A stretch of 64,000 bases of DNA from the NCBI GenBank assembly GCA_945871915.1, contig CAMBXO010000001.1, forward strand, positions 186,001 to 250,000, given 5' to 3'. The notes under the pieces are model-generated. The model was given only the letters and a program-made list of their open reading frames with translations. It ran no database searches and was not told where the DNA came from. The position numbers and the translations under genes were made by a program. The stretch comes from Singulisphaera sp. GP187. GTDB taxonomy: Bacteria; Planctomycetota; Phycisphaerae; Phycisphaerales; SM1A02. Positions 1 through 64,000 of this stretch are shown here, in pieces. Each line of letters starts with the position of its first letter. Within the stretch, counting starts at the first letter, position 1.

Positions 1-262
1 GAGGCGAAGCCCCGGACGCCGCAACTCCCGCGATTATTTGAGCGGGCTCACCCCCAACCGGTCCAATCTGATGCGGAGATTCCATTTTTCCATTTCTACC
101 ATCGGCGTGGCTTGAATACAAAAGACTGGGTTGCGGGCCTGTCGCGAAGCAATGAAGCTCGGTTTTGATCCCCCCAGGAAATGGAAACCCTCGAGGCACG
201 CTTCGAGCTGGAACGACCCGACAGCAAGGCGTGCGCTGCGTGCACACGCAAAATCACTCAAA

Positions 263-336
263 TGGACTGTACTGGGCTCGAACCAGTGACCTTCTCCGTG
301 TCATGGAGACGCGCTAGCCAACTGCGCCAACAGTCC
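263..336 (-). tRNA. tRNA-Val (anticodon GAC)
   Basis: A complete 74-nt cloverleaf can be folded on the minus strand. The acceptor stem is GGACTGT/ACAGTCC with discriminator A, the D stem is GCGC/GCGC, and the anticodon stem is TCTCC/GGAGA. The 7-nt loop ATGACAC places GAC at positions 34-36, which decodes GTC/GTT valine codons. The T stem is ACTGG/CCAGT with loop TTCGAGC. CCA is not encoded: the next bases are TTT. A TACACT -10 box lies 12 nt upstream. Bases 1-262 to its left hold no gene I can support; a short frame open from the left edge ends with TGA at about 39. Confidence 0.96.
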
Positions 337-347
337 TAGTGCAACAG

Positions 348-370
348 AGTGTAGCGAATGGCACCATTCG
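348..370 (-). promoter_or_regulatory. tRNA-Val promoter -10 box with adjacent inverted repeat
   Basis: On the minus strand TACACT (348-353) is a good -10 box about 12 nt before the tRNA 5' end. Directly upstream is an inverted repeat, CGAATGG (355-361) and CCATTCG (364-370), with a 2-nt centre. It covers the space between -10 and -35 and also lies in front of the plus-strand gene starting at 399. No good -35 is visible. The -10 is supported by recurrence of the same hexamer at other promoters here; an operator role for the repeat is inference. Confidence 0.5.
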
Positions 371-398
371 TTCGATGCTAGATGCATAGGAGAACCCA

Positions 399-722
399 AT
401 GCAGCAACCATCCACCCACTTTCACACACACAAGGCACGCCGATCAAAGGCCTCGCGTCTTGCAATTCCAATTGCGATTGCCTGCGTGGGATCTGCCGCT
501 CTCTTGCTTGCCGCTCGTCCTGCAAGCACAACATCGCAAGATGCTCGCGGCAAGCCCGTCAGCATTGCCATTGAAACGACACCGTATGGCATGAGCCTTT
601 TCCGGCTCTGGGGGAATGGCGACATGGAAGTCATGGTGCTGAATTCCAACAATGTGTGGAGCGATTGGCAGAGTGTTGGCCCTGGCAAGAGCGGCTACGC
701 ACCAGCATCAAAACCTGACTAA
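399..722 (+). CDS. small exported or membrane-anchored protein, unknown function
   Basis: Predicted protein of 107 aa. The start is well supported: AGGAGA lies 6 nt upstream of the ATG. The N-terminus has about 20 polar and basic residues, then a hydrophobic segment (about residues 21-40, LAIPIAIACVGSAALLLAAR), which fits a long signal peptide or a single membrane anchor. The mature part is short and has spaced aromatic residues (LFRLWGNGD, NNVWSDWQSVG). I do not recognise the family. It is transcribed divergently from tRNA-Val and separated from it by an inverted repeat. Function unknown. Confidence 0.65.
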   Translation: MQQPSTHFHTHKARRSKASRLAIPIAIACVGSAALLLAARPASTTSQDARGKPVSIAIETTPYGMSLFRLWGNGDMEVMVLNSNNVWSDWQSVGPGKSGYAPASKPD

Positions 723-797
723 GTCACAAGACCGTTCTGTGTGAGGATCTACGGCGGCGAGAAATCGCCCGTCGATGTACGACCGTGTGCCGAGGAC

Positions 798-815
798 TCA
801 GTGAGAGATCACTGA
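798..815. terminator. hairpin between convergent genes
   Basis: TCAGTGA (798-804) and TCACTGA (809-815) form a perfect 7-bp stem with a GAGA loop. It lies between the exported-protein gene and the end of gltX, which converge here. There is no clean T tract on either side, so a terminator role is only suggested by position. Confidence 0.4.
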
Positions 816-846
816 GAACTCTTTCTGCGACTGAATCAACACTCGA

Positions 847-2505
847 TCAGTGTGTGCCGAACATTTGTAAGGCGCGATCCACCCGTGCCAGCGTGCTGCC
901 CCGTCCCAAAATCACAAGCGTGTCGAAGATCGGCGGACTCACGGTGGTGCCACTCACTGCCACACGCAAGGGCTGCGCAACCTTTCCAAGCTGACCTGCG
1001 GTGTGTGCCTCGGCAAATGCCTTGATGGCCCCCTCAAGTGATGGCGCATCCCACGCCTTCACTTCGCTTAGCACTCCACGCAATGCACGCAGGTGCGAGA
1101 GTCCATTGGGCTCAGCCCCCTGCAAGTTCTTTTCTGCAGCCTTGGAGTCAAAGCACACCGCCTGATCGTCCGTCACAAGGAAACGATTCAAGCGAAAGAG
1201 GTCGTCAAGGGTCTTGGATCTCTCATGACTTGCGGCTGCGAGCGTGTCAAACTGCTCGGCAGAAAGTTTGCGCATAAAGTCGGAGTGATACGCATGCCCA
1301 TGATTTCGCACGCGATTCACAAACTCGTCGCGAGGCATACCGGTGATCGCATCGCAGTTGAAACTCAGCAATTTCACGCGGTCGAACTTGGCAGGCGTCT
1401 TGACGACGCGAGATAGATCAAAGGCTTGTGCCAAGAATGCATTGTCAAACTTCTCTCGGTTTTCGCCGGGGCTCCAACCGTTCAGCGCGAGAAAGTTGCA
1501 CATGACTTCCGGCAGATACCCACTTCGCCGAAAGTCATCCACATTGATCTCCGGAAGCACCACCTGAAGCGCCGCCGCAAGCCGGTCCGCCTGTGCATGT
1601 TCAAGTTGAACATTCTTGCCCGCAAGCCACGCGGAAAATTCTTCTTGCGACACCGTGTTCGTCGGTGGCTGTGAAATTTTTCGCTCGGTCACTGCCTTAC
1701 GCAGCATCTTGTCCTTGTCCCGTTTGCTCATCTTGCTGCCATCGGGATTGAAGATCAACGGCAAATGCCCGTAGGTGGGCCGACGAAACCCCAGTGAATC
1801 CTGCAGCACCATGTGTTTGGCGGTGTTATTGAAATGTTCCTGCGCACGCAGCACATGCGTGACACCCATCAATTCATCGTCGACGACAACCGCAAAGTGA
1901 TAGGTGGGAAACCCGTCCGCCTTTCGGAGAACAAAGTCGTCCACCTCTCCTGCCGGAAGCGTTGCTTGACCGAGTATTGCATCCTGAATGGTGATCGGTC
2001 CCTCGGGCGTGCGAAATCGAATCACCGCGGAGCGCCCGGAAGCCAGCAGTTCAGCGACCTCCTGTTTCGTTCGGTTCACGCTCTCAGTACGGTCGTATCG
2101 ATAGGCAACTCCCTTTGCCTTGGCCGCCGACCGTTTCGTGTCCAAGTCCTCCGTAGTCTCAAAGGCGTAGTACGCCGAACCGGATTCGAGCAATCGTTGC
2201 AAATGGGCGTTGTAAATTTCCAATCGCTCGCTCTGAAAATACGGACCGCGATCACCGCCGCCGCAGCCATCAAACTCGGGCCCTTCATTCCAGTCAATGC
2301 CGAGCCACTTGAGATCTTTCAAGAAGCCCAGACTTGCCGCATCACTCGACCGCTTCTGATCGGTGTCCTCAATCCGCAACAGAAATGTTCCACCGCGGCC
2401 CTTGGCATACGCCCAACAAAACAGAGCTGTACGAGCACCTCCCACATGAAGATGGCCACTTGGCGACGGGGCGAAACGCGTGACGATGGAACCAGCTGCG
2501 GGCAT
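847..2505 (-). CDS. gltX: glutamyl-tRNA synthetase
   Basis: Class I aminoacyl-tRNA synthetase that charges tRNA-Glu (or, in a non-discriminating form, also tRNA-Gln) with glutamate using ATP; cytoplasmic. The 552-aa protein starts with FAPSPSGHLHVGG at residues 11-23, which contains the HIGH-type motif. KMSKR is at residues 258-262 inside NPDGSKMSKRDKDK. The anticodon-binding C-terminal half is present, so the length is slightly above the usual 470-500. No Shine-Dalgarno is visible before the ATG. The gene is divergent from the phosphodiesterase at 2563, with 57 bp between them. Whether it is discriminating cannot be told from the sequence alone. Confidence 0.96.
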   Translation of the reverse strand: MPAAGSIVTRFAPSPSGHLHVGGARTALFCWAYAKGRGGTFLLRIEDTDQKRSSDAASLGFLKDLKWLGIDWNEGPEFDGCGGGDRGPYFQSERLEIYNAHLQRLLESGSAYYAFETTEDLDTKRSAAKAKGVAYRYDRTESVNRTKQEVAELLASGRSAVIRFRTPEGPITIQDAILGQATLPAGEVDDFVLRKADGFPTYHFAVVVDDELMGVTHVLRAQEHFNNTAKHMVLQDSLGFRRPTYGHLPLIFNPDGSKMSKRDKDKMLRKAVTERKISQPPTNTVSQEEFSAWLAGKNVQLEHAQADRLAAALQVVLPEINVDDFRRSGYLPEVMCNFLALNGWSPGENREKFDNAFLAQAFDLSRVVKTPAKFDRVKLLSFNCDAITGMPRDEFVNRVRNHGHAYHSDFMRKLSAEQFDTLAAASHERSKTLDDLFRLNRFLVTDDQAVCFDSKAAEKNLQGAEPNGLSHLRALRGVLSEVKAWDAPSLEGAIKAFAEAHTAGQLGKVAQPLRVAVSGTTVSPPIFDTLVILGRGSTLARVDRALQMFGTH

Positions 2506-2562
2506 GGGATGAAAGGCTAGCCGCCGCTTGCCAACGATGCCTCCCGCGGAGACGATCCCTGC

Positions 2563-3048
2563 ATGGCATCTCTTGTTGGAATTCTTTCAGATAGCCACGG
2601 CGAAGCGACTCGAACGCGGCGCGCGATTGAATTGCTCCAAGCGGATGGGGCCAGTGTGTTTATTCATTGTGGTGATCTTGGAACGGAAGAAGTGCTCGAT
2701 GCTTTCGCGGGCCTGCAAGTTCATGCCGTTGCTGGAAATTGCGATGACGCCGGGCCATTGATTCGCTACGGACATCACCTTGGTCTGGATATGCAGCATC
2801 CGCTGGGCACCGTTGAAGTCGATGGCAAGCGATTGGCCTTCACGCACGGAGATGATGGTGCGCTGCTGCAACAGGCGATTGATGCCAAACCTGACTTTCT
2901 TTTTCACGGACATTCGCACCTGAAACGGGATGAAACTTTGCAGGGCGTTCGCGTGATCAACCCCGGAGCACTGCATCGGGCCCTTCGATTTACGGTTGCC
3001 TTGCTCAATCCCACCACTGGCGATGTGAAGTGGCTTTCAGTTCCTTGA
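2563..3048 (+). CDS. YfcE/MJ0936-type metallophosphoesterase
   Basis: Small (161 aa) calcineurin-like phosphoesterase. It has the five metal-binding blocks in order: DSHG near the N-terminus, HCGDLG, GNCD, THGDDG and FHGHSH, followed by NPGALHR. This is the whole compact fold, with no signal peptide, so it is probably a cytoplasmic phosphodiesterase. Family members hydrolyse phosphodiester bonds with Mn or Ni, but the natural substrate is usually unknown. It stands alone between gltX and corA. Confidence 0.88.
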   Translation: MASLVGILSDSHGEATRTRRAIELLQADGASVFIHCGDLGTEEVLDAFAGLQVHAVAGNCDDAGPLIRYGHHLGLDMQHPLGTVEVDGKRLAFTHGDDGALLQQAIDAKPDFLFHGHSHLKRDETLQGVRVINPGALHRALRFTVALLNPTTGDVKWLSVP

Positions 3049-3176
3049 CGCAGGGGTGAGGTGCACATGTGGATGCGCTTGATGCGGTCACCGACACACC
3101 TTTGAATTTGAATAATTTCGTGAGATCCTTCGCTGGATCAGTTGAGAGCCGCTCCGCGCAGGGGTACCGTTAGAGC

Positions 3177-4328
3177 ATGTCGTGGATTCCCGTCTCACTT
3201 CCGAAGCGCCGTAAGAATCGCTTGCCCAACTTGAACATGCCCCCCGGCACGATGCGAGTCGATCCGGATGCAGGGAGTTCGGTTTTGACGGCCTTTGGGT
3301 ATTCGCCGTCGGGGTTTGAGGAAGTGACGCTGAAGGATCCAGATGAAATCCGCGCCATGATCGCCAAGTGGCCGGTGGTGTGGCTGAATGTCGACGGGTT
3401 TGGTGATCTGAAGTTGCTGCAAAGAATTCAAGAGATCTTCGGCATTCACGCTATGGCGATGGAAGACATCACCGACATCACTCAGCGAGCCAAAGTGGAG
3501 ACGTACGGTGACAACACATTTATTGTGGTCCCGATGCCACAGGTGCATACCGAAGGCGTGCGCTTTGAAACAGAACAACTCAGCCTGTACCTCACGGACC
3601 GCGCTGTGATCAGCTTTCAAACAACTGTGCCGGGCGATTGTCTTTCTGAACTCCGAGATCGCATCCGCACCGGCCGCGGGCGCGTGCGCAGTAGCAGTGC
3701 CGCCTACCTTGCGTATGGATTGATTGACACAGTTGTGGACGCCTACTTCCCATTGGTCAGCGGACTGGGTGATCGGCTTGAGGACCTTGAGGAACGAATC
3801 GTGGATGATGTCGATGTCCATCAGATTCATGACATCCGCGCCATCAAAGTCGACCTGATGCGAATTCGCCGCGCGGTGTGGCCGATGCGTGACGCCATTG
3901 TTGCCATGAGTGCCATTGAACGGCTCTATGGACAAGAATTGAGACCCTACCTCCGAGATGCACAGGATCACGTGGCCCGCCTGATGGACTTGTTAGAGAC
4001 CGACCGCTACATGGCCAGCGACTTGATGGAGATTTATCTGACCGCGATTAGCAACCGCCTTGGAGAAGTGAACAAGTTTCTCACCATCGTCGCGACCATC
4101 TTTATTCCCCTTGGTTTCATTGCCAGTGTGTATGGGATGAATTTTCATACCGAGAGCGACTGGAATATGCCGGAACTTGAATGGAAATATGGCTATCCAT
4201 TCTCGCTGGCGCTGATGCTGCTGACTGCCAGCGGGTTCATGACTTACTTCTGGCATAAGGGGTGGCTCGGAAGCCAAGCCTTTGGCGGCAAACGAATCAG
4301 GCGCGTCAAACCGCCCCACCGCGACTAA
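3177..4328 (+). CDS. corA: CorA-type magnesium/cobalt transporter
   Basis: Predicted 383-aa divalent-cation channel of the CorA family. The long N-terminal cytoplasmic part has the alpha/beta funnel and the willow helix region (about residues 1-300). Two C-terminal membrane helices follow, roughly FLTIVATIFIPLGFIASVYG and a second one ending near TYFWHKGW. The signature YGMNF lies at the end of the first helix and forms the selectivity filter. The tail is short and basic, as usual. It appears monocistronic. Mg2+ is the usual substrate; Co2+ or Ni2+ are also possible. Confidence 0.93.
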   Translation: MSWIPVSLPKRRKNRLPNLNMPPGTMRVDPDAGSSVLTAFGYSPSGFEEVTLKDPDEIRAMIAKWPVVWLNVDGFGDLKLLQRIQEIFGIHAMAMEDITDITQRAKVETYGDNTFIVVPMPQVHTEGVRFETEQLSLYLTDRAVISFQTTVPGDCLSELRDRIRTGRGRVRSSSAAYLAYGLIDTVVDAYFPLVSGLGDRLEDLEERIVDDVDVHQIHDIRAIKVDLMRIRRAVWPMRDAIVAMSAIERLYGQELRPYLRDAQDHVARLMDLLETDRYMASDLMEIYLTAISNRLGEVNKFLTIVATIFIPLGFIASVYGMNFHTESDWNMPELEWKYGYPFSLALMLLTASGFMTYFWHKGWLGSQAFGGKRIRRVKPPHRD

Positions 4329-4386
4329 GTTTCGGATTCAACTTCTGCATGATTTGGCTGGTTTCCCAGTCAAACGGGCGAACCGC

Positions 4387-4423
4387 TATGCTCATAAAAC
4401 CGTTCCCGACCGCCGAGAACGGT
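4387..4423 (+). promoter_or_regulatory. possible promoter and leader hairpin before glnN
   Basis: TATGCT (4387-4392) could be a -10 box. Just after it, ACCGTTC (4399-4405) and GAACGGT (4417-4423) form a 7-bp stem with an 11-nt loop, about 30 nt before the glnN start. It could be a leader structure, a repressor site, or the corA terminator without a T tract. Evidence is positional only. Confidence 0.3.
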
Positions 4424-4451
4424 ATGCACCAATCAAAGGAATGAGCAAGCC

Positions 4452-6614
4452 ATGTCGACAACCAAACCCCATGAATTGACGCCAACGCACCAAGCCCCGC
4501 CCCGTGCCAGCGATGTCTTCGGCATGCTCACCTTTAGCGGTGACACCATGATGAAGCGGTTGCCGAGTGATGTGCACGCCAGTTTGCTTAAGACCATTGA
4601 ACAGGGGCTGCCGCTTGACCCAGCCGTGGCGAACACCGTGGCCGTGGCGATGAAGGATTGGGCGCTTGACAATGGTGCAACTCATTACTGCCACTGGTTT
4701 CAACCATTGACTGGTATGACCGCAGAGAAACACGACGCGTTTCTCTCGATCCTTGGGGATGGCACAGCCATCGAAAAACTTTCGGGCAATCAACTCATCC
4801 AAGGGGAGCCTGATGCGAGCAGTTTTCCATCCGGCGGAATCCGCGACACCTACGAAGCCCGTGGATACACCGCATGGGATGCAACCAGTCCTGCGTTTCT
4901 CTTACGCAATCCAGGCGGCGTGACCACGCTTTGCATTCCCACGGCATTTGTGAGTTGGACGGGCGAGGCACTCGACAAAAAGACACCCCTCTTGCGAAGC
5001 ATTCGCGCCGTGAGCGAGCAGGCGATGCGCATATTGAAGATTTTCGGCACCGACAAGGGTGTTGCACAAGTGGTTGCCACGCTCGGATGTGAACAAGAAT
5101 ATTTCCTCATCGACCGCGACCTGTATCGAGCTCGCCTCGATCTCACGATCACTGGACGCACCCTGATCGGCGCCATGCCACCCAAGGGGCACCAACTGGA
5201 TGACCACTATTTCGGTGCGATTCCCGATCGTGTGATTAGTTTTATGGCCGCCGCCGAGCATCGGCTCTTTGAACTCGGCGTCCCGGTGAAGACTCGGCAC
5301 AACGAGGTGGCGCCTGGCCAATACGAACTCGCTCCAACCTTTGAGTTGGCCAACATTGCCGCCGATCACCAGATGGTGTGCATGCATGTGCTGAAAATGA
5401 CCGCACGCGAATTTGGCTTTGAGTGCCTTCTTCATGAAAAACCATTTGCAGGAGTGAATGGAAGCGGCAAGCACAACAATTGGAGTCTGGCCACCAACAC
5501 AGGCGTGAATCTTCTAGACCCTCACGAGGAGACGCATCACAACCTGCAATTCCTGACATTCTTATGCGGAGTGATCCGCGCGGTGGACACACACGCCGAT
5601 CTGCTGCGAGCCAGCATTGCCAGTGCCGCCAATGATCATCGGCTTGGAGCCAACGAGGCGCCGCCTGCAATCATGAGCATTTACCTCGGCAGCATGCTGA
5701 CCGACATCTTGAATCAACTGCAACACGGCAGTCCAAAGAAAACAATTAAGGGCGGTCAGCTTGACCTAGGTGCTGGCACGCTCCCCATGCTGCCTCGCGC
5801 GGCCAGTGATCGCAATCGAACAAGTCCGTTTGCCTTTACCGGGAACAAGTTTGAGTTTCGTGCGGTCGGAAGTACCGCGAGTGTGGCGTGGCCAAACACG
5901 GTTTTGAACACCATCATTGCCGAGAGTTTTGATGCGATTGCCACCGCCATTGAGAACAAAGCCGGCAAGAATGCTTCCGGTGCCAAACTGGATGAAGCCG
6001 TGTGCAGCGTGCTGAAAGACACCGTTACCAATCATCGACGCGTGTGCTTTGATGGCGATGGCTATAGCGCCGCATGGCACAGCGAGGCCAAGAAGCGCGG
6101 CTTGCCGAACTTGCGCAATACATCTGAAGCATTGCCGGTGTTTGAGAGCAAGACGGCGCAAGAACTGTTCAGCAAATACAGCGTGCTGAGTCCAATCGAA
6201 CTGAAAGCGCGCGCCGAAGTGTTGATGGAACTGTATGTGACCGTGGTCGGTATCGAAGCCCGAACCATGGCCACGATGGTTCGGACGCAAATTCTGCCAG
6301 CGGCCACTCGCGCGCAATGTGAACTTGCCGATGCCGTAGGCAGCAGTCGTGCCGCCGGTGTGGAGTGCCCTGATGAGGAATTGGCGCTTCGAAATTGGGT
6401 GCAAAAACTTTCAAACTTGCGAACTGCGTTGGCCACGCTTGACAAAGCGGAGCACAAGGAATTTGATGACATTGCACAGCACATGCGGCAGTGCAGCGAC
6501 GATGTTGTCACCGCCATGGCGGAAGTTCGTACGCATTGCGACAGCATTGAAAAGTGGACACCGGCAGATCTGTGGCCGCTGCCCACCTACGCCGAAATGC
6601 TCCTCGACCGGTAA
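4452..6614 (+). CDS. glnN: type III glutamine synthetase
   Basis: Predicted 720-aa GSIII that makes glutamine from glutamate, ammonia and ATP. The length fits GSIII (about 700-730 aa) and not GSI (about 470 aa). Family features are an N-terminal [13 protein letters not shown] block, [10 protein letters not shown] with metal-binding glutamates, [17 protein letters not shown], and [18 protein letters not shown], which contributes ATP and glutamate binding. The C-terminus is long and helical. It stands alone, with a hairpin about 30 nt upstream of the start. GSIII is common in Bacteroidetes, cyanobacteria and some planctomycetes. Confidence 0.95.
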
Positions 6615-6768
6615 CTAGGGACGGGGGTAGATATTGGACCTGCCGGACAATTCGCTTCTGATCGCTTATGGAACTGGCGAGACCGATTGCATGAGCGATG
6701 CAGCGGAAACCGGTTCATTCGTCAGCACCGACACCGCCGCTGACACGCTGACGCACCATAAAAAGCCC

Positions 6769-6799
6769 TATACTCCCCGCCCCTCGCTGATCGCGAGGG
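6769..6799 (+). promoter_or_regulatory. tig promoter with hairpin at the predicted 5' end
   Basis: TATACT (6769-6774) is a strong -10 box. The best -35 candidate is CTGACG (6748-6753), at a short 15-nt spacing. Transcription would start near 6781, exactly where CCCTCGC (6781-6787) and GCGAGGG (6793-6799) form a 7-bp hairpin. The tig mRNA would thus begin with a stem-loop, a feature known to stabilise transcripts. The rest of the gap 6615-6768 shows nothing convincing. Confidence 0.5.
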
Positions 6800-6821
6800 A
6801 TCATTTCACCCCAAGGACACC

Positions 6822-8249
6822 ATGAGCAACGCTACAGCCGAATTGAATCCCGAAGTCAAGGTCGAAGACGCCGGCCCCGCACGCAAGCGAATCACCGTGA
6901 CTCTCTCCGCCAAAGCCGTCGACGCTCGCATTGAGAGCGGCTTCTCAAACCTTCAGGGCGAAGCCCAACTTCCCGGATTTCGCAAGGGCAAAGCACCGCG
7001 TGGCCTTCTTGAAAAACGATTCAGCGATTCCATTCTTCAAGAGACTCGCGGCCAGTTGGTCAGCGAGACCTACACCAAAGCGGTTGAAGCGCACAAGCTG
7101 CGACCGATCGGCGAGCCTGAACTCCCAGAAGGCACAGCCGAAATCCTGATCGTGCGTGGGAAGCCCTTCAGTTTCACACTCGAAGTGGAAGTGGCACCCG
7201 ATTTCACACTGCCCAACACGGATGGAATTCCGGTCCAACGACCAATCTTTGCGATCACCGACGAACATGTGCAAGGCGAAATTCGCCGCCAGGGCTATCG
7301 CCTCGGTACTCCCAATCGAATCACCGGCCCCTTCCAAGCACTGGATCGAATGTTGTGCACCGCCAAAGCATGGAAGAACGACGACAAAGAACCATTCTTT
7401 AACATGGAAAAAGCGTTGGTGGTGGTGCCCGATGCGGTGGATGAAGGCAAGGGCGCTTTGCTTGGTCTGCTTGTTGAAGACTTGAGCAAGCATCTTGAAG
7501 GCAAGAGTGTTGGCGATACGGTTGAAATCACAACCCAAGCGCCTGACAGTCATGAACGAGAGGATTTGCGCGGTGCAAAGGTTCGCTTTGAATTGAAGTT
7601 TGACGATGCGGATCGCATTGCACCGCTCGACGCCGCCGGACTCGCGGAACGCCTTGGCCTTGAGACGATCGAAAACCTTAACGGCCAAATGCGACTCATG
7701 CTTGAGCGGAAGAGAGATGGTGAGCAGCGTGGCGCCGAGCGAGAACAAGTGAGTCGCTTCTTGACCGGTGCGGTGGATTTTCCGCTTCCGGCACGAATGA
7801 GCCAGAGTCAGATCACGCGCAATCTTGAAATGGCGCGGATGGACATGCTGCAGCGAGGCATGGAAGCCGAGGCTGTTGAAACCAAACTCGCAGAGATTCG
7901 CCACGCAAGCGAAGAAGACACCAAACGACGCTTGAAATTGTTCTTCATTCTCGCCCGGATGGCGGAAGAGCAAAGCATTCAAGTGAGCGAGGCCGAAGTC
8001 ACGGGACGCATTGCTGGAATCGCCGCACAACGCGGCGTTGCGGCGGCCCAAGTTCGCAGTGACCTTGAAAAAGCAGGCCGCCTAAGCGAGCTCGCCCTTT
8101 CCATTCGCGAGCAGAAAGTGCTCGATCGAATTCTGGAAAAGGCTGTGTTCACCGACGTGGATGCCGAGACCTGGAATGACAACGAGACCAAACGCCTCGG
8201 TGCAGCCACGACGAACAAGCCCACGCCTCGGAAGTCGAAAAAGGCCTGA
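6822..8249 (+). CDS. tig: trigger factor (ribosome-associated chaperone)
   Basis: Chaperone of 475 aa that binds at the ribosome exit tunnel through its N-terminal domain. The ribosome-binding signature GFRKGKAPRG is at about residues 50-60. The C-terminal chaperone region (about 270-450) is helical and charged. The central domain (about 160-260), which is FKBP-like in typical members, is poorly recognisable here and lacks the usual prolyl-isomerase sequence pattern, so isomerase activity is doubtful. It has its own promoter at 6769. In many genomes tig precedes clpP-clpX; here clpX follows after one small gene and no clpP is present. Confidence 0.93.
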   Translation: MSNATAELNPEVKVEDAGPARKRITVTLSAKAVDARIESGFSNLQGEAQLPGFRKGKAPRGLLEKRFSDSILQETRGQLVSETYTKAVEAHKLRPIGEPELPEGTAEILIVRGKPFSFTLEVEVAPDFTLPNTDGIPVQRPIFAITDEHVQGEIRRQGYRLGTPNRITGPFQALDRMLCTAKAWKNDDKEPFFNMEKALVVVPDAVDEGKGALLGLLVEDLSKHLEGKSVGDTVEITTQAPDSHEREDLRGAKVRFELKFDDADRIAPLDAAGLAERLGLETIENLNGQMRLMLERKRDGEQRGAEREQVSRFLTGAVDFPLPARMSQSQITRNLEMARMDMLQRGMEAEAVETKLAEIRHASEEDTKRRLKLFFILARMAEEQSIQVSEAEVTGRIAGIAAQRGVAAAQVRSDLEKAGRLSELALSIREQKVLDRILEKAVFTDVDAETWNDNETKRLGAATTNKPTPRKSKKA

Positions 8250-8261
8250 TCGAGAACGCGC

Positions 8262-8546
8262 ATGGTGGCCGCCAGCGGCGAATATTTCGGAGCCCTGCTT
8301 CCTTGGCTTGGCGGCCTCACCATTGTCGCGTTTGTTGGGGCGCTCATTATGGGGTGGACACGGCGTATGGCCGTTGGCAAGGGAACCAAGGCCGGCACCG
8401 ATGGGTTTTCCCTCGATGATCTTCGCGGGCTGGTTGAACGCGGTGAATTGACAGCCGATGAATTTGAGCTGGCTCGCAAACGGATGATCGACCGCGCTCG
8501 AACCACCGTTCCCACCAAGCCTCCGCCGTCCGGTAAGGGACCGTAA
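8262..8546 (+). CDS. small membrane protein with C-terminal SHOCT domain
   Basis: Predicted 94-aa protein. Residues 8-32 form one membrane helix (YFGALLPWLGGLTIVAFVGA region). The C-terminal part (FSLDDLRGLVERGELTADEF) matches the short SHOCT pattern: L-x-x-L-x-x-G-x-[IL]-T-x-x-E-[FY]. SHOCT modules are thought to mediate oligomerisation; the exact role is unknown. The gene starts 12 nt after tig and probably shares its transcript. Confidence 0.75.
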   Translation: MVAASGEYFGALLPWLGGLTIVAFVGALIMGWTRRMAVGKGTKAGTDGFSLDDLRGLVERGELTADEFELARKRMIDRARTTVPTKPPPSGKGP

Positions 8547-8639
8547 ACGGCGCACATGGAATCCTTCTGGGACTTCTTCTGACTTGGACCGTTGAAACGC
8601 TAGACTTTCGAGGCATACTTCACACGCACCACACCATTC

Positions 8640-10082
8640 ATGAGCAAGCCTCCACACAAACCAAACCAAGAACGCGCCCCCCGCTTGGAGAGCGCCACCA
8701 CTCCGGGTAAACGGCGCGATGGCGGAAATGGTGATGGAGGACTTGGCGGTGGCTCTTCAGGTGGAGGCGGTGGAAGCCCCACGGGTCCGGGTTCAGGCGG
8801 AAACAGCGGCTCCGGTGGAGACAGCGGATTTCGAGGTCGCAAGGTGACCACCTGCAGCTTTTGTGGCAAGACCAGCCGTGAAGTTGGACCAATGGTGGAA
8901 GGCCCAAGTGATGTCTATATCTGCAGCCATTGCACGGATCTCTGCCAAAACATTTTCAAACAAGAGACGCGCCGAGTGCGAGGCGCGAAACCGCAGTTTG
9001 GACAAATTCCATCTCCGCGCACCGTCAAAGAATTCCTGGATCAGTATGTGATTGGACAGGATCTTGCCAAGCGAGCTCTCGCCGTTGCCGTGCACAATCA
9101 CTACAAGCGGCTAACTCAAATTGATGCGGACAATGCGCCGGTCGAATTAGATAAGAGCAATGTGATGTTGATTGGACCAACGGGCACAGGCAAGACGCTG
9201 CTTGCTCGCACGCTGGCCCGGATCCTGAATGTTCCATTCGCCATTGGCGATGCCACCACGCTCACCGAAGCTGGATATGTCGGCGAAGATGTTGAGAACC
9301 TTTTGCTCAAACTTCTACAGGCTGCAGACTTTGATCTTGAGTCGGCGCAGCGCGGCATCATTTATATCGACGAAATTGACAAGATTGGCAAGACCAATCA
9401 AAACGTTTCGATCACGCGCGATGTCAGCGGCGAGGGCGTGCAGCAAAGCCTGCTGAAAATGCTTGAAGGAACCGTGGCCAATGTGCCGCCGCAGGGTGGT
9501 CGCAAGCACCCAGAGCAGCAGTACATCCAGATGGACACGACGCACATTCTCTTCATCTGTGGCGGCAGTTTTGAGGGAATCGAAAGCATTATCAAGAAGC
9601 GAATCGGTCAAAGGCGGATCGGTTTTTCGCCAGAGATGCAGCATGTTCGTCGCGAAGTCGAGATTGCACGATTGCTCGAACAAATCACACCCGAAGATGT
9701 GCTTGACTACGGCATGATTCCGGAACTTGTGGGTCGTCTGCCCATCCTGTGCCCGCTGATGCCACTCGACCGCGAGACCATGGTGAATATTCTCACCGAG
9801 CCACGCAATGCATTGGTGAAACAGTTTCAGCACTTCTTCCGTCTTGAGGGTGCTGAATTGGAATTCACCAAGGGCGCCCTTGAATTGATTGCCGAGCGCG
9901 CGCTGCAGCGACGCACGGGTGCTCGCGCCTTGCGAGCCGTGATGGACGAGATCATGATCGAACTGATGTATCACCTGCCCGAGATGGACAATGTGAATGC
10001 TGTGTACGTTCTGGATGATCACGCGATTTCGGAACGCAAACCATTGACGGCCATTCGTCAACGGGTAAAGGAATCGGCGTGA
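8640..10082 (+). CDS. clpX: ATP-dependent Clp protease ATP-binding subunit ClpX
   Basis: AAA+ unfoldase (480 aa) that feeds substrates to ClpP. The C4 zinc-binding domain starts with CSFCGK at residue 72 and ends with CSHC. Walker A GPTGTGKT is at residues 179-186, Walker B is [10 protein letters not shown], and sensor and arginine-finger regions follow ([21 protein letters not shown]). Compared with ordinary ClpX (about 420 aa), there are about 60 extra N-terminal residues, very rich in glycine and serine ([20 protein letters not shown] region), so this start adds a flexible tail. clpP is not adjacent. The gene overlaps the next start by 4 nt. Confidence 0.95.
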
Positions 10083-10591
10083 GCCGTCCCCCCACCGCCG
10101 CACGGCCGTGGGAAGACATCCAAGCACAGATTGCGGCAACGATTGTTTCAGGAATGGACCGATCGAAATGCATGCATGCGTTCATTGATGCGTGCTGGCC
10201 GCTCCTGCAACACTCTGGCGTGAGTTGGATGGGCTTCTATCAGCGAACTCCTGCCGATCCGATGCATCTGTCGCTTGCTGCAAGGCAGCCAGTTCCTGCA
10301 TGTAGCCCGATTGGATTGCATGGAGCATGCGGCCAATGCCTGCTCGCGCGTCGACCCCTTGTGATCGCACATGTTGCCTCATTGGGCAGCAACTACATCG
10401 CGTGCGATCCTCGCGATCAAAGCGAAATCGTGCTTCCATGCCTCGAGCCCGATGGAACGGCTTGGGGCGTTCTGGATCTGGACAGCCACGAAATTGCCAG
10501 CTTTGATTTGGCCGATGCTGCCAGTCTTGAAAACCTGCTCGTTCTTGCAGGGCTTTCCGCCAAACTTTCCAACGACGCGGTCCAACTGTGA
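10079..10591 (+). CDS. GAF-domain protein, probable free-methionine-(R)-sulfoxide reductase
   Basis: Predicted 170-aa single GAF domain. The pattern [29 protein letters not shown] and GVLDLDS closely follows the free-methionine-R-sulfoxide reductase (YebR/MsrC) family. Its cysteines sit in the G-x-CG and IACD segments and act in catalysis. It would reduce free Met-R-SO in the cytoplasm with thioredoxin. The GTG start overlaps the clpX stop (GTGA), so the two are translationally coupled. A non-catalytic GAF sensor is the alternative. Confidence 0.7.
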
Positions 10592-10607
10592 GACACCGCT
10601 GAAGGGG

Positions 10608-10637
10608 TTGCGAGCACCTGCCCCTTTTGGTTACACT
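10608..10637 (+). promoter_or_regulatory. rpmB promoter
   Basis: TTGCGA (10608-10613) and TACACT (10632-10637) with an 18-nt spacer form a plausible sigma-70 promoter. It lies about 24 nt before the rpmB ATG, which has a good AAAGGAG Shine-Dalgarno. The same TACACT hexamer recurs at both tRNAs and at the tracrRNA. Confidence 0.6.
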
Positions 10638-10660
10638 CCTGAACTCTCAAAGGAGCCCCC

Positions 10661-10936
10661 ATGCCACGAGTTTGTCATTTCACCGGTGCAAAAACATCTT
10701 CAGGCAATGTCGTTCAGCGACGAGGCAAGGCCAAGTACCTTGGAGGCGTTGGTATTAAGACCACCAGCAGCAAGAAGCGCACCTTTCAGCCAAATCTGCA
10801 AAATGTGACAGCCATGATCGACGGTCGGCCCGTTCGCATCAAAGCAAGTGTTCGAGCGATTCGACAGGGCTTGGTCGTGAAGCCACTACGACGAAAAGCG
10901 GTGTACACGGCTTTAAAAACAAGTCCCAAGTCCTGA
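10661..10936 (+). CDS. rpmB: 50S ribosomal protein L28
   Basis: Predicted 91-aa basic protein, as usual for bL28. It begins MPRVCHFTGAKTSSGN, continues with KKRTFQPNLQNVT and has KASVRAIRQGLV near the C-terminus. Only one Cys is present, so it is not the zinc-ribbon form. The start has AAAGGAG 5 nt upstream. It is monocistronic, with its own promoter (10608) and an intrinsic terminator (11027). Confidence 0.96.
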   Translation: MPRVCHFTGAKTSSGNVVQRRGKAKYLGGVGIKTTSSKKRTFQPNLQNVTAMIDGRPVRIKASVRAIRQGLVVKPLRRKAVYTALKTSPKS

Positions 10937-11026
10937 CGCGAGTCAGAATTAGGTCAAAATATTTTCTTCAAAGTGGCCGGAATGAAGCGTTTTTCGCTAT
11001 GTATATGCCTTTTTAGGTTTATTTCA

Positions 11027-11055
11027 GCCTTTGATGATTGACAAAGGCCTTTTTT
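11027..11055 (+). terminator. intrinsic terminator after rpmB
   Basis: GCCTTTG (11027-11033) and CAAAGGC (11042-11048) form a 7-bp stem with an 8-nt loop, followed by CTTTTTT. This is a classical rho-independent terminator about 90 nt after the rpmB stop. Confidence 0.85.
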
Positions 11056-11083
11056 GGCGTAGATTTCCGCGTCCTTCGGCCGA

Positions 11084-11353
11084 ATGAAGGCTCCGTTTGT
11101 CATCGAAGGGTCATGGTTGACCCGCACAACCGATGCAGGAGCAGCACCTAATGGCCAAGGGACTGGCGGACCCGATTTTGGTCCAGTTTTGTGCCGGTGG
11201 CGTCCGTCCCATGGATTTGGGCGGCATGTCCGTTGGCAGACAAACCATGCACTGGTGATCGTGCCAGCGCGGTGGATGCCCGACGAAGTTGCGGCTTCGT
11301 TGGTCTATACGGATTTCCGCAGCGGTTTCCATGGATGGTTCCGTACCGAATGA
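11084..11353 (+). CDS. hypothetical protein, uncertain
   Basis: A frame of 89 codons fills most of the gap between the rpmB terminator and dnaG. It ends 43 nt before the dnaG start used here. The product has many Trp and Arg residues (VLCRWRPSHGFGRHVRW) and no recognisable domain. There is no Shine-Dalgarno. It may be a real small gene or chance coding in the dnaG leader; I could not decide. Apart from this frame and the terminator, the stretch 10937-11396 shows nothing. Confidence 0.3.
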   Translation: MKAPFVIEGSWLTRTTDAGAAPNGQGTGGPDFGPVLCRWRPSHGFGRHVRWQTNHALVIVPARWMPDEVAASLVYTDFRSGFHGWFRTE

Positions 11354-11396
11354 TGTGCTTTCAAATATGACCCCTGCCCCCACCAGCGTTGCTCAC

Positions 11397-13367
11397 ATGA
11401 GCGACCGAGATCGCATTCTCGACGCCACAGATCTTGTGGCGCTCGTTGGTGAGCATGTGGCACTGAAGGCTCGCGGCCGTGAACATGTAGGGCTGTGCCC
11501 GTTTCACGATGACAGTAAACCAAGCATGGCAGTCGTCACGCACAAGGGAAATGCCTTCTATAAGTGCTTCGCGTGCGGCGCAGCGGGAAACGCAATTGAT
11601 TTCGTTATGGCGTTCCACAAGATGGATTTCATCGAATCGCTTCGCCACCTTGCCACCCGCGCCGGCATCGAACTGCGTGGGCAACGAGACCAGGGGCCAA
11701 AGGATCCCGCCACAAGCCGCGAGTCGTTACGCAAAGCCATGGCTGCCGCGAATCGCTTTTACCGCAAGTGCCTTACCGATGACACGCTTGGTCGAGCCGC
11801 TCGCAACCACATCGAGTCCAGAGGGCTGGCCACGGACGCCGTGCAAACCTTCGAGCTTGGTGCAAGTCCAGATGGGTGGGATCACTTTGTAACGCATGTA
11901 GAAAAGTTGATCGATCACGCGGCAACTGGTGGCGAGCAACTTCACAGAGAGAGTTTTGAAAGTCTCGGACTCATTCGCCGCGGCCCTCGCGGGCCGATCG
12001 ACGGGTTCCGTGGTCGGCTGATGTTTCCGATTCATGATGAACTCGGAAACTGCATTGCCTTTGGCGCCCGTGCGTTGAAAGATGGCGATGAGCCCAAGTA
12101 TCTGAATAGCCCAGATTCTCCGCTGTTTTCAAAGGGTCGCACCCTGTACGCGTTGCATCTCGCACGCCGAGCCATTATTGATTCCAAGCATGCTCTTGTG
12201 GTGGAGGGCTATGTGGACGCGTTGGCTCTCCACGCCGCCGGCATCAAGAATGTAGTTGCCACGCTGGGTACGGCTCTTACCAAAGACCATGCTCGCATGC
12301 TGCAACGAATGGCCGAACGCATCACGCTGATCTTTGACCCAGACACTGCAGGAGAGCGTGCCGCGGATCGGGCGGTCGAAACTTTTCTAGCCGTTCCGAT
12401 TGATGTGGCGATCGCAAAACTACCGGACGGTCTGGATGCGGATGAATTGCTGGCACGCCCAGGTGGGCGAGCTGAATTTGAGAAGGCGGTCCACGAAGGC
12501 GAGGACGCACTAGCGTGGATGGTCCGACGCTTTCGTACCGAACTTCGCGGAACCGACAGTATGTCTGGCAAACAGCAACGGCTCCAATCGTTGCTTCAGA
12601 AACTTGGCGAGCTCGGCCTTCGATCGATTGACCCAATCCGTCGTCGCTTTGTCCTCAATGAACTTTCGTCGATGGTGCACGTGCCGGTGGAGACCCTTGA
12701 ACGCAGCATGCCGATGCCTCGATCAACGACTCCGCAGGCGACCGCTCCGAACACACCATCGCCTTCCGATCACGCAGCGACCGTGCCAACCCTAGTGATC
12801 GAGGCGGCGCCTCCCGCCACACCTCGACATCGAGCTCGATTCGAGGCCGAACGAAATTTCCTTGCAGCGGTTCTTGGCTCATCCAATCAAGCCACACTTC
12901 GCGTGACCCTTGGTGATTCTGGCTCGCTTCCGTTGGCTGAAGCTTTTACGAGCGCGAACTTTGAACAACCCGAACTTCGGCAAGTCTGGATCTTGATTGC
13001 TTCCAGACTTGAGTCCGGAAAACCTTTTCATGTGCAAGACATCGTTGCCGACGCTGGCGTGCCTACACTCAAGTTTTTGGCCAGTGACCTCTACGAAACC
13101 GGAAGCCGCCGCATGGAATCAGCCGATTGTGTGCAAACCTTGCAAGCTGCAGCGACCGATCTCGACCGCCTCCTCCGCTCTGATGCAGAGGACAACAACT
13201 CCTTTCGGCACGCGCCCGATCAGACCACGCTTGTGGCATTGGTCGAGAAGCGCCGCCGTGAGGGCCACCGACCTGGGGCCATCGCACGAGCTGTTCGTGT
13301 CGACCCCTTTCACGCATCCGCAGAAGGATCTTCTGCGGACATTTCCAGAATGGAGAAACACCAGTGA
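11397..13367 (+). CDS. dnaG: DNA primase
   Basis: Makes RNA primers at the replication fork; 656 aa from this ATG. The N-terminal zinc domain has [10 protein letters not shown] and [16 protein letters not shown] (CHC2 type). The TOPRIM core contains [16 protein letters not shown] and [13 protein letters not shown], which carry the catalytic acidic residues. A less conserved C-terminal helicase-binding region follows. An in-frame ATG at 11367 would add ten residues; I chose 11397 because RILDATDLV then sits at the usual distance from the start. It overlaps rpoD by 4 nt, the classic dnaG-rpoD arrangement. Confidence 0.95.
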
Positions 13368-15301
13368 GCCTCGCAGTCACCGATCTCGATAAGGTATTGA
13401 AGCGCCTCGTAGAAGTTGGCAGCCGCCGAAAGTGGATCTGCTACGAGGAATTGAACACGTGCCTTCCTGACGGATTTGTTGATCCAGAAAAAATCGACGA
13501 ATTGTTTGTGCTTCTCAATGAACTCGGCGTGGAGATGGTCGACGAGATTGAGATGCATCGCAATCAGTGGACGAAGTTTTATGCGCCACTGCAGACCGAC
13601 CTCAAATTTCAGCGAGACGAACCGCGAAGTCGCCAGCGCGAACGACATGTTCCTGCGGCGACTGCGCCGACGCCGCTGGTGAAGACCACGAAGCCGGTGA
13701 AGCCAGCCAAACTGAAAAAGGGTGATGAGGACGGCCCAGGCGACGACGAATTTGATGATGACATTCTTGATGAGGCCGAAGCGCAGGCGATTGTGGAACA
13801 AGCACTCGCCGAGCAGGGTTCCAAGCGCATCGATGACCCAATCCGCATGTACCTGACGCAGATGGGCACCATTCCGCTGCTGACACGCGAGCAGGAAGTT
13901 CGTCTGGCCAAGAAAATTGAAACCACCCGCATGATTTTCCGACGCAAGACGCTTGAGAGCGATTATGTCTCACGCCATGCTGTGGAAACGCTGAAGTTGG
14001 TTCACACGGGGCAATTGCCTTTTGATCGAACCATGCGGATTAGTACAGCTGTGGTGGATGCCAAAGACATGATTGCAGCCCGCATTCCTGTGAATGTGGA
14101 GTCCATTGTTCAGTTGCTGCAGATCAACGACAAGCAATGGACTCTGTTGGAGAGTCCGACGGTGAGTCACGATCGCAAGGCCGAGATCAAGGCCGAGTTG
14201 TTGCTGCGTCGACGGCGCATTGCCACATTGCTTGAGGAATGTTGCTTGCGTACCGGTCGCATTCAGCCGTTGATGCGCAAGATGCAAGCCATTCATCGCA
14301 AACTCACTGAGTTGCAGCGAATGCTTCAGAAAGCGCAGCGGAATCCAGATCGTTTCGATCCTGAAGATGTGGTGGCTATGCGTGAAGAAGTCAGCGGCCT
14401 TCGATCCTTGGTCTATGAGGATCCAAGCGAGCTCGAGGCTCGCATGAAAGCCATTCTTCGCGTGTTTGGCGAATACGAACAGGCCAAACGAGATCTCTCA
14501 GGAGGCAATTTGCGCCTCGTGGTTTCGATTGCCAAGAAGTATCGCAACCGAGGTCTTCCCTTCTTGGACATTATTCAAGAGGGCAATACCGGTCTGATGC
14601 GAGCCGTGGACAAATACGAGTACAAGCGTGGATACAAATTCAGTACCTACGCCACATGGTGGATTCGCCAGGCCATCACTCGAGCCATTGCTGATCACGC
14701 CCGAACCATTCGCGTGCCGGTGCACATGATTGAAACGATGAGCAAGTTGCGCAACATCCAGAAGCATTTGCTTCAGGATCTTGGTCGCGAGCCAACCGTT
14801 GAAGAAATTGCCGTGAAGGCCAAGATGCCTATGGAGGAAGTGCGCCGGGTGATGAAGATCAGCCGCCACCCGATCTCTCTGGATCGGCCCGTGGGCGAGA
14901 GTGAGGACAGTCACTTTGGCGACTTTATTGAAGACGAGTCGCAGGAGAGTCCACACGAAAGTGCCAGCAACGAATTGCTGCGAGGTCGAATTAATGACCT
15001 GCTCAAGACGCTCACCTATCGAGAGCGTGAGATTCTAAAATTGCGATACGGAATCGCCGATGGTGTTGGTGATGGCGACGGACACACCTACACACTCGAA
15101 GAAGTTGGTCGTATTTTCAAGGTGACGCGCGAACGCGTTCGTCAGGTGGAAAGCAAAGCCATCCGAAAGTTGCAACACCCGGTTCGACGGCAGCGACTGG
15201 CTGCGTTCCTACCTGGAACTGAAAACATGCAGGAATTGCCTGAGATCGAACTCACGGCGAACCCACTTCTTGATGACGAAACAGATTTTGACGCCGATTG
15301 A
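13364..15301 (+). CDS. rpoD: primary sigma factor (sigma-70, RpoD)
   Basis: Predicted 645-aa housekeeping sigma factor. Region 1.2 is around [21 protein letters not shown]. Region 2 contains [20 protein letters not shown] and [17 protein letters not shown]. Region 3 and region 4 follow, with helix-turn-helix [17 protein letters not shown]. The N-terminal part has an acidic stretch ([17 protein letters not shown]), as in region 1.1. The GTG start has GGAG 8 nt upstream and overlaps the dnaG TGA. Expected promoters are TTGACA/TATAAT-like, which fits the -10 boxes seen here. Confidence 0.97.
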
Positions 15302-15336
15302 ATCGCTGAAGCAACATGAACTCTCGCTGACAGGCT

Positions 15337-15366
15337 CTGGCAGGGCGATCTGCCGTTTCGTACACT
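15337..15366 (+). promoter_or_regulatory. tRNA-Leu promoter
   Basis: CTGGCA (15337-15342) and TACACT (15361-15366) with an 18-nt spacer lie directly before tRNA-Leu, whose first base is 15377. The position fits a start a few bases upstream of the mature tRNA. Confidence 0.6.
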
Positions 15367-15376
15367 TTCCAACCCC

Positions 15377-15460
15377 GCGGATGTGGCGGAATTGGCAGAC
15401 GCGCAAGATTCAGGTTCTTGTGGGGTAACACCCGTGGAGGTTCGATTCCTCTCATCCGCA
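15377..15460 (+). tRNA. tRNA-Leu (anticodon CAG)
   Basis: An 84-nt class II tRNA. The acceptor stem is GCGGATG/CATCCGC, with A73 at 15460. The anticodon stem is CAAGA/TCTTG with loop TTCAGGT, giving anticodon CAG (reads CTG). A long variable arm follows (TGGGGTAACACCC region), and the T arm contains GGTTCGATTCC. CCA is not encoded. It is followed at once by an intrinsic terminator. Confidence 0.96.
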
Positions 15461-15465
15461 TGCAC

Positions 15466-15502
15466 GCGGGCTCGATCAATTTGGTCGGGCCCGCATCTTT
15501 TT
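15466..15502 (+). terminator. intrinsic terminator after tRNA-Leu
   Basis: GCGGGC and GCCCGC form the outer stem, and CGATC/GGTCG continues it around an AATTT loop. ATCTTTTT follows. It ends the monocistronic tRNA-Leu transcript 40 nt after the tRNA. Confidence 0.85.
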
Positions 15503-15573
15503 GTGGACTCTCGCTCACCACGCCGCCGTCGGAACCGTGGCTCAGACCATCTCTGTACCCCTAGACTCAGCAT

Positions 15574-16755
15574 GTGATTTACCTCGATGCCAACGCAACC
15601 ACTCCACTTGTGCCCGAAGCGATTGCTGCGATGCACGAAGCGATGGAGCATGCGTGGGCCAATCCAAGTTCGATCCATCGACCTGGCCAGCGGGCGCGAC
15701 ACCTGATCGAAACGGCTCGCACGGACGTCGCTCGCCTGATTGGCTGCAATGATCGCGAATTGATTTTCACCAGCGGTGGCACGGAGGCGGCCGACTTGGC
15801 CATCCGCGGAGTGCTTGCCGCTACCGGGAATCGTGTTGTGGTGACCAGCCCATTGGAACACTCCGCCGTGCGTGATGTGGTCAAGCGGCTCGCCGAAACC
15901 AAGACCATTGAAGTGATCTGGTTGGCACACGATGACATGGGTCGCGTTCTTGTAAACGATCTGCGTCGCGTTCTGGAAACGCGCGGCAAAGACATTGCCC
16001 TGGTGAGCGTGATGACCGCGAACAATGAAACGGGTGTGTTACAGCCGATTGCGCAGATGGCCGCCCTCTGCCGCGCCGCCAAAGTTGCCATGCACACCGA
16101 TGCAACGCAGAGTGTTGGTCGAATGCCGATTGACTTTGCAACGCTTGGTGTGGATCTGCTGAGTTGCTCGGCTCACAAATTGCATGGCCCCAAAGGGGCG
16201 GGTGCCCTTGCCGTGCGACGAGGTCTGGCGTTGGTTTCCGTTTTGGCAGGTGGTCCACAAGAACGAGGGCGTCGTGCAGGAACCGAGAATGTGGCCGGCA
16301 TCGCAGGGTTTGGCGCGGCAGCTTGCAGCGCACGCGAGTGGCTTGCGGGGAATGGTGCAACACAGGGCGGCGACCTTCGCACGCTTTTGGAGCAACTCAT
16401 TCTTCAAAGCGATCCCTATGCGCATGTGAACTTCAAGGATGCCGACCGTTTATGGAACACCACCAGCATGGCCTTTGAAGGATTGGAAGCCGAAGCGATT
16501 CTGCTTGCCTTGTCAGAGCGAGGCCTTGCCGCAAGTGCTGGAGCAGCGTGCAGCAGCGGATCGCTCGAACCGAGTCCGATTTTGCTGGCAATTGGACTTC
16601 CGGAAACGATGGCCCATGGAAGTCTTCGATTCAGCCTGTCACGAACCACCACCGAGGCGGAGATCCGTCAGGCTGCGGCGATCATTGCAGAATGCGTTGC
16701 ATCTGTTCGAACCACTTCGATCCACGCGGTTCGGACACCCACTGCGCGTGCCTAA
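15574..16755 (+). CDS. cysteine desulfurase (NifS/IscS-like)
   Basis: PLP enzyme (393 aa) that takes sulfur from cysteine and passes it on as persulfide for Fe-S clusters or tRNA thiolation. The N-terminus is YLDANATTPL. FTSGGTEAADLA binds the PLP phosphate, HTDATQSVG carries the PLP-contacting Asp and Gln, SCSAHKLHGPKG carries the Schiff-base Lys, and the catalytic Cys loop is AGAACSSGS. The GTG start has no strong Shine-Dalgarno. No iscU or regulator is adjacent. It converges with the FtsK-like gene, whose stop overlaps its own by 4 nt. Confidence 0.92.
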   Translation: MIYLDANATTPLVPEAIAAMHEAMEHAWANPSSIHRPGQRARHLIETARTDVARLIGCNDRELIFTSGGTEAADLAIRGVLAATGNRVVVTSPLEHSAVRDVVKRLAETKTIEVIWLAHDDMGRVLVNDLRRVLETRGKDIALVSVMTANNETGVLQPIAQMAALCRAAKVAMHTDATQSVGRMPIDFATLGVDLLSCSAHKLHGPKGAGALAVRRGLALVSVLAGGPQERGRRAGTENVAGIAGFGAAACSAREWLAGNGATQGGDLRTLLEQLILQSDPYAHVNFKDADRLWNTTSMAFEGLEAEAILLALSERGLAASAGAACSSGSLEPSPILLAIGLPETMAHGSLRFSLSRTTTEAEIRQAAAIIAECVASVRTTSIHAVRTPTARA

Positions 16756-19700
16756 GCCATTGATGCTGCAACGCCGAACAAGCTTGCACATGTTTCCGCA
16801 CTCGCCGGCTCGAATGGGCGAAATCGCTCGACCGTTCCCCGCTCCTCGCTGAACAACAACGCTCGCTCGGAACCAAGCCTGCTTGCAGCCGGGGAATCGA
16901 TGAGCGCGCTGGAGTCATTGGCACCCATTTGCATCAGGATTCGGAAATCAAATTCTCGCATGGCCGCGCGATCCACATACCGCTGCACACTGGCGGCCGT
17001 ATCGGCCCATGCCACCACATGCACACCGACCGATGGACCGTCTCGCAGAATCGCTCCGAACACGCGATCCGCTTTGGCTGAACCCTCCTCCGATGAAAAT
17101 GAAAAGTCATTTTCATCTCGTCGGAGCGAACGAAAGCGTTGCAGCCCGTGGGCCAAGAGCACAACGGTGGGCTCATCGGTGCGACCACTCTCCGTCCGTT
17201 GTGCGACCAATGCTCCAATGTCGCGGATGGAATTTTCCACGTCGCGGTACCCAGGCACCTGCGCCGTCAAGCCCAATGCCGCCGCACTCGAGGCCAACAT
17301 GCCTGCCTCGGCAGCATCCGCAGCACACCCATCGAGTATCCAAAGTTTGGCCCTTGCACCAATCGCCGCCCGAAGGCTTGCCAACACCGCAATGGAAATT
17401 CCCATCGCCATGCGATCGTCCTGCCCAACCACCAGCACATTGGCTCCGGACTTCCGACCAAGCATGGCCACCGTTGCGTCTCGAATAGCCACAGGCTCAC
17501 CAAGGTGCAGCGGCAAACCACTCGCCGATCCCCCCTGCATGGTGCGGTCACGCAGACTTCTGCAATGTGCAAGAGACACTTTGGTGGTTCCATCAAACAC
17601 AATCATCGGGGCCCGACGAGAAGCCGTGGCCTGCCCTCGTTGTGCCAGGGCCTGCACACGTTGCTCTCGCTCCACATCGCCAAGCCAAACCACTTGAAAC
17701 GGACTGTTGCCTTCGAGCAATCCACCCGCATCGTTATAAATCGCCTCGCCGGGTCGGCTCAGCAGACGCGCGGCCGTGTTGTCATCACTCAAAATCAGTG
17801 AAGCATCCGCCTCATTGCATTGCAGCGCCACGCGAACACCCATTTGACCCATGGTGGTGCGAGGAAGTGCATAGGCACCACCAAGAGTCTGCGAACCAAG
17901 AATGACATGCATGCCAAAGGCACGACCCTGCCGAACCAAACGGTCCAGCAACAAGGCTGCTTCCTGCGAAACCTTGTCCTCCTCAACAAACAATTCTTGG
18001 AATTCATCCACGATCAGCAGCGCGCGTGGAAGATGTTCGGCTGACTTCGATCGCCTCCACGCTGCAAGATCCTGCACGCCAACAGAACGGAACAGGTCAC
18101 CGCGTCGCTTCAGTTCTGCATCCAAGCCCTGCAGAACGCTGAGTCCAAATTCGCGATCGCTTTCGACCGCAACAACTCTGGCGTGGGGCAACCGGTGGTG
18201 TGCATACACCTTGAACTCCACCCCCTTCTTGAAGTCGATCAGCCACAGTTCAATTTCGTCCGGTGAAAACCAGGTACATGCATTGACAATCATTGCATTC
18301 AGAAGCGTGCTCTTTCCTGACCCTGTCTTGCCAGCAATCAAGACATGTTGCTTGGTTCCTTCGCCAAGCAACAACTGCTGCAGTTGCGTTGCACCGGTAC
18401 GGCCAATTGGAATGTGCACACTCTCTGCGGTGCTTCCACACCAGATGCGTGCTTCGGATGGTTCGATGGCAGAAAATGGAACCTGCACCACCGATGCTTT
18501 CTTGGCGGACTGTCCAACCGAACGAAGCAATTCCTGCAATCGGGCACCAGTCGGAGGCTGGTCGAGCACCACGGATTCCGCAGCAAGTTCAGGATCATCC
18601 AATCGAAAGGCGCCATCATGCCAACGGATCCTGCGGCAACAACGCAACAGATCCGCCTCAAGAATGCCGTGCGGATAAGGACGGATGGGGTCTCGAAGCA
18701 CCAACACATGAACACCGCATCGAGCGCCGGACTGCAGAATGCTGTTCAAGCGACGCATGGAATTGTCGTTGAGCCCTACAGGGAAATCTGCCATCACAAT
18801 CACCCGCAGCGGCTCTGCCAATTGGCCAGCTTGAGCGTTGTATTCCACCACACTTGAGTACTCGTCACGCAAATATTTCTGAATCACCGTTTCCATGTGC
18901 TCCGTGAGGTCGGTGAGTTTCTGCTCGATGTGTCGGGCTTCCGTCCAAATGCGTTCGCCGACAAGCTGTTCCATTTCGTCTGCAAGATGCATGAATGCCG
19001 CGAAACTTTGCCCAAGCCCGACGGGGTCGATCAGGGTCAATCGCACCTTGCCTGGAGGACTTTGCACCAACAAACGAGTCGCCGCCGCTTGCAAGGCTGC
19101 CATGCCGGCCGCTCGCTGCTCGGCTGGAGCCTCAATGATGAGCGATGGCGCCCCCGGCAACTGTCGCAGCAGCGGCAGGGTCCACTGGTGACCTGCAACC
19201 CACGGATGGTTGGCCACTTCCGGTGCACCATTGGGAAGCGTGGCCGCACTCAACGTGATGTTGCCCACAAAGAGATGCGACGGAAATACATGGGTGAGTT
19301 CCGCTTGCACTTGCAGATCTGGTCGAACCTCTCGTGCAATCGACATGCTTTCGTTTGCCCAACTTTGAAATGCATCGCGGGTAGAAAGCCATTGTGCGTT
19401 TCGTGCCACATCACGGTCATCGCATTCGTGCTTGATGTTCCCCATGGTGGTGGTGTGTTGCCAAAGTTCCTTCGCAACCGCCTCGTCGTATGCACGCTGT
19501 GCCGACTCCACCGTTTCGCGATGACAACTTTCCGCGCTCGACACCGCTTCCGATCGCTCCCGCTCAATGCGCGTGCGCCGATCCGGAAGTTTTTCACCCA
19601 ACTCCAATCGACGAGCCTCGCGTTTGACTCGAATGGACTCAAGAACAGGACGCCACTTTGCATGTGCCGCATCTCGCTCCGCCTTGAGTCGATCCTTGGC

Positions 19701-20684
19701 ACTTCGTTCACTCTGTTCCCGTTGCTGCAGAATTTCGTTTTCGCGCAGCTCGGCAGCCCGCCGCCCCACGATGGCCGCTCGGTGCAGCGGACCCCACGCT
19801 TTTTGCACTTGCTTACGTGCCACAAACCAAAGAACGGTGGCCATGACAACAAGCAAGACAACTCCGAACCCAGCGGCCATGGCCAACTGTGTACCGCGAG
19901 CGCCAGCGAGAAAGGCTCCTCCGGCTGCCCCCGCCGAAATCAGAATCGCTGGCACCAGCAAGATGGGGCCACGAAAAAGGAGAGGAATTCTCAATCGCCT
20001 CAGGCGATGAACTGCATCCGAAGCAAATGCAACCTGTGATGCCAGCGCCATTGCGGCTGTGCTGACATCCAATTCCTCCAATTCACTTGGTACTTCAGGG
20101 ACGGCCTGCCTGAAACGGTGAGTCTGCTTCGTGGCCTCCGCCAGAATGGCTTCCAACGCGGCGGCTCGTTCATGCAGTTCGCCACGCCTCTCCTCAAATT
20201 GCACGCGAGGAGCGTTTTCACCGGCCTCAAACACGCTGTCTGCCAACCACAGTGCTTGCTGATACGCCTCCTTGACATCTCGCTCTTTCGCCTCGGCACG
20301 GCGATCGATTTCTTCTTCAGCCTCGCGAGCCTTTCCATCGAGGCCTTGCACCCGCTCCTCATAATGCGAGAGCGCGTGGTCACGCTTCTGATCCACCAAT
20401 GTTTTGGCCTCTGCACCGGCGAGATCGAACTGCTCCTTGAGCGCCGCCAGAGTCGAATCATGACGGGCCACCTCAGTTGCTCGAGCGGTCACGCCCTGCT
20501 GCGAATCGTGTGATTGAGATTCATGAAAGCGGCTGGCTGCCTCGCGGAGGCGATTCCAGTAGTGTGCAAGCGATGAGATGGGATCCGCGTCGTTGGACAT
20601 CTCTGGCAGGACCGATTCTACGAGGAATGACTTTCGACCCATGCGGCACTCGGAGCCCCCTCGATTCGGCTCGGCCCGGTCCAC
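16752..20684 (-). CDS. FtsK/SpoIIIE-family ATPase, EssC-like (type VII-like secretion)
   Basis: Large protein of 1310 aa, counted from a GTG with GGATGG just upstream; an ATG at 20600 would give 1282 aa. The N-terminal ~210 residues are coiled coil, followed by two membrane helices (PILLVPAILISAGAAGG and the AAGFGVVLLVVMATVLWFVA region) and another coiled coil. The first ATPase domain has Walker A GKTGSGKS (residues 785-792), DFKKGVEFKVY, and Walker B ALLIVDEFQELF. A second C-terminal ATPase-like module (VLVVGQDDRMAMG) lacks a normal P-loop. No FHA domain is seen. It is last in an operon with two WXG100-type proteins, which points to export of those proteins and not to chromosome segregation. 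Confidence 0.85.
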   Translation of the reverse strand: MDRAEPNRGGSECRMGRKSFLVESVLPEMSNDADPISSLAHYWNRLREAASRFHESQSHDSQQGVTARATEVARHDSTLAALKEQFDLAGAEAKTLVDQKRDHALSHYEERVQGLDGKAREAEEEIDRRAEAKERDVKEAYQQALWLADSVFEAGENAPRVQFEERRGELHERAAALEAILAEATKQTHRFRQAVPEVPSELEELDVSTAAMALASQVAFASDAVHRLRRLRIPLLFRGPILLVPAILISAGAAGGAFLAGARGTQLAMAAGFGVVLLVVMATVLWFVARKQVQKAWGPLHRAAIVGRRAAELRENEILQQREQSERSAKDRLKAERDAAHAKWRPVLESIRVKREARRLELGEKLPDRRTRIERERSEAVSSAESCHRETVESAQRAYDEAVAKELWQHTTTMGNIKHECDDRDVARNAQWLSTRDAFQSWANESMSIAREVRPDLQVQAELTHVFPSHLFVGNITLSAATLPNGAPEVANHPWVAGHQWTLPLLRQLPGAPSLIIEAPAEQRAAGMAALQAAATRLLVQSPPGKVRLTLIDPVGLGQSFAAFMHLADEMEQLVGERIWTEARHIEQKLTDLTEHMETVIQKYLRDEYSSVVEYNAQAGQLAEPLRVIVMADFPVGLNDNSMRRLNSILQSGARCGVHVLVLRDPIRPYPHGILEADLLRCCRRIRWHDGAFRLDDPELAAESVVLDQPPTGARLQELLRSVGQSAKKASVVQVPFSAIEPSEARIWCGSTAESVHIPIGRTGATQLQQLLLGEGTKQHVLIAGKTGSGKSTLLNAMIVNACTWFSPDEIELWLIDFKKGVEFKVYAHHRLPHARVVAVESDREFGLSVLQGLDAELKRRGDLFRSVGVQDLAAWRRSKSAEHLPRALLIVDEFQELFVEEDKVSQEAALLLDRLVRQGRAFGMHVILGSQTLGGAYALPRTTMGQMGVRVALQCNEADASLILSDDNTAARLLSRPGEAIYNDAGGLLEGNSPFQVVWLGDVEREQRVQALAQRGQATASRRAPMIVFDGTTKVSLAHCRSLRDRTMQGGSASGLPLHLGEPVAIRDATVAMLGRKSGANVLVVGQDDRMAMGISIAVLASLRAAIGARAKLWILDGCAADAAEAGMLASSAAALGLTAQVPGYRDVENSIRDIGALVAQRTESGRTDEPTVVLLAHGLQRFRSLRRDENDFSFSSEEGSAKADRVFGAILRDGPSVGVHVVAWADTAASVQRYVDRAAMREFDFRILMQMGANDSSALIDSPAASRLGSERALLFSEERGTVERFRPFEPASAETCASLFGVAASMA

Positions 20685-20693
20685 GATCCATCC

Positions 20694-20915
20694 CTATCTG
20701 GGATCACCGCAATCCGCCCTCATGCGGGCGAGCGAATCAGCCATCTTTTCCAACGCTGGCATGGCCGATCGCACCGCATCTTCCAGCGATTCAATGTACC
20801 GACGGCGAAAGGCCTCAGCCGTTGCGTCTCGCCAAAGACTCTCGGCTTCGCCCCACTTCACATGAAGATCCTTCATGGCACCAAGCATGCGCATTCGAGC
20901 ACCTTCGACACTCAT
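20694..20915 (-). CDS. small WXG100-like helical protein
   Basis: Predicted 73 aa, all helical. SLWRDATAEAFRRRYIES places a Trp at residue 28 at a helix-turn-helix bend, as in WXG100 proteins, though the G is replaced (WRD). GGAGG lies 10 nt before the ATG. It sits between the coiled-coil gene (overlapping it by 4 nt) and the FtsK-like gene (10 nt gap). Probably a secreted substrate or a partner of the 90-aa WXG100 protein at the head of the operon. The family assignment is less sure than for that protein. Confidence 0.65.
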   Translation of the reverse strand: MSVEGARMRMLGAMKDLHVKWGEAESLWRDATAEAFRRRYIESLEDAVRSAMPALEKMADSLARMRADCGDPR

Positions 20916-21505
20916 GGTGATTGACCCTCCACGGATGGTGGACCGCCTCCGCTGCGACGCGTGCCCTGAACTTTTTCTGCTTCCACTTCCGGTTCAAGCA
21001 AACTGCGAAGATCTACCGCCGCGTCGCGGGCATAACGCTCAAGCGAAATGCTCATGCGTTCAAGCGCTGCAATCGCCAAAGGCAGATCACGATCCACCAT
21101 GGCAGCAATCGGACCAATCCCCGCCTTCAAAAGCGCCTGCTCGCGTGGCAGGGCCGTAGCCCATGCTCGCGAAAGTTGCCCTCGCCGCTCTGCATCTGCC
21201 AGCGACGCCTTCACACGCTCAAGCGTTTTCTTTTCATCCACGACACTTGGCTTGGAGTCCTTGCTACTGGTGACCGTCTCTTTTCGAAAGAGGGCGCTCC
21301 GCGCGTTATTCAAGTCCTCGCCGAGCCGCTGAACGCGTCCACGCCAATGCATGATGCGATCGTGCTCGACCCACACCACGGTGCGATCCACATCCGAATC
21401 GGCCTCAGAAATCGCAAGCCCCAATTCTTCCCTGCAGCGAATCATGGCTGTACGGAGTCGCTGCAGCACCTCAATGGACACAACATTGGCCTGCGTGGGC
21501 TCCAT
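20912..21505 (-). CDS. coiled-coil protein of type VII-like operon, unknown function
   Basis: Predicted 197-aa soluble, mostly helical protein with heptad-like stretches (RLGEDLNNARSALFRKE, KKTLERVKASLADAERR). It ends in a flexible tail rich in Gly and Pro (RRSGGGPPSVEGQSP). No membrane helix or signal peptide. It lies between the two WXG100-type genes, starting 2 nt after the first gene's stop and overlapping the second by 4 nt, so all are translated together. It could be a chaperone, a scaffold or a secreted component. I do not recognise the family. Confidence 0.75.
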   Translation of the reverse strand: MEPTQANVVSIEVLQRLRTAMIRCREELGLAISEADSDVDRTVVWVEHDRIMHWRGRVQRLGEDLNNARSALFRKETVTSSKDSKPSVVDEKKTLERVKASLADAERRGQLSRAWATALPREQALLKAGIGPIAAMVDRDLPLAIAALERMSISLERYARDAAVDLRSLLEPEVEAEKVQGTRRSGGGPPSVEGQSP

Positions 21506-21507
21506 GG

Positions 21508-21780
21508 CTAGCGCTGATTCAAGTAGTCCTCGATGCGCTCGGCCTTACGCATCAAGAATGGAACAAACACTTCGCTTGCTTTCAAAAATCGTTGCAGCGA
21601 TCGCATGGTCTGCTCAAATTCCTCGGCAAATTTTGCCTGCTCTTGATCTCGCCAAGTCTGTTGCAGAGTTCCAAGCGCTGCACCGAGTTTGCTCATTTGC
21701 CCTTGCACATCGCCGTTGAACTTTTTCAGATCAGCAGAAAATCGGCGGAGTTCATTGGGGTCGACAACGGCCTTGCTCAT
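21508..21780 (-). CDS. WXG100-family protein (type VII-like secretion substrate)
   Basis: Predicted 90 aa with two helices around LQQTWRDQEQAKFAEEF, where W43 and the following turn match the WXG100 pattern (here W-R-D). The spacing of the acidic and aromatic residues after the turn (AKFAEEFEQTM) fits the family. The length is typical (about 90-100). GAGG lies 6 nt before the ATG. It is first in a four-gene operon ending in the EssC-like ATPase. It is divergent from the aldehyde dehydrogenase gene, so the promoter must lie in or near that gene's 5' end. Confidence 0.8.
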   Translation of the reverse strand: MSKAVVDPNELRRFSADLKKFNGDVQGQMSKLGAALGTLQQTWRDQEQAKFAEEFEQTMRSLQRFLKASEVFVPFLMRKAERIEDYLNQR

Positions 21781-21814
21781 GAGTCACCTCGTGGCTCAAG
21801 TGTACGCTGCGGGC

Positions 21815-23245
21815 ATGCGGAATCGATGGCTGATCGGCGGTGCCTGGAGCGGCGATCATGCGGCTGAGTGGCTTGAAGTGAAGGATCCTGCGAGCGATGC
21901 GTGCATCACCCGGGTTCCGGTGGGTGGTCCGCTGCAAGCGACCGCGGCTGTGGATGCCGCCGAGGAGACCTTGAGGGAGTGGCGAGCAACACCTTCCGCG
22001 CACCGAGCGGATTGCCTAGACGCAGCAGCTGAATTGCTTCTCAAACACCAGTCTGCGCTGGCACATGTGATGACACAGGAATGTGGCAAGCCGCTTACCG
22101 AGGCGGTCGGCGAAGTTCGTTACTCCGCTGATTACTTTCGTAGCGCCGCCGAACAGGCTCGATCGCTTCAGGATGAATCGATTGATTCGCATCGGCCGGG
22201 TGTGCGTGCCGTGGCGGTTTCCGAACCCCTCGGCGTGTGTGCAGCGATTACCCCCTGGAATTTTCCGCTGGCCATGCTTGCCCGTAAAGCGGCGCCAGCC
22301 CTTGCCGCCGGCTGCACCATGGTGGCCAAACCCGCCGAAGAGACGCCGCTTTCGGCCCTAGCGCTGGGTGAATTGCTTCTGGAAGCTGGCGTGCCGCATG
22401 GCGCCCTGAATGTCATCGTGGGCGATCCGGAAGCCATTGCTGCCACATGGCTCGCTGACAAGAGAGTGCGCAAACTCTCCTTCACTGGAAGCACGGAAGT
22501 GGGTCGCTTATTGATGCGAGGTGCGGCCGACCAATTGATTCGCTGCTCGCTTGAACTCGGTGGCCACGCACCGTTTATTGTCCTCGCCAAGGCAGATCTG
22601 GCAGCCGCCGTACAGGGAGCGATGGCTTCTAAGTTTCGCAATGCAGGCCAAACCTGCATCTGCCCCAATCGCTTTCTGGTGCATCAATCGCTCGCCGTTG
22701 AATTTACCGCAGCACTCGCCATGGCTGCCTCAGAGTTGGTTGTCGGAAGCGGACTCGATGCCGCCACACAGATGGGTCCATTGATCAACGACCAAGCTGT
22801 TGCCAAGGTCAAGGCACATGTGCACGACGCACTGCAGAACGGTGCCCATCTGGTGTCCGGCGGGCGAACGCTTGCTCTCTCAGGGCGACCAGATCGCTTT
22901 TTTATGCCCACGGTTCTGAGTCATTGCACCACCGACATGCTGTGCTTTCGCCAAGAGACTTTCGGCCCGTTGGCCCCAATCATGGCCTTTGAAGATATTG
23001 CACATGCGGTTGCGATTGCCAATGCGACTCCATGGGGACTTGCGAGCTATGTCTATGGTCCACCTGCTGAAGCAGAGCGAGTGGGCCGTAGCCTGGAATG
23101 CGGCGTGGTTGGTGTGAACGAATCAACTCCGAGCAGCGCCTACGCACCCTTTGGCGGAACCAAGTGGAGTGGCTTTGGACGCGAAGGCGGCCGCTGGGGT
23201 GTGCAGGAATACATCTCGACCAAGTACCTTGCAGTACGAGACTGA
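21815..23245 (+). CDS. NAD(P)-dependent aldehyde dehydrogenase, succinate-semialdehyde type
   Basis: Predicted 476 aa from the ATG before RNRWLIGGAW; an ATG at 21779 would add 12 residues. It has the standard ALDH order: TPWNFPLAMLARKAAPALAA, KPAEETPLSALAL, FTGSTEVGRLLM, ELGGHAPFIVL with the general-base Glu, GQTCICPNR with the catalytic Cys, and a C-terminal GGTKWSGFGREGG. The closest pattern is GabD-type succinate-semialdehyde dehydrogenase, but substrate cannot be fixed by sequence reading. It is divergent from the WXG100 operon and convergent with recA, with which it shares a terminator hairpin. Confidence 0.88.
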   Translation: MRNRWLIGGAWSGDHAAEWLEVKDPASDACITRVPVGGPLQATAAVDAAEETLREWRATPSAHRADCLDAAAELLLKHQSALAHVMTQECGKPLTEAVGEVRYSADYFRSAAEQARSLQDESIDSHRPGVRAVAVSEPLGVCAAITPWNFPLAMLARKAAPALAAGCTMVAKPAEETPLSALALGELLLEAGVPHGALNVIVGDPEAIAATWLADKRVRKLSFTGSTEVGRLLMRGAADQLIRCSLELGGHAPFIVLAKADLAAAVQGAMASKFRNAGQTCICPNRFLVHQSLAVEFTAALAMAASELVVGSGLDAATQMGPLINDQAVAKVKAHVHDALQNGAHLVSGGRTLALSGRPDRFFMPTVLSHCTTDMLCFRQETFGPLAPIMAFEDIAHAVAIANATPWGLASYVYGPPAEAERVGRSLECGVVGVNESTPSSAYAPFGGTKWSGFGREGGRWGVQEYISTKYLAVRD

Positions 23246-23257
23246 AAACAAAAGACC

Positions 23258-23283
23258 CCGAGCGGTTCCGTTCAACCGCTCGG
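23258..23283. terminator. terminator between aldehyde dehydrogenase gene and recA
   Basis: CCGAGCGGTT (23258-23267) and AACCGCTCGG (23274-23283) form a perfect 10-bp stem with a 6-nt loop. On the minus strand GGTCTTTTGTTTT follows, so it is a good intrinsic terminator for recA. On the plus strand there is no T tract, but it may still slow polymerase coming from the dehydrogenase gene. Confidence 0.85.
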
Positions 23284-23294
23284 AGCCAGTTCAG

Positions 23295-24596
23295 TCAGTC
23301 CTTGTCGTCATCATCCGGGATTGCGACCGGCCCATTGGGGTTAGCCATTCGCTGAGCCAACACCGCGGCGCGAATTTCGCTCAACAGTTCGGGCGTCTGC
23401 CGCAAGAATGACTTGCTTGCTTCACGCCCCTGTCCAAGACGCGTTGTCTTGTAACTGAACCACGCGCCCGCTTTGTCCACAACGCCATCCGCCACGGCCA
23501 TATCCAACACATCGCCGCTAATCGAAATGCCTTCGTCGAACATAATGTCGAACTCCGCTTCGCGAAACGGTGGAGCAATCTTGTTCTTGACCACCTTGGC
23601 GCGGACCCGATTGCCCACCGCGCGATCGCCATCTTTAATCGAGCTAATGCGACGAATATCCACACGCACCGTGGAATAGAACTTCAGCGCCCGCCCGCCT
23701 GTGGTGGTCTCTGGGCTTCCGAACATGACACCAATCTTTTCGCGAAGCTGATTGATGAAAATCACGATGGTCTCGCTCTTGGCGATCGCACCGGTGAGTT
23801 TGCGAAGTGCCTGACTCATCAGACGAGCCTGCAGCCCCATGTGGCTGTCTCCCATTTCCCCTTCGATTTCGGCTCGTGGAATGAGCGCCGCAACGGAGTC
23901 CACTACCACCACATCCACAGCGTTGGAACGAACCAGCATTTCGCAGATCTCCAACGCCTGTTCGCCTGTGTCGGGCTGACTGACAAGAATCTCGTCAAGG
24001 TTGACGCCGATGCGCTTCGCCCACGACGGATCGAGTGCATGCTCGGCATCGATGAATGCAGCGATGCCACCCGTTCGTTGCGCCTCGGCAATGACGGTGA
24101 GTGCCAGAGTGGTCTTGCCGCTGGATTCTGGACCGAAGATCTCGATCACTCGACCCCTAGGTAACCCGCGGCCACCCAATGCAATATCCAGACTGAGCGA
24201 ACCAGTTGAAATGCCTTGAATCACCGGCACCGCGTTCCCGTCGAGCCGCATGATGCTGCCCTTGCCGTGCGCCTTTTCGATTTGCCCCATGGCCTGCTCG
24301 ATGGCCTTCAGGCGAGACTTCTGATCGGGTGTCGCATCACGGGCTTGGCCATGATTGGATTGCATTGCTGACTTCGTCATGGAAACTTTTTCTGGGGCCG
24401 TTGTTCCGGCAACTGATGCGATGGCAGACACGACGCTAGGTCGAGTTGTAGCGGACAATGGTGGCATTGTGCTGCCCGTTGCACCACCAGGCACACGGGG
24501 TGCCTGCGCAACCAACGTGATGCTTGGCTGAGGTTGGGACTTTGCCCCATCTTTGTTGGTGCGAGGCGTTTCTTTTGAGTTCACGGGTGCGACCAT
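23295..24596 (-). CDS. recA: recombinase RecA with N-terminal extension
   Basis: Predicted 433 aa from the ATG with AAGG 8 nt upstream. The core is canonical: [12 protein letters not shown] (Walker A), [25 protein letters not shown] (Walker B), loop 1 [18 protein letters not shown], loop 2 [16 protein letters not shown], and the acidic tail PDDDDKD. Before the usual start ([21 protein letters not shown]) there are about 85 extra residues of low complexity, rich in Pro, Ser, Thr and Ala. An in-frame ATG inside this tail ([11 protein letters not shown]) could give a shorter form. It acts in homologous recombination and DNA-damage response. Confidence 0.96.
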
Positions 24597-24689
24597 GTTC
24601 GACCTTCCTTGGATGGCCCATTGGGCCTGTTGTTGCCCCAACGAGCCTGTTGTGGGCCCATTGAGGTGGTTGTTGGCTGCTGTTGCAGA

Positions 24690-24785
24690 CCGATGCTTTC
24701 TTTGCCGCCGTCGGCACGTTGTTCGGGTTCTGTTCGTACCCGATATCTTTCGGTCCGTCAATCGTTTGTTCGGTACTTTTTAGGG
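24690..24785 (-). promoter_or_regulatory. recA upstream region with candidate promoter and CGAACA repeats
   Basis: On the minus strand TTGACG and TACGAA with a 17-nt spacer could be the recA promoter. CGAACA occurs three times within about 60 nt here: just upstream of the -35, overlapping the -10, and just downstream of it. Repeated short sites over a recA promoter suggest a damage-response operator, but none is the standard LexA palindrome. The leader between this and the start (24597-24690) holds repeats of AATGGGCC and ACAACAGG and no gene. The rest of the gap up to 24889 shows nothing. Confidence 0.4.
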
Positions 24786-24889
24786 TATTCGACCATTGAA
24801 GATTGGCAGACTAATGACACAAAGCATCATCGCCCGAAATCACGGCCGTTTTTCGGACACATTCCGTTGATAGATAAAGCTTTGCCCAA

Positions 24890-25861
24890 TCAGTAGTTGG
24901 GAGTTGGCGGCTTGAAGTCAGCAATCCGAATCGTTTTGAACCACTCAATGGTCCGAGCCAAGCCGTCCTTCAAAGCAACTTTCGGCTTCCATCCAAGATT
25001 GGCCAAGGCAAGCGAAATGTCTGGGCACCGCCGTGTTGGATCATCTGCAGGAAGCGGCTTCCCCACACTCACCTTGCTTGAGCTGCCGCTGATCGAAACG
25101 ATGTGCTTGGCTAATTCAAGAACAGTGAATTCATCTGTGTTGCCCACATTGACGGGCCCAGTGAATTTTTCCTGCGAGCCCATCATGGCAATCAGTGCAT
25201 CGATCATGTCATCCACATAACAAAAACTGCGGGTCTGCAAACCCGTTCCATAAAGCGAAATGTCTTCACCCGCCATCGCCTGTCGAATGAAATTACTCAC
25301 GACCCGTCCGTCAAACGGATGCATGCGCGGCCCATAGGTATTGAAGATGCGAACAACCTTGATCCGCACACCGTGCTGCCGGTGGTAATCAAACATCAGC
25401 GTCTCGGCGGCACGCTTGCCTTCGTCATAACACGCACGCGGTCCGATTGGATTGACATTCCCTCGATAACTCTCGGGCTGTGGATGCACTTCCGGGTCGC
25501 CATACACCTCGCTTGTACTGGTGTGCAGGATCCGAATGCCAAGGCGACGGGCCAGTCCAAGGCTGTTAAGGGCCCCCATCACACTGGTTTTCAAAGTCTT
25601 GATCGGGTTGAACTGGTAATGACCCGGCGCTGCGGGGCATGCAAGGTTGTAAATCTCATCCACCTCGAATCGAAAGGGCTCGACCACATCATGTCGAACC
25701 AATTCAAAATTCTTTCCCCGCACAAGGTGCGCCACATTGCTTTCTTGGCTTGTAAAGAAATTGTCGAGACAAATGACATGGTGACCCTGGCCGATCAGGC
25801 GTTCACAGAGATGCGAGCCGAGAAACCCTGCTCCACCAGTCACCAAGACCCGTTTCGACAT
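24890..25861 (-). CDS. UDP-glucuronate decarboxylase (UDP-xylose synthase-like)
   Basis: Predicted 323-aa short-chain dehydrogenase/reductase. The NAD motif [14 protein letters not shown] is at the N-terminus. [16 protein letters not shown] holds the catalytic Thr/Ser, and [11 protein letters not shown] holds the Tyr-x-x-x-Lys pair (here ACYDEGKR). Also present are [18 protein letters not shown] and [10 protein letters not shown]. These match UXS enzymes, which turn UDP-glucuronate into UDP-xylose for cell-surface polysaccharide. The ATG before SKRVLVTGG was chosen because it gives the family length. It is divergent from the kinase gene at 25923. Confidence 0.92.
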
Positions 25862-25922
25862 TTCGCAAAGGTACCCAAGGGTGCCCCTCGACGCGACCGC
25901 CGAAAGCGGCAACCATGCACGG

Positions 25923-27020
25923 ATGACCGACCGCTGGATTCTTGGCACGATGACCGGCACCAGTTTGGATGCACTGGATATTTCGCTGGTGCGTGTGAAG
26001 GGACAGGGCCTCGAGAGCCGCGCAGAAATCAAGCGGCACGCCACACATGATCTTGGCGATGTTCGTGATCGCCTTCGCGCTGCATGCAACGGCTCCCCGC
26101 TCTCAGCACGCGATTGGGCAGCCTTGGCACTGGACTTCGGTTGCCTTCATGCAAGCGCCATGAAGTCTCTGGCAGGTGATCAACGCATTGATCTGGCGGC
26201 CGTTCATGGACAAACGGTTGTGCATGCACCACCGCTGTCGTGGCAGATGGTGAATCCGTGGCCCATTGCACACGCCTTGCAGTGCCCCGTGGTAAGCGAT
26301 CTTCGAGGCGCGGACCTTGCCGCCGACGGACAGGGCGCACCGATCACGCCATTGGCTGATTGGATTCTTTTCCGACATCACGATCCGACAGCGGTCATCA
26401 ATCTTGGCGGGTTTTGCAATATGACATGGCTGGCAAGCGAGGCGGCCGGTCCGCAGACCACACGCGGCGCGGACATTTGCCCGTGCAATCATTTACTTGA
26501 TGCAGCGTGCCGAATCGCATTGGGACAACCCTTTGATCGCAATGGAGACGTGGCACTTTCTGGAAAGGCCGACGAAACCGCCATGGCAGATCTTATGAAT
26601 GTGCTGCGGCGTGCAACGAATCTTGGGCGCTCTTTGGGAACTGGCGATGAGGGAATGGAATGGATCGATCGCACTGCCAAGAACCTGGCTCCGGCCGTTC
26701 TTCTTGCAACCGTGGCTCGTGCGGTGGGAACGCACATCGGCCAAACAGCCATGGCTTCAAGTTCCAAACCCCGGCGTGTTGTGATCGCTGGAGGCGGTGC
26801 TCGAAATCGCGCGTTGCGAGAAGCCATTGCCACCGCCATCGCACCGGTTCGCCTTTGCGAAAGCACGGAGTTTGGCGTACCCAATGAGGCTCGTGAATCC
26901 GCAGAGATCGCGATCCTTGGTGCCCTTGCATGGGACGGAATTGAAATCACACTCGACCACATCACCGGACGCCGGGCCAATCCGATACGGCATGGGCAGT
27001 GGTGCCTTCCGAAACCCTAA
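25923..27020 (+). CDS. anmK: anhydro-N-acetylmuramic acid kinase
   Basis: Predicted 365 aa. It hydrolyses and phosphorylates 1,6-anhydroMurNAc to MurNAc-6-phosphate in peptidoglycan recycling. Motifs are [15 protein letters not shown] at the N-terminus, [33 protein letters not shown] (usually D-x-G-P-x-N) and [10 protein letters not shown], which give the ATP- and sugar-binding fold of the ASKHA kinases. The ATG at 25923 puts the first motif about 8 residues in, as usual. Its presence implies that this cell makes and recycles peptidoglycan. Confidence 0.93.
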
Positions 27021-27089
27021 ACACAATCTTTACACAAGTTCACATGCGTTCTGAGCGCATCGCCACCGCCACCATCTAGGCTATGGCCC

Positions 27090-27809
27090 ATGAGCCGACC
27101 GACCGTTCTCATTGTGGAAGATGAACCTGACATTGCCAACATGATTCAGTTCAATCTGAATCTCGCCGGTTTTGATGCCAGTGTGACGCATCGAGGCAGG
27201 ACGGCCATGGAACTGATTCGTAAGTCGCCCCCAGACGTGCTGGTGCTCGACTTGATGCTTCCGGATTTGAATGGGCTAGAAATCTGCAAGAGAGTTCGCG
27301 CCATAGATACGCAACGCCGCATCGGCGTGATCATGGTGACCGCCAAGGGTGACGAGAGCGACATTGTCACCGGGATCGAATTGGGCGCTGACGACTATGT
27401 CTGCAAACCATTCAGTCCCAAGGTTCTGGTGGCCCGCGTCAAGAGTGTGATTCGACAATCCGACAGGGCACGACCGAGTCTCCCCAATGTTCGTCGCGTT
27501 TCATTGCTGGGCGGTCGATTGGTGATTGACACCGAGCGTCATGTCACTCAGATCGATGGCTCCGAAGTGGCGTTGACTTTGACGGAATTTGGCATGTTGC
27601 ACTTTCTGGCGCAACGACCTGGATTTGTTCGCACCCGCGACCAAATTATTGCGACGGTGCATGGAAAGGATGTGGTGCTCAGCAGCCGTACGGTCGATGT
27701 CCATATGACGGCTCTTCGACGCAAACTTGGGGAGTTAGGAAAGTGGGTCGAAACCGTGCGAGGTGTCGGCTATCGTTTTGCCGAAGGCGAAGTCGCCCCG
27801 GTTGAATGA
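27090..27809 (+). CDS. phoB: PhoB-like response regulator
   Basis: Predicted 239-aa OmpR-family regulator. The receiver domain has acidic residues in VEDEPD and the phospho-acceptor D54 in VLDLMLPDLNG. The conserved Lys is in DDYVCKPFSPK. The C-terminal winged helix ends SSRTVDVHMTALRRKLGELG. It is followed by a PhoR-like kinase overlapping by 4 nt and then the pst genes, so it almost surely controls the phosphate-starvation response. TTTACACAAGTTCACA upstream (about 27029-27045) resembles a degenerate Pho-box and may allow autoregulation. Confidence 0.93.
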   Translation: MSRPTVLIVEDEPDIANMIQFNLNLAGFDASVTHRGRTAMELIRKSPPDVLVLDLMLPDLNGLEICKRVRAIDTQRRIGVIMVTAKGDESDIVTGIELGADDYVCKPFSPKVLVARVKSVIRQSDRARPSLPNVRRVSLLGGRLVIDTERHVTQIDGSEVALTLTEFGMLHFLAQRPGFVRTRDQIIATVHGKDVVLSSRTVDVHMTALRRKLGELGKWVETVRGVGYRFAEGEVAPVE

Positions 27810-29164
27810 AGCGATCTTTTGATTCCAATCTTCTCGTTTCGGTCGCCGGCGCCATTGCCGTCAGCGTTGCATGGGCTGTTGTTGGACCTTCGCTGGCCGC
27901 CGGAATCGGATTGGTCTTGGCATTGATTCTGTTCGCCAACACCTTGGCCCACTCGAATGGATTGGAGCGCATCACAACGGCTCTGCATCGAGTGGCCGAC
28001 GGCGATCCAAACGCTTCGCTTCCTTTGCGTTCACGCCCTTCCACCAAGCGATTGATTACGGCGGCTGCACACCTTGCCGGCGCTTTGCGGGCATCTCGTG
28101 ATGCGCTGACCTCGGAACGACTTCGACGACGCATTTTGGAGGAGGCACTGAAGGAAGGCCTTGTGATTTTGGATGCTCAACAGCATGTGCTCGTTGCCAA
28201 TGAGCTTGCAGGTCGGATGCTCGGACTCCAACCAGAGGATTCTCGCGGAAAGTTGTTGCAGCAGTGCACTCGGTGTCCTGAATTGAACCTGCTCCTTGAG
28301 TCGGCCTTTACCACCAACGGTCGCCACCAAGCGGATTTTGAACCGCCCGGTTCGCCGGGTCTCATTGTGGAGGGCGTTGTGGCATGTGTTGCCGACGAAA
28401 ACCACTGCGTCGCCGGGGCTCTCCTGCTGCTCTCGGATGTCACGGCCGCCAGATCGCTTGATCGCATGCGGAGTGATTTTGCAGCCAATGTGAGTCACGA
28501 ATTGCGGACTCCCATTACCAACATTCGCGGATATGTCGAAACGCTTCTTCAAGTGGGCTTAGACGATCCAGCCACGGCACGGAAATTTCTTGACATTGTG
28601 CATCGCAATGCTTCACGCCTTGGTGCGCTCGTGGAGGATTTGCTCTTGCTTTCTTTTGTTGAGAGTCCGGTCTCTCGTGAACGCATTCAGATTGCCGCCA
28701 TCCCTGCTCAACGACTCTTTGACTGGATCAAAACGGAACTCGGTCCTGCGGCCGAAGCCCGAGGAATTCGCCTATCGTTTTGCGGCGACCCCACGCTGTG
28801 TGTTCACGCCAATCCACTGCTGGCCGAACAAGCGATTGGAAATCTGGTGAGCAACGCCATCCGATATGCCCCCGATGGAACGCTTGTTGAATTCGGTTGC
28901 ACCCGCCACGGAAACTCCGTAGCCATTGCGATCCGAGATGAAGGCCCGGGCATTCCCGAACGCCATGTGCCGCGTCTCTTTGAACGCTTTTATAGAGTTG
29001 AAACATCTCGCACGCCAGAGCTCGGCGGCACGGGGCTTGGTCTGGCCATCGTGAAACACATCGCAATGGTGCATGGCGGTTCGATTGAGGTGCAAAGCGT
29101 GGTTGGTTCAGGAAGCACCTTTACCCTGCGGCTTCCAGTGGCCGAACAGCCAAACGCCGTGTGA
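27806..29164 (+). CDS. phoR: PhoR-like sensor histidine kinase
   Basis: Predicted 452 aa. Two N-terminal membrane helices (LLVSVAGAIAVSVAWAVVG and LAAGIGLVLALILFAN) are close together, so there is little periplasmic domain, as in PhoR that senses through PstSCAB-PhoU. A PAS-like domain follows (about 100-220). The dimerisation and phosphoacceptor box is DFAANVSHELRTPITN. The catalytic ATP domain has N box AIGNLVSNAIRYAPDG, DEGPGIP, and LGGTGLGLAIVKHI. ATG overlaps the phoB stop (ATGA). Confidence 0.93.
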   Translation: MKRSFDSNLLVSVAGAIAVSVAWAVVGPSLAAGIGLVLALILFANTLAHSNGLERITTALHRVADGDPNASLPLRSRPSTKRLITAAAHLAGALRASRDALTSERLRRRILEEALKEGLVILDAQQHVLVANELAGRMLGLQPEDSRGKLLQQCTRCPELNLLLESAFTTNGRHQADFEPPGSPGLIVEGVVACVADENHCVAGALLLLSDVTAARSLDRMRSDFAANVSHELRTPITNIRGYVETLLQVGLDDPATARKFLDIVHRNASRLGALVEDLLLLSFVESPVSRERIQIAAIPAQRLFDWIKTELGPAAEARGIRLSFCGDPTLCVHANPLLAEQAIGNLVSNAIRYAPDGTLVEFGCTRHGNSVAIAIRDEGPGIPERHVPRLFERFYRVETSRTPELGGTGLGLAIVKHIAMVHGGSIEVQSVVGSGSTFTLRLPVAEQPNAV

Positions 29165-29195
29165 TTCCGGATGCCGCTTCATGCGGCTGAACAAT

Positions 29196-29212
29196 CTAAA
29201 CGCTTTCTTAAC
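29196..29212 (+). promoter_or_regulatory. Pho-box-like direct repeat before pstS
   Basis: CTAAAC (29196-29201) and CTTAAC (29207-29212) are direct repeats with 11-bp periodicity, about 100 nt before the pstS ATG. PhoB/PhoP-type regulators bind such repeats one helical turn apart. The assignment rests on spacing, similarity and the gene context. Confidence 0.5.
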
Positions 29213-29311
29213 ACTCATTCGGCCGACTTTTGAACACCAACGGACGCCATCACGCCACACTTGATCGTTGTGGACGCCCGCTCCAATGACCCCTTGACCC
29301 GAAAGCACTCC

Positions 29312-30304
29312 ATGCAACGAATCACCACCCTTGCGCTGGCCATCCTCATTCCCATGCTGGCCGCTTTCACGCATCAGAACGGTGAACCACTCGCCTCTCT
29401 GAAGGGCGATGTGAAACTCGATGGAAGCAGCACGGTGTACCCCATCACCGAGGCAGTCGCCGAGGAGTTTTGCAAAGTTGCCACCAAGGTTCGAGTCACC
29501 GTCGGAGTGAGTGGGACAGGCGGCGGTTTCAAACGATTCTGCAAGGGCGAAACAGACATCACCAATGCGAGTCGGCCAATCACTCGCAGCGAGTTGGAAG
29601 CCGCAACAAGCCGCACAGTTGAATTCATTGAATTGCCAATCGCCTATGACGGCCTGTGCGTGGTGATTCATCCCAAGAACACATGGGCTGGCACCATGAC
29701 GATGGATCAACTCAAACAGATTTATAGCGCCACCGGAACCGCCAAGACATGGAAGGATGTGGATCCATCGTGGCCCGATCGACCGATCAAGGTGTATAGC
29801 CCGGGAACGGATAGTGGCACCTTTGACTTTTTCCGGGATGTCACCGTTGGCAAGGACGGCAAGATTCGCGCCGACATCAGCGTGAGCGAAGATGACAATG
29901 TGCTGGTGCATGGGATCAGCCAAGATCAAGATGCCATTGGATATTTCGGATTCGCTTACTACCAAGAGAATCGCGACAAACTCAAGAGTGTGGCCATCGA
30001 CAGCGGAAAAGGTGCCGTATTGCCCTCGGATTCCACCATTCTGGATGGCACCTATAGCCCGATGAGCCGTCCGCTTTTCTTGTATGTCAATCGAGCCAAT
30101 GCAGCACACCCTCACATTGCGGCGTTCGTGGATTTCTTTCTGCAGAATGCAACCACCCTTTCCAAAGAAGTGGGCTACACACCGCTTCCCGAATCGATCG
30201 GCGGAACTGTGATGGCGAATTGGAAAGCCCGTCGCACTGGAACGCAATTTCTCAATGCTGCTGGCGAAAAAGTTTCCGGCACGCTGGCCGCCGTTTACAG
30301 ATAA
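29312..30304 (+). CDS. pstS: phosphate ABC transporter substrate-binding protein PstS
   Basis: Predicted 330 aa. A signal peptide ([19 protein letters not shown]) starts at the chosen ATG. The mature protein begins near [22 protein letters not shown]. The phosphate-binding loops are [32 protein letters not shown] and [12 protein letters not shown]. It belongs to the PstS subfamily with long spacing common in marine bacteria and cyanobacteria. It binds inorganic phosphate in the periplasm and hands it to PstCAB. A Pho-box-like repeat lies upstream. Confidence 0.95.
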
Positions 30305-30325
30305 ACGCTCCATGCTGACCCACGC

Positions 30326-31306
30326 ATGACTACGGCGCACACGAGCCCCGCATTGCGAGCCGCCCTCGCTGCCAAGCACGGATCGTTACGGTCGAGTGTT
30401 CTTCGAGAACTTCGCGAACGATTTGTGCGAGGGATGTTCATTCTGTGCACGGTGTTTAGCATCGGAACCACCCTCGCCATCATCGCCACGTTGGCGTGGG
30501 AAACGACGCATTTCTTTGCTCTTCCCGAAGTCACGCTCGCAGACTTTCTGTTGGGGACCACATGGAGTCCACTTCTGGGCGCCGAAAAACATTTTGGAAT
30601 TTGGCCTCTGGTCTGCGGAACGTTTCTTGTTGCAGGAGTTGGAGCCCTCTTCGCCCTTCCGGTTGGGCTGATTGCCGCGGTCTATCTCAGTGAATACGCG
30701 CCGAAGCGCATCCGCGCGACCGTGAAACCGGTCCTTGAAGTGCTCGCCGGCGTGCCGACGGTGGTGTATGGATTCTTTGCCTTAACAGCCATCACACCCG
30801 CATTGCAATGGATGTGCACGCTGGTGTTTGGTGTGCCAATTTTTCCTGGATACAACGCGACCGGCGCCGGCCTTGCCGTGGGCATCATGATCCTTCCCAT
30901 TGTGTGCAGCCTGAGCGAGGACGCTTTGCAATCTGTTCCACGATCGCTTCGAGAAGGTGGATATGCACTTGGCGGAAACCGATTCGATGTCAGCGTGCGC
31001 ATCGTGGTTCCAGCCGCACTCAGCGGAATCATGGCCAGTTTCTTTCTTGCGATTACTCGTGCCGTTGGTGAAACCATGATCGTGGCCCTTGCCGCCGGCG
31101 GGCTGGCCCACCTCACGCTGAATCCGGCCAACGAAACCCAAACCATGACGGCGTACATGGTGCAAATTTTTCTTGGTGACGCCCCAGCCTTTGGAGTGGA
31201 AAACCTTTCAAGTTATGCGGTGGCGGCGGTACTTTTTGTGATCACGCTTGGTTTGACCGTCGCTGGAAACATACTGCTCAAACTATTTCAAGAGGAATAC
31301 GAATGA
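30326..31306 (+). CDS. pstC: phosphate ABC transporter permease PstC
   Basis: Predicted 326 aa with about six membrane helices. The inner-membrane permease signature EDALQSVPRSLREGGYALGGNRFDV is the EAA loop that contacts the ATPase PstB. VLAGVPTVVYGFFAL is typical of PstC. It follows pstS by 21 nt and overlaps pstA by 4 nt (ATGA). Confidence 0.94.
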   Translation: MTTAHTSPALRAALAAKHGSLRSSVLRELRERFVRGMFILCTVFSIGTTLAIIATLAWETTHFFALPEVTLADFLLGTTWSPLLGAEKHFGIWPLVCGTFLVAGVGALFALPVGLIAAVYLSEYAPKRIRATVKPVLEVLAGVPTVVYGFFALTAITPALQWMCTLVFGVPIFPGYNATGAGLAVGIMILPIVCSLSEDALQSVPRSLREGGYALGGNRFDVSVRIVVPAALSGIMASFFLAITRAVGETMIVALAAGGLAHLTLNPANETQTMTAYMVQIFLGDAPAFGVENLSSYAVAAVLFVITLGLTVAGNILLKLFQEEYE

Positions 31307-32304
31307 GCGGAACGCTGCGAAATCAGGCGGTTCGCACGCTGCAGAATCGTGCGTTTCTTGCGCTGTGCCTTGTCTGTACAAGCCTGTCCGTTCTGTTGGT
31401 TGCTGTTCTGTTGGTGACGATTGTCACCCAAGGATCGGCTCGACTCTTCAATCAAGCCGCGGTTGACGCTGTGTTTTCTCATGGTGAACTCGGTCACATT
31501 CCTGAATTGATCCGCTGGAGTGTGTTGACCAACTTTGCCAGCCGTCGCCCCGACGATGCCGGCCTGTGCGCACCATTGCTGGGAAGTGTGTGGGTCTGCC
31601 TCACCTGCATGGTGTTCGCCCTGCCTCTTGGCGTTGGGACGGCGGTGTATCTCGAAGAATTTGCAACGCGCACCCGCTTCAGTCGATTTGTGGAATTGAA
31701 TGTGCGGAATCTGGCTGGCGTTCCAAGCATTGTGTATGGAATCATTGGACTCACAGCCTTCAGTCGAATGTTTGGACTCTTCGGAAATCCCGATGGCACA
31801 CCCATTCAAATAGGTGATCCCGATTCAGCGCTAAGCCTGCGGCTGCCATTTGGTCCAAGCGTGCTCGCCGGCGGTCTGACGCTGATGCTGGTGGTGCTTC
31901 CGATCATCATCATTGCCTCGCAGGAAGCACTGCGGGCTGTTCCGAAAAGCCTTCGACAAGCCAGCGAGGCGCTTGGCGCAACGCGTTGGCAAACAACGCG
32001 GCTGGTCACGATTCCAGCCGCCGTGTCATCCATTCTCACTGGCGCCATTTTGGCGCTGAGTCGAGCCATTGGTGAGGCGGCACCGTTGCTGGTTTTAGGA
32101 ATTCCCGTATTTATTGCCAACACTCCCAGTGGACCCATGAGCAATTTCACCGTGCTTCCATTTCAGATTTTCAACTGGGCCAGTCGGCCGCAAGTCGCCT
32201 TTCAAGAACTTGCTGCAACAGCCATCATTGTGCTGCTTGCTGTGCTTCTCACCTTGAATGCACTAGTGATTTATCTTCGCCACCGTCTGCACCATGCACT
32301 ATGA
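31303..32304 (+). CDS. pstA: phosphate ABC transporter permease PstA
   Basis: Predicted 333 aa with about six membrane helices. It shows [15 protein letters not shown] and the EAA-like loop [21 protein letters not shown] longer periplasmic loop follows the first helix. It pairs with PstC to form the membrane pore. It overlaps pstC and pstB by 4 nt on each side. Confidence 0.94.
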
Positions 32305-33149
32305 ATCAATTTGAAGCTCCTTTCATGAACAATGTGCCAGCACGACCTCCCTCACTTCACAATGCGCCACCTGATGCGCCGATTCGCCAGCCACCGAGGC
32401 TCGCATTACGCGCCGAGGGATTCAACGCCTGGTACGGCTCGTTTCAAGCGATTCACGATTTGACGCTGGACATTCCAATGCAATCCGTCACGGCGCTCAT
32501 TGGTCCAAGCGGCTGCGGCAAGAGCACCTTCCTTCGGTGGATCAATCGAATGAATGACATGATTCCCAGTGCCAAAGCGTCGGGGTCGCTCACACTGGAT
32601 GGCGAGAATTTGCTTGATCGAGATCACGATGTCGTTGCGTTGCGACGAAGAGTGGGAATGGTCTTTCAGAAACCCAATCCCTTTCCAAAAAGCATTTACG
32701 ACAACATCGCCTTTGGTGCCCGACTGCATCGCACCATGAGTCACGCCCAATTAGATGAACTGGTCGAATGCAGCCTGCGAGCGGCGGCGATCTGGGACGA
32801 GGTGAAAGATCGACTGCATCAGAGTGCCCTGGGGCTTTCCGGCGGGCAACAGCAGAGATTGTGCATTGCTCGAGCGATGGCTGTGGGGCCCGAAGTGCTC
32901 TTGATGGATGAGCCCTGTTCAGCACTTGATCCCAGAAGCACCGCCAGTATCGAGGCGTTGATTCGAGACCTTCGGAGTCAATTCACCATTGTCATCGTGA
33001 CGCACAACATGCAGCAGGCTGCTCGTGTCAGCGAACAAACGGCCTTTTTCTTTGAAGGCCGATTGGTGGAGTCCGGAACGACCGATACCATCTTTACGAA
33101 TCCATCCAACAAACAGACTGAGGAATATGTCACCGGTCGCTTTGGGTAA
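32301..33149 (+). CDS. pstB: phosphate ABC transporter ATPase PstB
   Basis: Predicted 282 aa. Walker [11 protein letters not shown]-loop [22 protein letters not shown] signature [17 protein letters not shown], Walker [14 protein letters not shown] and the switch His in VTHNMQQA are all present. The Q-loop sequence and the C-terminal [10 protein letters not shown] are specific to PstB. About 30 extra residues rich in Pro lie before the core. It powers phosphate uptake with PstSCA. Confidence 0.96.
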
Positions 33150-33172
33150 TCCCAATCTTCGAGGAACCGTTC

Positions 33173-33829
33173 ATGTCCGTTGACCTGCGAAATGAAATGG
33201 TGGAACTGCGACGCAACCTCCTCGCCATGGGGGCAGCCGTCGAACAGCGAGTGACCCGCGTGATTGAGTGCTTGATCGACGGCGATCTGTCTCTGGCGGA
33301 ATCCGTGAAGGCTGGCGATGCTGAAATCGACCGCATGGAATTGGAGTTGGAAGCCAGTTGCATGCGCCTGCTGGCGCTGGCTCAGCCGGTAGCTGGTGAT
33401 CTGCGTCTCATTCTTGCGGTCATCCGAATCAGCGGCGAGCTGGAGCGCGTGGCGGATTTGGCGCGTGGCATCGCCAAGAAACTCATCAAAGTGGCCGCCA
33501 TTGAAACCGTCAGTCTGCCCACCGCCATGACCGACCTTGCCTTTGCGACGCGCACCATGCTCAGCGATGTCCTGGCCGGGCTTGCAAACGAAGACGCCGC
33601 CCTGTGTCGACAAGTGCGTCGCTCGGACGACCGGGTGGACGATCTTTACAAGTCCATTCTGATGTGGGGGCGGCAGGAAATTCCAAACCACCCAGAAGCC
33701 ACCGCCGCCGCCATCGATGTCTTGGCCATGGCCCAGCGTTTTGAACGCATTTCCGACATCACCACCAACATCGCCGAAGATGTCATTTTTCTCGTGGAAG
33801 GTCGCGTGGTGCGCCATGAGGCCGTGTGA
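33173..33829 (+). CDS. phoU: phosphate signalling regulator PhoU
   Basis: Predicted 218 aa, two three-helix PhoU repeats. Each has the metal-binding E/D-rich pattern (AGDAEIDRMELELEASC and RRSDDRVDDLYKSIL). RISGELERVADLARGIAKK and AQRFERISDITTNIAEDV are the paired signature helices. PhoU links PstSCAB activity to PhoR and keeps the regulon off when phosphate is plentiful. It is 23 nt after pstB and ends the phosphate cluster. Confidence 0.94.
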   Translation: MSVDLRNEMVELRRNLLAMGAAVEQRVTRVIECLIDGDLSLAESVKAGDAEIDRMELELEASCMRLLALAQPVAGDLRLILAVIRISGELERVADLARGIAKKLIKVAAIETVSLPTAMTDLAFATRTMLSDVLAGLANEDAALCRQVRRSDDRVDDLYKSILMWGRQEIPNHPEATAAAIDVLAMAQRFERISDITTNIAEDVIFLVEGRVVRHEAV

Positions 33830-33839
33830 ATGTGCTGGT

Positions 33840-33868
33840 TTGAGGGTTCCGTTAAGTTTCGCTATCCT
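33840..33868 (+). promoter_or_regulatory. rpmH promoter
   Basis: TTGAGG (33840-33845) and TATCCT (33863-33868) with an optimal 17-nt spacer lie 23 nt before the rpmH ATG, just after phoU. The start would fall near 33875, giving a short leader with AAGGA. Confidence 0.65.
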
Positions 33869-33891
33869 GCTCGACCCGTAAGGAACCGCCC

Positions 33892-34026
33892 ATGCATTAC
33901 CCACATAAATTGAGTCGAATCAAGAAGGTCCGCAAGGTGGGTTTCCGTGCCCGAATGAGCACGAGCAAGGGCCGCAAAGTGATCAATCGCCAGCGGCGTG
34001 TGGGTCGGAAAATCCGAACTCGCTAA
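33892..34026 (+). CDS. rpmH: 50S ribosomal protein L34
   Basis: Predicted 44-aa very basic protein: MHYPHKLSRIKKVRKVGFRA at the start, then RMSTSKGRKVINRQRRVGRK. The G-F-R-A-R-M-x-T-x-x-G-R-K core is the bL34 signature. AAGGA lies 8 nt before the ATG. In most bacteria rpmH is followed by rnpA; here shikimate kinase follows 5 nt later, and no RNase P protein gene is found in this window. Confidence 0.95.
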   Translation: MHYPHKLSRIKKVRKVGFRARMSTSKGRKVINRQRRVGRKIRTR

Positions 34027-34031
34027 ACCGC

Positions 34032-34631
34032 GTGGCACGCTCGCCACTGCTTCTGCTGATTGGACTTCGTTGCTCCGGAAAGACCACGCTTGGCAAAGCC
34101 ACGGCGCAGAGTCTGAACCTTCCATGTGCAGATCTTGATCCTTCCGTTCTTGCGGCGCTTGGATGCTCCACGGTCACCGAGGCGTTTGCGTTCCATGGTG
34201 AACGAGGATGGCGAGACGCCGAAGCCGCCGCTTTTCGGCAAGCCCTTGATGCTTCAGACATTCGCGTCCTGAGTGTTGGTGGTGGAACGCCGACAACGGC
34301 CGGAAGTGCCGCAGCGATCCGGCAGGGTCAGCAGCAAGGGTGGCTGCGAGTTGCGCTATTGGATCCGGGCCAAGAGGAATTGATCAAACGATTGCAAGCA
34401 TCTCGCGGCGACCGCCCCACTCTTGCGTCCGATCCCATGGATGAAGTCTCGCGACTCGCTGCAGAACGCATGCCTCTCTTTCGATCGCTTGCGGACATGG
34501 TGATCGATACACGAGAGCCACTGGCAGCGTGCGTTCAACGGCTTGCAACCCTGCTCACTTTGAATCCGGATACCGCTCCCTCAAGCCCGGCCAGTGAATC
34601 ACCTCAAGGCCGCTCTCGTCGGGCTTCATGA
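34032..34631 (+). CDS. aroK: shikimate kinase
   Basis: Predicted 199 aa. It phosphorylates shikimate with ATP in the aromatic amino-acid pathway. The P-loop GLRCSGKTTLG is at residues 11-21, the shikimate-binding Asp is in DLDPS, ERGWRDAEAAAF is the E-x-x-F-R-x-x-E equivalent, and VLSVGGGTP is the Walker B-like GGG motif. RPTLASDPMDE is the lid. GTG start, 5 nt after rpmH. The last 77 nt overlap the 3' end of rnc on the opposite strand. Confidence 0.88.
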   Translation: MARSPLLLLIGLRCSGKTTLGKATAQSLNLPCADLDPSVLAALGCSTVTEAFAFHGERGWRDAEAAAFRQALDASDIRVLSVGGGTPTTAGSAAAIRQGQQQGWLRVALLDPGQEELIKRLQASRGDRPTLASDPMDEVSRLAAERMPLFRSLADMVIDTREPLAACVQRLATLLTLNPDTAPSSPASESPQGRSRRAS

Positions 34632-35307
34632 CCCCAAGTTCGCGAAGCGCCTCAAGGGCTGCAAGTTGCTCGGCCGCTTTTTTGGTGGCTCCCCAACACG
34701 ATGGAAACCTGCGATCGCCACTCACCACCGCAACTTCAAAGCATTTGGCGTGATCGGGACCTTTTTCATCCAGCACCAGATAGGTGGGCGGAGCGAGGCC
34801 GATGGAATTCATGCTCTGCTGGACAACGCTTTTGTAATTGAATTGGTGGCCGCTCCGAGAGGCTTGCTCCACACGGCTTTCAATCATGCGTAGCACCAAA
34901 TTGCGGGCAGCTTCAAGGCCGCCGTCGAGATAGATCGCCCCAAGAATGGACTCAAGCACCGCGGCACTCACGGAGGCTGGAAGCGTGCTGCGAGGGCCCA
35001 TGCCTTTGCCAAGCACAATGCATTGATCGAGTTGTAATTCACGTGCAATTTCGGCGCAGGTCTGGCGACTGACCACATGACTTTTGATCTTGGTGAGTTC
35101 GCCTTCGAGTCGTTCTGGAAGCCATCGAAAAAGATGCTCGCACGCGATCAAGCCAAGCACGGAGTCACCAAGAAACTCCAGTCGCTCGTTGCTCACCAAT
35201 CGGCGGTCAGCGATGCTGGCGTGGGTAAGGGCCGTGCACAACAAGGATCGATCCCGAAAGTGATATCCAATTCTTTCCTCTAAGTCCGCCAGCATTTTCT
35301 CGTCCAT
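34555..35307 (-). CDS. rnc: ribonuclease III
   Basis: Predicted 250 aa, the full length for RNase III. The nuclease domain has the signature NERLEFLGDSVLGL, with further catalytic acids in ESILGAIYLDGG. The double-stranded-RNA-binding domain follows (NYKSVVQQSMNSIG to KKAAEQLAALEALREL). It cuts double-stranded rRNA precursors. In this genome it would also be expected to cut the tracrRNA:crRNA duplex of the Cas9 system at 58.5-63.3 kb. Its 3' end overlaps aroK tail to tail by 77 nt. Confidence 0.95.
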   Translation of the reverse strand: MDEKMLADLEERIGYHFRDRSLLCTALTHASIADRRLVSNERLEFLGDSVLGLIACEHLFRWLPERLEGELTKIKSHVVSRQTCAEIARELQLDQCIVLGKGMGPRSTLPASVSAAVLESILGAIYLDGGLEAARNLVLRMIESRVEQASRSGHQFNYKSVVQQSMNSIGLAPPTYLVLDEKGPDHAKCFEVAVVSGDRRFPSCWGATKKAAEQLAALEALRELGVMKPDESGLEVIHWPGLRERYPDSK

Positions 35308-35449
35308 TGAAAGAGCCTCCGCTGTAACCCAAAGGGCTTACAGCACACGAACCAGTGGCTCGCGGGCTCTCCAGCGGACTCCGATCATGAAGTGCGCTGG
35401 AGAGAGCGCGAAGAAATGCTCCACACCATGTGGAAGCCAAGACAACCGT

Positions 35450-35851
35450 TTAGACAAGTCGACCGAGCGAACCCCGATCAATGAGTCGTTCAAACTTCGA
35501 AAACTCTTGGTCGTTTGCACCGCGATCCAGATGAATGCCCATCCGCCGCGGACCGGGGTCGTCAATTTCATCAAAGACTCGGACAACAGAACCAATCATG
35601 CGAATCGAGCCATTGGAACTCCCGGGCGGATAAATATCCACTTCCACAGGCGTGCCAACCGGCAATGGAGAATCCAATTCAAGCCGAATGCCCGAATGAC
35701 TGATGTCGTAGGCGTGTCCCTCGAAGAATCCTTTGGACTCTGGCGACTTTCCATGTGCGCCCACAACCACATGAACCACAGCAGGTTCAAAGGTGAACCT
35801 TTCTGCGTCTCGGTTATTGGCTAGGCACACGGTCACGCTTGTCTCCTGCAT
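35450..35851 (-). CDS. PilZ-domain protein, probable c-di-GMP sensor
   Basis: Predicted 133 aa, one domain. NNRDAERFTFEPA fits the R-x-x-x-R region (one Arg is replaced), and AYDISHSGIRLELDSPLPVG is the D-x-S-x-x-G part with the following beta strand. These bind cyclic di-GMP in PilZ proteins. It has no output domain and may act on motility or secretion. It is divergent from ilvC. The incomplete Arg motif leaves c-di-GMP binding uncertain. Confidence 0.7.
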   Translation of the reverse strand: MQETSVTVCLANNRDAERFTFEPAVVHVVVGAHGKSPESKGFFEGHAYDISHSGIRLELDSPLPVGTPVEVDIYPPGSSNGSIRMIGSVVRVFDEIDDPGPRRMGIHLDRGANDQEFSKFERLIDRGSLGRLV

Positions 35852-35956
35852 CTCGGATTCAAAATCCGGAGATCACATTTCGTTATCGGTCGAATTCGTA
35901 TCAAGACTTAAACATTGTTTGGACTGCATTCACTTGGATGCCGCCACACATGTTCA

Positions 35957-37081
35957 ATGTGCCTTCAAAACCGGTCTGTCCTAATTCAGAATGCCGATTT
36001 TCAGCGGAATGATCCAGAATCGTTATTCTTCGGTCGCTTGATACCCCAATTTCAGCCATCGAAAGGCTCGGAATCACTTTCCGGACCGCTGGGCAAGTTG
36101 CCAGAAGCCCTTGCGGGGACAACAGTTGCAGTCATTGGATTTGGAAATCAGGGCTTCGCACATGCTCTGAATTTACGAGACAGTGGCGTTCAAGTTGTGG
36201 TCGGCACTCGCAAGGGTCAAACCGGGTGGAAGAACGCTCTTGAGGCTGGGTTAACCCCTGTAGAAATCGCTCAAGCGACTGCCAAAGCAGAACTTGTCAT
36301 CGTTGCCTTGCCGGATGAAATCCATGAAAAACTCTGGACATCAGATATCCAGCCGTTCCTGAAACCAAGCGCGGTCGTTGGGTTTTTGCATGGATTTTCG
36401 GTTCATCACGGCCTTGTCAAGGCTGCCCCTGAAATTGGAATTGTCATGGTGGCTCCAAAGGGGCCTGGAAAAACGCTCCGAGATCGATTCGTCAGCGGGC
36501 AGGGCCTTCCTGCGTTGTTTGCCGTGCATCAGGGAGGCAGCAATCCAGCTCGGACACGAGCCCTTGCATTGGCATGGGCGGCCGGCATTGGCAGTGCCCG
36601 AGCGGCGATTGTTGAAACCACCTTTGCACATGAAACCGAGACCGACCTCTTTGGAGAGCAGACCGTCTTGTGCGGCGGGGTTGTTGCACTGATGCAGGCG
36701 GCGTTTGAAACTTTGGTGAAAGCCGGATATCCGGCGGACCTTGCCTACATGGAGTGTTGTCAAGAATTGAAACAGATCACCGACCTCATTTTTGAGAAGG
36801 GCCTCGCGGCCACACGGCACGCCATTAGCAACACAGCCGAGTTTGGCGGATTCGTTGCGGGCGAAACGCTGATTGATGACACAGTGAAGCAGCGCATGCA
36901 GGCACTGCTTGCGGACATTCGCAGCGGAGCTTTCGGCAAGCGATTGCACGCGGATGCAGCTGCGGGATTTCCTTGGCTGAAGGCCCAGCGAGCGGCCGCT
37001 GCGGGCCACCCAATCGAACAAGCCGGTGCGAGCGTGCGCCAATGGATGCCGTGGCTGATGCAATCGGAGAAAGAAACATGA
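35957..37081 (+). CDS. ilvC: ketol-acid reductoisomerase
   Basis: Predicted 374 aa from the ATG at 35957; the true start may be further in, as family members are about 330-340 aa. It performs isomerisation and NADPH reduction in valine and isoleucine synthesis. The NADP fold is VIGFGNQGFAHALNLRDSG. FLHGFSVHHG, MVAPKGPGKTLR, ETDLFGEQTVLCGG with metal-binding Asp and Glu, and CCQELKQITDLIFEKGL follow in family order. It is class I (short form) by its ending. ATGA overlap with uppP; no ilvBN or ilvD nearby. Confidence 0.9.
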   Translation: MCLQNRSVLIQNADFQRNDPESLFFGRLIPQFQPSKGSESLSGPLGKLPEALAGTTVAVIGFGNQGFAHALNLRDSGVQVVVGTRKGQTGWKNALEAGLTPVEIAQATAKAELVIVALPDEIHEKLWTSDIQPFLKPSAVVGFLHGFSVHHGLVKAAPEIGIVMVAPKGPGKTLRDRFVSGQGLPALFAVHQGGSNPARTRALALAWAAGIGSARAAIVETTFAHETETDLFGEQTVLCGGVVALMQAAFETLVKAGYPADLAYMECCQELKQITDLIFEKGLAATRHAISNTAEFGGFVAGETLIDDTVKQRMQALLADIRSGAFGKRLHADAAAGFPWLKAQRAAAAGHPIEQAGASVRQWMPWLMQSEKET

Positions 37082-38007
37082 ATGTTGTTCAGGCGATGGT
37101 TCTTGGAATTGTTGAGGGCGTCACCGAATATTTGCCGGTGAGCAGTACCGGACACCTCATTCTTGCAGCGGCGGCCATGGGCCTTGGTGTGCAGGATGGC
37201 GCAGCCCCCAGCGCACGAGAGGTCAAGGAAGCCACCGATCGCTTTGCGGTGATTATTCAGGGCGGAGCGATTCTTGCGGTGGCTTTGATGTACTGGCCAC
37301 GCGTTCGATCCATGATTCGAGGGCTCGCCGGAGTGGCCATGCCAAGCATGCGGGATCATCACAGCCGGCATGGATTGCACTTATTTGTCCTGCTTGTCGT
37401 GGCCTTCATGCCCGCTGCGATTGTGGGAGTTCTTGCGAGCAGTTCGATCAAGTCCAGCCTGTTTGCACCCATGCCCGTCATTGGTGCCCTGATGCTTGGC
37501 GGAGTGGTGATGATCGTGCTTGCACCGTGGCACAAGAGACGGCTGAAGGCGTTTGGTGGCTCGTCCACCCTGCCATCGCATGCTGACGCATTGCTGGCTC
37601 TTTCATGGAAAGGTGCGTTGGTGATCGGATGCTTTCAGGTGGCTGCGATGTGGCCCGGAACAAGTCGAAGCATGGTGACGATTCTTGGTGGCATGGCGAT
37701 CGGATTGTCGCCGGTGGCCGCAGCGGAATTTGCATTTCTGCTTGGGCTACCAACGTTGGGTGCAGCAAGTCTGAAAGACCTTGTTGAAGGTGTTCGCGAA
37801 AGTGGCGCCGAAGCATTCTTTGCCGCGCTCGGTGGACCCCTGCCAGCCATGGTTGGATTTCTAACGGCGACCGTGAGTGCTGCAATCAGCGTGAAGTGGC
37901 TTGTGACCTATCTCGGCCGCAATACGCTGGCACTCTTTGGATGGTGGCGGATTGCAGTCGCCGGTGCCTTTGCATGGGCGATTGCCATGGGTTGGATCGC
38001 TCGATAG
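37078..38007 (+). CDS. uppP: undecaprenyl-diphosphatase UppP (BacA)
   Basis: Predicted 309-aa integral membrane protein. It recycles undecaprenyl pyrophosphate to the carrier lipid for cell-wall synthesis. EGVTEYLPVSSTGHLIL near the N-terminus and PGTSRSMVTILGGM in the second half are the two active-site motifs. There are about eight membrane helices. It overlaps ilvC by 4 nt although the pathways are unrelated. Confidence 0.95.
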   Translation: MNVVQAMVLGIVEGVTEYLPVSSTGHLILAAAAMGLGVQDGAAPSAREVKEATDRFAVIIQGGAILAVALMYWPRVRSMIRGLAGVAMPSMRDHHSRHGLHLFVLLVVAFMPAAIVGVLASSSIKSSLFAPMPVIGALMLGGVVMIVLAPWHKRRLKAFGGSSTLPSHADALLALSWKGALVIGCFQVAAMWPGTSRSMVTILGGMAIGLSPVAAAEFAFLLGLPTLGAASLKDLVEGVRESGAEAFFAALGGPLPAMVGFLTATVSAAISVKWLVTYLGRNTLALFGWWRIAVAGAFAWAIAMGWIAR

Positions 38008-38038
38008 CCCAGCAAGCGCGGGTAGCATCCCGTTCCCC

Positions 38039-38482
38039 ATGGGACAAGCCACGCTCGCGCTTCGAAACCTGCTGATCAAGGTTTCCATTTTTGTGTTGCT
38101 TGCGGCATCGCTCGCATGGGCGGTTGGCGGAACTCTGTTCGGCAGTCACCGAGTCAACTTTCCAGCCGTGGATTGGGATGGTCGTGAATGGGCCGCACAA
38201 GTCATTGGAAATGGCACCCGACCCGACCGCGTGCGATGGCGATTGCTGAGTCGCCAAGGGGAACAGCCATGGACGGTTCATCCGGTCAGCGAGAGTGGAG
38301 CGTGGCGGGATTTGCTTGGACCGATCGCCGATTCCAATGAACTCAGGCTGGCGGTTGCCACGGAATCGACCGCTGGACGAAGTTGGAAACTGATCACCTT
38401 CTCTCGCGCAACGGAAGCCCCCACCGTGACACCGCTGAGTGGGGAGCCATCCAATCGCATGTTGGTCAGCGGCGATAACTAG
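38039..38482 (+). CDS. membrane-anchored protein of unknown function
   Basis: Predicted 147 aa with one N-terminal membrane helix (LIKVSIFVLLAASLAWAVGG) and a periplasmic domain of about 110 residues (WDGREWAAQVIGNGTRPDRV region). No recognised family. It starts 31 nt after uppP and is probably on the same transcript. It converges with the ALDH7-type gene. Confidence 0.6.
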   Translation: MGQATLALRNLLIKVSIFVLLAASLAWAVGGTLFGSHRVNFPAVDWDGREWAAQVIGNGTRPDRVRWRLLSRQGEQPWTVHPVSESGAWRDLLGPIADSNELRLAVATESTAGRSWKLITFSRATEAPTVTPLSGEPSNRMLVSGDN

Positions 38483-38492
38483 TCACGACTCG

Positions 38493-40052
38493 TCACGACG
38501 TGCCGAAGGTAATCCCTTGAGCGAGTGGCAGATCGGTGCCCCAATTGATGGTGCACGTTTGGCGCCGCATGTATTGTTTCCAACTGTCGCTTCCGGATTC
38601 ACGACCGCCGCCGGTGTCCTTCTCACCACCAAATGCGCCGCCAATTTCTGCGCCACTGGTTCCAAGATTCACATTGGCAATGCCGCAATCGCTGCCTGCA
38701 TGACTTAGGAAACGCTCGGCACTTCGCACGCTGTCTGTGAAGATGGCACTGGAAAGACCCTGATCGACACCATTCTGAAGAGCGATGGCTTCATCCAAAT
38801 TTTTCACGGTCAATGCAAAGAGAATTGGCGCAAACGTTTCCTCACAACACACGGCGGGAACCTTGCCCTGTGGAGCCCGAAGAATGGTGGGCTCAACAAA
38901 GTATCCCGGCGTCTTGTCCCAACGATCCATTCCGGGAATTCCGCCGCAGAGAACGTGGCACCCTTCCTGCTGGGCTCGTTCAATGGCCGCACGCATGTCC
39001 TGACGGCTTCGAGGTGAAATCAGCGGACCCATCAGTGTTGCTTTCTCAAGCGGATCACCGATGGTGACTCGACCATAATGTTTCACCAGTTGTTCTAGGA
39101 ATTTGTCGGCGATCGATTCGTGAAGAATGAGTCGGCGGGTTGTGGTGCAACGCTGCCCAGCCGTGCCGACCGCACCAAAGAGAACCGCTCGTTCAACAAG
39201 TTTCAAATCCGCATCCGGCATCACGATGATGGCGTTGTTGCCGCCGAGTTCAAGCAGCGTTCGGCCCAGACGACCTGCAACAACCTGCCCCACTCGACGA
39301 CCCATACGGCAACTGCCTGTTGCAGAAATCAACGGAAGCCTTCGGTCAGCAACCATTCGCTCCGCGACATCGCTGTCCGTACCGATGATCAGACTAAAGA
39401 CATCTCGTGCGTCGCCGCTTGACGGTTTGAAAAGTTCCTGCTTTTTCATCACGCGTGCAGCAATTTTGTGGCAGGCGATGGCCACCAGTGGCGTAAGAAG
39501 ACTTGGCTTCCACAGCGTGGCATTTCCGCACACGCCGGCAATCATTGCGTTCCACGCCCACACTGCGGCCGGGAAATTGAAAGCCGTGATGCAACCGATC
39601 GTTCCAAGGGGATGCCACTGTTCGTACATCCGGTGGCTTGGCCGTTCGCTGTGCATGGTGAGGCCATAAAGTTGCCTTGAAAGGCCCACCGAGAAGTCGG
39701 CAATGTCAATGCACTCCTGCACTTCGCCAAGGCCTTCCGCACGGATTTTTCCGCACTCTAATGAGACCAATTCACCCAGATCGTCTTTGGCTTCTCGAAA
39801 CGCTTCGCCGATGCGTCGCACAATTTCGCCCCGCTGCGGAGCAGGCAACTGCTTCCATTGGGCGGCCACGGCCACACATCGCTGAATCGATTTCTCAAGG
39901 TCTTCCGCCGAATCCAGACGCACCGCCATCAATGGCTCGCCCGTTGCAGGATTGTCGCTGACCACGCAGTCGCTTCCTGCCTTCTCAGGGGCCACCAACC
40001 TGGCATCATCCTCTAAGCGGAGGCGTTCGAGCAATTTTGAGAGTTTGGACAT
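38493..40052 (-). CDS. ALDH7-type aldehyde dehydrogenase (aminoadipate-semialdehyde type)
   Basis: Predicted 519 aa. AFNFPAAVWAWNAMIAGVCG, FSLIIGTDSDVAERMV, ISATGSCRMGRRVGQ, LELGGNNAIIVMPD (general-base Glu), GTAGQRCTTTRRL (catalytic Cys) and NVNLGTSGAEIGGAFGGEKD are present. The C-terminal GGGRESGSDSWKQYMRRQT is typical of the antiquitin (ALDH7) group, which oxidises alpha-aminoadipate semialdehyde in lysine breakdown. No other lysine-catabolic gene is visible nearby, but a CoA-transferase subunit is divergent from it. Confidence 0.9.
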   Translation of the reverse strand: MSKLSKLLERLRLEDDARLVAPEKAGSDCVVSDNPATGEPLMAVRLDSAEDLEKSIQRCVAVAAQWKQLPAPQRGEIVRRIGEAFREAKDDLGELVSLECGKIRAEGLGEVQECIDIADFSVGLSRQLYGLTMHSERPSHRMYEQWHPLGTIGCITAFNFPAAVWAWNAMIAGVCGNATLWKPSLLTPLVAIACHKIAARVMKKQELFKPSSGDARDVFSLIIGTDSDVAERMVADRRLPLISATGSCRMGRRVGQVVAGRLGRTLLELGGNNAIIVMPDADLKLVERAVLFGAVGTAGQRCTTTRRLILHESIADKFLEQLVKHYGRVTIGDPLEKATLMGPLISPRSRQDMRAAIERAQQEGCHVLCGGIPGMDRWDKTPGYFVEPTILRAPQGKVPAVCCEETFAPILFALTVKNLDEAIALQNGVDQGLSSAIFTDSVRSAERFLSHAGSDCGIANVNLGTSGAEIGGAFGGEKDTGGGRESGSDSWKQYMRRQTCTINWGTDLPLAQGITFGTS

Positions 40053-40118
40053 TGGAGAAAGCAGAGTAACCGCGTTTCACAACTTGCCGCCACGCCCTCT
40101 CTGCCGTACAAACATCAC

Positions 40119-40781
40119 ATGCCGCTGACCCGTGACCAACTTGCCATCCGTGCATCGAAGGAACTTCGGGATGGCTTCTATGTCAATCTTGGTATTGGCA
40201 TCCCCACGCTTGTAGCCAACCATGTTCCCAAAGGCATGACCGTGTGGCTGCAGAGTGAAAATGGACTCCTTGGCATGGGAGCATTTCCAACGGACGCGAA
40301 GGTTGATGCCGACATGGTGAATGCTGGCAAGCAGACGGTGACCGGTGTGACCGGGCACAGTTTCTTTTCCAGCGCGGAGAGTTTCGGCATGATTCGAGGG
40401 GGCCACATCGACCTTGCCATCTTGGGGGCCATGGAAGTGAGTGAGGCTGGCGACTTAGCCAACTGGATGATTCCCGGCAAACTGGTCAAGGGCATGGGCG
40501 GTGCGATGGATCTGGTCGCCGGGGTCAAGCGCCGCGTCGTGGTGATGGACCACTGCAACAAAAAAGGCGAGAGCAAAGTCTTGCCCACCTGCACGCTTCC
40601 GCTCACGGGTCTGAGTTGCGTGGATTTGCTCATCACCGATTTGTGTGTGATGGAATTTGACCGAGGACGAAATCTGTTTCGCCTGCTTGAAGTTGCAGAC
40701 GGCGTGACCGTGGATGAAGTCAAAGCAAAAACCAAGGCGGCCATCCTGGTCGACCGCCCCGTCCAACCGGTTTCTCTGTAG
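40119..40781 (+). CDS. 3-oxoacid CoA-transferase subunit B
   Basis: Predicted 220 aa. YVNLGIGIPTLVANHVPKGM, the catalytic-Glu motif QSENGLLGMG and VMDHCNKKGESKVLPTCTLP identify the beta subunit of acetoacetate/succinyl-CoA transferases (ScoB/AtoA). These enzymes normally need subunit A, encoded next to it; here the neighbours are an aldehyde dehydrogenase and fliA, both on the other strand. Subunit A must be elsewhere or missing. It moves CoA between acids in ketone-body, lysine or butyrate metabolism. Confidence 0.9.
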   Translation: MPLTRDQLAIRASKELRDGFYVNLGIGIPTLVANHVPKGMTVWLQSENGLLGMGAFPTDAKVDADMVNAGKQTVTGVTGHSFFSSAESFGMIRGGHIDLAILGAMEVSEAGDLANWMIPGKLVKGMGGAMDLVAGVKRRVVVMDHCNKKGESKVLPTCTLPLTGLSCVDLLITDLCVMEFDRGRNLFRLLEVADGVTVDEVKAKTKAAILVDRPVQPVSL

Positions 40782-40786
40782 CGGTT

Positions 40787-41725
40787 CTACAGTTCCTTGA
40801 CGCGGTGTTTCATCTGCGCTTTGAGCCGCATAATGATGGAACTGTGCATTTGGCTCACGCGGCTCTCAGAGAGGTCGAGCGTGAGTCCGATTTCTTTCAT
40901 CGTCATCTCTTCGTAGTAATACAGAATCAGAATCAGGCGTTCAGCGCGACTCAGCCCTTTGGTGAGCAAGGCTTGGACATCATTGCGATGCAGCCGATCG
41001 AGTGGCCGATCCTGCCGGGCATCTTCGATGACATCCACTTCGCGGTTTTCTTTGCCCGCATCATTGTCGTTCCACTTGCGGTGCATGCTCACCACGCTGA
41101 CCGGGCGACTGTCACGACTCAATTTCTCAAACTCTTCAGGCGGAACGTTGAGACGCTTGGCAACCTCGGCGTCGGTGGCGCGATTGCCTTCTTCCATTTC
41201 AATGGTCTTGCGAACGCGCTCTAACTTGGCGGTACGACTTCGAACCAGTCGCGGAACCCAATCCATGGCACGGAGTTCGTCGAAGATGGCTCCACGGATG
41301 CGCTGGGCGCAATAGGTTTCAAACTTCACTCCACGATCCGGGTCAAAGGCGTCAATGGCATCCATAAGCCCAAAGAGCCCGGCACTCATCAAATCCTCGA
41401 CATCCACCTCGCTTGGAAGGCGTTTATGCAGTCTTTCGGCTGTAAATCGAACCACATCGAGATACCGCTCGATGAGGCGATTTCGCATGGCCTGCTTGGA
41501 AACCGTCTCCGGTGGCAGCGCTCCGTAGCAACGCCATGCCGCGTCGATGGCCTCCGGCGTGTCCATGGGCATGGTTTCGGGGGATGGCTTGGCGGCCACT
41601 TTGCTACGGCGTACTGCCCCCACTGACTTGCGGGCAACCGAGGACAAAGCAGCAGATTTTGCCTTGTTTCCTTCGACGTGCGAAGTGCGTGCGTTTGAAC
41701 GGGAAGTTATGCCTGCCTTGGACAT
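40787..41725 (-). CDS. fliA: FliA/WhiG-type flagellar sigma factor
   Basis: Predicted 312-aa sigma-28. Region 2 has SEVDVEDLMSAGLFGLMDAI, DRGVKFETYCAQRIRGAIFDELR and MDWVPRLVRSR. Region 3 and region 4 follow, with helix-turn-helix MTMKEIGLTLDLSESRVSQM. The N-terminal ~70 residues are basic and not conserved. AAGGAG lies 7 nt before the ATG. It is downstream of flhF, separated from it by two perfect hairpins. It likely directs late flagellar genes. Its 3' end is 5 nt from the CoA-transferase stop. Confidence 0.93.
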   Translation of the reverse strand: MSKAGITSRSNARTSHVEGNKAKSAALSSVARKSVGAVRRSKVAAKPSPETMPMDTPEAIDAAWRCYGALPPETVSKQAMRNRLIERYLDVVRFTAERLHKRLPSEVDVEDLMSAGLFGLMDAIDAFDPDRGVKFETYCAQRIRGAIFDELRAMDWVPRLVRSRTAKLERVRKTIEMEEGNRATDAEVAKRLNVPPEEFEKLSRDSRPVSVVSMHRKWNDNDAGKENREVDVIEDARQDRPLDRLHRNDVQALLTKGLSRAERLILILYYYEEMTMKEIGLTLDLSESRVSQMHSSIIMRLKAQMKHRVKEL

Positions 41726-41755
41726 GCGGTCGCTCCTTGACCAACATCCTTGAAC

Positions 41756-41802
41756 GAAGGCGACGGCGTCGCCTTCAGGAAACCACGAGCCTCATGCTCG
41801 TG
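41756..41802. promoter_or_regulatory. two tandem hairpins between flhF and fliA
   Basis: GAAGGCGAC/GTCGCCTTC (41756-41776) is a perfect 9-bp stem with a 3-nt loop. CACGAGC/GCTCGTG (41784-41802) is a perfect 7-bp stem with a 5-nt loop. Both lie in the fliA leader, within 80 nt of its start. There is no T tract. They could end the flhF message partly or control fliA translation. The remaining gap to 41898 is plain. Confidence 0.5.
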
Positions 41803-41898
41803 AACCTCATGCGCCGAATCCTTGGCAACATGATGTTGGCGGCAGTCTAACCGCTTACCAGCGCGATGCAAGCACTAGCGCAAGCAATACTGAAAAAA

Positions 41899-42834
41899 TT
41901 ATGAACGGGCGCCGAGTCGATCCGTGGCGCGATCGACCCATTCTTGCGAGGCCGGCGAGAGGTCCCCGATCTCAGAAGTTCCATGTGTCACCCACGCGAA
42001 CGCTAGCCCTGAAGCCGCAATGGCCCCAATGGCTGGCTCCAGTCGCGCCGCAAGATCCACTCGGCTCAGCACAATGTGTGTTGCACCCATTCTGGAATAC
42101 ACCTGCAGTTGGCGTTCAAGCGCGACCGCATCGGCGTCGGCTGCTAGGACGGCAAAGGTGACCGTTGCAGCAAGGCACTCAAGCGATCGAGCTTGTGCAA
42201 CAAGGCGATCCCCATCGCGTGGGCCAATACCAGGAAAGTCAACAAGTAACAGCGATCGGTGACCGAGCCATGCCGCTGTTTCTGCAAGGGAAGCAGCTGA
42301 AATCGCTGCGTGCATGGGCAAACCTGTTGCGTCGGCAAATGAACGCAAGTCATGCGCATGCGTTTCATCGCCCGCGGAAATCAGACCAATGGTGCATCGA
42401 TCTCTGCCTTGAAATCTTTGAGCCAGTCCTGCCACCACGCGGGTGACGCCGCTTCCTGGTGATCCAACAAATGCCCAAACGGCTTGGCCTGCCGGATTCG
42501 GTTGAGGCGTTGCAAGAACCACATGTGAATCGCTCTGAGTGGAGGTCGGTGGCTCGATTGGAGTGCGGTGTGTTGCACGGTGATCAGGTTGATGCAGTGT
42601 TGAACCATGATGACCGCTGGCCTGCAGTCCATTGACGCATGCAAGCAGTCGTAAACGCGCTCGTTCCCGTGAAAGACTGACTCGAATGGGCCGAAGCGCA
42701 AGTTCCACCGGCGAACCAAATCCATTTCGAAGTCGCTTCCAACCGACAATTTCGAATCCGCCAGGGAATCGATGGTGAGCTTGTTGCAGGGCGTGTCGTT
42801 CCGAGCGACCAAAGCAGCGCGTAGGTTCCGTCAC
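41899..42834 (-). CDS. flhF: FlhF-like protein with degenerate nucleotide-binding site
   Basis: Predicted 311 aa from a GTG with AAGGAG 6 nt upstream. In position and layout it is FlhF (an SRP-type GTPase that places the flagellum at the pole): an N-terminal B-like domain, a Pro-rich linker (about 90-115), then an NG-like domain. The P-loop reads GSPGSGVT at residues 124-131, so the essential Lys is Val. The D-T-A-G-like motif is LVDFPG (197-202) and the T-K-x-D motif is SRVD (257-260). GTP hydrolysis is doubtful. It may be a non-catalytic placing factor. Confidence 0.72.
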   Translation of the reverse strand: MTEPTRCFGRSERHALQQAHHRFPGGFEIVGWKRLRNGFGSPVELALRPIRVSLSRERARLRLLACVNGLQASGHHGSTLHQPDHRATHRTPIEPPTSTQSDSHVVLATPQPNPAGQAVWAFVGSPGSGVTRVVAGLAQRFQGRDRCTIGLISAGDETHAHDLRSFADATGLPMHAAISAASLAETAAWLGHRSLLLVDFPGIGPRDGDRLVAQARSLECLAATVTFAVLAADADAVALERQLQVYSRMGATHIVLSRVDLAARLEPAIGAIAASGLAFAWVTHGTSEIGDLSPASQEWVDRATDRLGARS

Positions 42835-42844
42835 AGCTTCTCCT

Positions 42845-44887
42845 TCAAGGTGTGGATGTATCGACCGTTTCCATGCGGACTTCGCAATCATGGGGAATTT
42901 CACTCTGCCCCAAGACTGCAACATCCCCCAAGCGTCCCCGAAGTGCCCGGCTCACCATGCCTCGCATGCGATCAGGCGTTACCACAACTGCGGGAACACC
43001 TCGCTGCAATAATCGGCGAAGCCCCGGTGCGGCGCTGCGCACTAACAGTTCGGCGATCGCTGCATCGGGCACCACGCTTCGTTGCGCGGCGCGAGTGGCC
43101 TCGTCACCGGTCAGTGCTTCCGCACCAATCCACACGGCGTCGATCGAGCGTGACGACGCATTGGCCTGCCGCAAGAGTCGCTCACAGAGTTCACGCGCAC
43201 CGGTCACACGAGCCTTTCGCATGGCCTCGTCAAGATCATTGGAATCCGTGCCATGAATCGCCTCGGCAATTCGTTCAAGATCGCGAATGGGAAGTCCTTC
43301 CCGCAACATTCCCTGCAGCACATCGCGGAGTCGATCAAGTGGCCATGCTGGCGCGGAGATCAGTTCCGCCGCACGCGGTGCTTGACGCTTGAGCCGATCA
43401 AGCATGCGGGCAGTTTCCTCAACAGAGAGCAATTCCCACGCTCTTTTTCGCAGAACTTCGAGCAAGTGAGAGGCCAAGGCGCCACCAGCATTGGCAACCG
43501 CCATACCACCGGCCTCAAGTTCGGCGCGGCGAGCGGGGTCGGTCCACACGGCTGGCAATCCAAAGGCCGGTTCCGTAGTGGCTTCCCCGTCAACCGCTGG
43601 CGTTCCACCTCGCGGATCCATGGCCAACACCAAATCCGGTCGCAGCGAACCTGCTCCGGCGACCGCATCTCGAAAGCGAATGCAATAGGACTGAGGGGGC
43701 AGCGATGCATCGTCACGAATTCGAACCGACGGCACCAACACGCCCAGCTCCTGTGCGAGGCGCCGCCGAATTCCTGCAACCCGTTCCAGCAATCCATCGG
43801 GTTCATCAGACGCCAGTGACAAGAGGCCAAGTCCAAGGTCGATCGAGAGTGGTTCAACCACGAGCGCATCCTCGATGGCCTCGGCTTGTCGATGCTGCGA
43901 AGGCAAGGCCCGATTGGCCGCCTGGTGCACTCGACCAGTCCACACGGCAGCACCGGCAAGAATTCCCGCCGCAGTTAACAAGGGAAACGCCGGTAAGGGC
44001 GAAAATGCAAGTGCCGTAAGCAAACCGGCCACCAGCCACAGCGCAGCGGGGCGCGCAGAAAGTTGCCGAGGGATTTCTTGCGCAAGCGTCTCGCCACTGG
44101 CCGCTTTGGCGCACACAAGACCGCTTGCGGTGGCAACAAGAAACGCCGGGATCTGCGTCACCAAGCCATCTCCAACTGCAAGCAAGGCAAAGGTTCGCAA
44201 ACTCTCGCCAGCCGACCATCCTTTTTGAAGCATGCCGACAAGAAATCCGCCGCAGATGTTGACCACCACGATCACCAATCCGGCCACGGCATCGCCTCGC
44301 ACAAATCGCCCGGCGCCATCCATCGCGCCGTGAAAGTCTGCCTCACGCAAAAGTTCATCGCGTCTCTTTTTAGCCTCATGGGCATCAATTGCGCCACTGG
44401 CCAGATCGGCATCCACCGCCATCTGCCGACCCGGTAGAGCATCCAGTGCAAATCGAGCGGCCACTTCGGCCATGCGCACGGATCCACGGGTGACCACCAC
44501 AAATTGCACCACCACCAGCATTCCAAAAACGCTCAGACCCACCATCGGGTTTCGCGCGGCCGCCAACACTCCAAACGACTCAATGATGTGACCCGCACTC
44601 TCGGCGGCTGCAGCTGGAGAGGCCGCATCGGTACCCAGAATCAATCGCGTGCTTGCAACATTGAGCCCCAGTCGCAGAAGTGTTGTAGCCAGAACCAATG
44701 CAGGAAACACGCTGAAATCAAGCGGTTTGCGCATGCCAGCGGCGGTGGCCAACACCACGCCACTGAGGGCAAAGTTGATCGCAATCAGCGTGTCCATGGC
44801 CCATGGCGGCAACGGCAGAACAAGCATGGCCACAAGTCCAACAAACAGGCCGGGCACCAACCATTCAAATCGGGTGGAGCGTCGCAC
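42845..44887 (-). CDS. flhA: flagellar biosynthesis protein FlhA
   Basis: Predicted 680 aa. About eight N-terminal membrane helices come first (WLVPGLFVGLVAMLVLPLPP onward), with the FHIPEP-type stretch PLDFSVFPALVLATTLLRLG and the loop VDADLASGAIDAHEAKKRRDE. The large cytoplasmic domain that docks export chaperones follows (about 340-680). It is the main export-gate subunit. I start at GTG 44887, which overlaps the flhB stop (TAGTG); an upstream TTG would add five residues. Confidence 0.95.
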   Translation of the reverse strand: MRRSTRFEWLVPGLFVGLVAMLVLPLPPWAMDTLIAINFALSGVVLATAAGMRKPLDFSVFPALVLATTLLRLGLNVASTRLILGTDAASPAAAAESAGHIIESFGVLAAARNPMVGLSVFGMLVVVQFVVVTRGSVRMAEVAARFALDALPGRQMAVDADLASGAIDAHEAKKRRDELLREADFHGAMDGAGRFVRGDAVAGLVIVVVNICGGFLVGMLQKGWSAGESLRTFALLAVGDGLVTQIPAFLVATASGLVCAKAASGETLAQEIPRQLSARPAALWLVAGLLTALAFSPLPAFPLLTAAGILAGAAVWTGRVHQAANRALPSQHRQAEAIEDALVVEPLSIDLGLGLLSLASDEPDGLLERVAGIRRRLAQELGVLVPSVRIRDDASLPPQSYCIRFRDAVAGAGSLRPDLVLAMDPRGGTPAVDGEATTEPAFGLPAVWTDPARRAELEAGGMAVANAGGALASHLLEVLRKRAWELLSVEETARMLDRLKRQAPRAAELISAPAWPLDRLRDVLQGMLREGLPIRDLERIAEAIHGTDSNDLDEAMRKARVTGARELCERLLRQANASSRSIDAVWIGAEALTGDEATRAAQRSVVPDAAIAELLVRSAAPGLRRLLQRGVPAVVVTPDRMRGMVSRALRGRLGDVAVLGQSEIPHDCEVRMETVDTSTP

Positions 44888-45588
44888 TATGCAAGCCTCC
44901 AACGAATGCGCCGGCGTGGATGACGAGACCGCGACGACTCGGAAGTCTGTGCTTCGTCGCGAGCTTCGCCGTGGGTCAACCGAAGCGTGCGGTCAAACGC
45001 ATGGATCGCCAGTCTCATCTGCAACAACCCAAGCACCAATGCGACGACCAATGCACCAAGCGTGACCGCACCAAGAAACGCTCCAACGATCCACAGACCG
45101 TCTGCCATTGAACGGTCTCCAATGGTTGCAAGCCTTGGCAACCATGGGGCGGCCATCAGCACTCCGCCGCCGAGCGAAGCCACGGCAAGAATCCACCCAC
45201 CAATCGCACCGCGGCAGCGAGTGAGAAGCCCGGGCTTTCTTGAACGCCGCCACGCACCGATGCGGATCCAGCCACCATGTGCAATGGCATGACCAAAGAT
45301 CACGGCCGCCAGAACCGTTGCACTGCAGATCATGGCTGGAATCCAGACGCTTTCCATCAATGTGCTGAATCCGTTGACGGATCGCAACTTCAGCGATTCC
45401 TGAAACCAACTCTTGGCCTGGATCGACATGGGCCCCGCTGCAATCGAAAGCAATCCCAGTGCCAGTAGACCGCTGACCGCCGACGCTAACCATGTTGCTC
45501 TGGGACCGTGGCCCGCTTCAACCGTGCGCTGTTTGAGGGCTGGTGATGCTTCAATCACCCGATCGTCTTGGAGATCAAATGGATTCAC
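44887..45588 (-). CDS. flhB: flagellar export protein FlhB, lacking the C-terminal switch domain
   Basis: Predicted 233 aa; ordinary FlhB has 350-380. The four membrane helices are there (from TWLASAVSGLLALGLLSIAA to LGALVVALVLGLLQMRLAI), and the cytoplasmic linker FDRTLRLTHGEARDEAQTSE matches the usual region after helix 4. The protein then stops at RIRWRLA, exactly where the cytoplasmic domain with the self-cleaving N-P-T-H should begin. No continuation is found in another frame, as flhA starts on the stop codon. The GTG start overlaps fliR. Either the domain is encoded elsewhere or this export gate works without it. Confidence 0.8.
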   Translation of the reverse strand: MNPFDLQDDRVIEASPALKQRTVEAGHGPRATWLASAVSGLLALGLLSIAAGPMSIQAKSWFQESLKLRSVNGFSTLMESVWIPAMICSATVLAAVIFGHAIAHGGWIRIGAWRRSRKPGLLTRCRGAIGGWILAVASLGGGVLMAAPWLPRLATIGDRSMADGLWIVGAFLGAVTLGALVVALVLGLLQMRLAIHAFDRTLRLTHGEARDEAQTSESSRSRHPRRRIRWRLA

Positions 45589-46322
45589 CAAATATTTCCT
45601 CCGGGAATCCTCTGCATCAGATTCTGAACCAAATCAGATTGAGCCGTCCACGCCGTGCCAATTGCCGCGGTCATCATGCCAAGGCCCATGGCAGCGCGCG
45701 CACCAAAGCCGCCCGCAAGCGTCATGGTTTGCGGCGCCGCTCGCACCACCACACCACCGAGTGCGGCCCCCGCAAGCGAAATCGCCAACACAGGAAGGCA
45801 CACGCGCACGCCAACATGCATCGCGGCGTCGATGGCTCTGGCCACGCCATCAGCACTCGAAACCCACATGCTTCCATCGTTCGGCTGCGATCTCGCAGCG
45901 GCCAGCGCCACGCTTTCCACACCTCCAATGGAAACAAAGATCACCGCAGCAGCCCAGCCCATCAGATTTTCGGCAGCGTTGGATTCGTCCATGCGAGCAG
46001 GCCCATAGGAATCAGCCATCGCCAGACCCATTTGCTCGCCCGCAAGTCGACCCATCAATCGCAACGCCTCGGTTGCCGCCGCCGCAATCAATCCGATGAC
46101 GCACCCCGCCATCCATTCAAGTGGAGCCCACATCCACCACGGGCCCTCCGGCATCGGCGCGTCGGCGCCTAACGGGATGGCAATGCAACCCGCCGCGCCC
46201 GCAAGCACCAGCCGTAACGACATGGGCATCATGGTGAAGGCCGGTGCAGTCAACACCGCTCCGCTCACGCGAAGGACCGCCGGAAGTGCAGGCACCAAAA
46301 GTTCGATTGATGGGGCGACCAT
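45585..46322 (-). CDS. fliR: flagellar export protein FliR
   Basis: Predicted 245-aa membrane protein with about six helices, built almost only of Ala, Gly, Val, Leu and Met. PSIELLVPALPAVLRVSGAV is the N-terminal helix and LMGRLAGEQMGLAMA is the cytoplasmic loop typical of FliR. It forms the export gate with FliP and FliQ. ATG overlaps the fliQ stop by one base (TAATG); the end overlaps flhB by 4 nt. Confidence 0.87.
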   Translation of the reverse strand: MVAPSIELLVPALPAVLRVSGAVLTAPAFTMMPMSLRLVLAGAAGCIAIPLGADAPMPEGPWWMWAPLEWMAGCVIGLIAAAATEALRLMGRLAGEQMGLAMADSYGPARMDESNAAENLMGWAAAVIFVSIGGVESVALAAARSQPNDGSMWVSSADGVARAIDAAMHVGVRVCLPVLAISLAGAALGGVVVRAAPQTMTLAGGFGARAAMGLGMMTAAIGTAWTAQSDLVQNLMQRIPGGNIW

Positions 46323-46576
46323 TATCCAGTCCCCCAACAACGTACGGCGAAATCAATCATTTTCGCGGTCATCCATCCCAACAGCAGAAGTGCCGCGGTG
46401 GCGGTGGCCAGCATGCGAGGCGCGAAACCCGCCGCCGCATCATGCACATTCGTGAGTGATTGCAGCACGCCGGAAAGCACGCCAGTGCAAAGAGCCACCA
46501 CGAGCAGCGGCAACACCACCACCAATGCCACACCGAGTGCCGCTTGCAGAAGCACAATCAATCCTCCCTGACTCAT
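46322..46576 (-). CDS. fliQ: flagellar export protein FliQ
   Basis: Predicted 84 aa with two membrane helices (LIVLLQAALGVALVVVLPLL and MLATATAALLLLGWMTAKMI) and a short loop, as in FliQ (about 89 aa). TGVLSGVLQSLTNVHDAA matches the conserved Q-A-x-T-x-x-x-[DE] segment. The ATG overlaps the fliP stop (ATGA). Assignment relies on size, topology and gene order. Confidence 0.88.
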   Translation of the reverse strand: MSQGGLIVLLQAALGVALVVVLPLLVVALCTGVLSGVLQSLTNVHDAAAGFAPRMLATATAALLLLGWMTAKMIDFAVRCWGTG

Positions 46577-47280
46577 GTGGGAACCCCCTGAACGACTCCC
46601 GAGACCAGCCCCGCGGAAACCATGGCCCATCCATCCACCGCAACAAACAGCATCAATTTCAATGGCAAACTCACGAGCGTCGGCGGCGTCATAAACATTC
46701 CAAGGCTTGCAAGTGTGGCGGCCACTGCGAGATCGATGGCCAGAAACGGCAGCAATATCTTGAAGCCAAGCATGCACGCCACTCGCAATTCATTGAGAGC
46801 AAACGCAGGCACCAGCGTCATGGTGTCAATCTCTCGCCGAGCTGGCGGCTTGGCAGGATCCACTGCGATGCCTTTGGACTTCATCACCGTGGCCAATGTT
46901 CCGCCGCCACCGCTCTGCTCAAGTTGCCCAAACATAAATTCTCGTAGCGGTTGCTCGGCGCCTCGCATGGCCACGATGGGATCTTTCGATGTGCCTTGAG
47001 CAAGGCTGTTCAGACCACCCTTCCATGCTGCATCAAGTGTTGGACCCATGGCAGCAAATGTGAGCACCGCAGCAAGCCCAGTCAGAATGAGATTTCCTGG
47101 AACGCCGCCGATACCCAACCCCTGCCGCAAAATGCTGAGCGTGACAAAGATCCGCGGAAACGCAGTACACAATGCCAGCGCCGCGGGAATGAGTGCGAAG
47201 GACACCGCCGTTGCCGCCAATTCCGCACCGCCTTCGAATCCCTTTGGAAGTGCAGCCGTTTGCAGCGCGAGCAACATCAT
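46573..47280 (-). CDS. fliP: flagellar export protein FliP
   Basis: Predicted 235 aa. RIFVTLSILRQGLGIGGVPG, LREFMFGQLEQ, TLVPAFALNELRVACMLGFK and MFMTPPTLVSLPLKLMLFVA match FliP in order. Four membrane helices; the first, usually part of a signal peptide, is partly replaced by a short N-terminal helix. It forms the export channel core with FliQ and FliR. It overlaps fliO by 4 nt. Confidence 0.93.
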   Translation of the reverse strand: MMLLALQTAALPKGFEGGAELAATAVSFALIPAALALCTAFPRIFVTLSILRQGLGIGGVPGNLILTGLAAVLTFAAMGPTLDAAWKGGLNSLAQGTSKDPIVAMRGAEQPLREFMFGQLEQSGGGGTLATVMKSKGIAVDPAKPPARREIDTMTLVPAFALNELRVACMLGFKILLPFLAIDLAVAATLASLGMFMTPPTLVSLPLKLMLFVAVDGWAMVSAGLVSGVVQGVPT

Positions 47281-47717
47281 GAGGCCAGCCTCCGCAAGGC
47301 GGAATGAGCCTCGGTTCGCTGCTCGGCATCAAACTCTGCAAGTCGCTGAAACCCCTGCGCACTCTCTCCAACCAACACCACTCGATCTCCAACTCGAACC
47401 AAGGACATCGCGCGGCCCCGTCCCATGACCACTCGATCCAAGAGGTCGATGCCTCCACGCGGTTTCGATTGAAGCCTTTTCCTTCGCCGAACAATGAAGG
47501 CGATTCCAACGGCTGCTCCGGCTGCGCACACCATGAGCGGAAGCCATCCGAATGTTTGCGTGGGAGCGGCAGGCGATGGTGCAATGGAGACCGCCTGTGA
47601 TTCCAAATCCACGGCACATGCAGCCAAGTCAATGAACAGCGTTGCGCAGCCAGCGATGAACGCATGGCGCGAAGAACACAACAAGCGACAGCAATTGTCG
47701 GGCGTGCGCCGATCCAT
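47277..47717 (-). CDS. fliO: FliO-like flagellar biosynthesis protein
   Basis: Predicted 146 aa. An N-terminal hydrophobic stretch (HAFIAGCATLFIDLAACAVD), a membrane helix (WLPLMVCAAGAAVGIAFIV), and a cytoplasmic domain with LVRVGDRVVLVGESAQGFQRLAEF follow, the last being the FliO signature. FliO is poorly conserved and aids FliP assembly. It is the first gene of the flagellar operon, and divergent from the BamD-like gene at 47869. Confidence 0.8.
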   Translation of the reverse strand: MDRRTPDNCCRLLCSSRHAFIAGCATLFIDLAACAVDLESQAVSIAPSPAAPTQTFGWLPLMVCAAGAAVGIAFIVRRRKRLQSKPRGGIDLLDRVVMGRGRAMSLVRVGDRVVLVGESAQGFQRLAEFDAEQRTEAHSALRRLAS

Positions 47718-47868
47718 GGCATGGCCCTCAAGCAGTTCGTTCAGCCTCCTGCTGGAACGACCGGAATCCATTCCGGCATCAATTCATCGGTTCGAAGCCC
47801 CCATTGACCGCAGCGAAACACTGCGATCCGTCGGGCACGTGCCGCCATCCAACCATCATGCGGCTACT

Positions 47869-49041
47869 ATGGCGGCCGTGCGGTTTCTGCTCACCACGCT
47901 TCTGGTCGCTCTAGCGTTTCAGCCGGTTTTGGCGTTCGCCCAGAGCGATTACGAATTGGATGATCTGGACCTCTGGAAGCCTTCAGAGGCCCCACAAAGC
48001 CTGAATCCGATGTTGCAACAGGCCCAATTGGCACTGGCCAACAATGAAGGGGCGCGTGCAATCGCTTTAGCCGACAACTTTATGGAGCAGAATCCACTCA
48101 GCCCGGCCCGTGCGGAGGCGTTGCTGATTAAAGGGGACGCACTGCTTTCCATGGACAACGAGTGGCAGGCTCTCTTTGCCTACGAAGAAGTCGCCCGCCG
48201 CTACGCCAACACCGCGTCATTTGTGCCAGCCCTTGAACGGGAATTTGATGTCGCGAGGGCGTACGCCTATGGGCTTCGCAGGCGGTTCCTTGGCACCTTT
48301 CGATGGATCGATGCTGGTGACGACGCACAGGAAATTTTTATCCGCATTCAGGAACGACTTCCCGGAAGTGAACTCGCTGAGAAAGCTGGCATGGAACTTG
48401 GCGACTACTACTTTCGCATCCGGGACATGCCTTTGGCGGCCGACGCGTACGACTTGTTTGTGCAGAATTACCCTCGTTCGCGGCAGGTGGTCAAGGCTCG
48501 CCTGCGACTGATTTATAGTTATTACGCTCAATTCAAAGGGCCAGAATTTGAAGGCAAGGGTCTTGAAGAAGCAACAGTGCGACTCAAACAACTTCAAGCG
48601 GATGAGCCCGCCGTTGCACAGAAAATCGGTTCGGAGTCACTGCTGATTCGAATTTACGAGAGTGAAGCTGCTCGCCTCAAAAGCCAAGCCGACTGGTACA
48701 CACGCGTGCATGATTGGATTGCGGCAGAACTCTCTGTTCGCGCGTTGGTTCAGAAATATCCAAACTCAGTTGCCGCGATCGAAGCTTTGCGAACCGTTCC
48801 AGCAATCCTGGAGCAACTGCCGGCCAGCGTCATCAAGACCTGCCCAAACTATGCCGCCTTGCGTTTGGCGATCGTCGGAATTGATCGTGCCGAACCAGTG
48901 GGAATTCTGCCGCAGCCCCAACCCGCCCTTCCAAACACAAGTCAAACCAAGCCTGAAACCCCTGTTCCTGGGGCCATCGAACCAGACCCAAACGCCGCAC
49001 AAGGGCCGGAGAATCAGGTGCCACCTCGGAGCGTTCCATGA
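47869..49041 (+). CDS. BamD-like periplasmic TPR lipoprotein/exported protein
   Basis: Predicted 390 aa with a signal peptide (FLLTTLLVALAFQPVLAFAQ). Tandem TPR-like helices follow (ANNEGARAIALADNFMEQNP, GSELAEKAGMELGDYYFRIR, RDMPLAADAYDLFVQNYPRS). LADNFMEQNPLSPARAEAL resembles the BamD (YfiO) pattern. The C-terminal ~70 residues are Pro-rich and disordered. No lipobox Cys is clear. It overlaps lptE by 4 nt, which supports an outer-membrane assembly role; a general TPR protein is the alternative. Confidence 0.7.
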   Translation: MAAVRFLLTTLLVALAFQPVLAFAQSDYELDDLDLWKPSEAPQSLNPMLQQAQLALANNEGARAIALADNFMEQNPLSPARAEALLIKGDALLSMDNEWQALFAYEEVARRYANTASFVPALEREFDVARAYAYGLRRRFLGTFRWIDAGDDAQEIFIRIQERLPGSELAEKAGMELGDYYFRIRDMPLAADAYDLFVQNYPRSRQVVKARLRLIYSYYAQFKGPEFEGKGLEEATVRLKQLQADEPAVAQKIGSESLLIRIYESEAARLKSQADWYTRVHDWIAAELSVRALVQKYPNSVAAIEALRTVPAILEQLPASVIKTCPNYAALRLAIVGIDRAEPVGILPQPQPALPNTSQTKPETPVPGAIEPDPNAAQGPENQVPPRSVP

Positions 49042-49553
49042 ACGGCCGACTGGTTTGGAGTGTGACCGCCGGGTTGTGCCTCACACTGATGGCTTGTCAG
49101 GGCGGCAAAGGATGGAAGTCCGGAAGCACGCTTCCAACGAAATATCACACGATCTTCGTTCCCGTTTTCCTGAACAGCACCTACGATCGTCAAATCGGAT
49201 ACCACCTCACCGAAGCTCTGCAGAAGCGACTGCAACAAGCGAGCCCCTATGCCATCACCGGCGAGGGCAGCGCTGACACCGTGCTGCGAGGCACCGTGAC
49301 CAAAGTTGAAATCAAACAACTTAGCCAGAGCCTTGGCACGGCACTCACTGAAGAAATGGGCTACACCGTCACGATCGATTGGGATTGGGTGGATATGAGA
49401 ACTGGCAAGTCCATCGTGGCTCGAAAAGGCTTTGCATCCAGCGGCGTGGTGATTGCCAGTCGTCCGCAGGCTGAACCCATTGACCTTGCACGCTACAACG
49501 CCGTGCAGAGTTTGGCCGATGACATCGTGGCGAATATGCAATCCGATTGGTAA
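49038..49553 (+). CDS. lptE: LptE-like lipoprotein
   Basis: Predicted 171 aa. The signal peptide ends in lipobox LMAC at residues 17-20. The mature part has the LptE pattern: IFVPVFLNSTYDRQIGYHLTEAL, then SADTVLRGTVTKVEIKQL, and EMGYTVTIDWDW. LptE plugs the LptD barrel that inserts LPS. The BamD-like gene overlaps it by 4 nt (ATGA). It suggests that this bacterium has an LPS outer membrane; no other lpt gene is in the window. Confidence 0.8.
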   Translation: MNGRLVWSVTAGLCLTLMACQGGKGWKSGSTLPTKYHTIFVPVFLNSTYDRQIGYHLTEALQKRLQQASPYAITGEGSADTVLRGTVTKVEIKQLSQSLGTALTEEMGYTVTIDWDWVDMRTGKSIVARKGFASSGVVIASRPQAEPIDLARYNAVQSLADDIVANMQSDW

Positions 49554-49558
49554 ATCAC

Positions 49559-51625
49559 ATGCGAACCCGTCCGACCAACCCAGAGAACATTCCTCACATG
49601 TCCTTCTCCAAGAAGAAGCCTGATCAGCCACCGAACGATCGAGGCCCCCACCGACCGGGCCAAACGCCGCCGCCTGCAAAGCCCCCGCGTCAATTGATGA
49701 CGTGGTTCACTGTGGCGTTGCTGCTGGGCCTTGGGTACATCGTGGTCAATGGAAGCACAACGCGCGGCGTGGCACTGGAAAGTTGGCAGCAGTTCATGGT
49801 GTATGCCAAAGAGGGAAAAGTTGAACCGGGTTCGGTCACCATGCAAAGCGACCGACTGGTTGCGGAACTCAAACCGGGGACCAAGGGATTCAGTGAGCGA
49901 TTCGGAGACAAGCCTGCACCCGTGAGCGTCTCCATTGCACCCACAGCTCACTCCAAGTACATGGAGGAACTTGACGCGGCGGGCATTTCCTACAAAGTGG
50001 ATATGTCCACCAGTGCCCTGTCACAGGTGCTGCTCACCATCTTGCCCACCGTGATCGTGCTTGGTCTCTTGTGGATTCTGCTTTCACGAAGCATGCGAAA
50101 CGCCGGCGGTGGCCCTGGCGGAATGCTTGGTGGTTTCGGCCGCAGCCGCCATCGCGTGAGCACCAAAGAATCGGTGCAAACCACATTTGCCGATGTTGCA
50201 GGCATCGATGAAGCCAAGGAAGAAGTGGCTGAAATTGTTGAGTTTCTCAAGAACCCCAAACGGTTTCAGAAACTCGGCGGTCGCATCCCTCGCGGCGTTC
50301 TGCTGGAAGGACCTCCGGGTTGCGGCAAGACACTCTTGGCCAAGGCCATTGCGGGCGAAGCCGATGTTCCCTTCTTCTCGATCAGCGGAAGCGACTTTGT
50401 AGAAATGTTTGTCGGCGTGGGTGCCAGCCGCGTGCGAGATCTGTTCAAACAGGCAAAGGAGAATTCGCCGTGCATCATCTTCCTTGATGAGATCGATGCG
50501 GTTGGCCGTCGGCGTGGCGGCGGCTTTAGCAGTGGCGGTCATGACGAACGAGAACAAACTCTCAACGCAATTCTTGTTGAGATGGATGGATTCGATGCCA
50601 CCGCCCAAGTGATTGTGGTGGCGGCCACCAACCGAGTGGATGTACTCGATCCGGCCCTCACGCGGCCCGGTCGCTTTGACCGCTCAGTCGCAGTTCAGTT
50701 TCCCGATGTGTCTGGTCGCCGTCAGATCTTGGGTGTTCACGCTCGCAAGGTCAAAATGGGTGGAGATGTGGACTTGGAGAAACTTGCGCGGAGCACTCCT
50801 ATGTTTAGTGGCGCAGACCTTGCGGCCATTATCAACGAGGCCGCCATTGTGGCGACCATGGCCAACAAGGACGCCATCGAGATGGTTGATCTCGACGAAG
50901 CCCGAGACAAAATTCGATGGGGTCGAGCCAAGAAGAGCCGAAAGATCGAGCAGTTAGAGCGCATTGCTACGGCGTATCACGAGGCGGGACACGCGGTGTT
51001 GCAATCCATGCTTCCGGATGCCGATCCGCTGCACAAAGTCACCATCATTCCCCGCGGTCAATCCCTGGGAGTCACCTTTAGCCTGCCCGAAAAGGATCGC
51101 TACGGCTACGCCAAGCGATTTCTGTTTGCCACCATGCGCATGTTGTGTGGTGGACGGCTGGCCGAAGAAAAGAAGACCGGCGATATTTCAAGCGGCGCTT
51201 CGATGGACATCAAAATGGTGACCTCGTATGCACGAGCGATGGTGCTGGAGTGGGGCATGAGCGATCGGCTGGGTTTCGTGCGCTACGCTGGCGACGACAC
51301 ACGCGAATCGTTCGTGACGGACAAGGAATACAGCGACGACACCGCACGCATTATTGACGAAGAAGTGCGTCGTCTTGCGGATGAGGCCTATGCCGACGCT
51401 CGCCAGATGGTGGAAACCAATTGGGAGAAGATCACTGCCGTGGCCGAAGCTCTTCTGCAATTTGAAACTCTGCAGCGTGAAGATGTGGAGCGGTTGCTGC
51501 GTGGTGAGAAAATGGAAAAGCCTGCAGTGGTGCAAATGCTTTCCAAGCCACTGGTGAATACTTTTGTTCCGCCAGTGGAAACCGACGAACCGCCGATGGG
51601 GAACGTCATCCCGCGGCCTGCATAA
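49559..51625 (+). CDS. ftsH: ATP-dependent zinc metalloprotease FtsH
   Basis: Predicted 688 aa from ATG 49559 (an ATG at 49598 gives 675). Two membrane helices ([18 protein letters not shown] and [18 protein letters not shown]) flank a periplasmic domain. The AAA+ domain has Walker A GPPGCGKT from residue 251, Walker [13 protein letters not shown] and the second region of homology ([23 protein letters not shown]). The zinc protease motif is HEAGH from residue 474, and a third ligand lies in the SGASMDIKM region. It degrades membrane and short-lived proteins. No Shine-Dalgarno is visible for either start. Confidence 0.96.
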
Positions 51626-51695
51626 GCGTTGCGTACACCGATTGCTCCAAAGAGTTGCGTAGACGGATTGCGACGACGAGTGATTTGTTCGCCAG

Positions 51696-53030
51696 TTACA
51701 CCAGCAATGTGGCTGGATGTTCCAGCGAATGTTTCAGTGTGTTCAGCCACCTCGCCGCCATGGCCCCGTCAATCACCCGATGATCACTTGAGAGTGTGGC
51801 CACCATTTCGTAACCGACGGTGAGTGCATCATTGCGAATGACCGGTTGTTTGATGGCCGCACCACATGCAAGAATGGCGCTATTGGGCGGATTAATGATC
51901 GCCGTGAAGTGCTCCACGCCAAACATGCCAAGATTGCTCACGGTAAAGGTGCTGTCAGCCATGTCATCAAGGCTCAATCCACGCGTGCGGGCCTTTTCAC
52001 CCATCGCCTTGGCCTCTGCACTGATCGCTCGCAGACTCTTTCGATCCGCATCTCGAAGAACCGCCACCACCAGACCGCCCCCTTCGCTCTCATCCAGCGC
52101 CACGGCAATGCCCACATTGACTTGCGTGTGCAGGGAAATCGAATCGCCCGCCCAACTGGCATTCACATAGGGATGCTTCGCCATGGCGAGTGCACAGCCT
52201 CGCACAATAAAGTCATTGACCGAGAGCTTGATTCCAACGCTGGCAAGATCCACATTCAATTGCTCTCGCATGGCCATCAGTTGATCGAGATCAAATTTCA
52301 TCGACACTTGATAGTGCGGAATGGTGGATTTGCTCTCCACAAGTCGCCGAGCAATGATTTGGCGTTTGGAACTGACTGGCACGCTTTCACTCTCAAGCCC
52401 CGCGATCACAAGCCCTCCACTGGGACGTTGGTTGGCAACAACCGGGATCGCCAATTCGCTGGCCCCAGTCGCCGGAGCCGATCGCGACCGCGTATTTTCC
52501 ATGGCAATCTGCACATCCCGTTTGATGATGCGGCCGCCAGGGCCGCTGCCTTGCAGGGAACCAAGCGAGATGTCATGTTCCTCTGCCATGCGGCGTGCAA
52601 CCGGGCTCACACGCACCGAAGCACCGCGAACGGCGGCCCATTCATCGGATGACTCCGCTGTTGCACCAGCCACCATTGAAGCATCGGAATCGCTTTTGGT
52701 TGCGGTGGTGGAACTGTTCGGAACCGAGGGGGTTGCTTGCGCCGCAGTCGCAACTGCCGTCGCCGCACGTGCAGCACTTTCCAGTGGCTCGCCCTCTTGT
52801 GCAATAACGGCAATCAGCGTGCCCACCTTGACCGACTGCCCCGCTGGCACCAGCAACGATGCAATGCGTCCATCATCAAAGACCGGCATCTCCATCGTGG
52901 CCTTGTCAGTTTCAATATCTGCGATCACTTGCCCGCTGGTCACAGCGTCTCCGACCTTGACACTCCAGCGAACAATCGTGCCCGCCTCCATGGTGTCTGA
53001 CAGTCGGGGCATGTTCACGGAAATCGGCAT
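51696..53030 (-). CDS. pdhC: pyruvate dehydrogenase E2, dihydrolipoamide acetyltransferase
   Basis: Predicted 444 aa. One lipoyl domain (residues 1-80) has the lipoylated Lys in IETDKATMEMP. An Ala- and Thr-rich linker follows, then the E1/E3-binding domain (RVSPVARRMAEEHDISL), a second linker, and the catalytic domain with NLGMFGVEHFTAIINPP and the active-site SSDHRVIDGAMAARWL. It is last in pdhA-pdhB-pdhC, 17 nt after pdhB. E3 is not in the window. Confidence 0.94.
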   Translation of the reverse strand: MPISVNMPRLSDTMEAGTIVRWSVKVGDAVTSGQVIADIETDKATMEMPVFDDGRIASLLVPAGQSVKVGTLIAVIAQEGEPLESAARAATAVATAAQATPSVPNSSTTATKSDSDASMVAGATAESSDEWAAVRGASVRVSPVARRMAEEHDISLGSLQGSGPGGRIIKRDVQIAMENTRSRSAPATGASELAIPVVANQRPSGGLVIAGLESESVPVSSKRQIIARRLVESKSTIPHYQVSMKFDLDQLMAMREQLNVDLASVGIKLSVNDFIVRGCALAMAKHPYVNASWAGDSISLHTQVNVGIAVALDESEGGGLVVAVLRDADRKSLRAISAEAKAMGEKARTRGLSLDDMADSTFTVSNLGMFGVEHFTAIINPPNSAILACGAAIKQPVIRNDALTVGYEMVATLSSDHRVIDGAMAARWLNTLKHSLEHPATLLV

Positions 53031-53047
53031 GGCGCAGTTCAGGCTCC

Positions 53048-54040
53048 TTAAGCGTTGTAGGTTGCGGCACGAACGGCTTCGCAAATCCTGCGTGCGTTGG
53101 GAAGATATTCCTGTTCCAAGTTGAATGCATAGGGGCTGGGCACATCGGCGGTATGAACTCGATGAACGAAATTATCGAGGTCATCAAAGCAGTGGCGATG
53201 CACTTGTGCCGCCAGCTCGCTTCCAGGGCTTCCGAAACTCCACGATTGATCCACCACCACGCACACGCTGGTCTTTTTCACCGATCGCACCACACTTCCA
53301 ATGTCCAGTGGGCGAATCGATCGCAGGTCGATCACTTCGCAAGAAATACCCTCTTTGGCAAGGGCGTCCGCCGCTTCCAAACAGAAATGCACGGGGCGAC
53401 CCCAACTAGCAAGGGTGCAATCCGTGCCCTCGCGACGAATGCGGGCTTGTCCAAACGGAACAAGAATCTCGTCCCCTTCTGGAACATGGCCCTTCAAACC
53501 AAGCATGCGCTCACTCTCCAGAAAGAACACCGGATCATCATCTCGAATCGCTGTCTTGAGCAGACCCTTGGCATCGTCGGGTGTTGCAGGAATCACCATC
53601 TTCATGCCGGGAACATTGCTGAACATGCCTTCCACGCACCAACTGTGCGTGCTGCCAAGTTGCCCACCCGCTCCGTCGTTGCCCCGAAACACAATGGGGC
53701 AACCAAACTGGCCGCCGCTCATGTACAGCATTTTGGGGGCGTTATTCAGAATGGGATCAGCCGCGACCAAACTAAATGACCAACTCATAAATTCAACGAT
53801 CGGCCGCAGTCCCTGCATGGCCGCACCAATGGCTAACCCAGCGAAACCGCTTTCACTGATGGGGGTGTCAATGATGCGACGAGGCCCAAACTCGTCCAGC
53901 ATTCCCTTGCTCACTTTGTACGCGCCGTTGTACTCGGCCACTTCCTCGCCAAGAAGAAAGACCTTTGCATCGCGTCGCATCTCTTCGCTCATGGCCTCCC
54001 GCAACGCATCGCGGTATTCAATTTCTCGAAGAGCACTCAT
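53048..54040 (-). CDS. pdhB: pyruvate dehydrogenase E1 component beta subunit
   Basis: Predicted 330 aa. ALREAMSEEMRRDAKVFLLGEEVAEYNGAYK begins the transketolase-like pyrimidine-binding domain. DTPISESGFAGLAIGAAM and PIVFRGNDGAGGQLGSTHSW form the active-site region, and the C-terminal domain has VIDLRSIRPLD. It pairs with E1 alpha to bind thiamine diphosphate. Its start overlaps the pdhA stop by 4 nt (ATGA). Confidence 0.95.
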   Translation of the reverse strand: MSALREIEYRDALREAMSEEMRRDAKVFLLGEEVAEYNGAYKVSKGMLDEFGPRRIIDTPISESGFAGLAIGAAMQGLRPIVEFMSWSFSLVAADPILNNAPKMLYMSGGQFGCPIVFRGNDGAGGQLGSTHSWCVEGMFSNVPGMKMVIPATPDDAKGLLKTAIRDDDPVFFLESERMLGLKGHVPEGDEILVPFGQARIRREGTDCTLASWGRPVHFCLEAADALAKEGISCEVIDLRSIRPLDIGSVVRSVKKTSVCVVVDQSWSFGSPGSELAAQVHRHCFDDLDNFVHRVHTADVPSPYAFNLEQEYLPNARRICEAVRAATYNA

Positions 54041-55227
54041 ACCAAGTCCTCGGTCGAATCAGTGGATGGATCGATGGATTTGAAACTTGGGTGATTGGTT
54101 CCGCCACCCAGCATCGAAGGCTTGGACGATCCGGTGTACCGCCCCCACGATTCGACAAACACATCGGTATACAGTTCTTCCGCTGCAGGAATCGGACTGG
54201 CATCGGCAAAGGCCACACACGCGCGGACTTCATTCTTGACCTCTCGGAGCATGTCCTTGGCTTGTTCCTCGGAAAGAATCCCCTGCTTCTGCAATTGCTT
54301 GTTCAAACGCCCAATGGGATCGCCTGTTTCCCATGCATCTTCCTCGTCGCGCGTGCGATATTTTCGGGGATCACTCATGGAATGGCCTTTGTACCGATAG
54401 CACCGCATGTCAATAAACCATGGACGACTGCGAGCGCGAGCGTCGTCGATCACCGTCTTCATGCCGTGATAGGTCTCAAGCACATCCATGCCATCCACGA
54501 TCGCTGAATCGATTCCGTAACCGCTGGCCTTGCTGCGAAGATCATGCCCCTGCGTGGTGCCTCGGTGAATGCTGGTGCCCATGGAGTAACCGTTGTTCTC
54601 CACCACAAAGACCACTGGCAAATCCATGAGGCCCGCAAGGTTCATGGCTTCATGCACCGCACCTTGATTCAACGCTCCGTCGCCAAGGAAACACAAGGTC
54701 ACCCGACTGCTCTTGCCCTTTCGCAGCACTTCATCTTCGTACTTTGTTGCAAACGCAAGGCCCGCCCCCAGCGGCGTCTGCGCCCCCACGATGCCGTGGC
54801 CGCCAAACATGTTGTGGGTCTTATCAAACATGTGCATGGAACCACCCTTGCCCTTGGCGCATCCATCGACGCGACCGAACATCTCGGACATGCATGCCTC
54901 AGGTGTCATGCCACGAGCCAGCGCGTGACCATGATCTCGATAGGCCGTGACGAGTGGGTCTTCAGGTTTCATGGCCGCAACGCAGCCCACTGCAACCGCT
55001 TCCTGCCCAATGTAAATGTGACAAAACCCGCCAATTTTCTTGTCCTGATAGGCCTGCATACAACGGACTTCAAACTCCCGAATGAGCATCATGTCGCGAA
55101 GCCATTTGCACAACGTCTCCGCAGACGGTGGCGTGCGATCCGCGGCCAAGCGAGGCGCCGAGGCTCCGCGGTGAATATCAAATGGGCTTCGGATATCTGC
55201 TGCGTGGGGTGGCATGGTGACGATCAC
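54037..55227 (-). CDS. pdhA: pyruvate dehydrogenase E1 component alpha subunit
   Basis: Predicted 396 aa from a GTG with GAAGG 6 nt upstream. The thiamine-diphosphate motif GDGALNQGAVHEAMNLA continues to VFVVENNGYSMGT. GGHGIVGAQTPLGAGLAFA and the phosphorylation-loop region YRYKGHSMSDPRKYRT are typical. Together with PdhB it decarboxylates pyruvate. It is first in pdhABC and lies 96 nt after the S41 protease gene on the same strand. An internal ATG at 55215 is an alternative start. Confidence 0.95.
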   Translation of the reverse strand: MIVTMPPHAADIRSPFDIHRGASAPRLAADRTPPSAETLCKWLRDMMLIREFEVRCMQAYQDKKIGGFCHIYIGQEAVAVGCVAAMKPEDPLVTAYRDHGHALARGMTPEACMSEMFGRVDGCAKGKGGSMHMFDKTHNMFGGHGIVGAQTPLGAGLAFATKYEDEVLRKGKSSRVTLCFLGDGALNQGAVHEAMNLAGLMDLPVVFVVENNGYSMGTSIHRGTTQGHDLRSKASGYGIDSAIVDGMDVLETYHGMKTVIDDARARSRPWFIDMRCYRYKGHSMSDPRKYRTRDEEDAWETGDPIGRLNKQLQKQGILSEEQAKDMLREVKNEVRACVAFADASPIPAAEELYTDVFVESWGRYTGSSKPSMLGGGTNHPSFKSIDPSTDSTEDLV

Positions 55228-55323
55228 CGAAAACCTTCAGTTGGCTCACGGCGCAACACATGGTTATAGGGTGAAATCGCCCTAGAAGCAATGGCTGCCC
55301 ATTCTTTGGCAGAACAAGAATTC

Positions 55324-57669
55324 TTATGGCGTCTCGGTGGTGCCCTGTGGCGCTTTCGCACCTGCAACAGCCGTCGCGGAAACGCTTTTGAGAAGGCGTG
55401 CTCGCAGTGCAAGCAAGGCCGTTTCAAGTTGCGGATCCGTGCCACTGGTCAGAATTTCATTTGGATCGACTCGCGGCTCCGTCACCGGCTCGCCGGGTTC
55501 TGGAAGCGTGTCAACGGAACTTCGAAGTTCGGCAAGCCGTTCCAATTGATCAGGCGACATGCGAATGCGCAGATCAGGCAACACACCCCAGTCCTTACTT
55601 CCGGGTGCCTTGTGAACCAATCGACCTTTGGTCTGACCTGGTTCAGGTGGAAGAACATAATGCTGCGTGGTCACTTTGACCGCTGCTTCCTTGTTGCGGT
55701 CCTTCAGTGGACTGACTTCCTGCACGCTGCCCTTTCCGAAACTGCGTTCACCAACGATGGCAGCCTTGTCGTACGCCTGCAGGCATCCGCTGAGAATCTC
55801 GCTGGCGCTGGCGGAACTTTGGTTCACAAGAACAACCACCGGCAAATCCTTGAGCGCGGCTCGATTGGTTTCGGCGCGACGGGTGCTGGTGGTTTCGCCA
55901 AATCGGTTCTCGGTGCTGACCAGTTCACCCTCTGGAACCCACAGATTGCAAAAGTCGGTCGCACTGGTGAGTAAGCCGCCCGGATTGCCGCGAAGATCCA
56001 GAACAATTCCATTGAGCGACCGCTGACTTCGCATCTGCTCGATGGCCTTCATGAAATCATCAAAGCTGTCGTCATTGAAACTGGTCAGCCGCACATATCC
56101 GATTCCCATGGAAGGATCGATGTACCAATCCCATGTGGGATCGCCGCGATCGGTCAAACCGCTCTTGCGCCATCCGTTGACGGATCTCATCTTGATGCTG
56201 TCGCGGACAAGAGGAATCTCCAGAGGCTTGGCCTCGCCGTCACGGCGAACGGTAAGCGTGACCACTTCGCCCTTGGGTCCGGTGATCAGATCCACCGCGC
56301 GATTCAGCGACCACCCTGTGGTGCTTTGTCCATCGACGGCAACAATTCGATCTTCCGGCTTTACGCCCGCGCGGGCTGCAGGAGAACCCTCAAGCGGATT
56401 GATCACCATGATGTCGTGCTTTTCGTCGTGGCGAATCAGAATGCCAACGCCCACAAAGTTGCCTTCCACCTGCTGGCGAAAGCGACGCAATCGCTCGGGC
56501 CAAATGATTTCCGAATAGGGATCCTCGTAGCGGCGTGCCAGAACGCTTGTGGCGCCTTCGCCAAATTCATGCAACAACGCGGTCTCTGGAATCGCAACGG
56601 TGGCCTCATTGGCCTTCATGATTCCATTCATGATTTCGCGGTACATCACGGCGTTGGCGGCTTCGGCAGGCACTTCATCCACGCGAGCCTTGGCTTCTTT
56701 GAGCGACTTCAGCCATGCGGTTCGCTTGGCATCGTCGCCGAGTCCTTCGAAAGTCTCCCGGCATTCCGGCGTTGAAGCCAGCAGTGTGAGGGCCGCAAGA
56801 CCGCCGTCAAGCAGCGGCTTCCACCCACCGTTTTCAATGTGTTCCGTGGCGGCCTTTCGAAGTCCCTCTCGCACCATGTAGGGAGTGATGCCGTCGTATT
56901 GTTCTTTCCAATCGTTGGCCGTTGCCGGGCTGAACTCCGGGAACGGTTCGTCAGGATCTTCCACAACGGCTTCCGGATCACTTCGCTTGGACTTGGCTTT
57001 GGCTTTGGCCTTGAGACGTTCTTCCTCGGTTTGCGAAGCCTTGAATCGCTCGCTCTGCAGGCGCCGCAATTCATGCAGCGTGCGAGGTGCATACCCCGCC
57101 AGCAGCATCACTCGACGGCTTGACTCATCCAATTGGTCATCGAGTTTCTCAAAGCGAGCCTGGTCGGCGGTGTCTTCGTAGAGGGCTCTCAATCGAAAGA
57201 GCATTTCCTGTGCCAGAAGCCAATCCGCAGCCTTTTCCGCTTCCACGCGTTGAGCCTGCGCCTTGGCCTCTAATTCTTTCATGGCAGGAGTTGCCAATTC
57301 CGCATTCCAGTCAGCGGCATCAAGCAAGAACTTAAGGTTGGCAGCCGAAATGAGAGCTCGCGTGAGTTGGTTGCTTGCAAGTTCTTTCTGCAACTCTTGG
57401 CGATGCTTGCTGATGGACTCATTGCGTGTGGTCACTTCTTGGGCGCGATGCTTTTGCAGCATGGCAATCGCCTCACGCACTCCCTTGACCGCATCACTGT
57501 CCCCCTCGGGTGCCTGGCTCAATGAGGTGTCGAAGGCCTGCATATCGCCCTTGAGCGCGGCGGCCCACGCTTGGTCACTCCAGGTGGCAACATCGGCGCG
57601 AACCTTCGGCACCGCAGCAAGCAAGCAAACCAGTCCAAGCACGCAACTGATGTGACGCATGCGATGCAT
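55324..57669 (-). CDS. S41-family carboxy-terminal processing protease with PDZ domain
   Basis: Predicted 781 aa with a signal peptide (HISCVLGLVCLLAAVPKVRA). Roughly residues 30-380 are helical with coiled coil and no recognised domain. The PDZ domain follows (GVGILIRHDEKHDIMVINPL to ITGPKGEVVTLTV). The S41 peptidase has GIVLDLRGNPGGLL, the catalytic Ser in SASASEILSG and the Lys in GERSFGKGSVQE. CtpA-like enzymes trim periplasmic proteins; this one has a much longer N-terminal part than CtpA (about 430 aa). Start is the ATG at 57669 or 57660. Confidence 0.88.
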   Translation of the reverse strand: MHRMRHISCVLGLVCLLAAVPKVRADVATWSDQAWAAALKGDMQAFDTSLSQAPEGDSDAVKGVREAIAMLQKHRAQEVTTRNESISKHRQELQKELASNQLTRALISAANLKFLLDAADWNAELATPAMKELEAKAQAQRVEAEKAADWLLAQEMLFRLRALYEDTADQARFEKLDDQLDESSRRVMLLAGYAPRTLHELRRLQSERFKASQTEEERLKAKAKAKSKRSDPEAVVEDPDEPFPEFSPATANDWKEQYDGITPYMVREGLRKAATEHIENGGWKPLLDGGLAALTLLASTPECRETFEGLGDDAKRTAWLKSLKEAKARVDEVPAEAANAVMYREIMNGIMKANEATVAIPETALLHEFGEGATSVLARRYEDPYSEIIWPERLRRFRQQVEGNFVGVGILIRHDEKHDIMVINPLEGSPAARAGVKPEDRIVAVDGQSTTGWSLNRAVDLITGPKGEVVTLTVRRDGEAKPLEIPLVRDSIKMRSVNGWRKSGLTDRGDPTWDWYIDPSMGIGYVRLTSFNDDSFDDFMKAIEQMRSQRSLNGIVLDLRGNPGGLLTSATDFCNLWVPEGELVSTENRFGETTSTRRAETNRAALKDLPVVVLVNQSSASASEILSGCLQAYDKAAIVGERSFGKGSVQEVSPLKDRNKEAAVKVTTQHYVLPPEPGQTKGRLVHKAPGSKDWGVLPDLRIRMSPDQLERLAELRSSVDTLPEPGEPVTEPRVDPNEILTSGTDPQLETALLALRARLLKSVSATAVAGAKAPQGTTETP

Positions 57670-57793
57670 GGCGGCTACAAATTTCAACACTTTGATCAAT
57701 GAGCAGGTTCTTGATGGCATAGGAATGGATTCCAGTTCCCTTTATACTCGCATTCGGTTCAAGCGATTCAGTTGTAAATCTTCGGGTTTTCTG

Positions 57794-58477
57794 ATGCATC
57801 CACTTGATGAGATCAAACTTCCCCCGACACCGATTGGCACGGATCGGGACTTTGAGCGGCTGGCCCTGGCGGGGTCGGAACTCTCCCGGGGTTGCTCTGG
57901 CTGGGTTTTTGTGGTGGTTGGCCTTGTTTCGCTTCCTGGATGGGGCATCCCGATCGGGCTCTTGGCCACTCTTGGTGGGTGGTTTCGAGTCATGGCGCTG
58001 CGAAAGATCGTGGCGGCAAGTGGACCACCTTCCAAAGTGGCTGTGGGTTGCTGGGCGTGGCTCTTGGTGGCGGCTCTGTGGAGCGTCGCAGGAATTGGGG
58101 TGTCCATTGCACTGATCGCCACAAGCATGAATGTGGACATTGGTTGGTCGCTGGTGGCGCGAGATGTGTGGCGGCTGCTTGGAATTGTGGAAATGCTGGT
58201 CGCGATTGGGTGGATTTGCCATGAAGCCCTTCAACGCCGCAGTGCGTGGATTGTGATCGTGATGGCTCTTGCCGTCGTGTGCCTGACCGCGTGCGTCGCG
58301 GCACAGATTCTTCGGGGGCAATCACAAGTGGATTCCCAATCGCAACCGTTGCTCTTTCTTCTCTTTCTCACCGTAATTTTTGGAGGCGGAGTGACCTCGG
58401 TCCTGCTTATTGCCGACGCCGCCAACCGACTTGTGCAATCCATTGCGACCGACACGCTGGATCAGGAAACCCTCTGA
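57794..58477 (+). CDS. multi-pass membrane protein, unknown function
   Basis: Predicted 227 aa from ATG 57794. About five membrane helices (WVFVVVGLVSLPGWGIPIGL, CWAWLLVAALWSVAGIGVSI, VEMLVAIGWICHEAL, IVIVMALAVVCLTACVAAQI, LLFLLFLTVIFGGGVTSVLL). The N-terminus is short and cytoplasmic. No recognised family. It is divergent from the S41 protease. It sits just before the tracrRNA gene, which reads toward it; the tracrRNA terminator separates them. Confidence 0.6.
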   Translation: MHPLDEIKLPPTPIGTDRDFERLALAGSELSRGCSGWVFVVVGLVSLPGWGIPIGLLATLGGWFRVMALRKIVAASGPPSKVAVGCWAWLLVAALWSVAGIGVSIALIATSMNVDIGWSLVARDVWRLLGIVEMLVAIGWICHEALQRRSAWIVIVMALAVVCLTACVAAQILRGQSQVDSQSQPLLFLLFLTVIFGGGVTSVLLIADAANRLVQSIATDTLDQETL

Positions 58478-58540
58478 CAAGAAGGTGATGCGAGCCGTTC
58501 CGGCTGGCTGTGATTGGCTGTCAGCCAGAATTTCGCCCAA

Positions 58541-58663
58541 GAAAAAGAAAACGCTCCTGCCGGTGAAGGAGAAGCGTTTGGGTGGATGCGCCGAAGCGCA
58601 GTGCCGTGCGTCGACGAAAGTCAACTTACTGTGAGTAGCCGACAAGCGCCGCTCAACTACACT
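58541..58663 (-). ncRNA. tracrRNA of the type II-C system
   Basis: About 123 nt on the minus strand. The first 36 nt (58663 down to 58628) form an anti-repeat that can pair with the whole CRISPR repeat: 30 Watson-Crick pairs, 4 G-U and 2 mismatches, with 20 identical bases at 58644-58663. Three hairpins follow: GTTGAC/GTCGAC with loop TTTC (58610-58625), TGCGC/GCGCA with a TTCG tetraloop (58587-58600), and a 10-bp terminator stem (58549-58579) followed by TTCTTTTTC. The order anti-repeat, nexus-like hairpin, terminator is that of known tracrRNAs. It is divergent from cas9. Confidence 0.9.
58549..58579 (-). terminator. intrinsic terminator of the tracrRNA
   Basis: On the minus strand AAACGCTTCT (58579-58570) pairs with AGGAGCGTTT (58558-58549), 10 bp with one G-T pair and an 11-nt loop, followed by TTCTTTTTC. 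It also forms the last hairpin of the tracrRNA. Confidence 0.85.
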
Positions 58664-58668
58664 GCCCA

Positions 58669-58699
58669 AGTGTAACGGGTTGGGGGTTTTGCGTGTCAA
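58669..58699 (-). promoter_or_regulatory. tracrRNA promoter
   Basis: Minus strand TTGACA (58699-58694), a consensus -35, and TACACT (58674-58669) with a 19-nt spacer (TTACAC, one base off, gives 18). The start would fall at about 58662-58663, the first base of the anti-repeat. It lies wholly within the leader of cas9, so tracrRNA and cas9 promoters must face each other in a 70-nt space. Confidence 0.8.
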
Positions 58700-58731
58700 C
58701 CCTCGGGGCATCAATTCTGGAGAACTCAATA

Positions 58732-61700
58732 ATGACGAAGACAACTGCTCCGTGGCGGCTTGGCCTAGATATTGGTTCCTCAAGCGTGGGGTGGGCAGCT
58801 TTAGAGCTTGCATCGAAAAACGGCCAACCATCTGGGATTCTCGGCTTAGGAGCCCGCGTGTTTGATGCTGGAGCAGATGGTGACATTGAATCTGGTAAGG
58901 ACGAGTCCCGGTCGACCAAGCGGCGAGGCGCTCGTCTCCAGCGGAGACAGGGAGAGCGTCGTGTTAGGCGCATGCGCAACTTGTTCAATGAACTTCGTCG
59001 TGCGGGCTTGCTGCCGGGCGTCGGAGCCGCTGATCCGACAGTGATGCACGAGACCATTCGCTCGCTTGACACGCAGTTGCGGCCCTTGTTCGTGGCAGAG
59101 GGCGATCATCGGCAGCATCAACTCCTTCCGTACTTAATCCGCAGTGCTGCAGCAGAGCGGAAATTGGATCCCCATGCAGTCGGGCGCGCGCTCCTGCACT
59201 TAGCGCAGCGTCGTGGTTTTCAATCGAACCGAAAAGAGTCTTCGAAGCAGACCGACGAAAAAGAACTCGGTCCAGTCAAGGAAGGGATTGCAACACTCGC
59301 GGCAATAATGGGCACGAAGACGCTCGGCCAGCATTTCGCGTCACTCGACCCGGAACTTCATCGGATCCGCAACCGATGGACTTCGCGCGATATGTACAAG
59401 GCAGAGTTTGACCAGATCCGCGAGACTCAGAAAGATTTCCTAACGCACCTCGATGACCAAGCCTGGGGCCGCATTCGCGACAGAATTTTTAAACAGCGCC
59501 CTCTGAAGTCGCAGAAGGGCAAGGTTGGCCGATGTGAATTCATCCGCGCGGATCGCCGGGCGCCGATTTGGTTGCCGGAATTCCAACGGTTTCGTCTGCT
59601 CGCTACAGTGAATCACTTGCGCGTACGAACGGCAGAAAAAGAAGACGCGGCCATCACAGTCGCTAATCGCCGAGGGTTCACGGATCGCCCATTGACTGCT
59701 GATGAACGCACAGCGGCCATCCGGATGCTCGAACAACGAGCCGATGTCAAATTGACATCGTTGCGCAAGCAACTCAAGTTATCGGGAACGACGTTTAGTA
59801 TAGAAGAGGGTGGCGAAAAGCAGTTGAAGGGAGACACAACCTCGGCCCGGATGCGAGGCGTGTTTGGTGATCGATGGGACACGATGTCGGCGAATGATCA
59901 AAGTCGGGCGATCACTGATGTGCTCAGCATCGAACAGGACGCGACCATGGCGAGGCGAGGTTGTGAAGTGTGGGCACTCTCAACCGAAGACGCCCAAGCG
60001 TTTGTGAAGGTGCGATTTGAGGAGGGATACGCGAGCCTCGGGCGACGCGCGATCGCACGCCTGCTGCCCCATCTTGAATCTGGACTCTCAATACAGGAGG
60101 CAAGAAAGCTCGCGTTTCCGAATCACTTTGTGGCCTCCGAACGCAAAGGAACACTGGCACCGGTTCGAAAGTCGCTCTACCACTTGCGAAACCCAACCGT
60201 TGAGCGATCACTCACCGAGGTACGCCGCATCGTGAATGAACTGATCAGAATGCATGGGGTTCCCGAGCAAATCCACATTGAACTTGCGCGCGATATCAAG
60301 CGAAGCAAGAAAGACCGCCAACAGATGACGAAGGAGAATCGCTCACGGCAAGCGGAACGCGAAGGGGCTGCGGAGAGAATCAAGGCGTATGTTGGCAATC
60401 CGAGCCGTTCCGACATCGAGAAAGTGCTCCTACACGACGAGTGCGGCGGTCGTTGTCCATATACCGGTCAATCCATTCCGCTGGAGAACCTCTTTTCCGG
60501 ATCGTCTGAGTGGGATGTCGAACACATCATTCCTTTCAGTCGGAGCCTTGATGACTCGTTTGCCAACAAGACACTCTGCAATAGCGATCAGAACAGGTCG
60601 CGTAAGGGAAACCGCACGCCGTTTGAAGCCTATGGCGGCGATCCGGCGAGATATAACGAAATTCTGGCACGGGTTGGCAAGTTTCAAGGTGAACTAGTTC
60701 GGGTGAAATTGACGCGATTTCGGCTCCAGATGGTCGGATCTGAACTCTGCGATGAGTTTTGCAGCAGGCAACTCAACGACACCCGATATGCAGCAAGGCT
60801 GGCGCAGCACTATGTCGAGACTCTGTACGGTGGACTTTCCGACGCAAGTGGTATTCGACGCGTGTTCGCATCTTCGGGGCAAGCGACCGCCATTGTTCGT
60901 CGCGAGTTGGGAATCGTAGGACTGTTACATCCGACTGGAAGTGACATCAAGAATCGCGACGACCACCGACACCACGCAACGGACGCGATCGCGATCGCAT
61001 TGACGAGTCCAGCCATGGTAAAGCGGCTGGCTGACGCAGCGGAGGGTGCGTGGGCCGCAAAGAGACGGCGCTTTCTGCCAATCGAAGCCCCATGGCCACG
61101 GTTCGTAGACGAGGTTGACGCGAAACTTAGGGAGATGGTGGTGAGCCATCGTGGCAGCCGCGTGCTATCAGGCGAATTGCATGAGGCAACGAACTACAGT
61201 GCGCCTATCGGTGGAGACCCGGAACACCGGCATGTCCGAAAACCAATGAGTGCATTTGCCAAGGGGGGCGACATCAATGACATTGTGGACGATGCCGTGA
61301 GGGAAGCCGTCCAGAATCATCTCAACAAGCATGGTGGGAACAAAAAGGTGTTTGCCATCGCCGAGGATCCCCCTCGCATGTTGATGAAAAACGGAACTTC
61401 GGTCGCAATTCGACGAGTGCGTATCCGCGCTTCGCGAGGGACGGTCGTACCGGTTGGAAACGATCGCCGACGGCGTTATGTAGCACCTGGCGCGAATCAC
61501 CACATGGTGATCGTTGCGGTGATTGGTGCCGATGGAAAACCCAATCGGTGGGAGGGTCATGTGGTCACAAGATTGGAGGCTGTTCGTCGTTCTGCGAACA
61601 AGTTGCCCGTGATTCAGCGCGACTGGGGCACAGACCGCAAGTTCTGCTTCACACTTGCGAGTGGGGATATGGTGCGCCTCACAATTGATGGGGAAGGCAC

Positions 61701-61890
61701 GGTGTGGTTGGTTCGCGGGGTATCCGGATCGAGACTCGATCTCACGCCAGATCGAGAAGGGAGACCCGTCACGGTGCTTCGCCAACTCAGAGTTAGTTGG
61801 AAGCCGACGGTCAATACGGCAATGATGCAACATGAGATGCAGCGTCTCGAAGTTTCTGCCTGTGGTGTGGTTCGTATCTGCAATGCCTAA
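58732..61890 (+). CDS. cas9: CRISPR-associated endonuclease Cas9, type II-C
   Basis: Predicted 1052 aa, a compact Cas9. GGAG lies 9-10 nt before the ATG; an upstream GTG at 58693 lies over the tracrRNA -35 and is less likely. RuvC-I is LGLDIGSSSVGWAAL with D13. The Arg-rich bridge helix (STKRRGARLQRRQGERRVRR) is at about 60-90. RuvC-II is IHIELARDIKRSKK with E517. The HNH domain has CPYTGQSIPLENLF and DVEHIIPFSRSLDDSFANKT with H598. RuvC-III is DDHRHHATDAIAIAL with H748 and D751. So all nuclease residues are present. The C-terminal ~300 residues would read the PAM. It overlaps cas1 by 8 nt. Confidence 0.97.
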   Translation: MTKTTAPWRLGLDIGSSSVGWAALELASKNGQPSGILGLGARVFDAGADGDIESGKDESRSTKRRGARLQRRQGERRVRRMRNLFNELRRAGLLPGVGAADPTVMHETIRSLDTQLRPLFVAEGDHRQHQLLPYLIRSAAAERKLDPHAVGRALLHLAQRRGFQSNRKESSKQTDEKELGPVKEGIATLAAIMGTKTLGQHFASLDPELHRIRNRWTSRDMYKAEFDQIRETQKDFLTHLDDQAWGRIRDRIFKQRPLKSQKGKVGRCEFIRADRRAPIWLPEFQRFRLLATVNHLRVRTAEKEDAAITVANRRGFTDRPLTADERTAAIRMLEQRADVKLTSLRKQLKLSGTTFSIEEGGEKQLKGDTTSARMRGVFGDRWDTMSANDQSRAITDVLSIEQDATMARRGCEVWALSTEDAQAFVKVRFEEGYASLGRRAIARLLPHLESGLSIQEARKLAFPNHFVASERKGTLAPVRKSLYHLRNPTVERSLTEVRRIVNELIRMHGVPEQIHIELARDIKRSKKDRQQMTKENRSRQAEREGAAERIKAYVGNPSRSDIEKVLLHDECGGRCPYTGQSIPLENLFSGSSEWDVEHIIPFSRSLDDSFANKTLCNSDQNRSRKGNRTPFEAYGGDPARYNEILARVGKFQGELVRVKLTRFRLQMVGSELCDEFCSRQLNDTRYAARLAQHYVETLYGGLSDASGIRRVFASSGQATAIVRRELGIVGLLHPTGSDIKNRDDHRHHATDAIAIALTSPAMVKRLADAAEGAWAAKRRRFLPIEAPWPRFVDEVDAKLREMVVSHRGSRVLSGELHEATNYSAPIGGDPEHRHVRKPMSAFAKGGDINDIVDDAVREAVQNHLNKHGGNKKVFAIAEDPPRMLMKNGTSVAIRRVRIRASRGTVVPVGNDRRRRYVAPGANHHMVIVAVIGADGKPNRWEGHVVTRLEAVRRSANKLPVIQRDWGTDRKFCFTLASGDMVRLTIDGEGTVWLVRGVSGSRLDLTPDREGRPVTVLRQLRVSWKPTVNTAMMQHEMQRLEVSACGVVRICNA

Positions 61891-62788
61891 TCTCATCCTC
61901 GATCTGTCGCATGATCCCTGTCGACTCGGCGTCGAGGGCGCGTTACTCGTGTTGCGGCGACCCGACCAGCCGGACTTCAGCCACAGGATGGACGAGATCG
62001 CAGCCATATGCGTGAGCCAGCCCGCAGCCACCATCTCATTCAGGGCGCTGGGCGCACTTGCTTCAAACGGTGTCGTAGTCGTGGTCTGCGACGAGCGACA
62101 CGCGCCAACGGGGATGCTTATGCCTCTGTCAACCCACCATGCGCAGACGCCTCGCTTCGCCGAGCAGGCGGCAATGACGCTCCCCGATCGCAAGCGACTG
62201 TGGCAACAAATTGTTCAATCCAAGGTCACTCAGCAGGCACAGGTCCTCAAAGCCGCAAATGGCACAGGGCTGGCTCTCATGGCAATGGTCCCACGCGTGA
62301 TGTCAGGTGATACGACCAACATCGAAGCGACGGCAGCGGCTGCGTATTGGCGTGCCCTAATGGGCGACGACTTTCGACGCGACTACGAGGGCAAAGGAAT
62401 CAACGCACTCCTCAACTACGGATATGCGATCGTGCGTTCAGCTATGTGTAGGGCAATTTGCGCGTCCGGTCTGCACCCTACGCTCGGACTTCACCACCAC
62501 CACCGGGAAAACCCGTTTTGCCTCGCCGATGACTTGATGGAGCCCTTCAGACCGCTGGTGGACTGTGTGGTTTGGCAGATCATGAACACCGATCCCAATG
62601 CCGAACTCACTCCTGAGAATAAGCGGCACATTATCGATTTCATTACCGAGCGTCACTGTGTTGCCAACGAGGAACGCACGCTCTTTGATCTCTGTGCTCG
62701 TACAGCACAGTCGCTCGTTCGAGCGATCCTAGGGACAGACAAACGATTGGACCTACCAGTATGGGATCTCAATGCCAAGCCGAACTGA
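61883..62788 (+). CDS. cas1: CRISPR-associated integrase Cas1
   Basis: Predicted 301 aa, type II Cas1. The catalytic residues fit the family: E148 in GDTTNIEATAAAAYW, His at about 204-205 in LGLHHHHREN and E220 in LADDLMEPFRP. With Cas2 it inserts spacers into the array. The ATG overlaps the cas9 stop by 8 nt (ATGCCTAA), so they are translationally coupled. An in-frame ATG at 61832 would add 17 residues inside cas9 and is unlikely. Confidence 0.96.
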   Translation: MPNLILDLSHDPCRLGVEGALLVLRRPDQPDFSHRMDEIAAICVSQPAATISFRALGALASNGVVVVVCDERHAPTGMLMPLSTHHAQTPRFAEQAAMTLPDRKRLWQQIVQSKVTQQAQVLKAANGTGLALMAMVPRVMSGDTTNIEATAAAAYWRALMGDDFRRDYEGKGINALLNYGYAIVRSAMCRAICASGLHPTLGLHHHHRENPFCLADDLMEPFRPLVDCVVWQIMNTDPNAELTPENKRHIIDFITERHCVANEERTLFDLCARTAQSLVRAILGTDKRLDLPVWDLNAKPN

Positions 62789-63125
62789 ACGACGGAGGCC
62801 GCTCTGTGCGTACCGCATAATGTGGATCTTTGCCATGTTTGATCTTCCAGTCCGGACTCGCGAACAGCGGCGGACGCACTCGCGATTTCGAAAGTTCCTC
62901 AAGCAGGAGGGCTTTGGAAGGATCCAACTCAGCGTCTACGCTAGGCACTGTCCAAATGAGGATCAAATCAATGTCCACATGGCCCATGTGCGAAAGCGGC
63001 TTCCCGAGGAAGGGGAGGTGCGAATGCTCGCTGTCACCGATCGGCAGTTTGGTCGAATGGAGTCTTACTTCGGCTCAAAACGAACCCCCCAAGAAGTCCC
63101 GCCCACACAACTGATGCTGTTTTAG
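62772..63125 (+). CDS. cas2: CRISPR-associated protein Cas2
   Basis: Predicted 117 aa. MWIFAMFDLPVRTREQRRTH holds the conserved Asp of Cas2, followed by FRKFLKQEGFGRIQLSVYAR. The C-terminus is PTQLMLF. It overlaps cas1 by 17 nt. Together with Cas1 it forms the spacer integrase. No csn2 or cas4 follows, which fits subtype II-C. Confidence 0.95.
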   Translation: MPSRTERRRPLCAYRIMWIFAMFDLPVRTREQRRTHSRFRKFLKQEGFGRIQLSVYARHCPNEDQINVHMAHVRKRLPEEGEVRMLAVTDRQFGRMESYFGSKRTPQEVPPTQLMLF

Positions 63126-63137
63126 CCGGAGCAAGCC

Positions 63138-63170
63138 GAAGCAAGTCTCGCGTGTTGCGAGACTTGCTTC
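63138..63170. terminator. perfect 14-bp hairpin between cas2 and the array
   Basis: GAAGCAAGTCTCGC (63138-63151) and GCGAGACTTGCTTC (63157-63170) with a GTGTT loop. It lies 12 nt after the cas2 stop and 6 nt before the first repeat on the plus strand. No T tract on either side. It may end both the cas mRNA and the minus-strand crRNA transcript, or mark the array end for the integrase. Confidence 0.6.
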
Positions 63171-63176
63171 GTCACT

Positions 63177-63344
63177 AGTGTAGTTGAGCGGCGCTTCTCA
63201 GCCCCCCACAGCGTGTTAGACCCGTTCAGTGGGAGCGGAACAAGTGTAGTTGAGCGGCGCTTCTCAGCCCCCCACAGCGCACTGCACTGCTTGGTGCTGG
63301 AACCGCATAGTGTAGTTGAGCGGCGCTTCTCAGCCCCCCACAGC
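63177..63344 (-). CRISPR. CRISPR array, 3 repeats and 2 spacers
   Basis: Three identical 36-bp repeats lie at 63177-63212, 63243-63278 and 63309-63344, with two 30-bp spacers (63213-63242, 63279-63308). Read on the minus strand, each begins GCTGTGGGGGGCTGAGAAG and ends CTCAACTACACT. This direction is set by the tracrRNA, whose anti-repeat pairs along the whole repeat, and resembles repeats known from II-C systems (start GCTG, 3' end TACNCT). The repeat farthest from cas2 (63309-63344) runs into the trpE/pabB coding end. Spacer targets cannot be found here without a search. Confidence 0.97.
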
Positions 63345-64000
63345 AAAAGTCTGCTCCGCCAAATCAATGGCTCGTCCAAGCGCGGCCGCTTTGTGCATGG
63401 TCTCATTGAATTCTGCGGCGGGATCACTGTCCATCACAATGCCAGCCCCTGCCTGCAAATGCACCTGCCACGGCGCGACCGCCGACGCGCCAGTTGGAAT
63501 CACCATCGTTCGCAACGCAATGGCCATGTCCATGTCGCCAGAAAAACCTGCCACACCAAGAGCGCCCGCATACGGTCCGCGTCGAAGCGGCTCCAGTTGA
63601 TCGATCAATTGAATGGCCCGAATTTTGGGCGCACCGGAAACTGTTCCCACTGGAAGCGTGGCCTGTAACGCATCCCATGCGTCCATGCCCTTGCGAAGTG
63701 TTCCGGTGATCGTGCTGGAAAGGTGCATCACATGGCTATACCGCTCGACATCCATGCATCGCTCCACCGAAATGGACCCGGGTTCGCACACCCTTCCCAA
63801 ATCGTTTCGACCAAGGTCGACCAGCATTGAATGCTCCGCCCGCTCCTTGGGATCAGCCCTGAGGTCTTTCTCCAGCACAGCATCCTGCTCCGGCGTGCTG
63901 CCGCGTGGCCGAGTTCCAGCAAGCGGTCGATTGGTGACGGTACGACCTCGCACACGGCACGCAATCTCCGGGCTGCTCGCCACCAGAATGCAATCGCGTG
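63330..64000 (-). CDS. anthranilate synthase component I / aminodeoxychorismate synthase (partial)
   Basis: The C-terminal ~223 residues of a chorismate-binding enzyme; the gene runs off the right edge. [69 protein letters not shown] and [16 protein letters not shown] are typical for TrpE and PabB; which one cannot be decided from this part. The last residues FAVGG and the TGA stop at 63332-63330 are encoded by the adjoining CRISPR repeat (GCT GTG GGG GGC TGA), apart from F. So the array is fused to this gene's 3' end. Confidence 0.9.

Follow-up and report, generated by a model that had tools for sequence, protein, structure and literature searches.

The window, by which we mean the whole stretch of 64,000 nucleotides that was analysed, very probably carries a complete type II-C CRISPR-Cas9 adaptive immune system, judging from its sequence (Table 1). 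A preliminary description of this DNA had placed a tracrRNA, cas9, cas1, cas2 and an array within 4.8 kb, and each of these parts has been located; its assignment to subtype II-C also stands, with a locus free of csn2 and cas4 on which family models and PADLOC agree, and its planctomycete host is supported. The locus is ordinary in kind, being one further member of a known II-C type with hundreds of relatives.

All three Cas proteins exceed the curated cut-offs of their family models (Cas9, 602 bits against NCBIfam TIGR01865 with a cut-off of 100; Cas1, 259 bits against TIGR03639, cas1_NMENI, with a cut-off of 120 for a query minus its first Met; Cas2, 63.9 bits against TIGR01573 with a cut-off of 24.5), and the PADLOC matches agree, with Cas1_II and Cas2_II assigned. 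In the window, the cas9, cas1 and cas2 frames are free of frameshifts and stops, and visible damage is absent from the genes, the anti-repeat with its terminator, the array and the leader-like stretch. Between cas9 and the array there is no space for an additional gene such as csn2 (II-A) or cas4 (II-B), and a genome-wide search for Cas4 at E 0.001 gave zero matches in an assembly that is 98% complete. The genome has one copy of cas1.

A genome scan by a single Cas9 protein found no relatives, and an alignment-based genome scan gave 354 encoded Cas9 relatives, of which 80 were retained and named (L numbers below); 24 of these 80 loci were left out of the leader counts, 13 without cas2 and 11 without an array nearby. 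In a quick tree, the nearest sisters of the window Cas9 are L102 and L109 (SH-aLRT 99). The II-C clade L083-L162, from Planctomycetota and other phyla, has Cas9 proteins with 36-47% identity to that of the window, the same cas9-cas1-cas2-array order in most loci showing every part, similar repeats and a shared leader element, while many of its members have longer arrays.

Table 1. Features of the type II-C locus, with positions counted from the first nucleotide of the window
Feature	Position	Strand	Remarks
Type II-C locus (very probable)	58540-63344		tracrRNA, cas9, cas1, cas2, array; 63344 is the final nucleotide of the last repeat
Predicted tracrRNA	58540-58663	-	about 124 nt; anti-repeat, stem-loops, terminator with T-run near 3' end
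Predicted tracrRNA promoter	58669-58699	-	TTGACA 58699-58694, TACACT 58674-58669, 19-nt spacer
cas9	58732-61890	+	1052 aa; NCBIfam TIGR01865
cas1 (type II / NMENI)	61883-62788	+	301 aa, ATG at 61883
cas2	62820-63125	+	101 aa
Leader, presumed acquisition end	63126-63176		51 nt between cas2 and repeat 1
Leader palindrome	63137-63171		inverted repeat, two fully complementary 15-nt arms
Conserved leader bases	A(-34), 63143; T(-13), T(-12), 63164, 63165		numbered by distance from the repeat
CRISPR repeat 1	63177-63212	-	leader side; last in crRNA sense
Spacer 1	63213-63242	-	+ strand codes for V-L-D-P-F-S-G-S-G-T, a motif of DNA methyltransferases
CRISPR repeat 2	63243-63278	-	identical to the other two
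Spacer 2	63279-63308	-	no convincing source match
CRISPR repeat 3	63309-63344	-	first in crRNA sense, presumably the oldest

Guide RNAs and array direction

The anti-repeat was located by repeat search at 58629-58663, and a terminator scan placed a terminator-like site on the minus strand at the end of the tracrRNA. The repeat/anti-repeat duplex is predicted at -64.1 kcal/mol, compared with -40.1 for the best duplex elsewhere among 664 strand-windows (60 nt each) covering the 10 kb around it, with array and anti-repeat excluded. An anti-repeat upstream of cas9, with pairing, is found in 19 of 19 loci with known repeats, the window among them, and in the 18 other loci it is placed as in the window; the cognate anti-repeat gives the strongest duplex for 15 of these 19 repeats, with a mean of -58.2 kcal/mol for cognate against -33.6 kcal/mol for swapped duplexes. 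At the position of the predicted tracrRNA promoter, TTGAC was counted by eye in 17 of the 19 loci, the window included, and a consensus promoter scan restricted to spacers of 16-18 nt found none. The expectation in the preliminary description that the guide would differ in structure is unsupported, with the window tracrRNA, the one that was folded, having an anti-repeat, short stem-loops and a terminator. Each crRNA would pair with the tracrRNA, and RNase III, whose gene is present in the genome outside the locus, may trim the resulting duplex.

The array consists of three identical 36-nt repeats (beginning at 63177, 63243 and 63309) and two 30-nt spacers, and is too short to show polarity by itself. 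Transcription of the crRNAs would proceed on the minus strand from the trpE side to cas2, and therefore the array would run towards cas2, with its growing end beside that gene. A growing end beside cas2 has been described in Riemerella (PMC6008519) and for type II-C in general (PMC12080349, PMC8092290, PMC12638026). Among the relatives, mutated terminal repeats occur at the distal end of 4 of 29 arrays and at the cas2 side of 0 of 29 (Fisher p 0.11, a weak test), and this 4 of 29 is well under the 60% of extra repeats that are mutated in II-C according to one of these papers (PMC12080349). Mismatched cas2-side repeats are found in L140 and L153, which lie outside the 29 arrays (distal flank below 45 nt, or a repeat count under 4), and L114 has further repeats past its counted end.

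The -10-like TACACT that ends each repeat may aid transcription of crRNAs; for want of a properly spaced -35 box in the repeat, promoters borne by the repeats are put forward tentatively. This TACACT end, read in the crRNA sense, is found in 19 of 19 loci of the anti-repeat set, but the wider set has it in only 23 of 56 repeats; there, most variants of the AGTGTA start (the same end on the other strand) retain TA and T in place. The preliminary description was silent on the array direction, the palindromic leader and the overlap of the last repeat with trpE.

The palindromic leader beside cas2

The best lead from the locus is its leader element. The set of relatives makes testable a neglected question, namely how a II-C system, growing at the crRNA 3' end, locates its insertion site. 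New spacers would be inserted by Cas1-Cas2 between the palindromic leader beside cas2 and repeat 1. Among 57 distinct leaders, drawn only from loci with a cas2-to-repeat gap of about 45-62 nt, A(-34) recurs in 52 and T(-13) in 53, and these two positions are 21 bp apart, or about two helical turns; the gap falls outside 47-52 nt in 15 of 56 named loci. In a mostly more distant set of 17 loci with cas2 and array within 400 nt, A(-34) as printed is present in 9 and T(-13) in 14, this set including three loci (L163, L168 and L187) for which the script put the first repeat in the wrong place. No strong covariation was found between leader columns in the 57 leaders (best pair 3.2 on a rough scale), which favours a view of the palindrome as conserved DNA with variable stems over one of a single RNA structure. 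Single conserved bases whose distance from the repeat is fixed, in turn, suggest DNA binding.

It is quite possible, if somewhat short of probable, that the A(-34)/T(-13) palindrome is an undescribed DNA signal that guides the II-C Cas1-Cas2, possibly aided by a host DNA-bending protein, to the insertion site, and that it is the counterpart, at the crRNA 3' end and in many phyla, of the leader-anchoring sequence of type II-A. The leader motifs of type II-A are reportedly the subject of an existing paper (PMC5382924), and no title on a II-C leader motif was found in the literature, which is weak evidence with subscription journals outside the coverage. II-C and VI-B leaders are described as sharing poly(A)/poly(T) stretches in one study (PMC8092290), and the Riemerella anatipestifer II-C system has repeats of 47 bp and a presumed leader rich in A/T, as opposed to the 36-nt repeats and palindromic leader of the window (PMC6008519).

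Alternatively, the palindrome may be a two-way transcription terminator and not a leader signal for spacer insertion, a reading that we consider rather unlikely. The palindrome does sit between convergent transcripts, and a T-run follows the hairpin in the crRNA sense in a few relatives, as seen by eye (e.g., L087 and L094), but the window palindrome has no T-run and a terminator scan listed none there. The folding of the leaders is similarly divided, with 27 of 46 stronger than their shuffles at z below -2 (the window leader is at z -4.96, stop codon included), whereas 19 of 46 do not reach z -2. The most conserved columns, moreover, are single bases at a constant distance from the repeat, which argues against a terminator.

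Genomic setting, spacers and activity

The cassette lies between two convergent genes that are adjacent in congeners, where the same S41 protease gene lies at most 1.5 kb beyond trpE in 14 of 15 trpE loci. The first 15 nt of repeat 3 serve as the last 4 codons and the stop (63330-63332) of the trpE-like gene, and the 14 readable congener trpE ends each have their own stop. The cassette was probably acquired once the species had separated from its congeners, when it inserted between these two genes.

Sequence matches indicate that spacer 1 is derived from a phage-type DNA methyltransferase gene. An IMG/VR contig carries a gene identical to it at 26/30 positions, and the frame of this gene matches Pfam N6_N4_Mtase at 152.8 bits. 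Spacer 1 also matched 18 phage records, of which five cover more than 80% of the spacer, all in a methyltransferase/methylase gene (E 0.05 to 8; four are annotated as such and one, in the same phage, as 'hypothetical'); the partial phage matches among those listed are in other genes. A degenerate scan of viral contigs gave 13 stretches with 4-7 mismatches, all of which carry VLDPFSGSGT within open frames of 226-543 aa; 11 of these stretches also have a PPY motif. Phage-type DNA methyltransferase genes are one proposed target class, in which Cas9 would cut matching double-stranded DNA beside a PAM that flanks the protospacer on its leader side. Given guides from the minus strand, the PAM-side seed end holds three of the four mismatches of the best viral match, and for this reason that virus is taken as a homologue of the source of spacer 1 and not as a proven target. 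The protospacer search yielded no PAM, which is not derivable from a single 26/30 match. For spacer 2, the phage matches (86 records, e.g., phiKZ-like, 91% over 23 nt, E 0.6) were rejected as chance. A search of 400 genomes of the order for each spacer, tolerating 3 mismatches at most, gave the window's own array as the sole match (1 of 400), and at the same tolerance neither spacer had a second site, and hence a self-target, in its own genome.

It is also conceivable, but improbable, that the locus arrived recently and is a silent remnant, with an intact but unexpressed sequence and only two spacers left or gained. No perfect protospacer for spacer 1 or spacer 2 was found in exact scans of viral contigs with the spacer cores or in phage records, so that recent use of the locus is conjectural. 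The promoter scan around the array likewise found none, a Cas9 match was seen in 0 of 6 congeners drawn, and the array has only two spacers, compared with 18-56 repeats in many relatives. Such a remnant is, however, at odds with cas9, cas1 and cas2 genes that have neither frameshift nor stop, with Cas1 and Cas2 above their family cut-offs, with three identical repeats, and with the preserved terminator and promoter-like sequence of the tracrRNA.

Cas9 compared with characterised enzymes

The Cas9 expected of a complete II-C system is present, with family models, alignment and a structure model all placing both RuvC and HNH nuclease sites in it. The active-site residues named in the preliminary description (D13, E517, H598, H748 and D751) are present and correctly numbered; in an alignment of 50 sequences, D13 is kept in at least 90% and the other four residues are invariant. 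The label 'compact', on the other hand, has to be dropped, as the size is usual for II-C: 69 of the 80 named relatives are full-length at 960-1150 aa, bounds that were our own choice, and in the solved structure the NmeCas9 chain is 1082 residues long.

The AlphaFold2 model (pLDDT 87.2, pTM 0.78) has Nme1Cas9 and HpaCas9 as its closest solved structures, at about 20-27% identity, and alignments of the model with these two cover residues 3/5 to 1052. Against Nme1Cas9, Foldseek gives E 2.4e-50 and VIA gives Z 31.2 with an rmsd of 6.3 over 936 residues; against HpaCas9, VIA gives Z 31.8 with an rmsd of 8.2 over 919 residues. The Neisseria meningitidis system of Nme1Cas9 has the same gene content and dual RNA as the window locus, and the two Cas9 proteins are alike in length (about 1050-1080 aa) and in fold from end to end but unlike in sequence (23-27% identity). 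As the alignment to Nme1Cas9 by sequence search covers residues 8-766 only and leaves out the C-terminal PAM side, the PAM of Nme1Cas9 is not transferable to the window protein. HpaCas9 and GeoCas9/ThermoCas9, with about 18-25% identity, are among the best fold matches and cover the whole model.

The near-identical described orthologue for which the preliminary description had allowed was not found, with solved Cas9s at no more than about 27% identity and the nearest genome relatives at 44-47%. A literature search for a characterised planctomycete Cas9, with subscription journals outside its coverage, gave no title on the subject. The protein is a further diverged II-C Cas9, from a lineage in which no characterised enzyme was found, and may broaden the choice of PAMs. 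Assignment of the locus elsewhere, whether to subtype II-A, II-B or II-D or to an IscB-like relative, is extremely improbable, since the Cas9d (type II-D) model matches residues 482-984 only weakly, at 162.9 bits and far short of its curated cut-off of 375 bits, no additional gene lies between cas9 and the array and no Cas4 match was found genome-wide, cas1 and cas2 accompany a protein of 1052 aa whose alpha-helical lobe is recognised as Cas9_a, and the structure model aligns to II-C Cas9s along its full length.

Composition, subtype and relatives of the locus

All of the parts named in the preliminary description, which had reported a complete and compact type II-C locus, were found (see table), and that observation is confirmed; the interpretation placed upon it was correct in kind, while the interest was over-stated. 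Pfam and PADLOC concur with the NCBI model calls for Cas9, Cas1 and Cas2, and the catalytic residues sit where they had been numbered, with E517, H598, H748 and D751 invariant and D13 present in at least 90% of rows in a 50-row alignment of Cas9 relatives. The locus is type II-C, since the interval from cas9 to the array holds cas1, cas2 and no further gene, the genome has a single cas1 and no match to Cas4, and the window Cas9 scores below the cut-off of the Cas9d model, by which II-D was rejected; the subtype proposed earlier is thus borne out.

Features of the locus and the RNase III gene (window positions)
Feature	Position	Strand	Remarks
RNase III	34639-35283	-	G000:C1:220639-221283 before conversion to window positions
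tracrRNA	predicted, about 58540-58663	-	
cas9	58732-61890	+	602 bits against NCBI Cas9 model (cut-off 100)
cas1	61883-62788	+	259 bits against type II Cas1 model (cut-off 120)
cas2	62820-63125	+	63.9 bits (cut-off 24.5)
Leader	63126-63176		51 nt
Array	63177-63344		three identical 36-nt repeats and two 30-nt spacers

The AlphaFold2 model of Cas9 (input of 50 sequences; mean pLDDT 87.2, pTM 0.78) aligns end to end with solved II-C Cas9s, its top Foldseek match being Nme1Cas9 (E 2.4e-50, 24% identity); scores from VIA-align 2 are Z 31.2 over 936 residues (rmsd 6.3) with Nme1Cas9 and Z 31.8 over 919 residues (rmsd 8.2) with HpaCas9. The best match in a sequence search spans residues 8-766; the PAM-reading C-terminal part is present but too diverged for such a search, and therefore the PAM is not predictable from relatives.

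Within the order, 56 of 301 genomes gave a match to the window Cas9 (44 of the 244 of good quality), many of the weak matches being other Cas9s, and an alignment-based scan of a species-genome collection gave 402 stretches, 354 of which encode a Cas9 relative. The best 80 of these 354 were retained; among 69 named tree rows, 30 carry Planctomycetota titles, the rest including Acidobacteriota, Lentisphaerota, Zixiibacteriota and Nitrospirota. A quick tree of 81 Cas9s places the window protein, whose highest identity there is 45%, with the planctomycete relatives L102 and L109 (SH-aLRT 99), a group nested in a mostly planctomycete set (support 86). Because of this abundance and placement, the system adds one member to a well-populated kind, for which 1052 aa is a normal size, so that "compact" is no distinguishing feature.

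Cas9 relatives were also encoded at 19 loci on viral contigs, some only about 25% identical. Besides cas1, cas2 and arrays, two IMG/VR contigs classed as viral (L163 and L164) encode a Cas9 with about 41-42% identity to that of the window; these could be systems borne by phages, or bacterial DNA that was misclassified. On an Azospirillum thermophilum plasmid (L187:3995-7239), cas9 adjoins cas1, cas2 and an array and is annotated as two overlapping pieces, possibly owing to a frameshift. The array of L034, in genome G020, mixes two repeat sub-families, one with GTCCTAGCC and the other with GTTCTGGCC, and the adjoining Cas9 frame has an internal TAG.

Guide RNAs, probable insertion site and spacers

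All 19 loci with a readable repeat, the window included, have an anti-repeat upstream of cas9 and on the other strand. Predicted repeat/anti-repeat duplexes are strong throughout, averaging -58.2 kcal/mol against -33.6 when partners are swapped; of the 19 anti-repeats, the cognate one ranks first in 15 cases, second in 3 and third in 1. One locus, L021, has two anti-repeats upstream of cas9 (L021:252-286 and L021:395-420), perhaps two tandem tracrRNA genes. By eye, TTGAC is seen upstream of the anti-repeat in 17/19 loci; in the window, TTGACA-N19-TACACT would put the tracrRNA start at about the first anti-repeat base. A promoter scan that allowed only 16-18 nt spacers found none at this start and listed a terminator at the other tracrRNA end, on the - strand. 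Because the tracrRNA, and hence the crRNA, lies on the - strand, transcription would cross the array in the direction from trpE to cas2. In crRNA sense the repeats of all 19 loci end in TACACT, which resembles the -10 box carried by II-C repeats, as in those of Neisseria; exactly this end occurs in only 23 of 56 repeats of the wider named set, and the repeat shows no -35 box. Promoters within II-C repeats are described in PMC12080349.

The array is followed on its right by a trpE-like gene that the window boundary cuts off; its best model is TIGR00564 (329 bits on 222 aa, below the full-length cut-off). Among 15 other genomes of the genus with a trpE-like locus, 14 have the same S41 protease gene (Pfam Peptidase_S41) within 1.5 kb of trpE, the fifteenth locus being cut by a contig end, and 5 have a conserved hypothetical gene between the two, in the window's order. 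In the window, the cassette is flanked by this hypothetical gene (stop at 58477) and trpE, and no Cas9 match was found in the 6 of the 15 congeners that fell within the genome draw; the simplest reading is that the cassette was gained in this lineage. The last repeat (63309-63344) overlaps the end of the trpE frame: the last four codons and stop of the gene are the repeat's first 15 nt (GCT GTG GGG GGC TGA in crRNA sense), and each of the 14 readable congener trpE ends has a tail and stop of its own. With the stop inside the repeat, trpE transcripts would continue directly into the array.

On the + strand, spacer 1 is exactly ten codons, V-L-D-P-F-S-G-S-G-T, a DNA methyltransferase motif. An IMG/VR contig matches it at 26 of 30 bases, all four differences being synonymous, in a frame assigned to Pfam N6_N4_Mtase (152.8 bits). 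It is matched in 18 phage records, five of which cover more than 80% of the spacer with weak E-values (0.05 to 8); four of these are annotated as a methyltransferase-type gene and the fifth, a second record of the same phage, as hypothetical, and the partial matches among the listed records fall in other genes. This reading frame and shared motif show that spacer 1 derives from this DNA methyltransferase gene family. Spacer 2 had no convincing match in viral contigs, phage records or genomes of the order, and neither spacer has a second site, with 3 mismatches or fewer, elsewhere in the genome that carries the locus.

The element between cas2 and the array

The main interest of the locus lies in its leader, the only part for which no description was found in the literature searched for it. 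The gap between the cas2 stop codon and repeat 1 measures 47-52 nt in 41 of the 56 named loci. When 57 distinct leaders out of 64 (cas2-to-repeat gaps spanning about 45-62 nt) were aligned ungapped and anchored on the repeat, A(-34) was found in 52 (1.49 bits), T(-13) in 53 (1.53 bits) and T(-12) in 45 (0.93 bits), around a palindrome centred near -23, whereas no column of the opposite flank exceeds 0.29 bits in 44 distinct arrays. In mostly more distant loci A(-34) is present in 9/17 and T(-13) in 14/17 (as printed), and a hairpin is seen by eye at the same place in the Pigmentibacter, Limnohabitans and Azospirillum plasmid systems.

The palindrome between cas2 and the array could instead be a terminator, which is the rival reading. 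Leaders fold better than their shuffled versions (z below -2) in 27/46 in cas sense and 25/46 in crRNA sense, the window leader having z = -4.96. As for the side on which the array grows, a growing end beside cas2 has been reported in Riemerella (PMC6008519) and for II-C systems at large (PMC12080349, PMC8092290 and PMC12638026). Terminal repeats are mutated at the distal end of 4 of 29 arrays (counting arrays of four or more repeats whose distal flank reaches 45 nt or more) and at the cas2 side of none (p 0.11), which fits weakly with growth at that end; the figure for mutated terminal repeats in PMC12080349 is 60%. We infer that the palindromic element, in fixed register with A at -34 and T at -13, is the acquisition leader of a II-C clade. 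The element recurs among the cas2-to-repeat gaps of the Cas9-relative loci L084-L162 and L021-L050.
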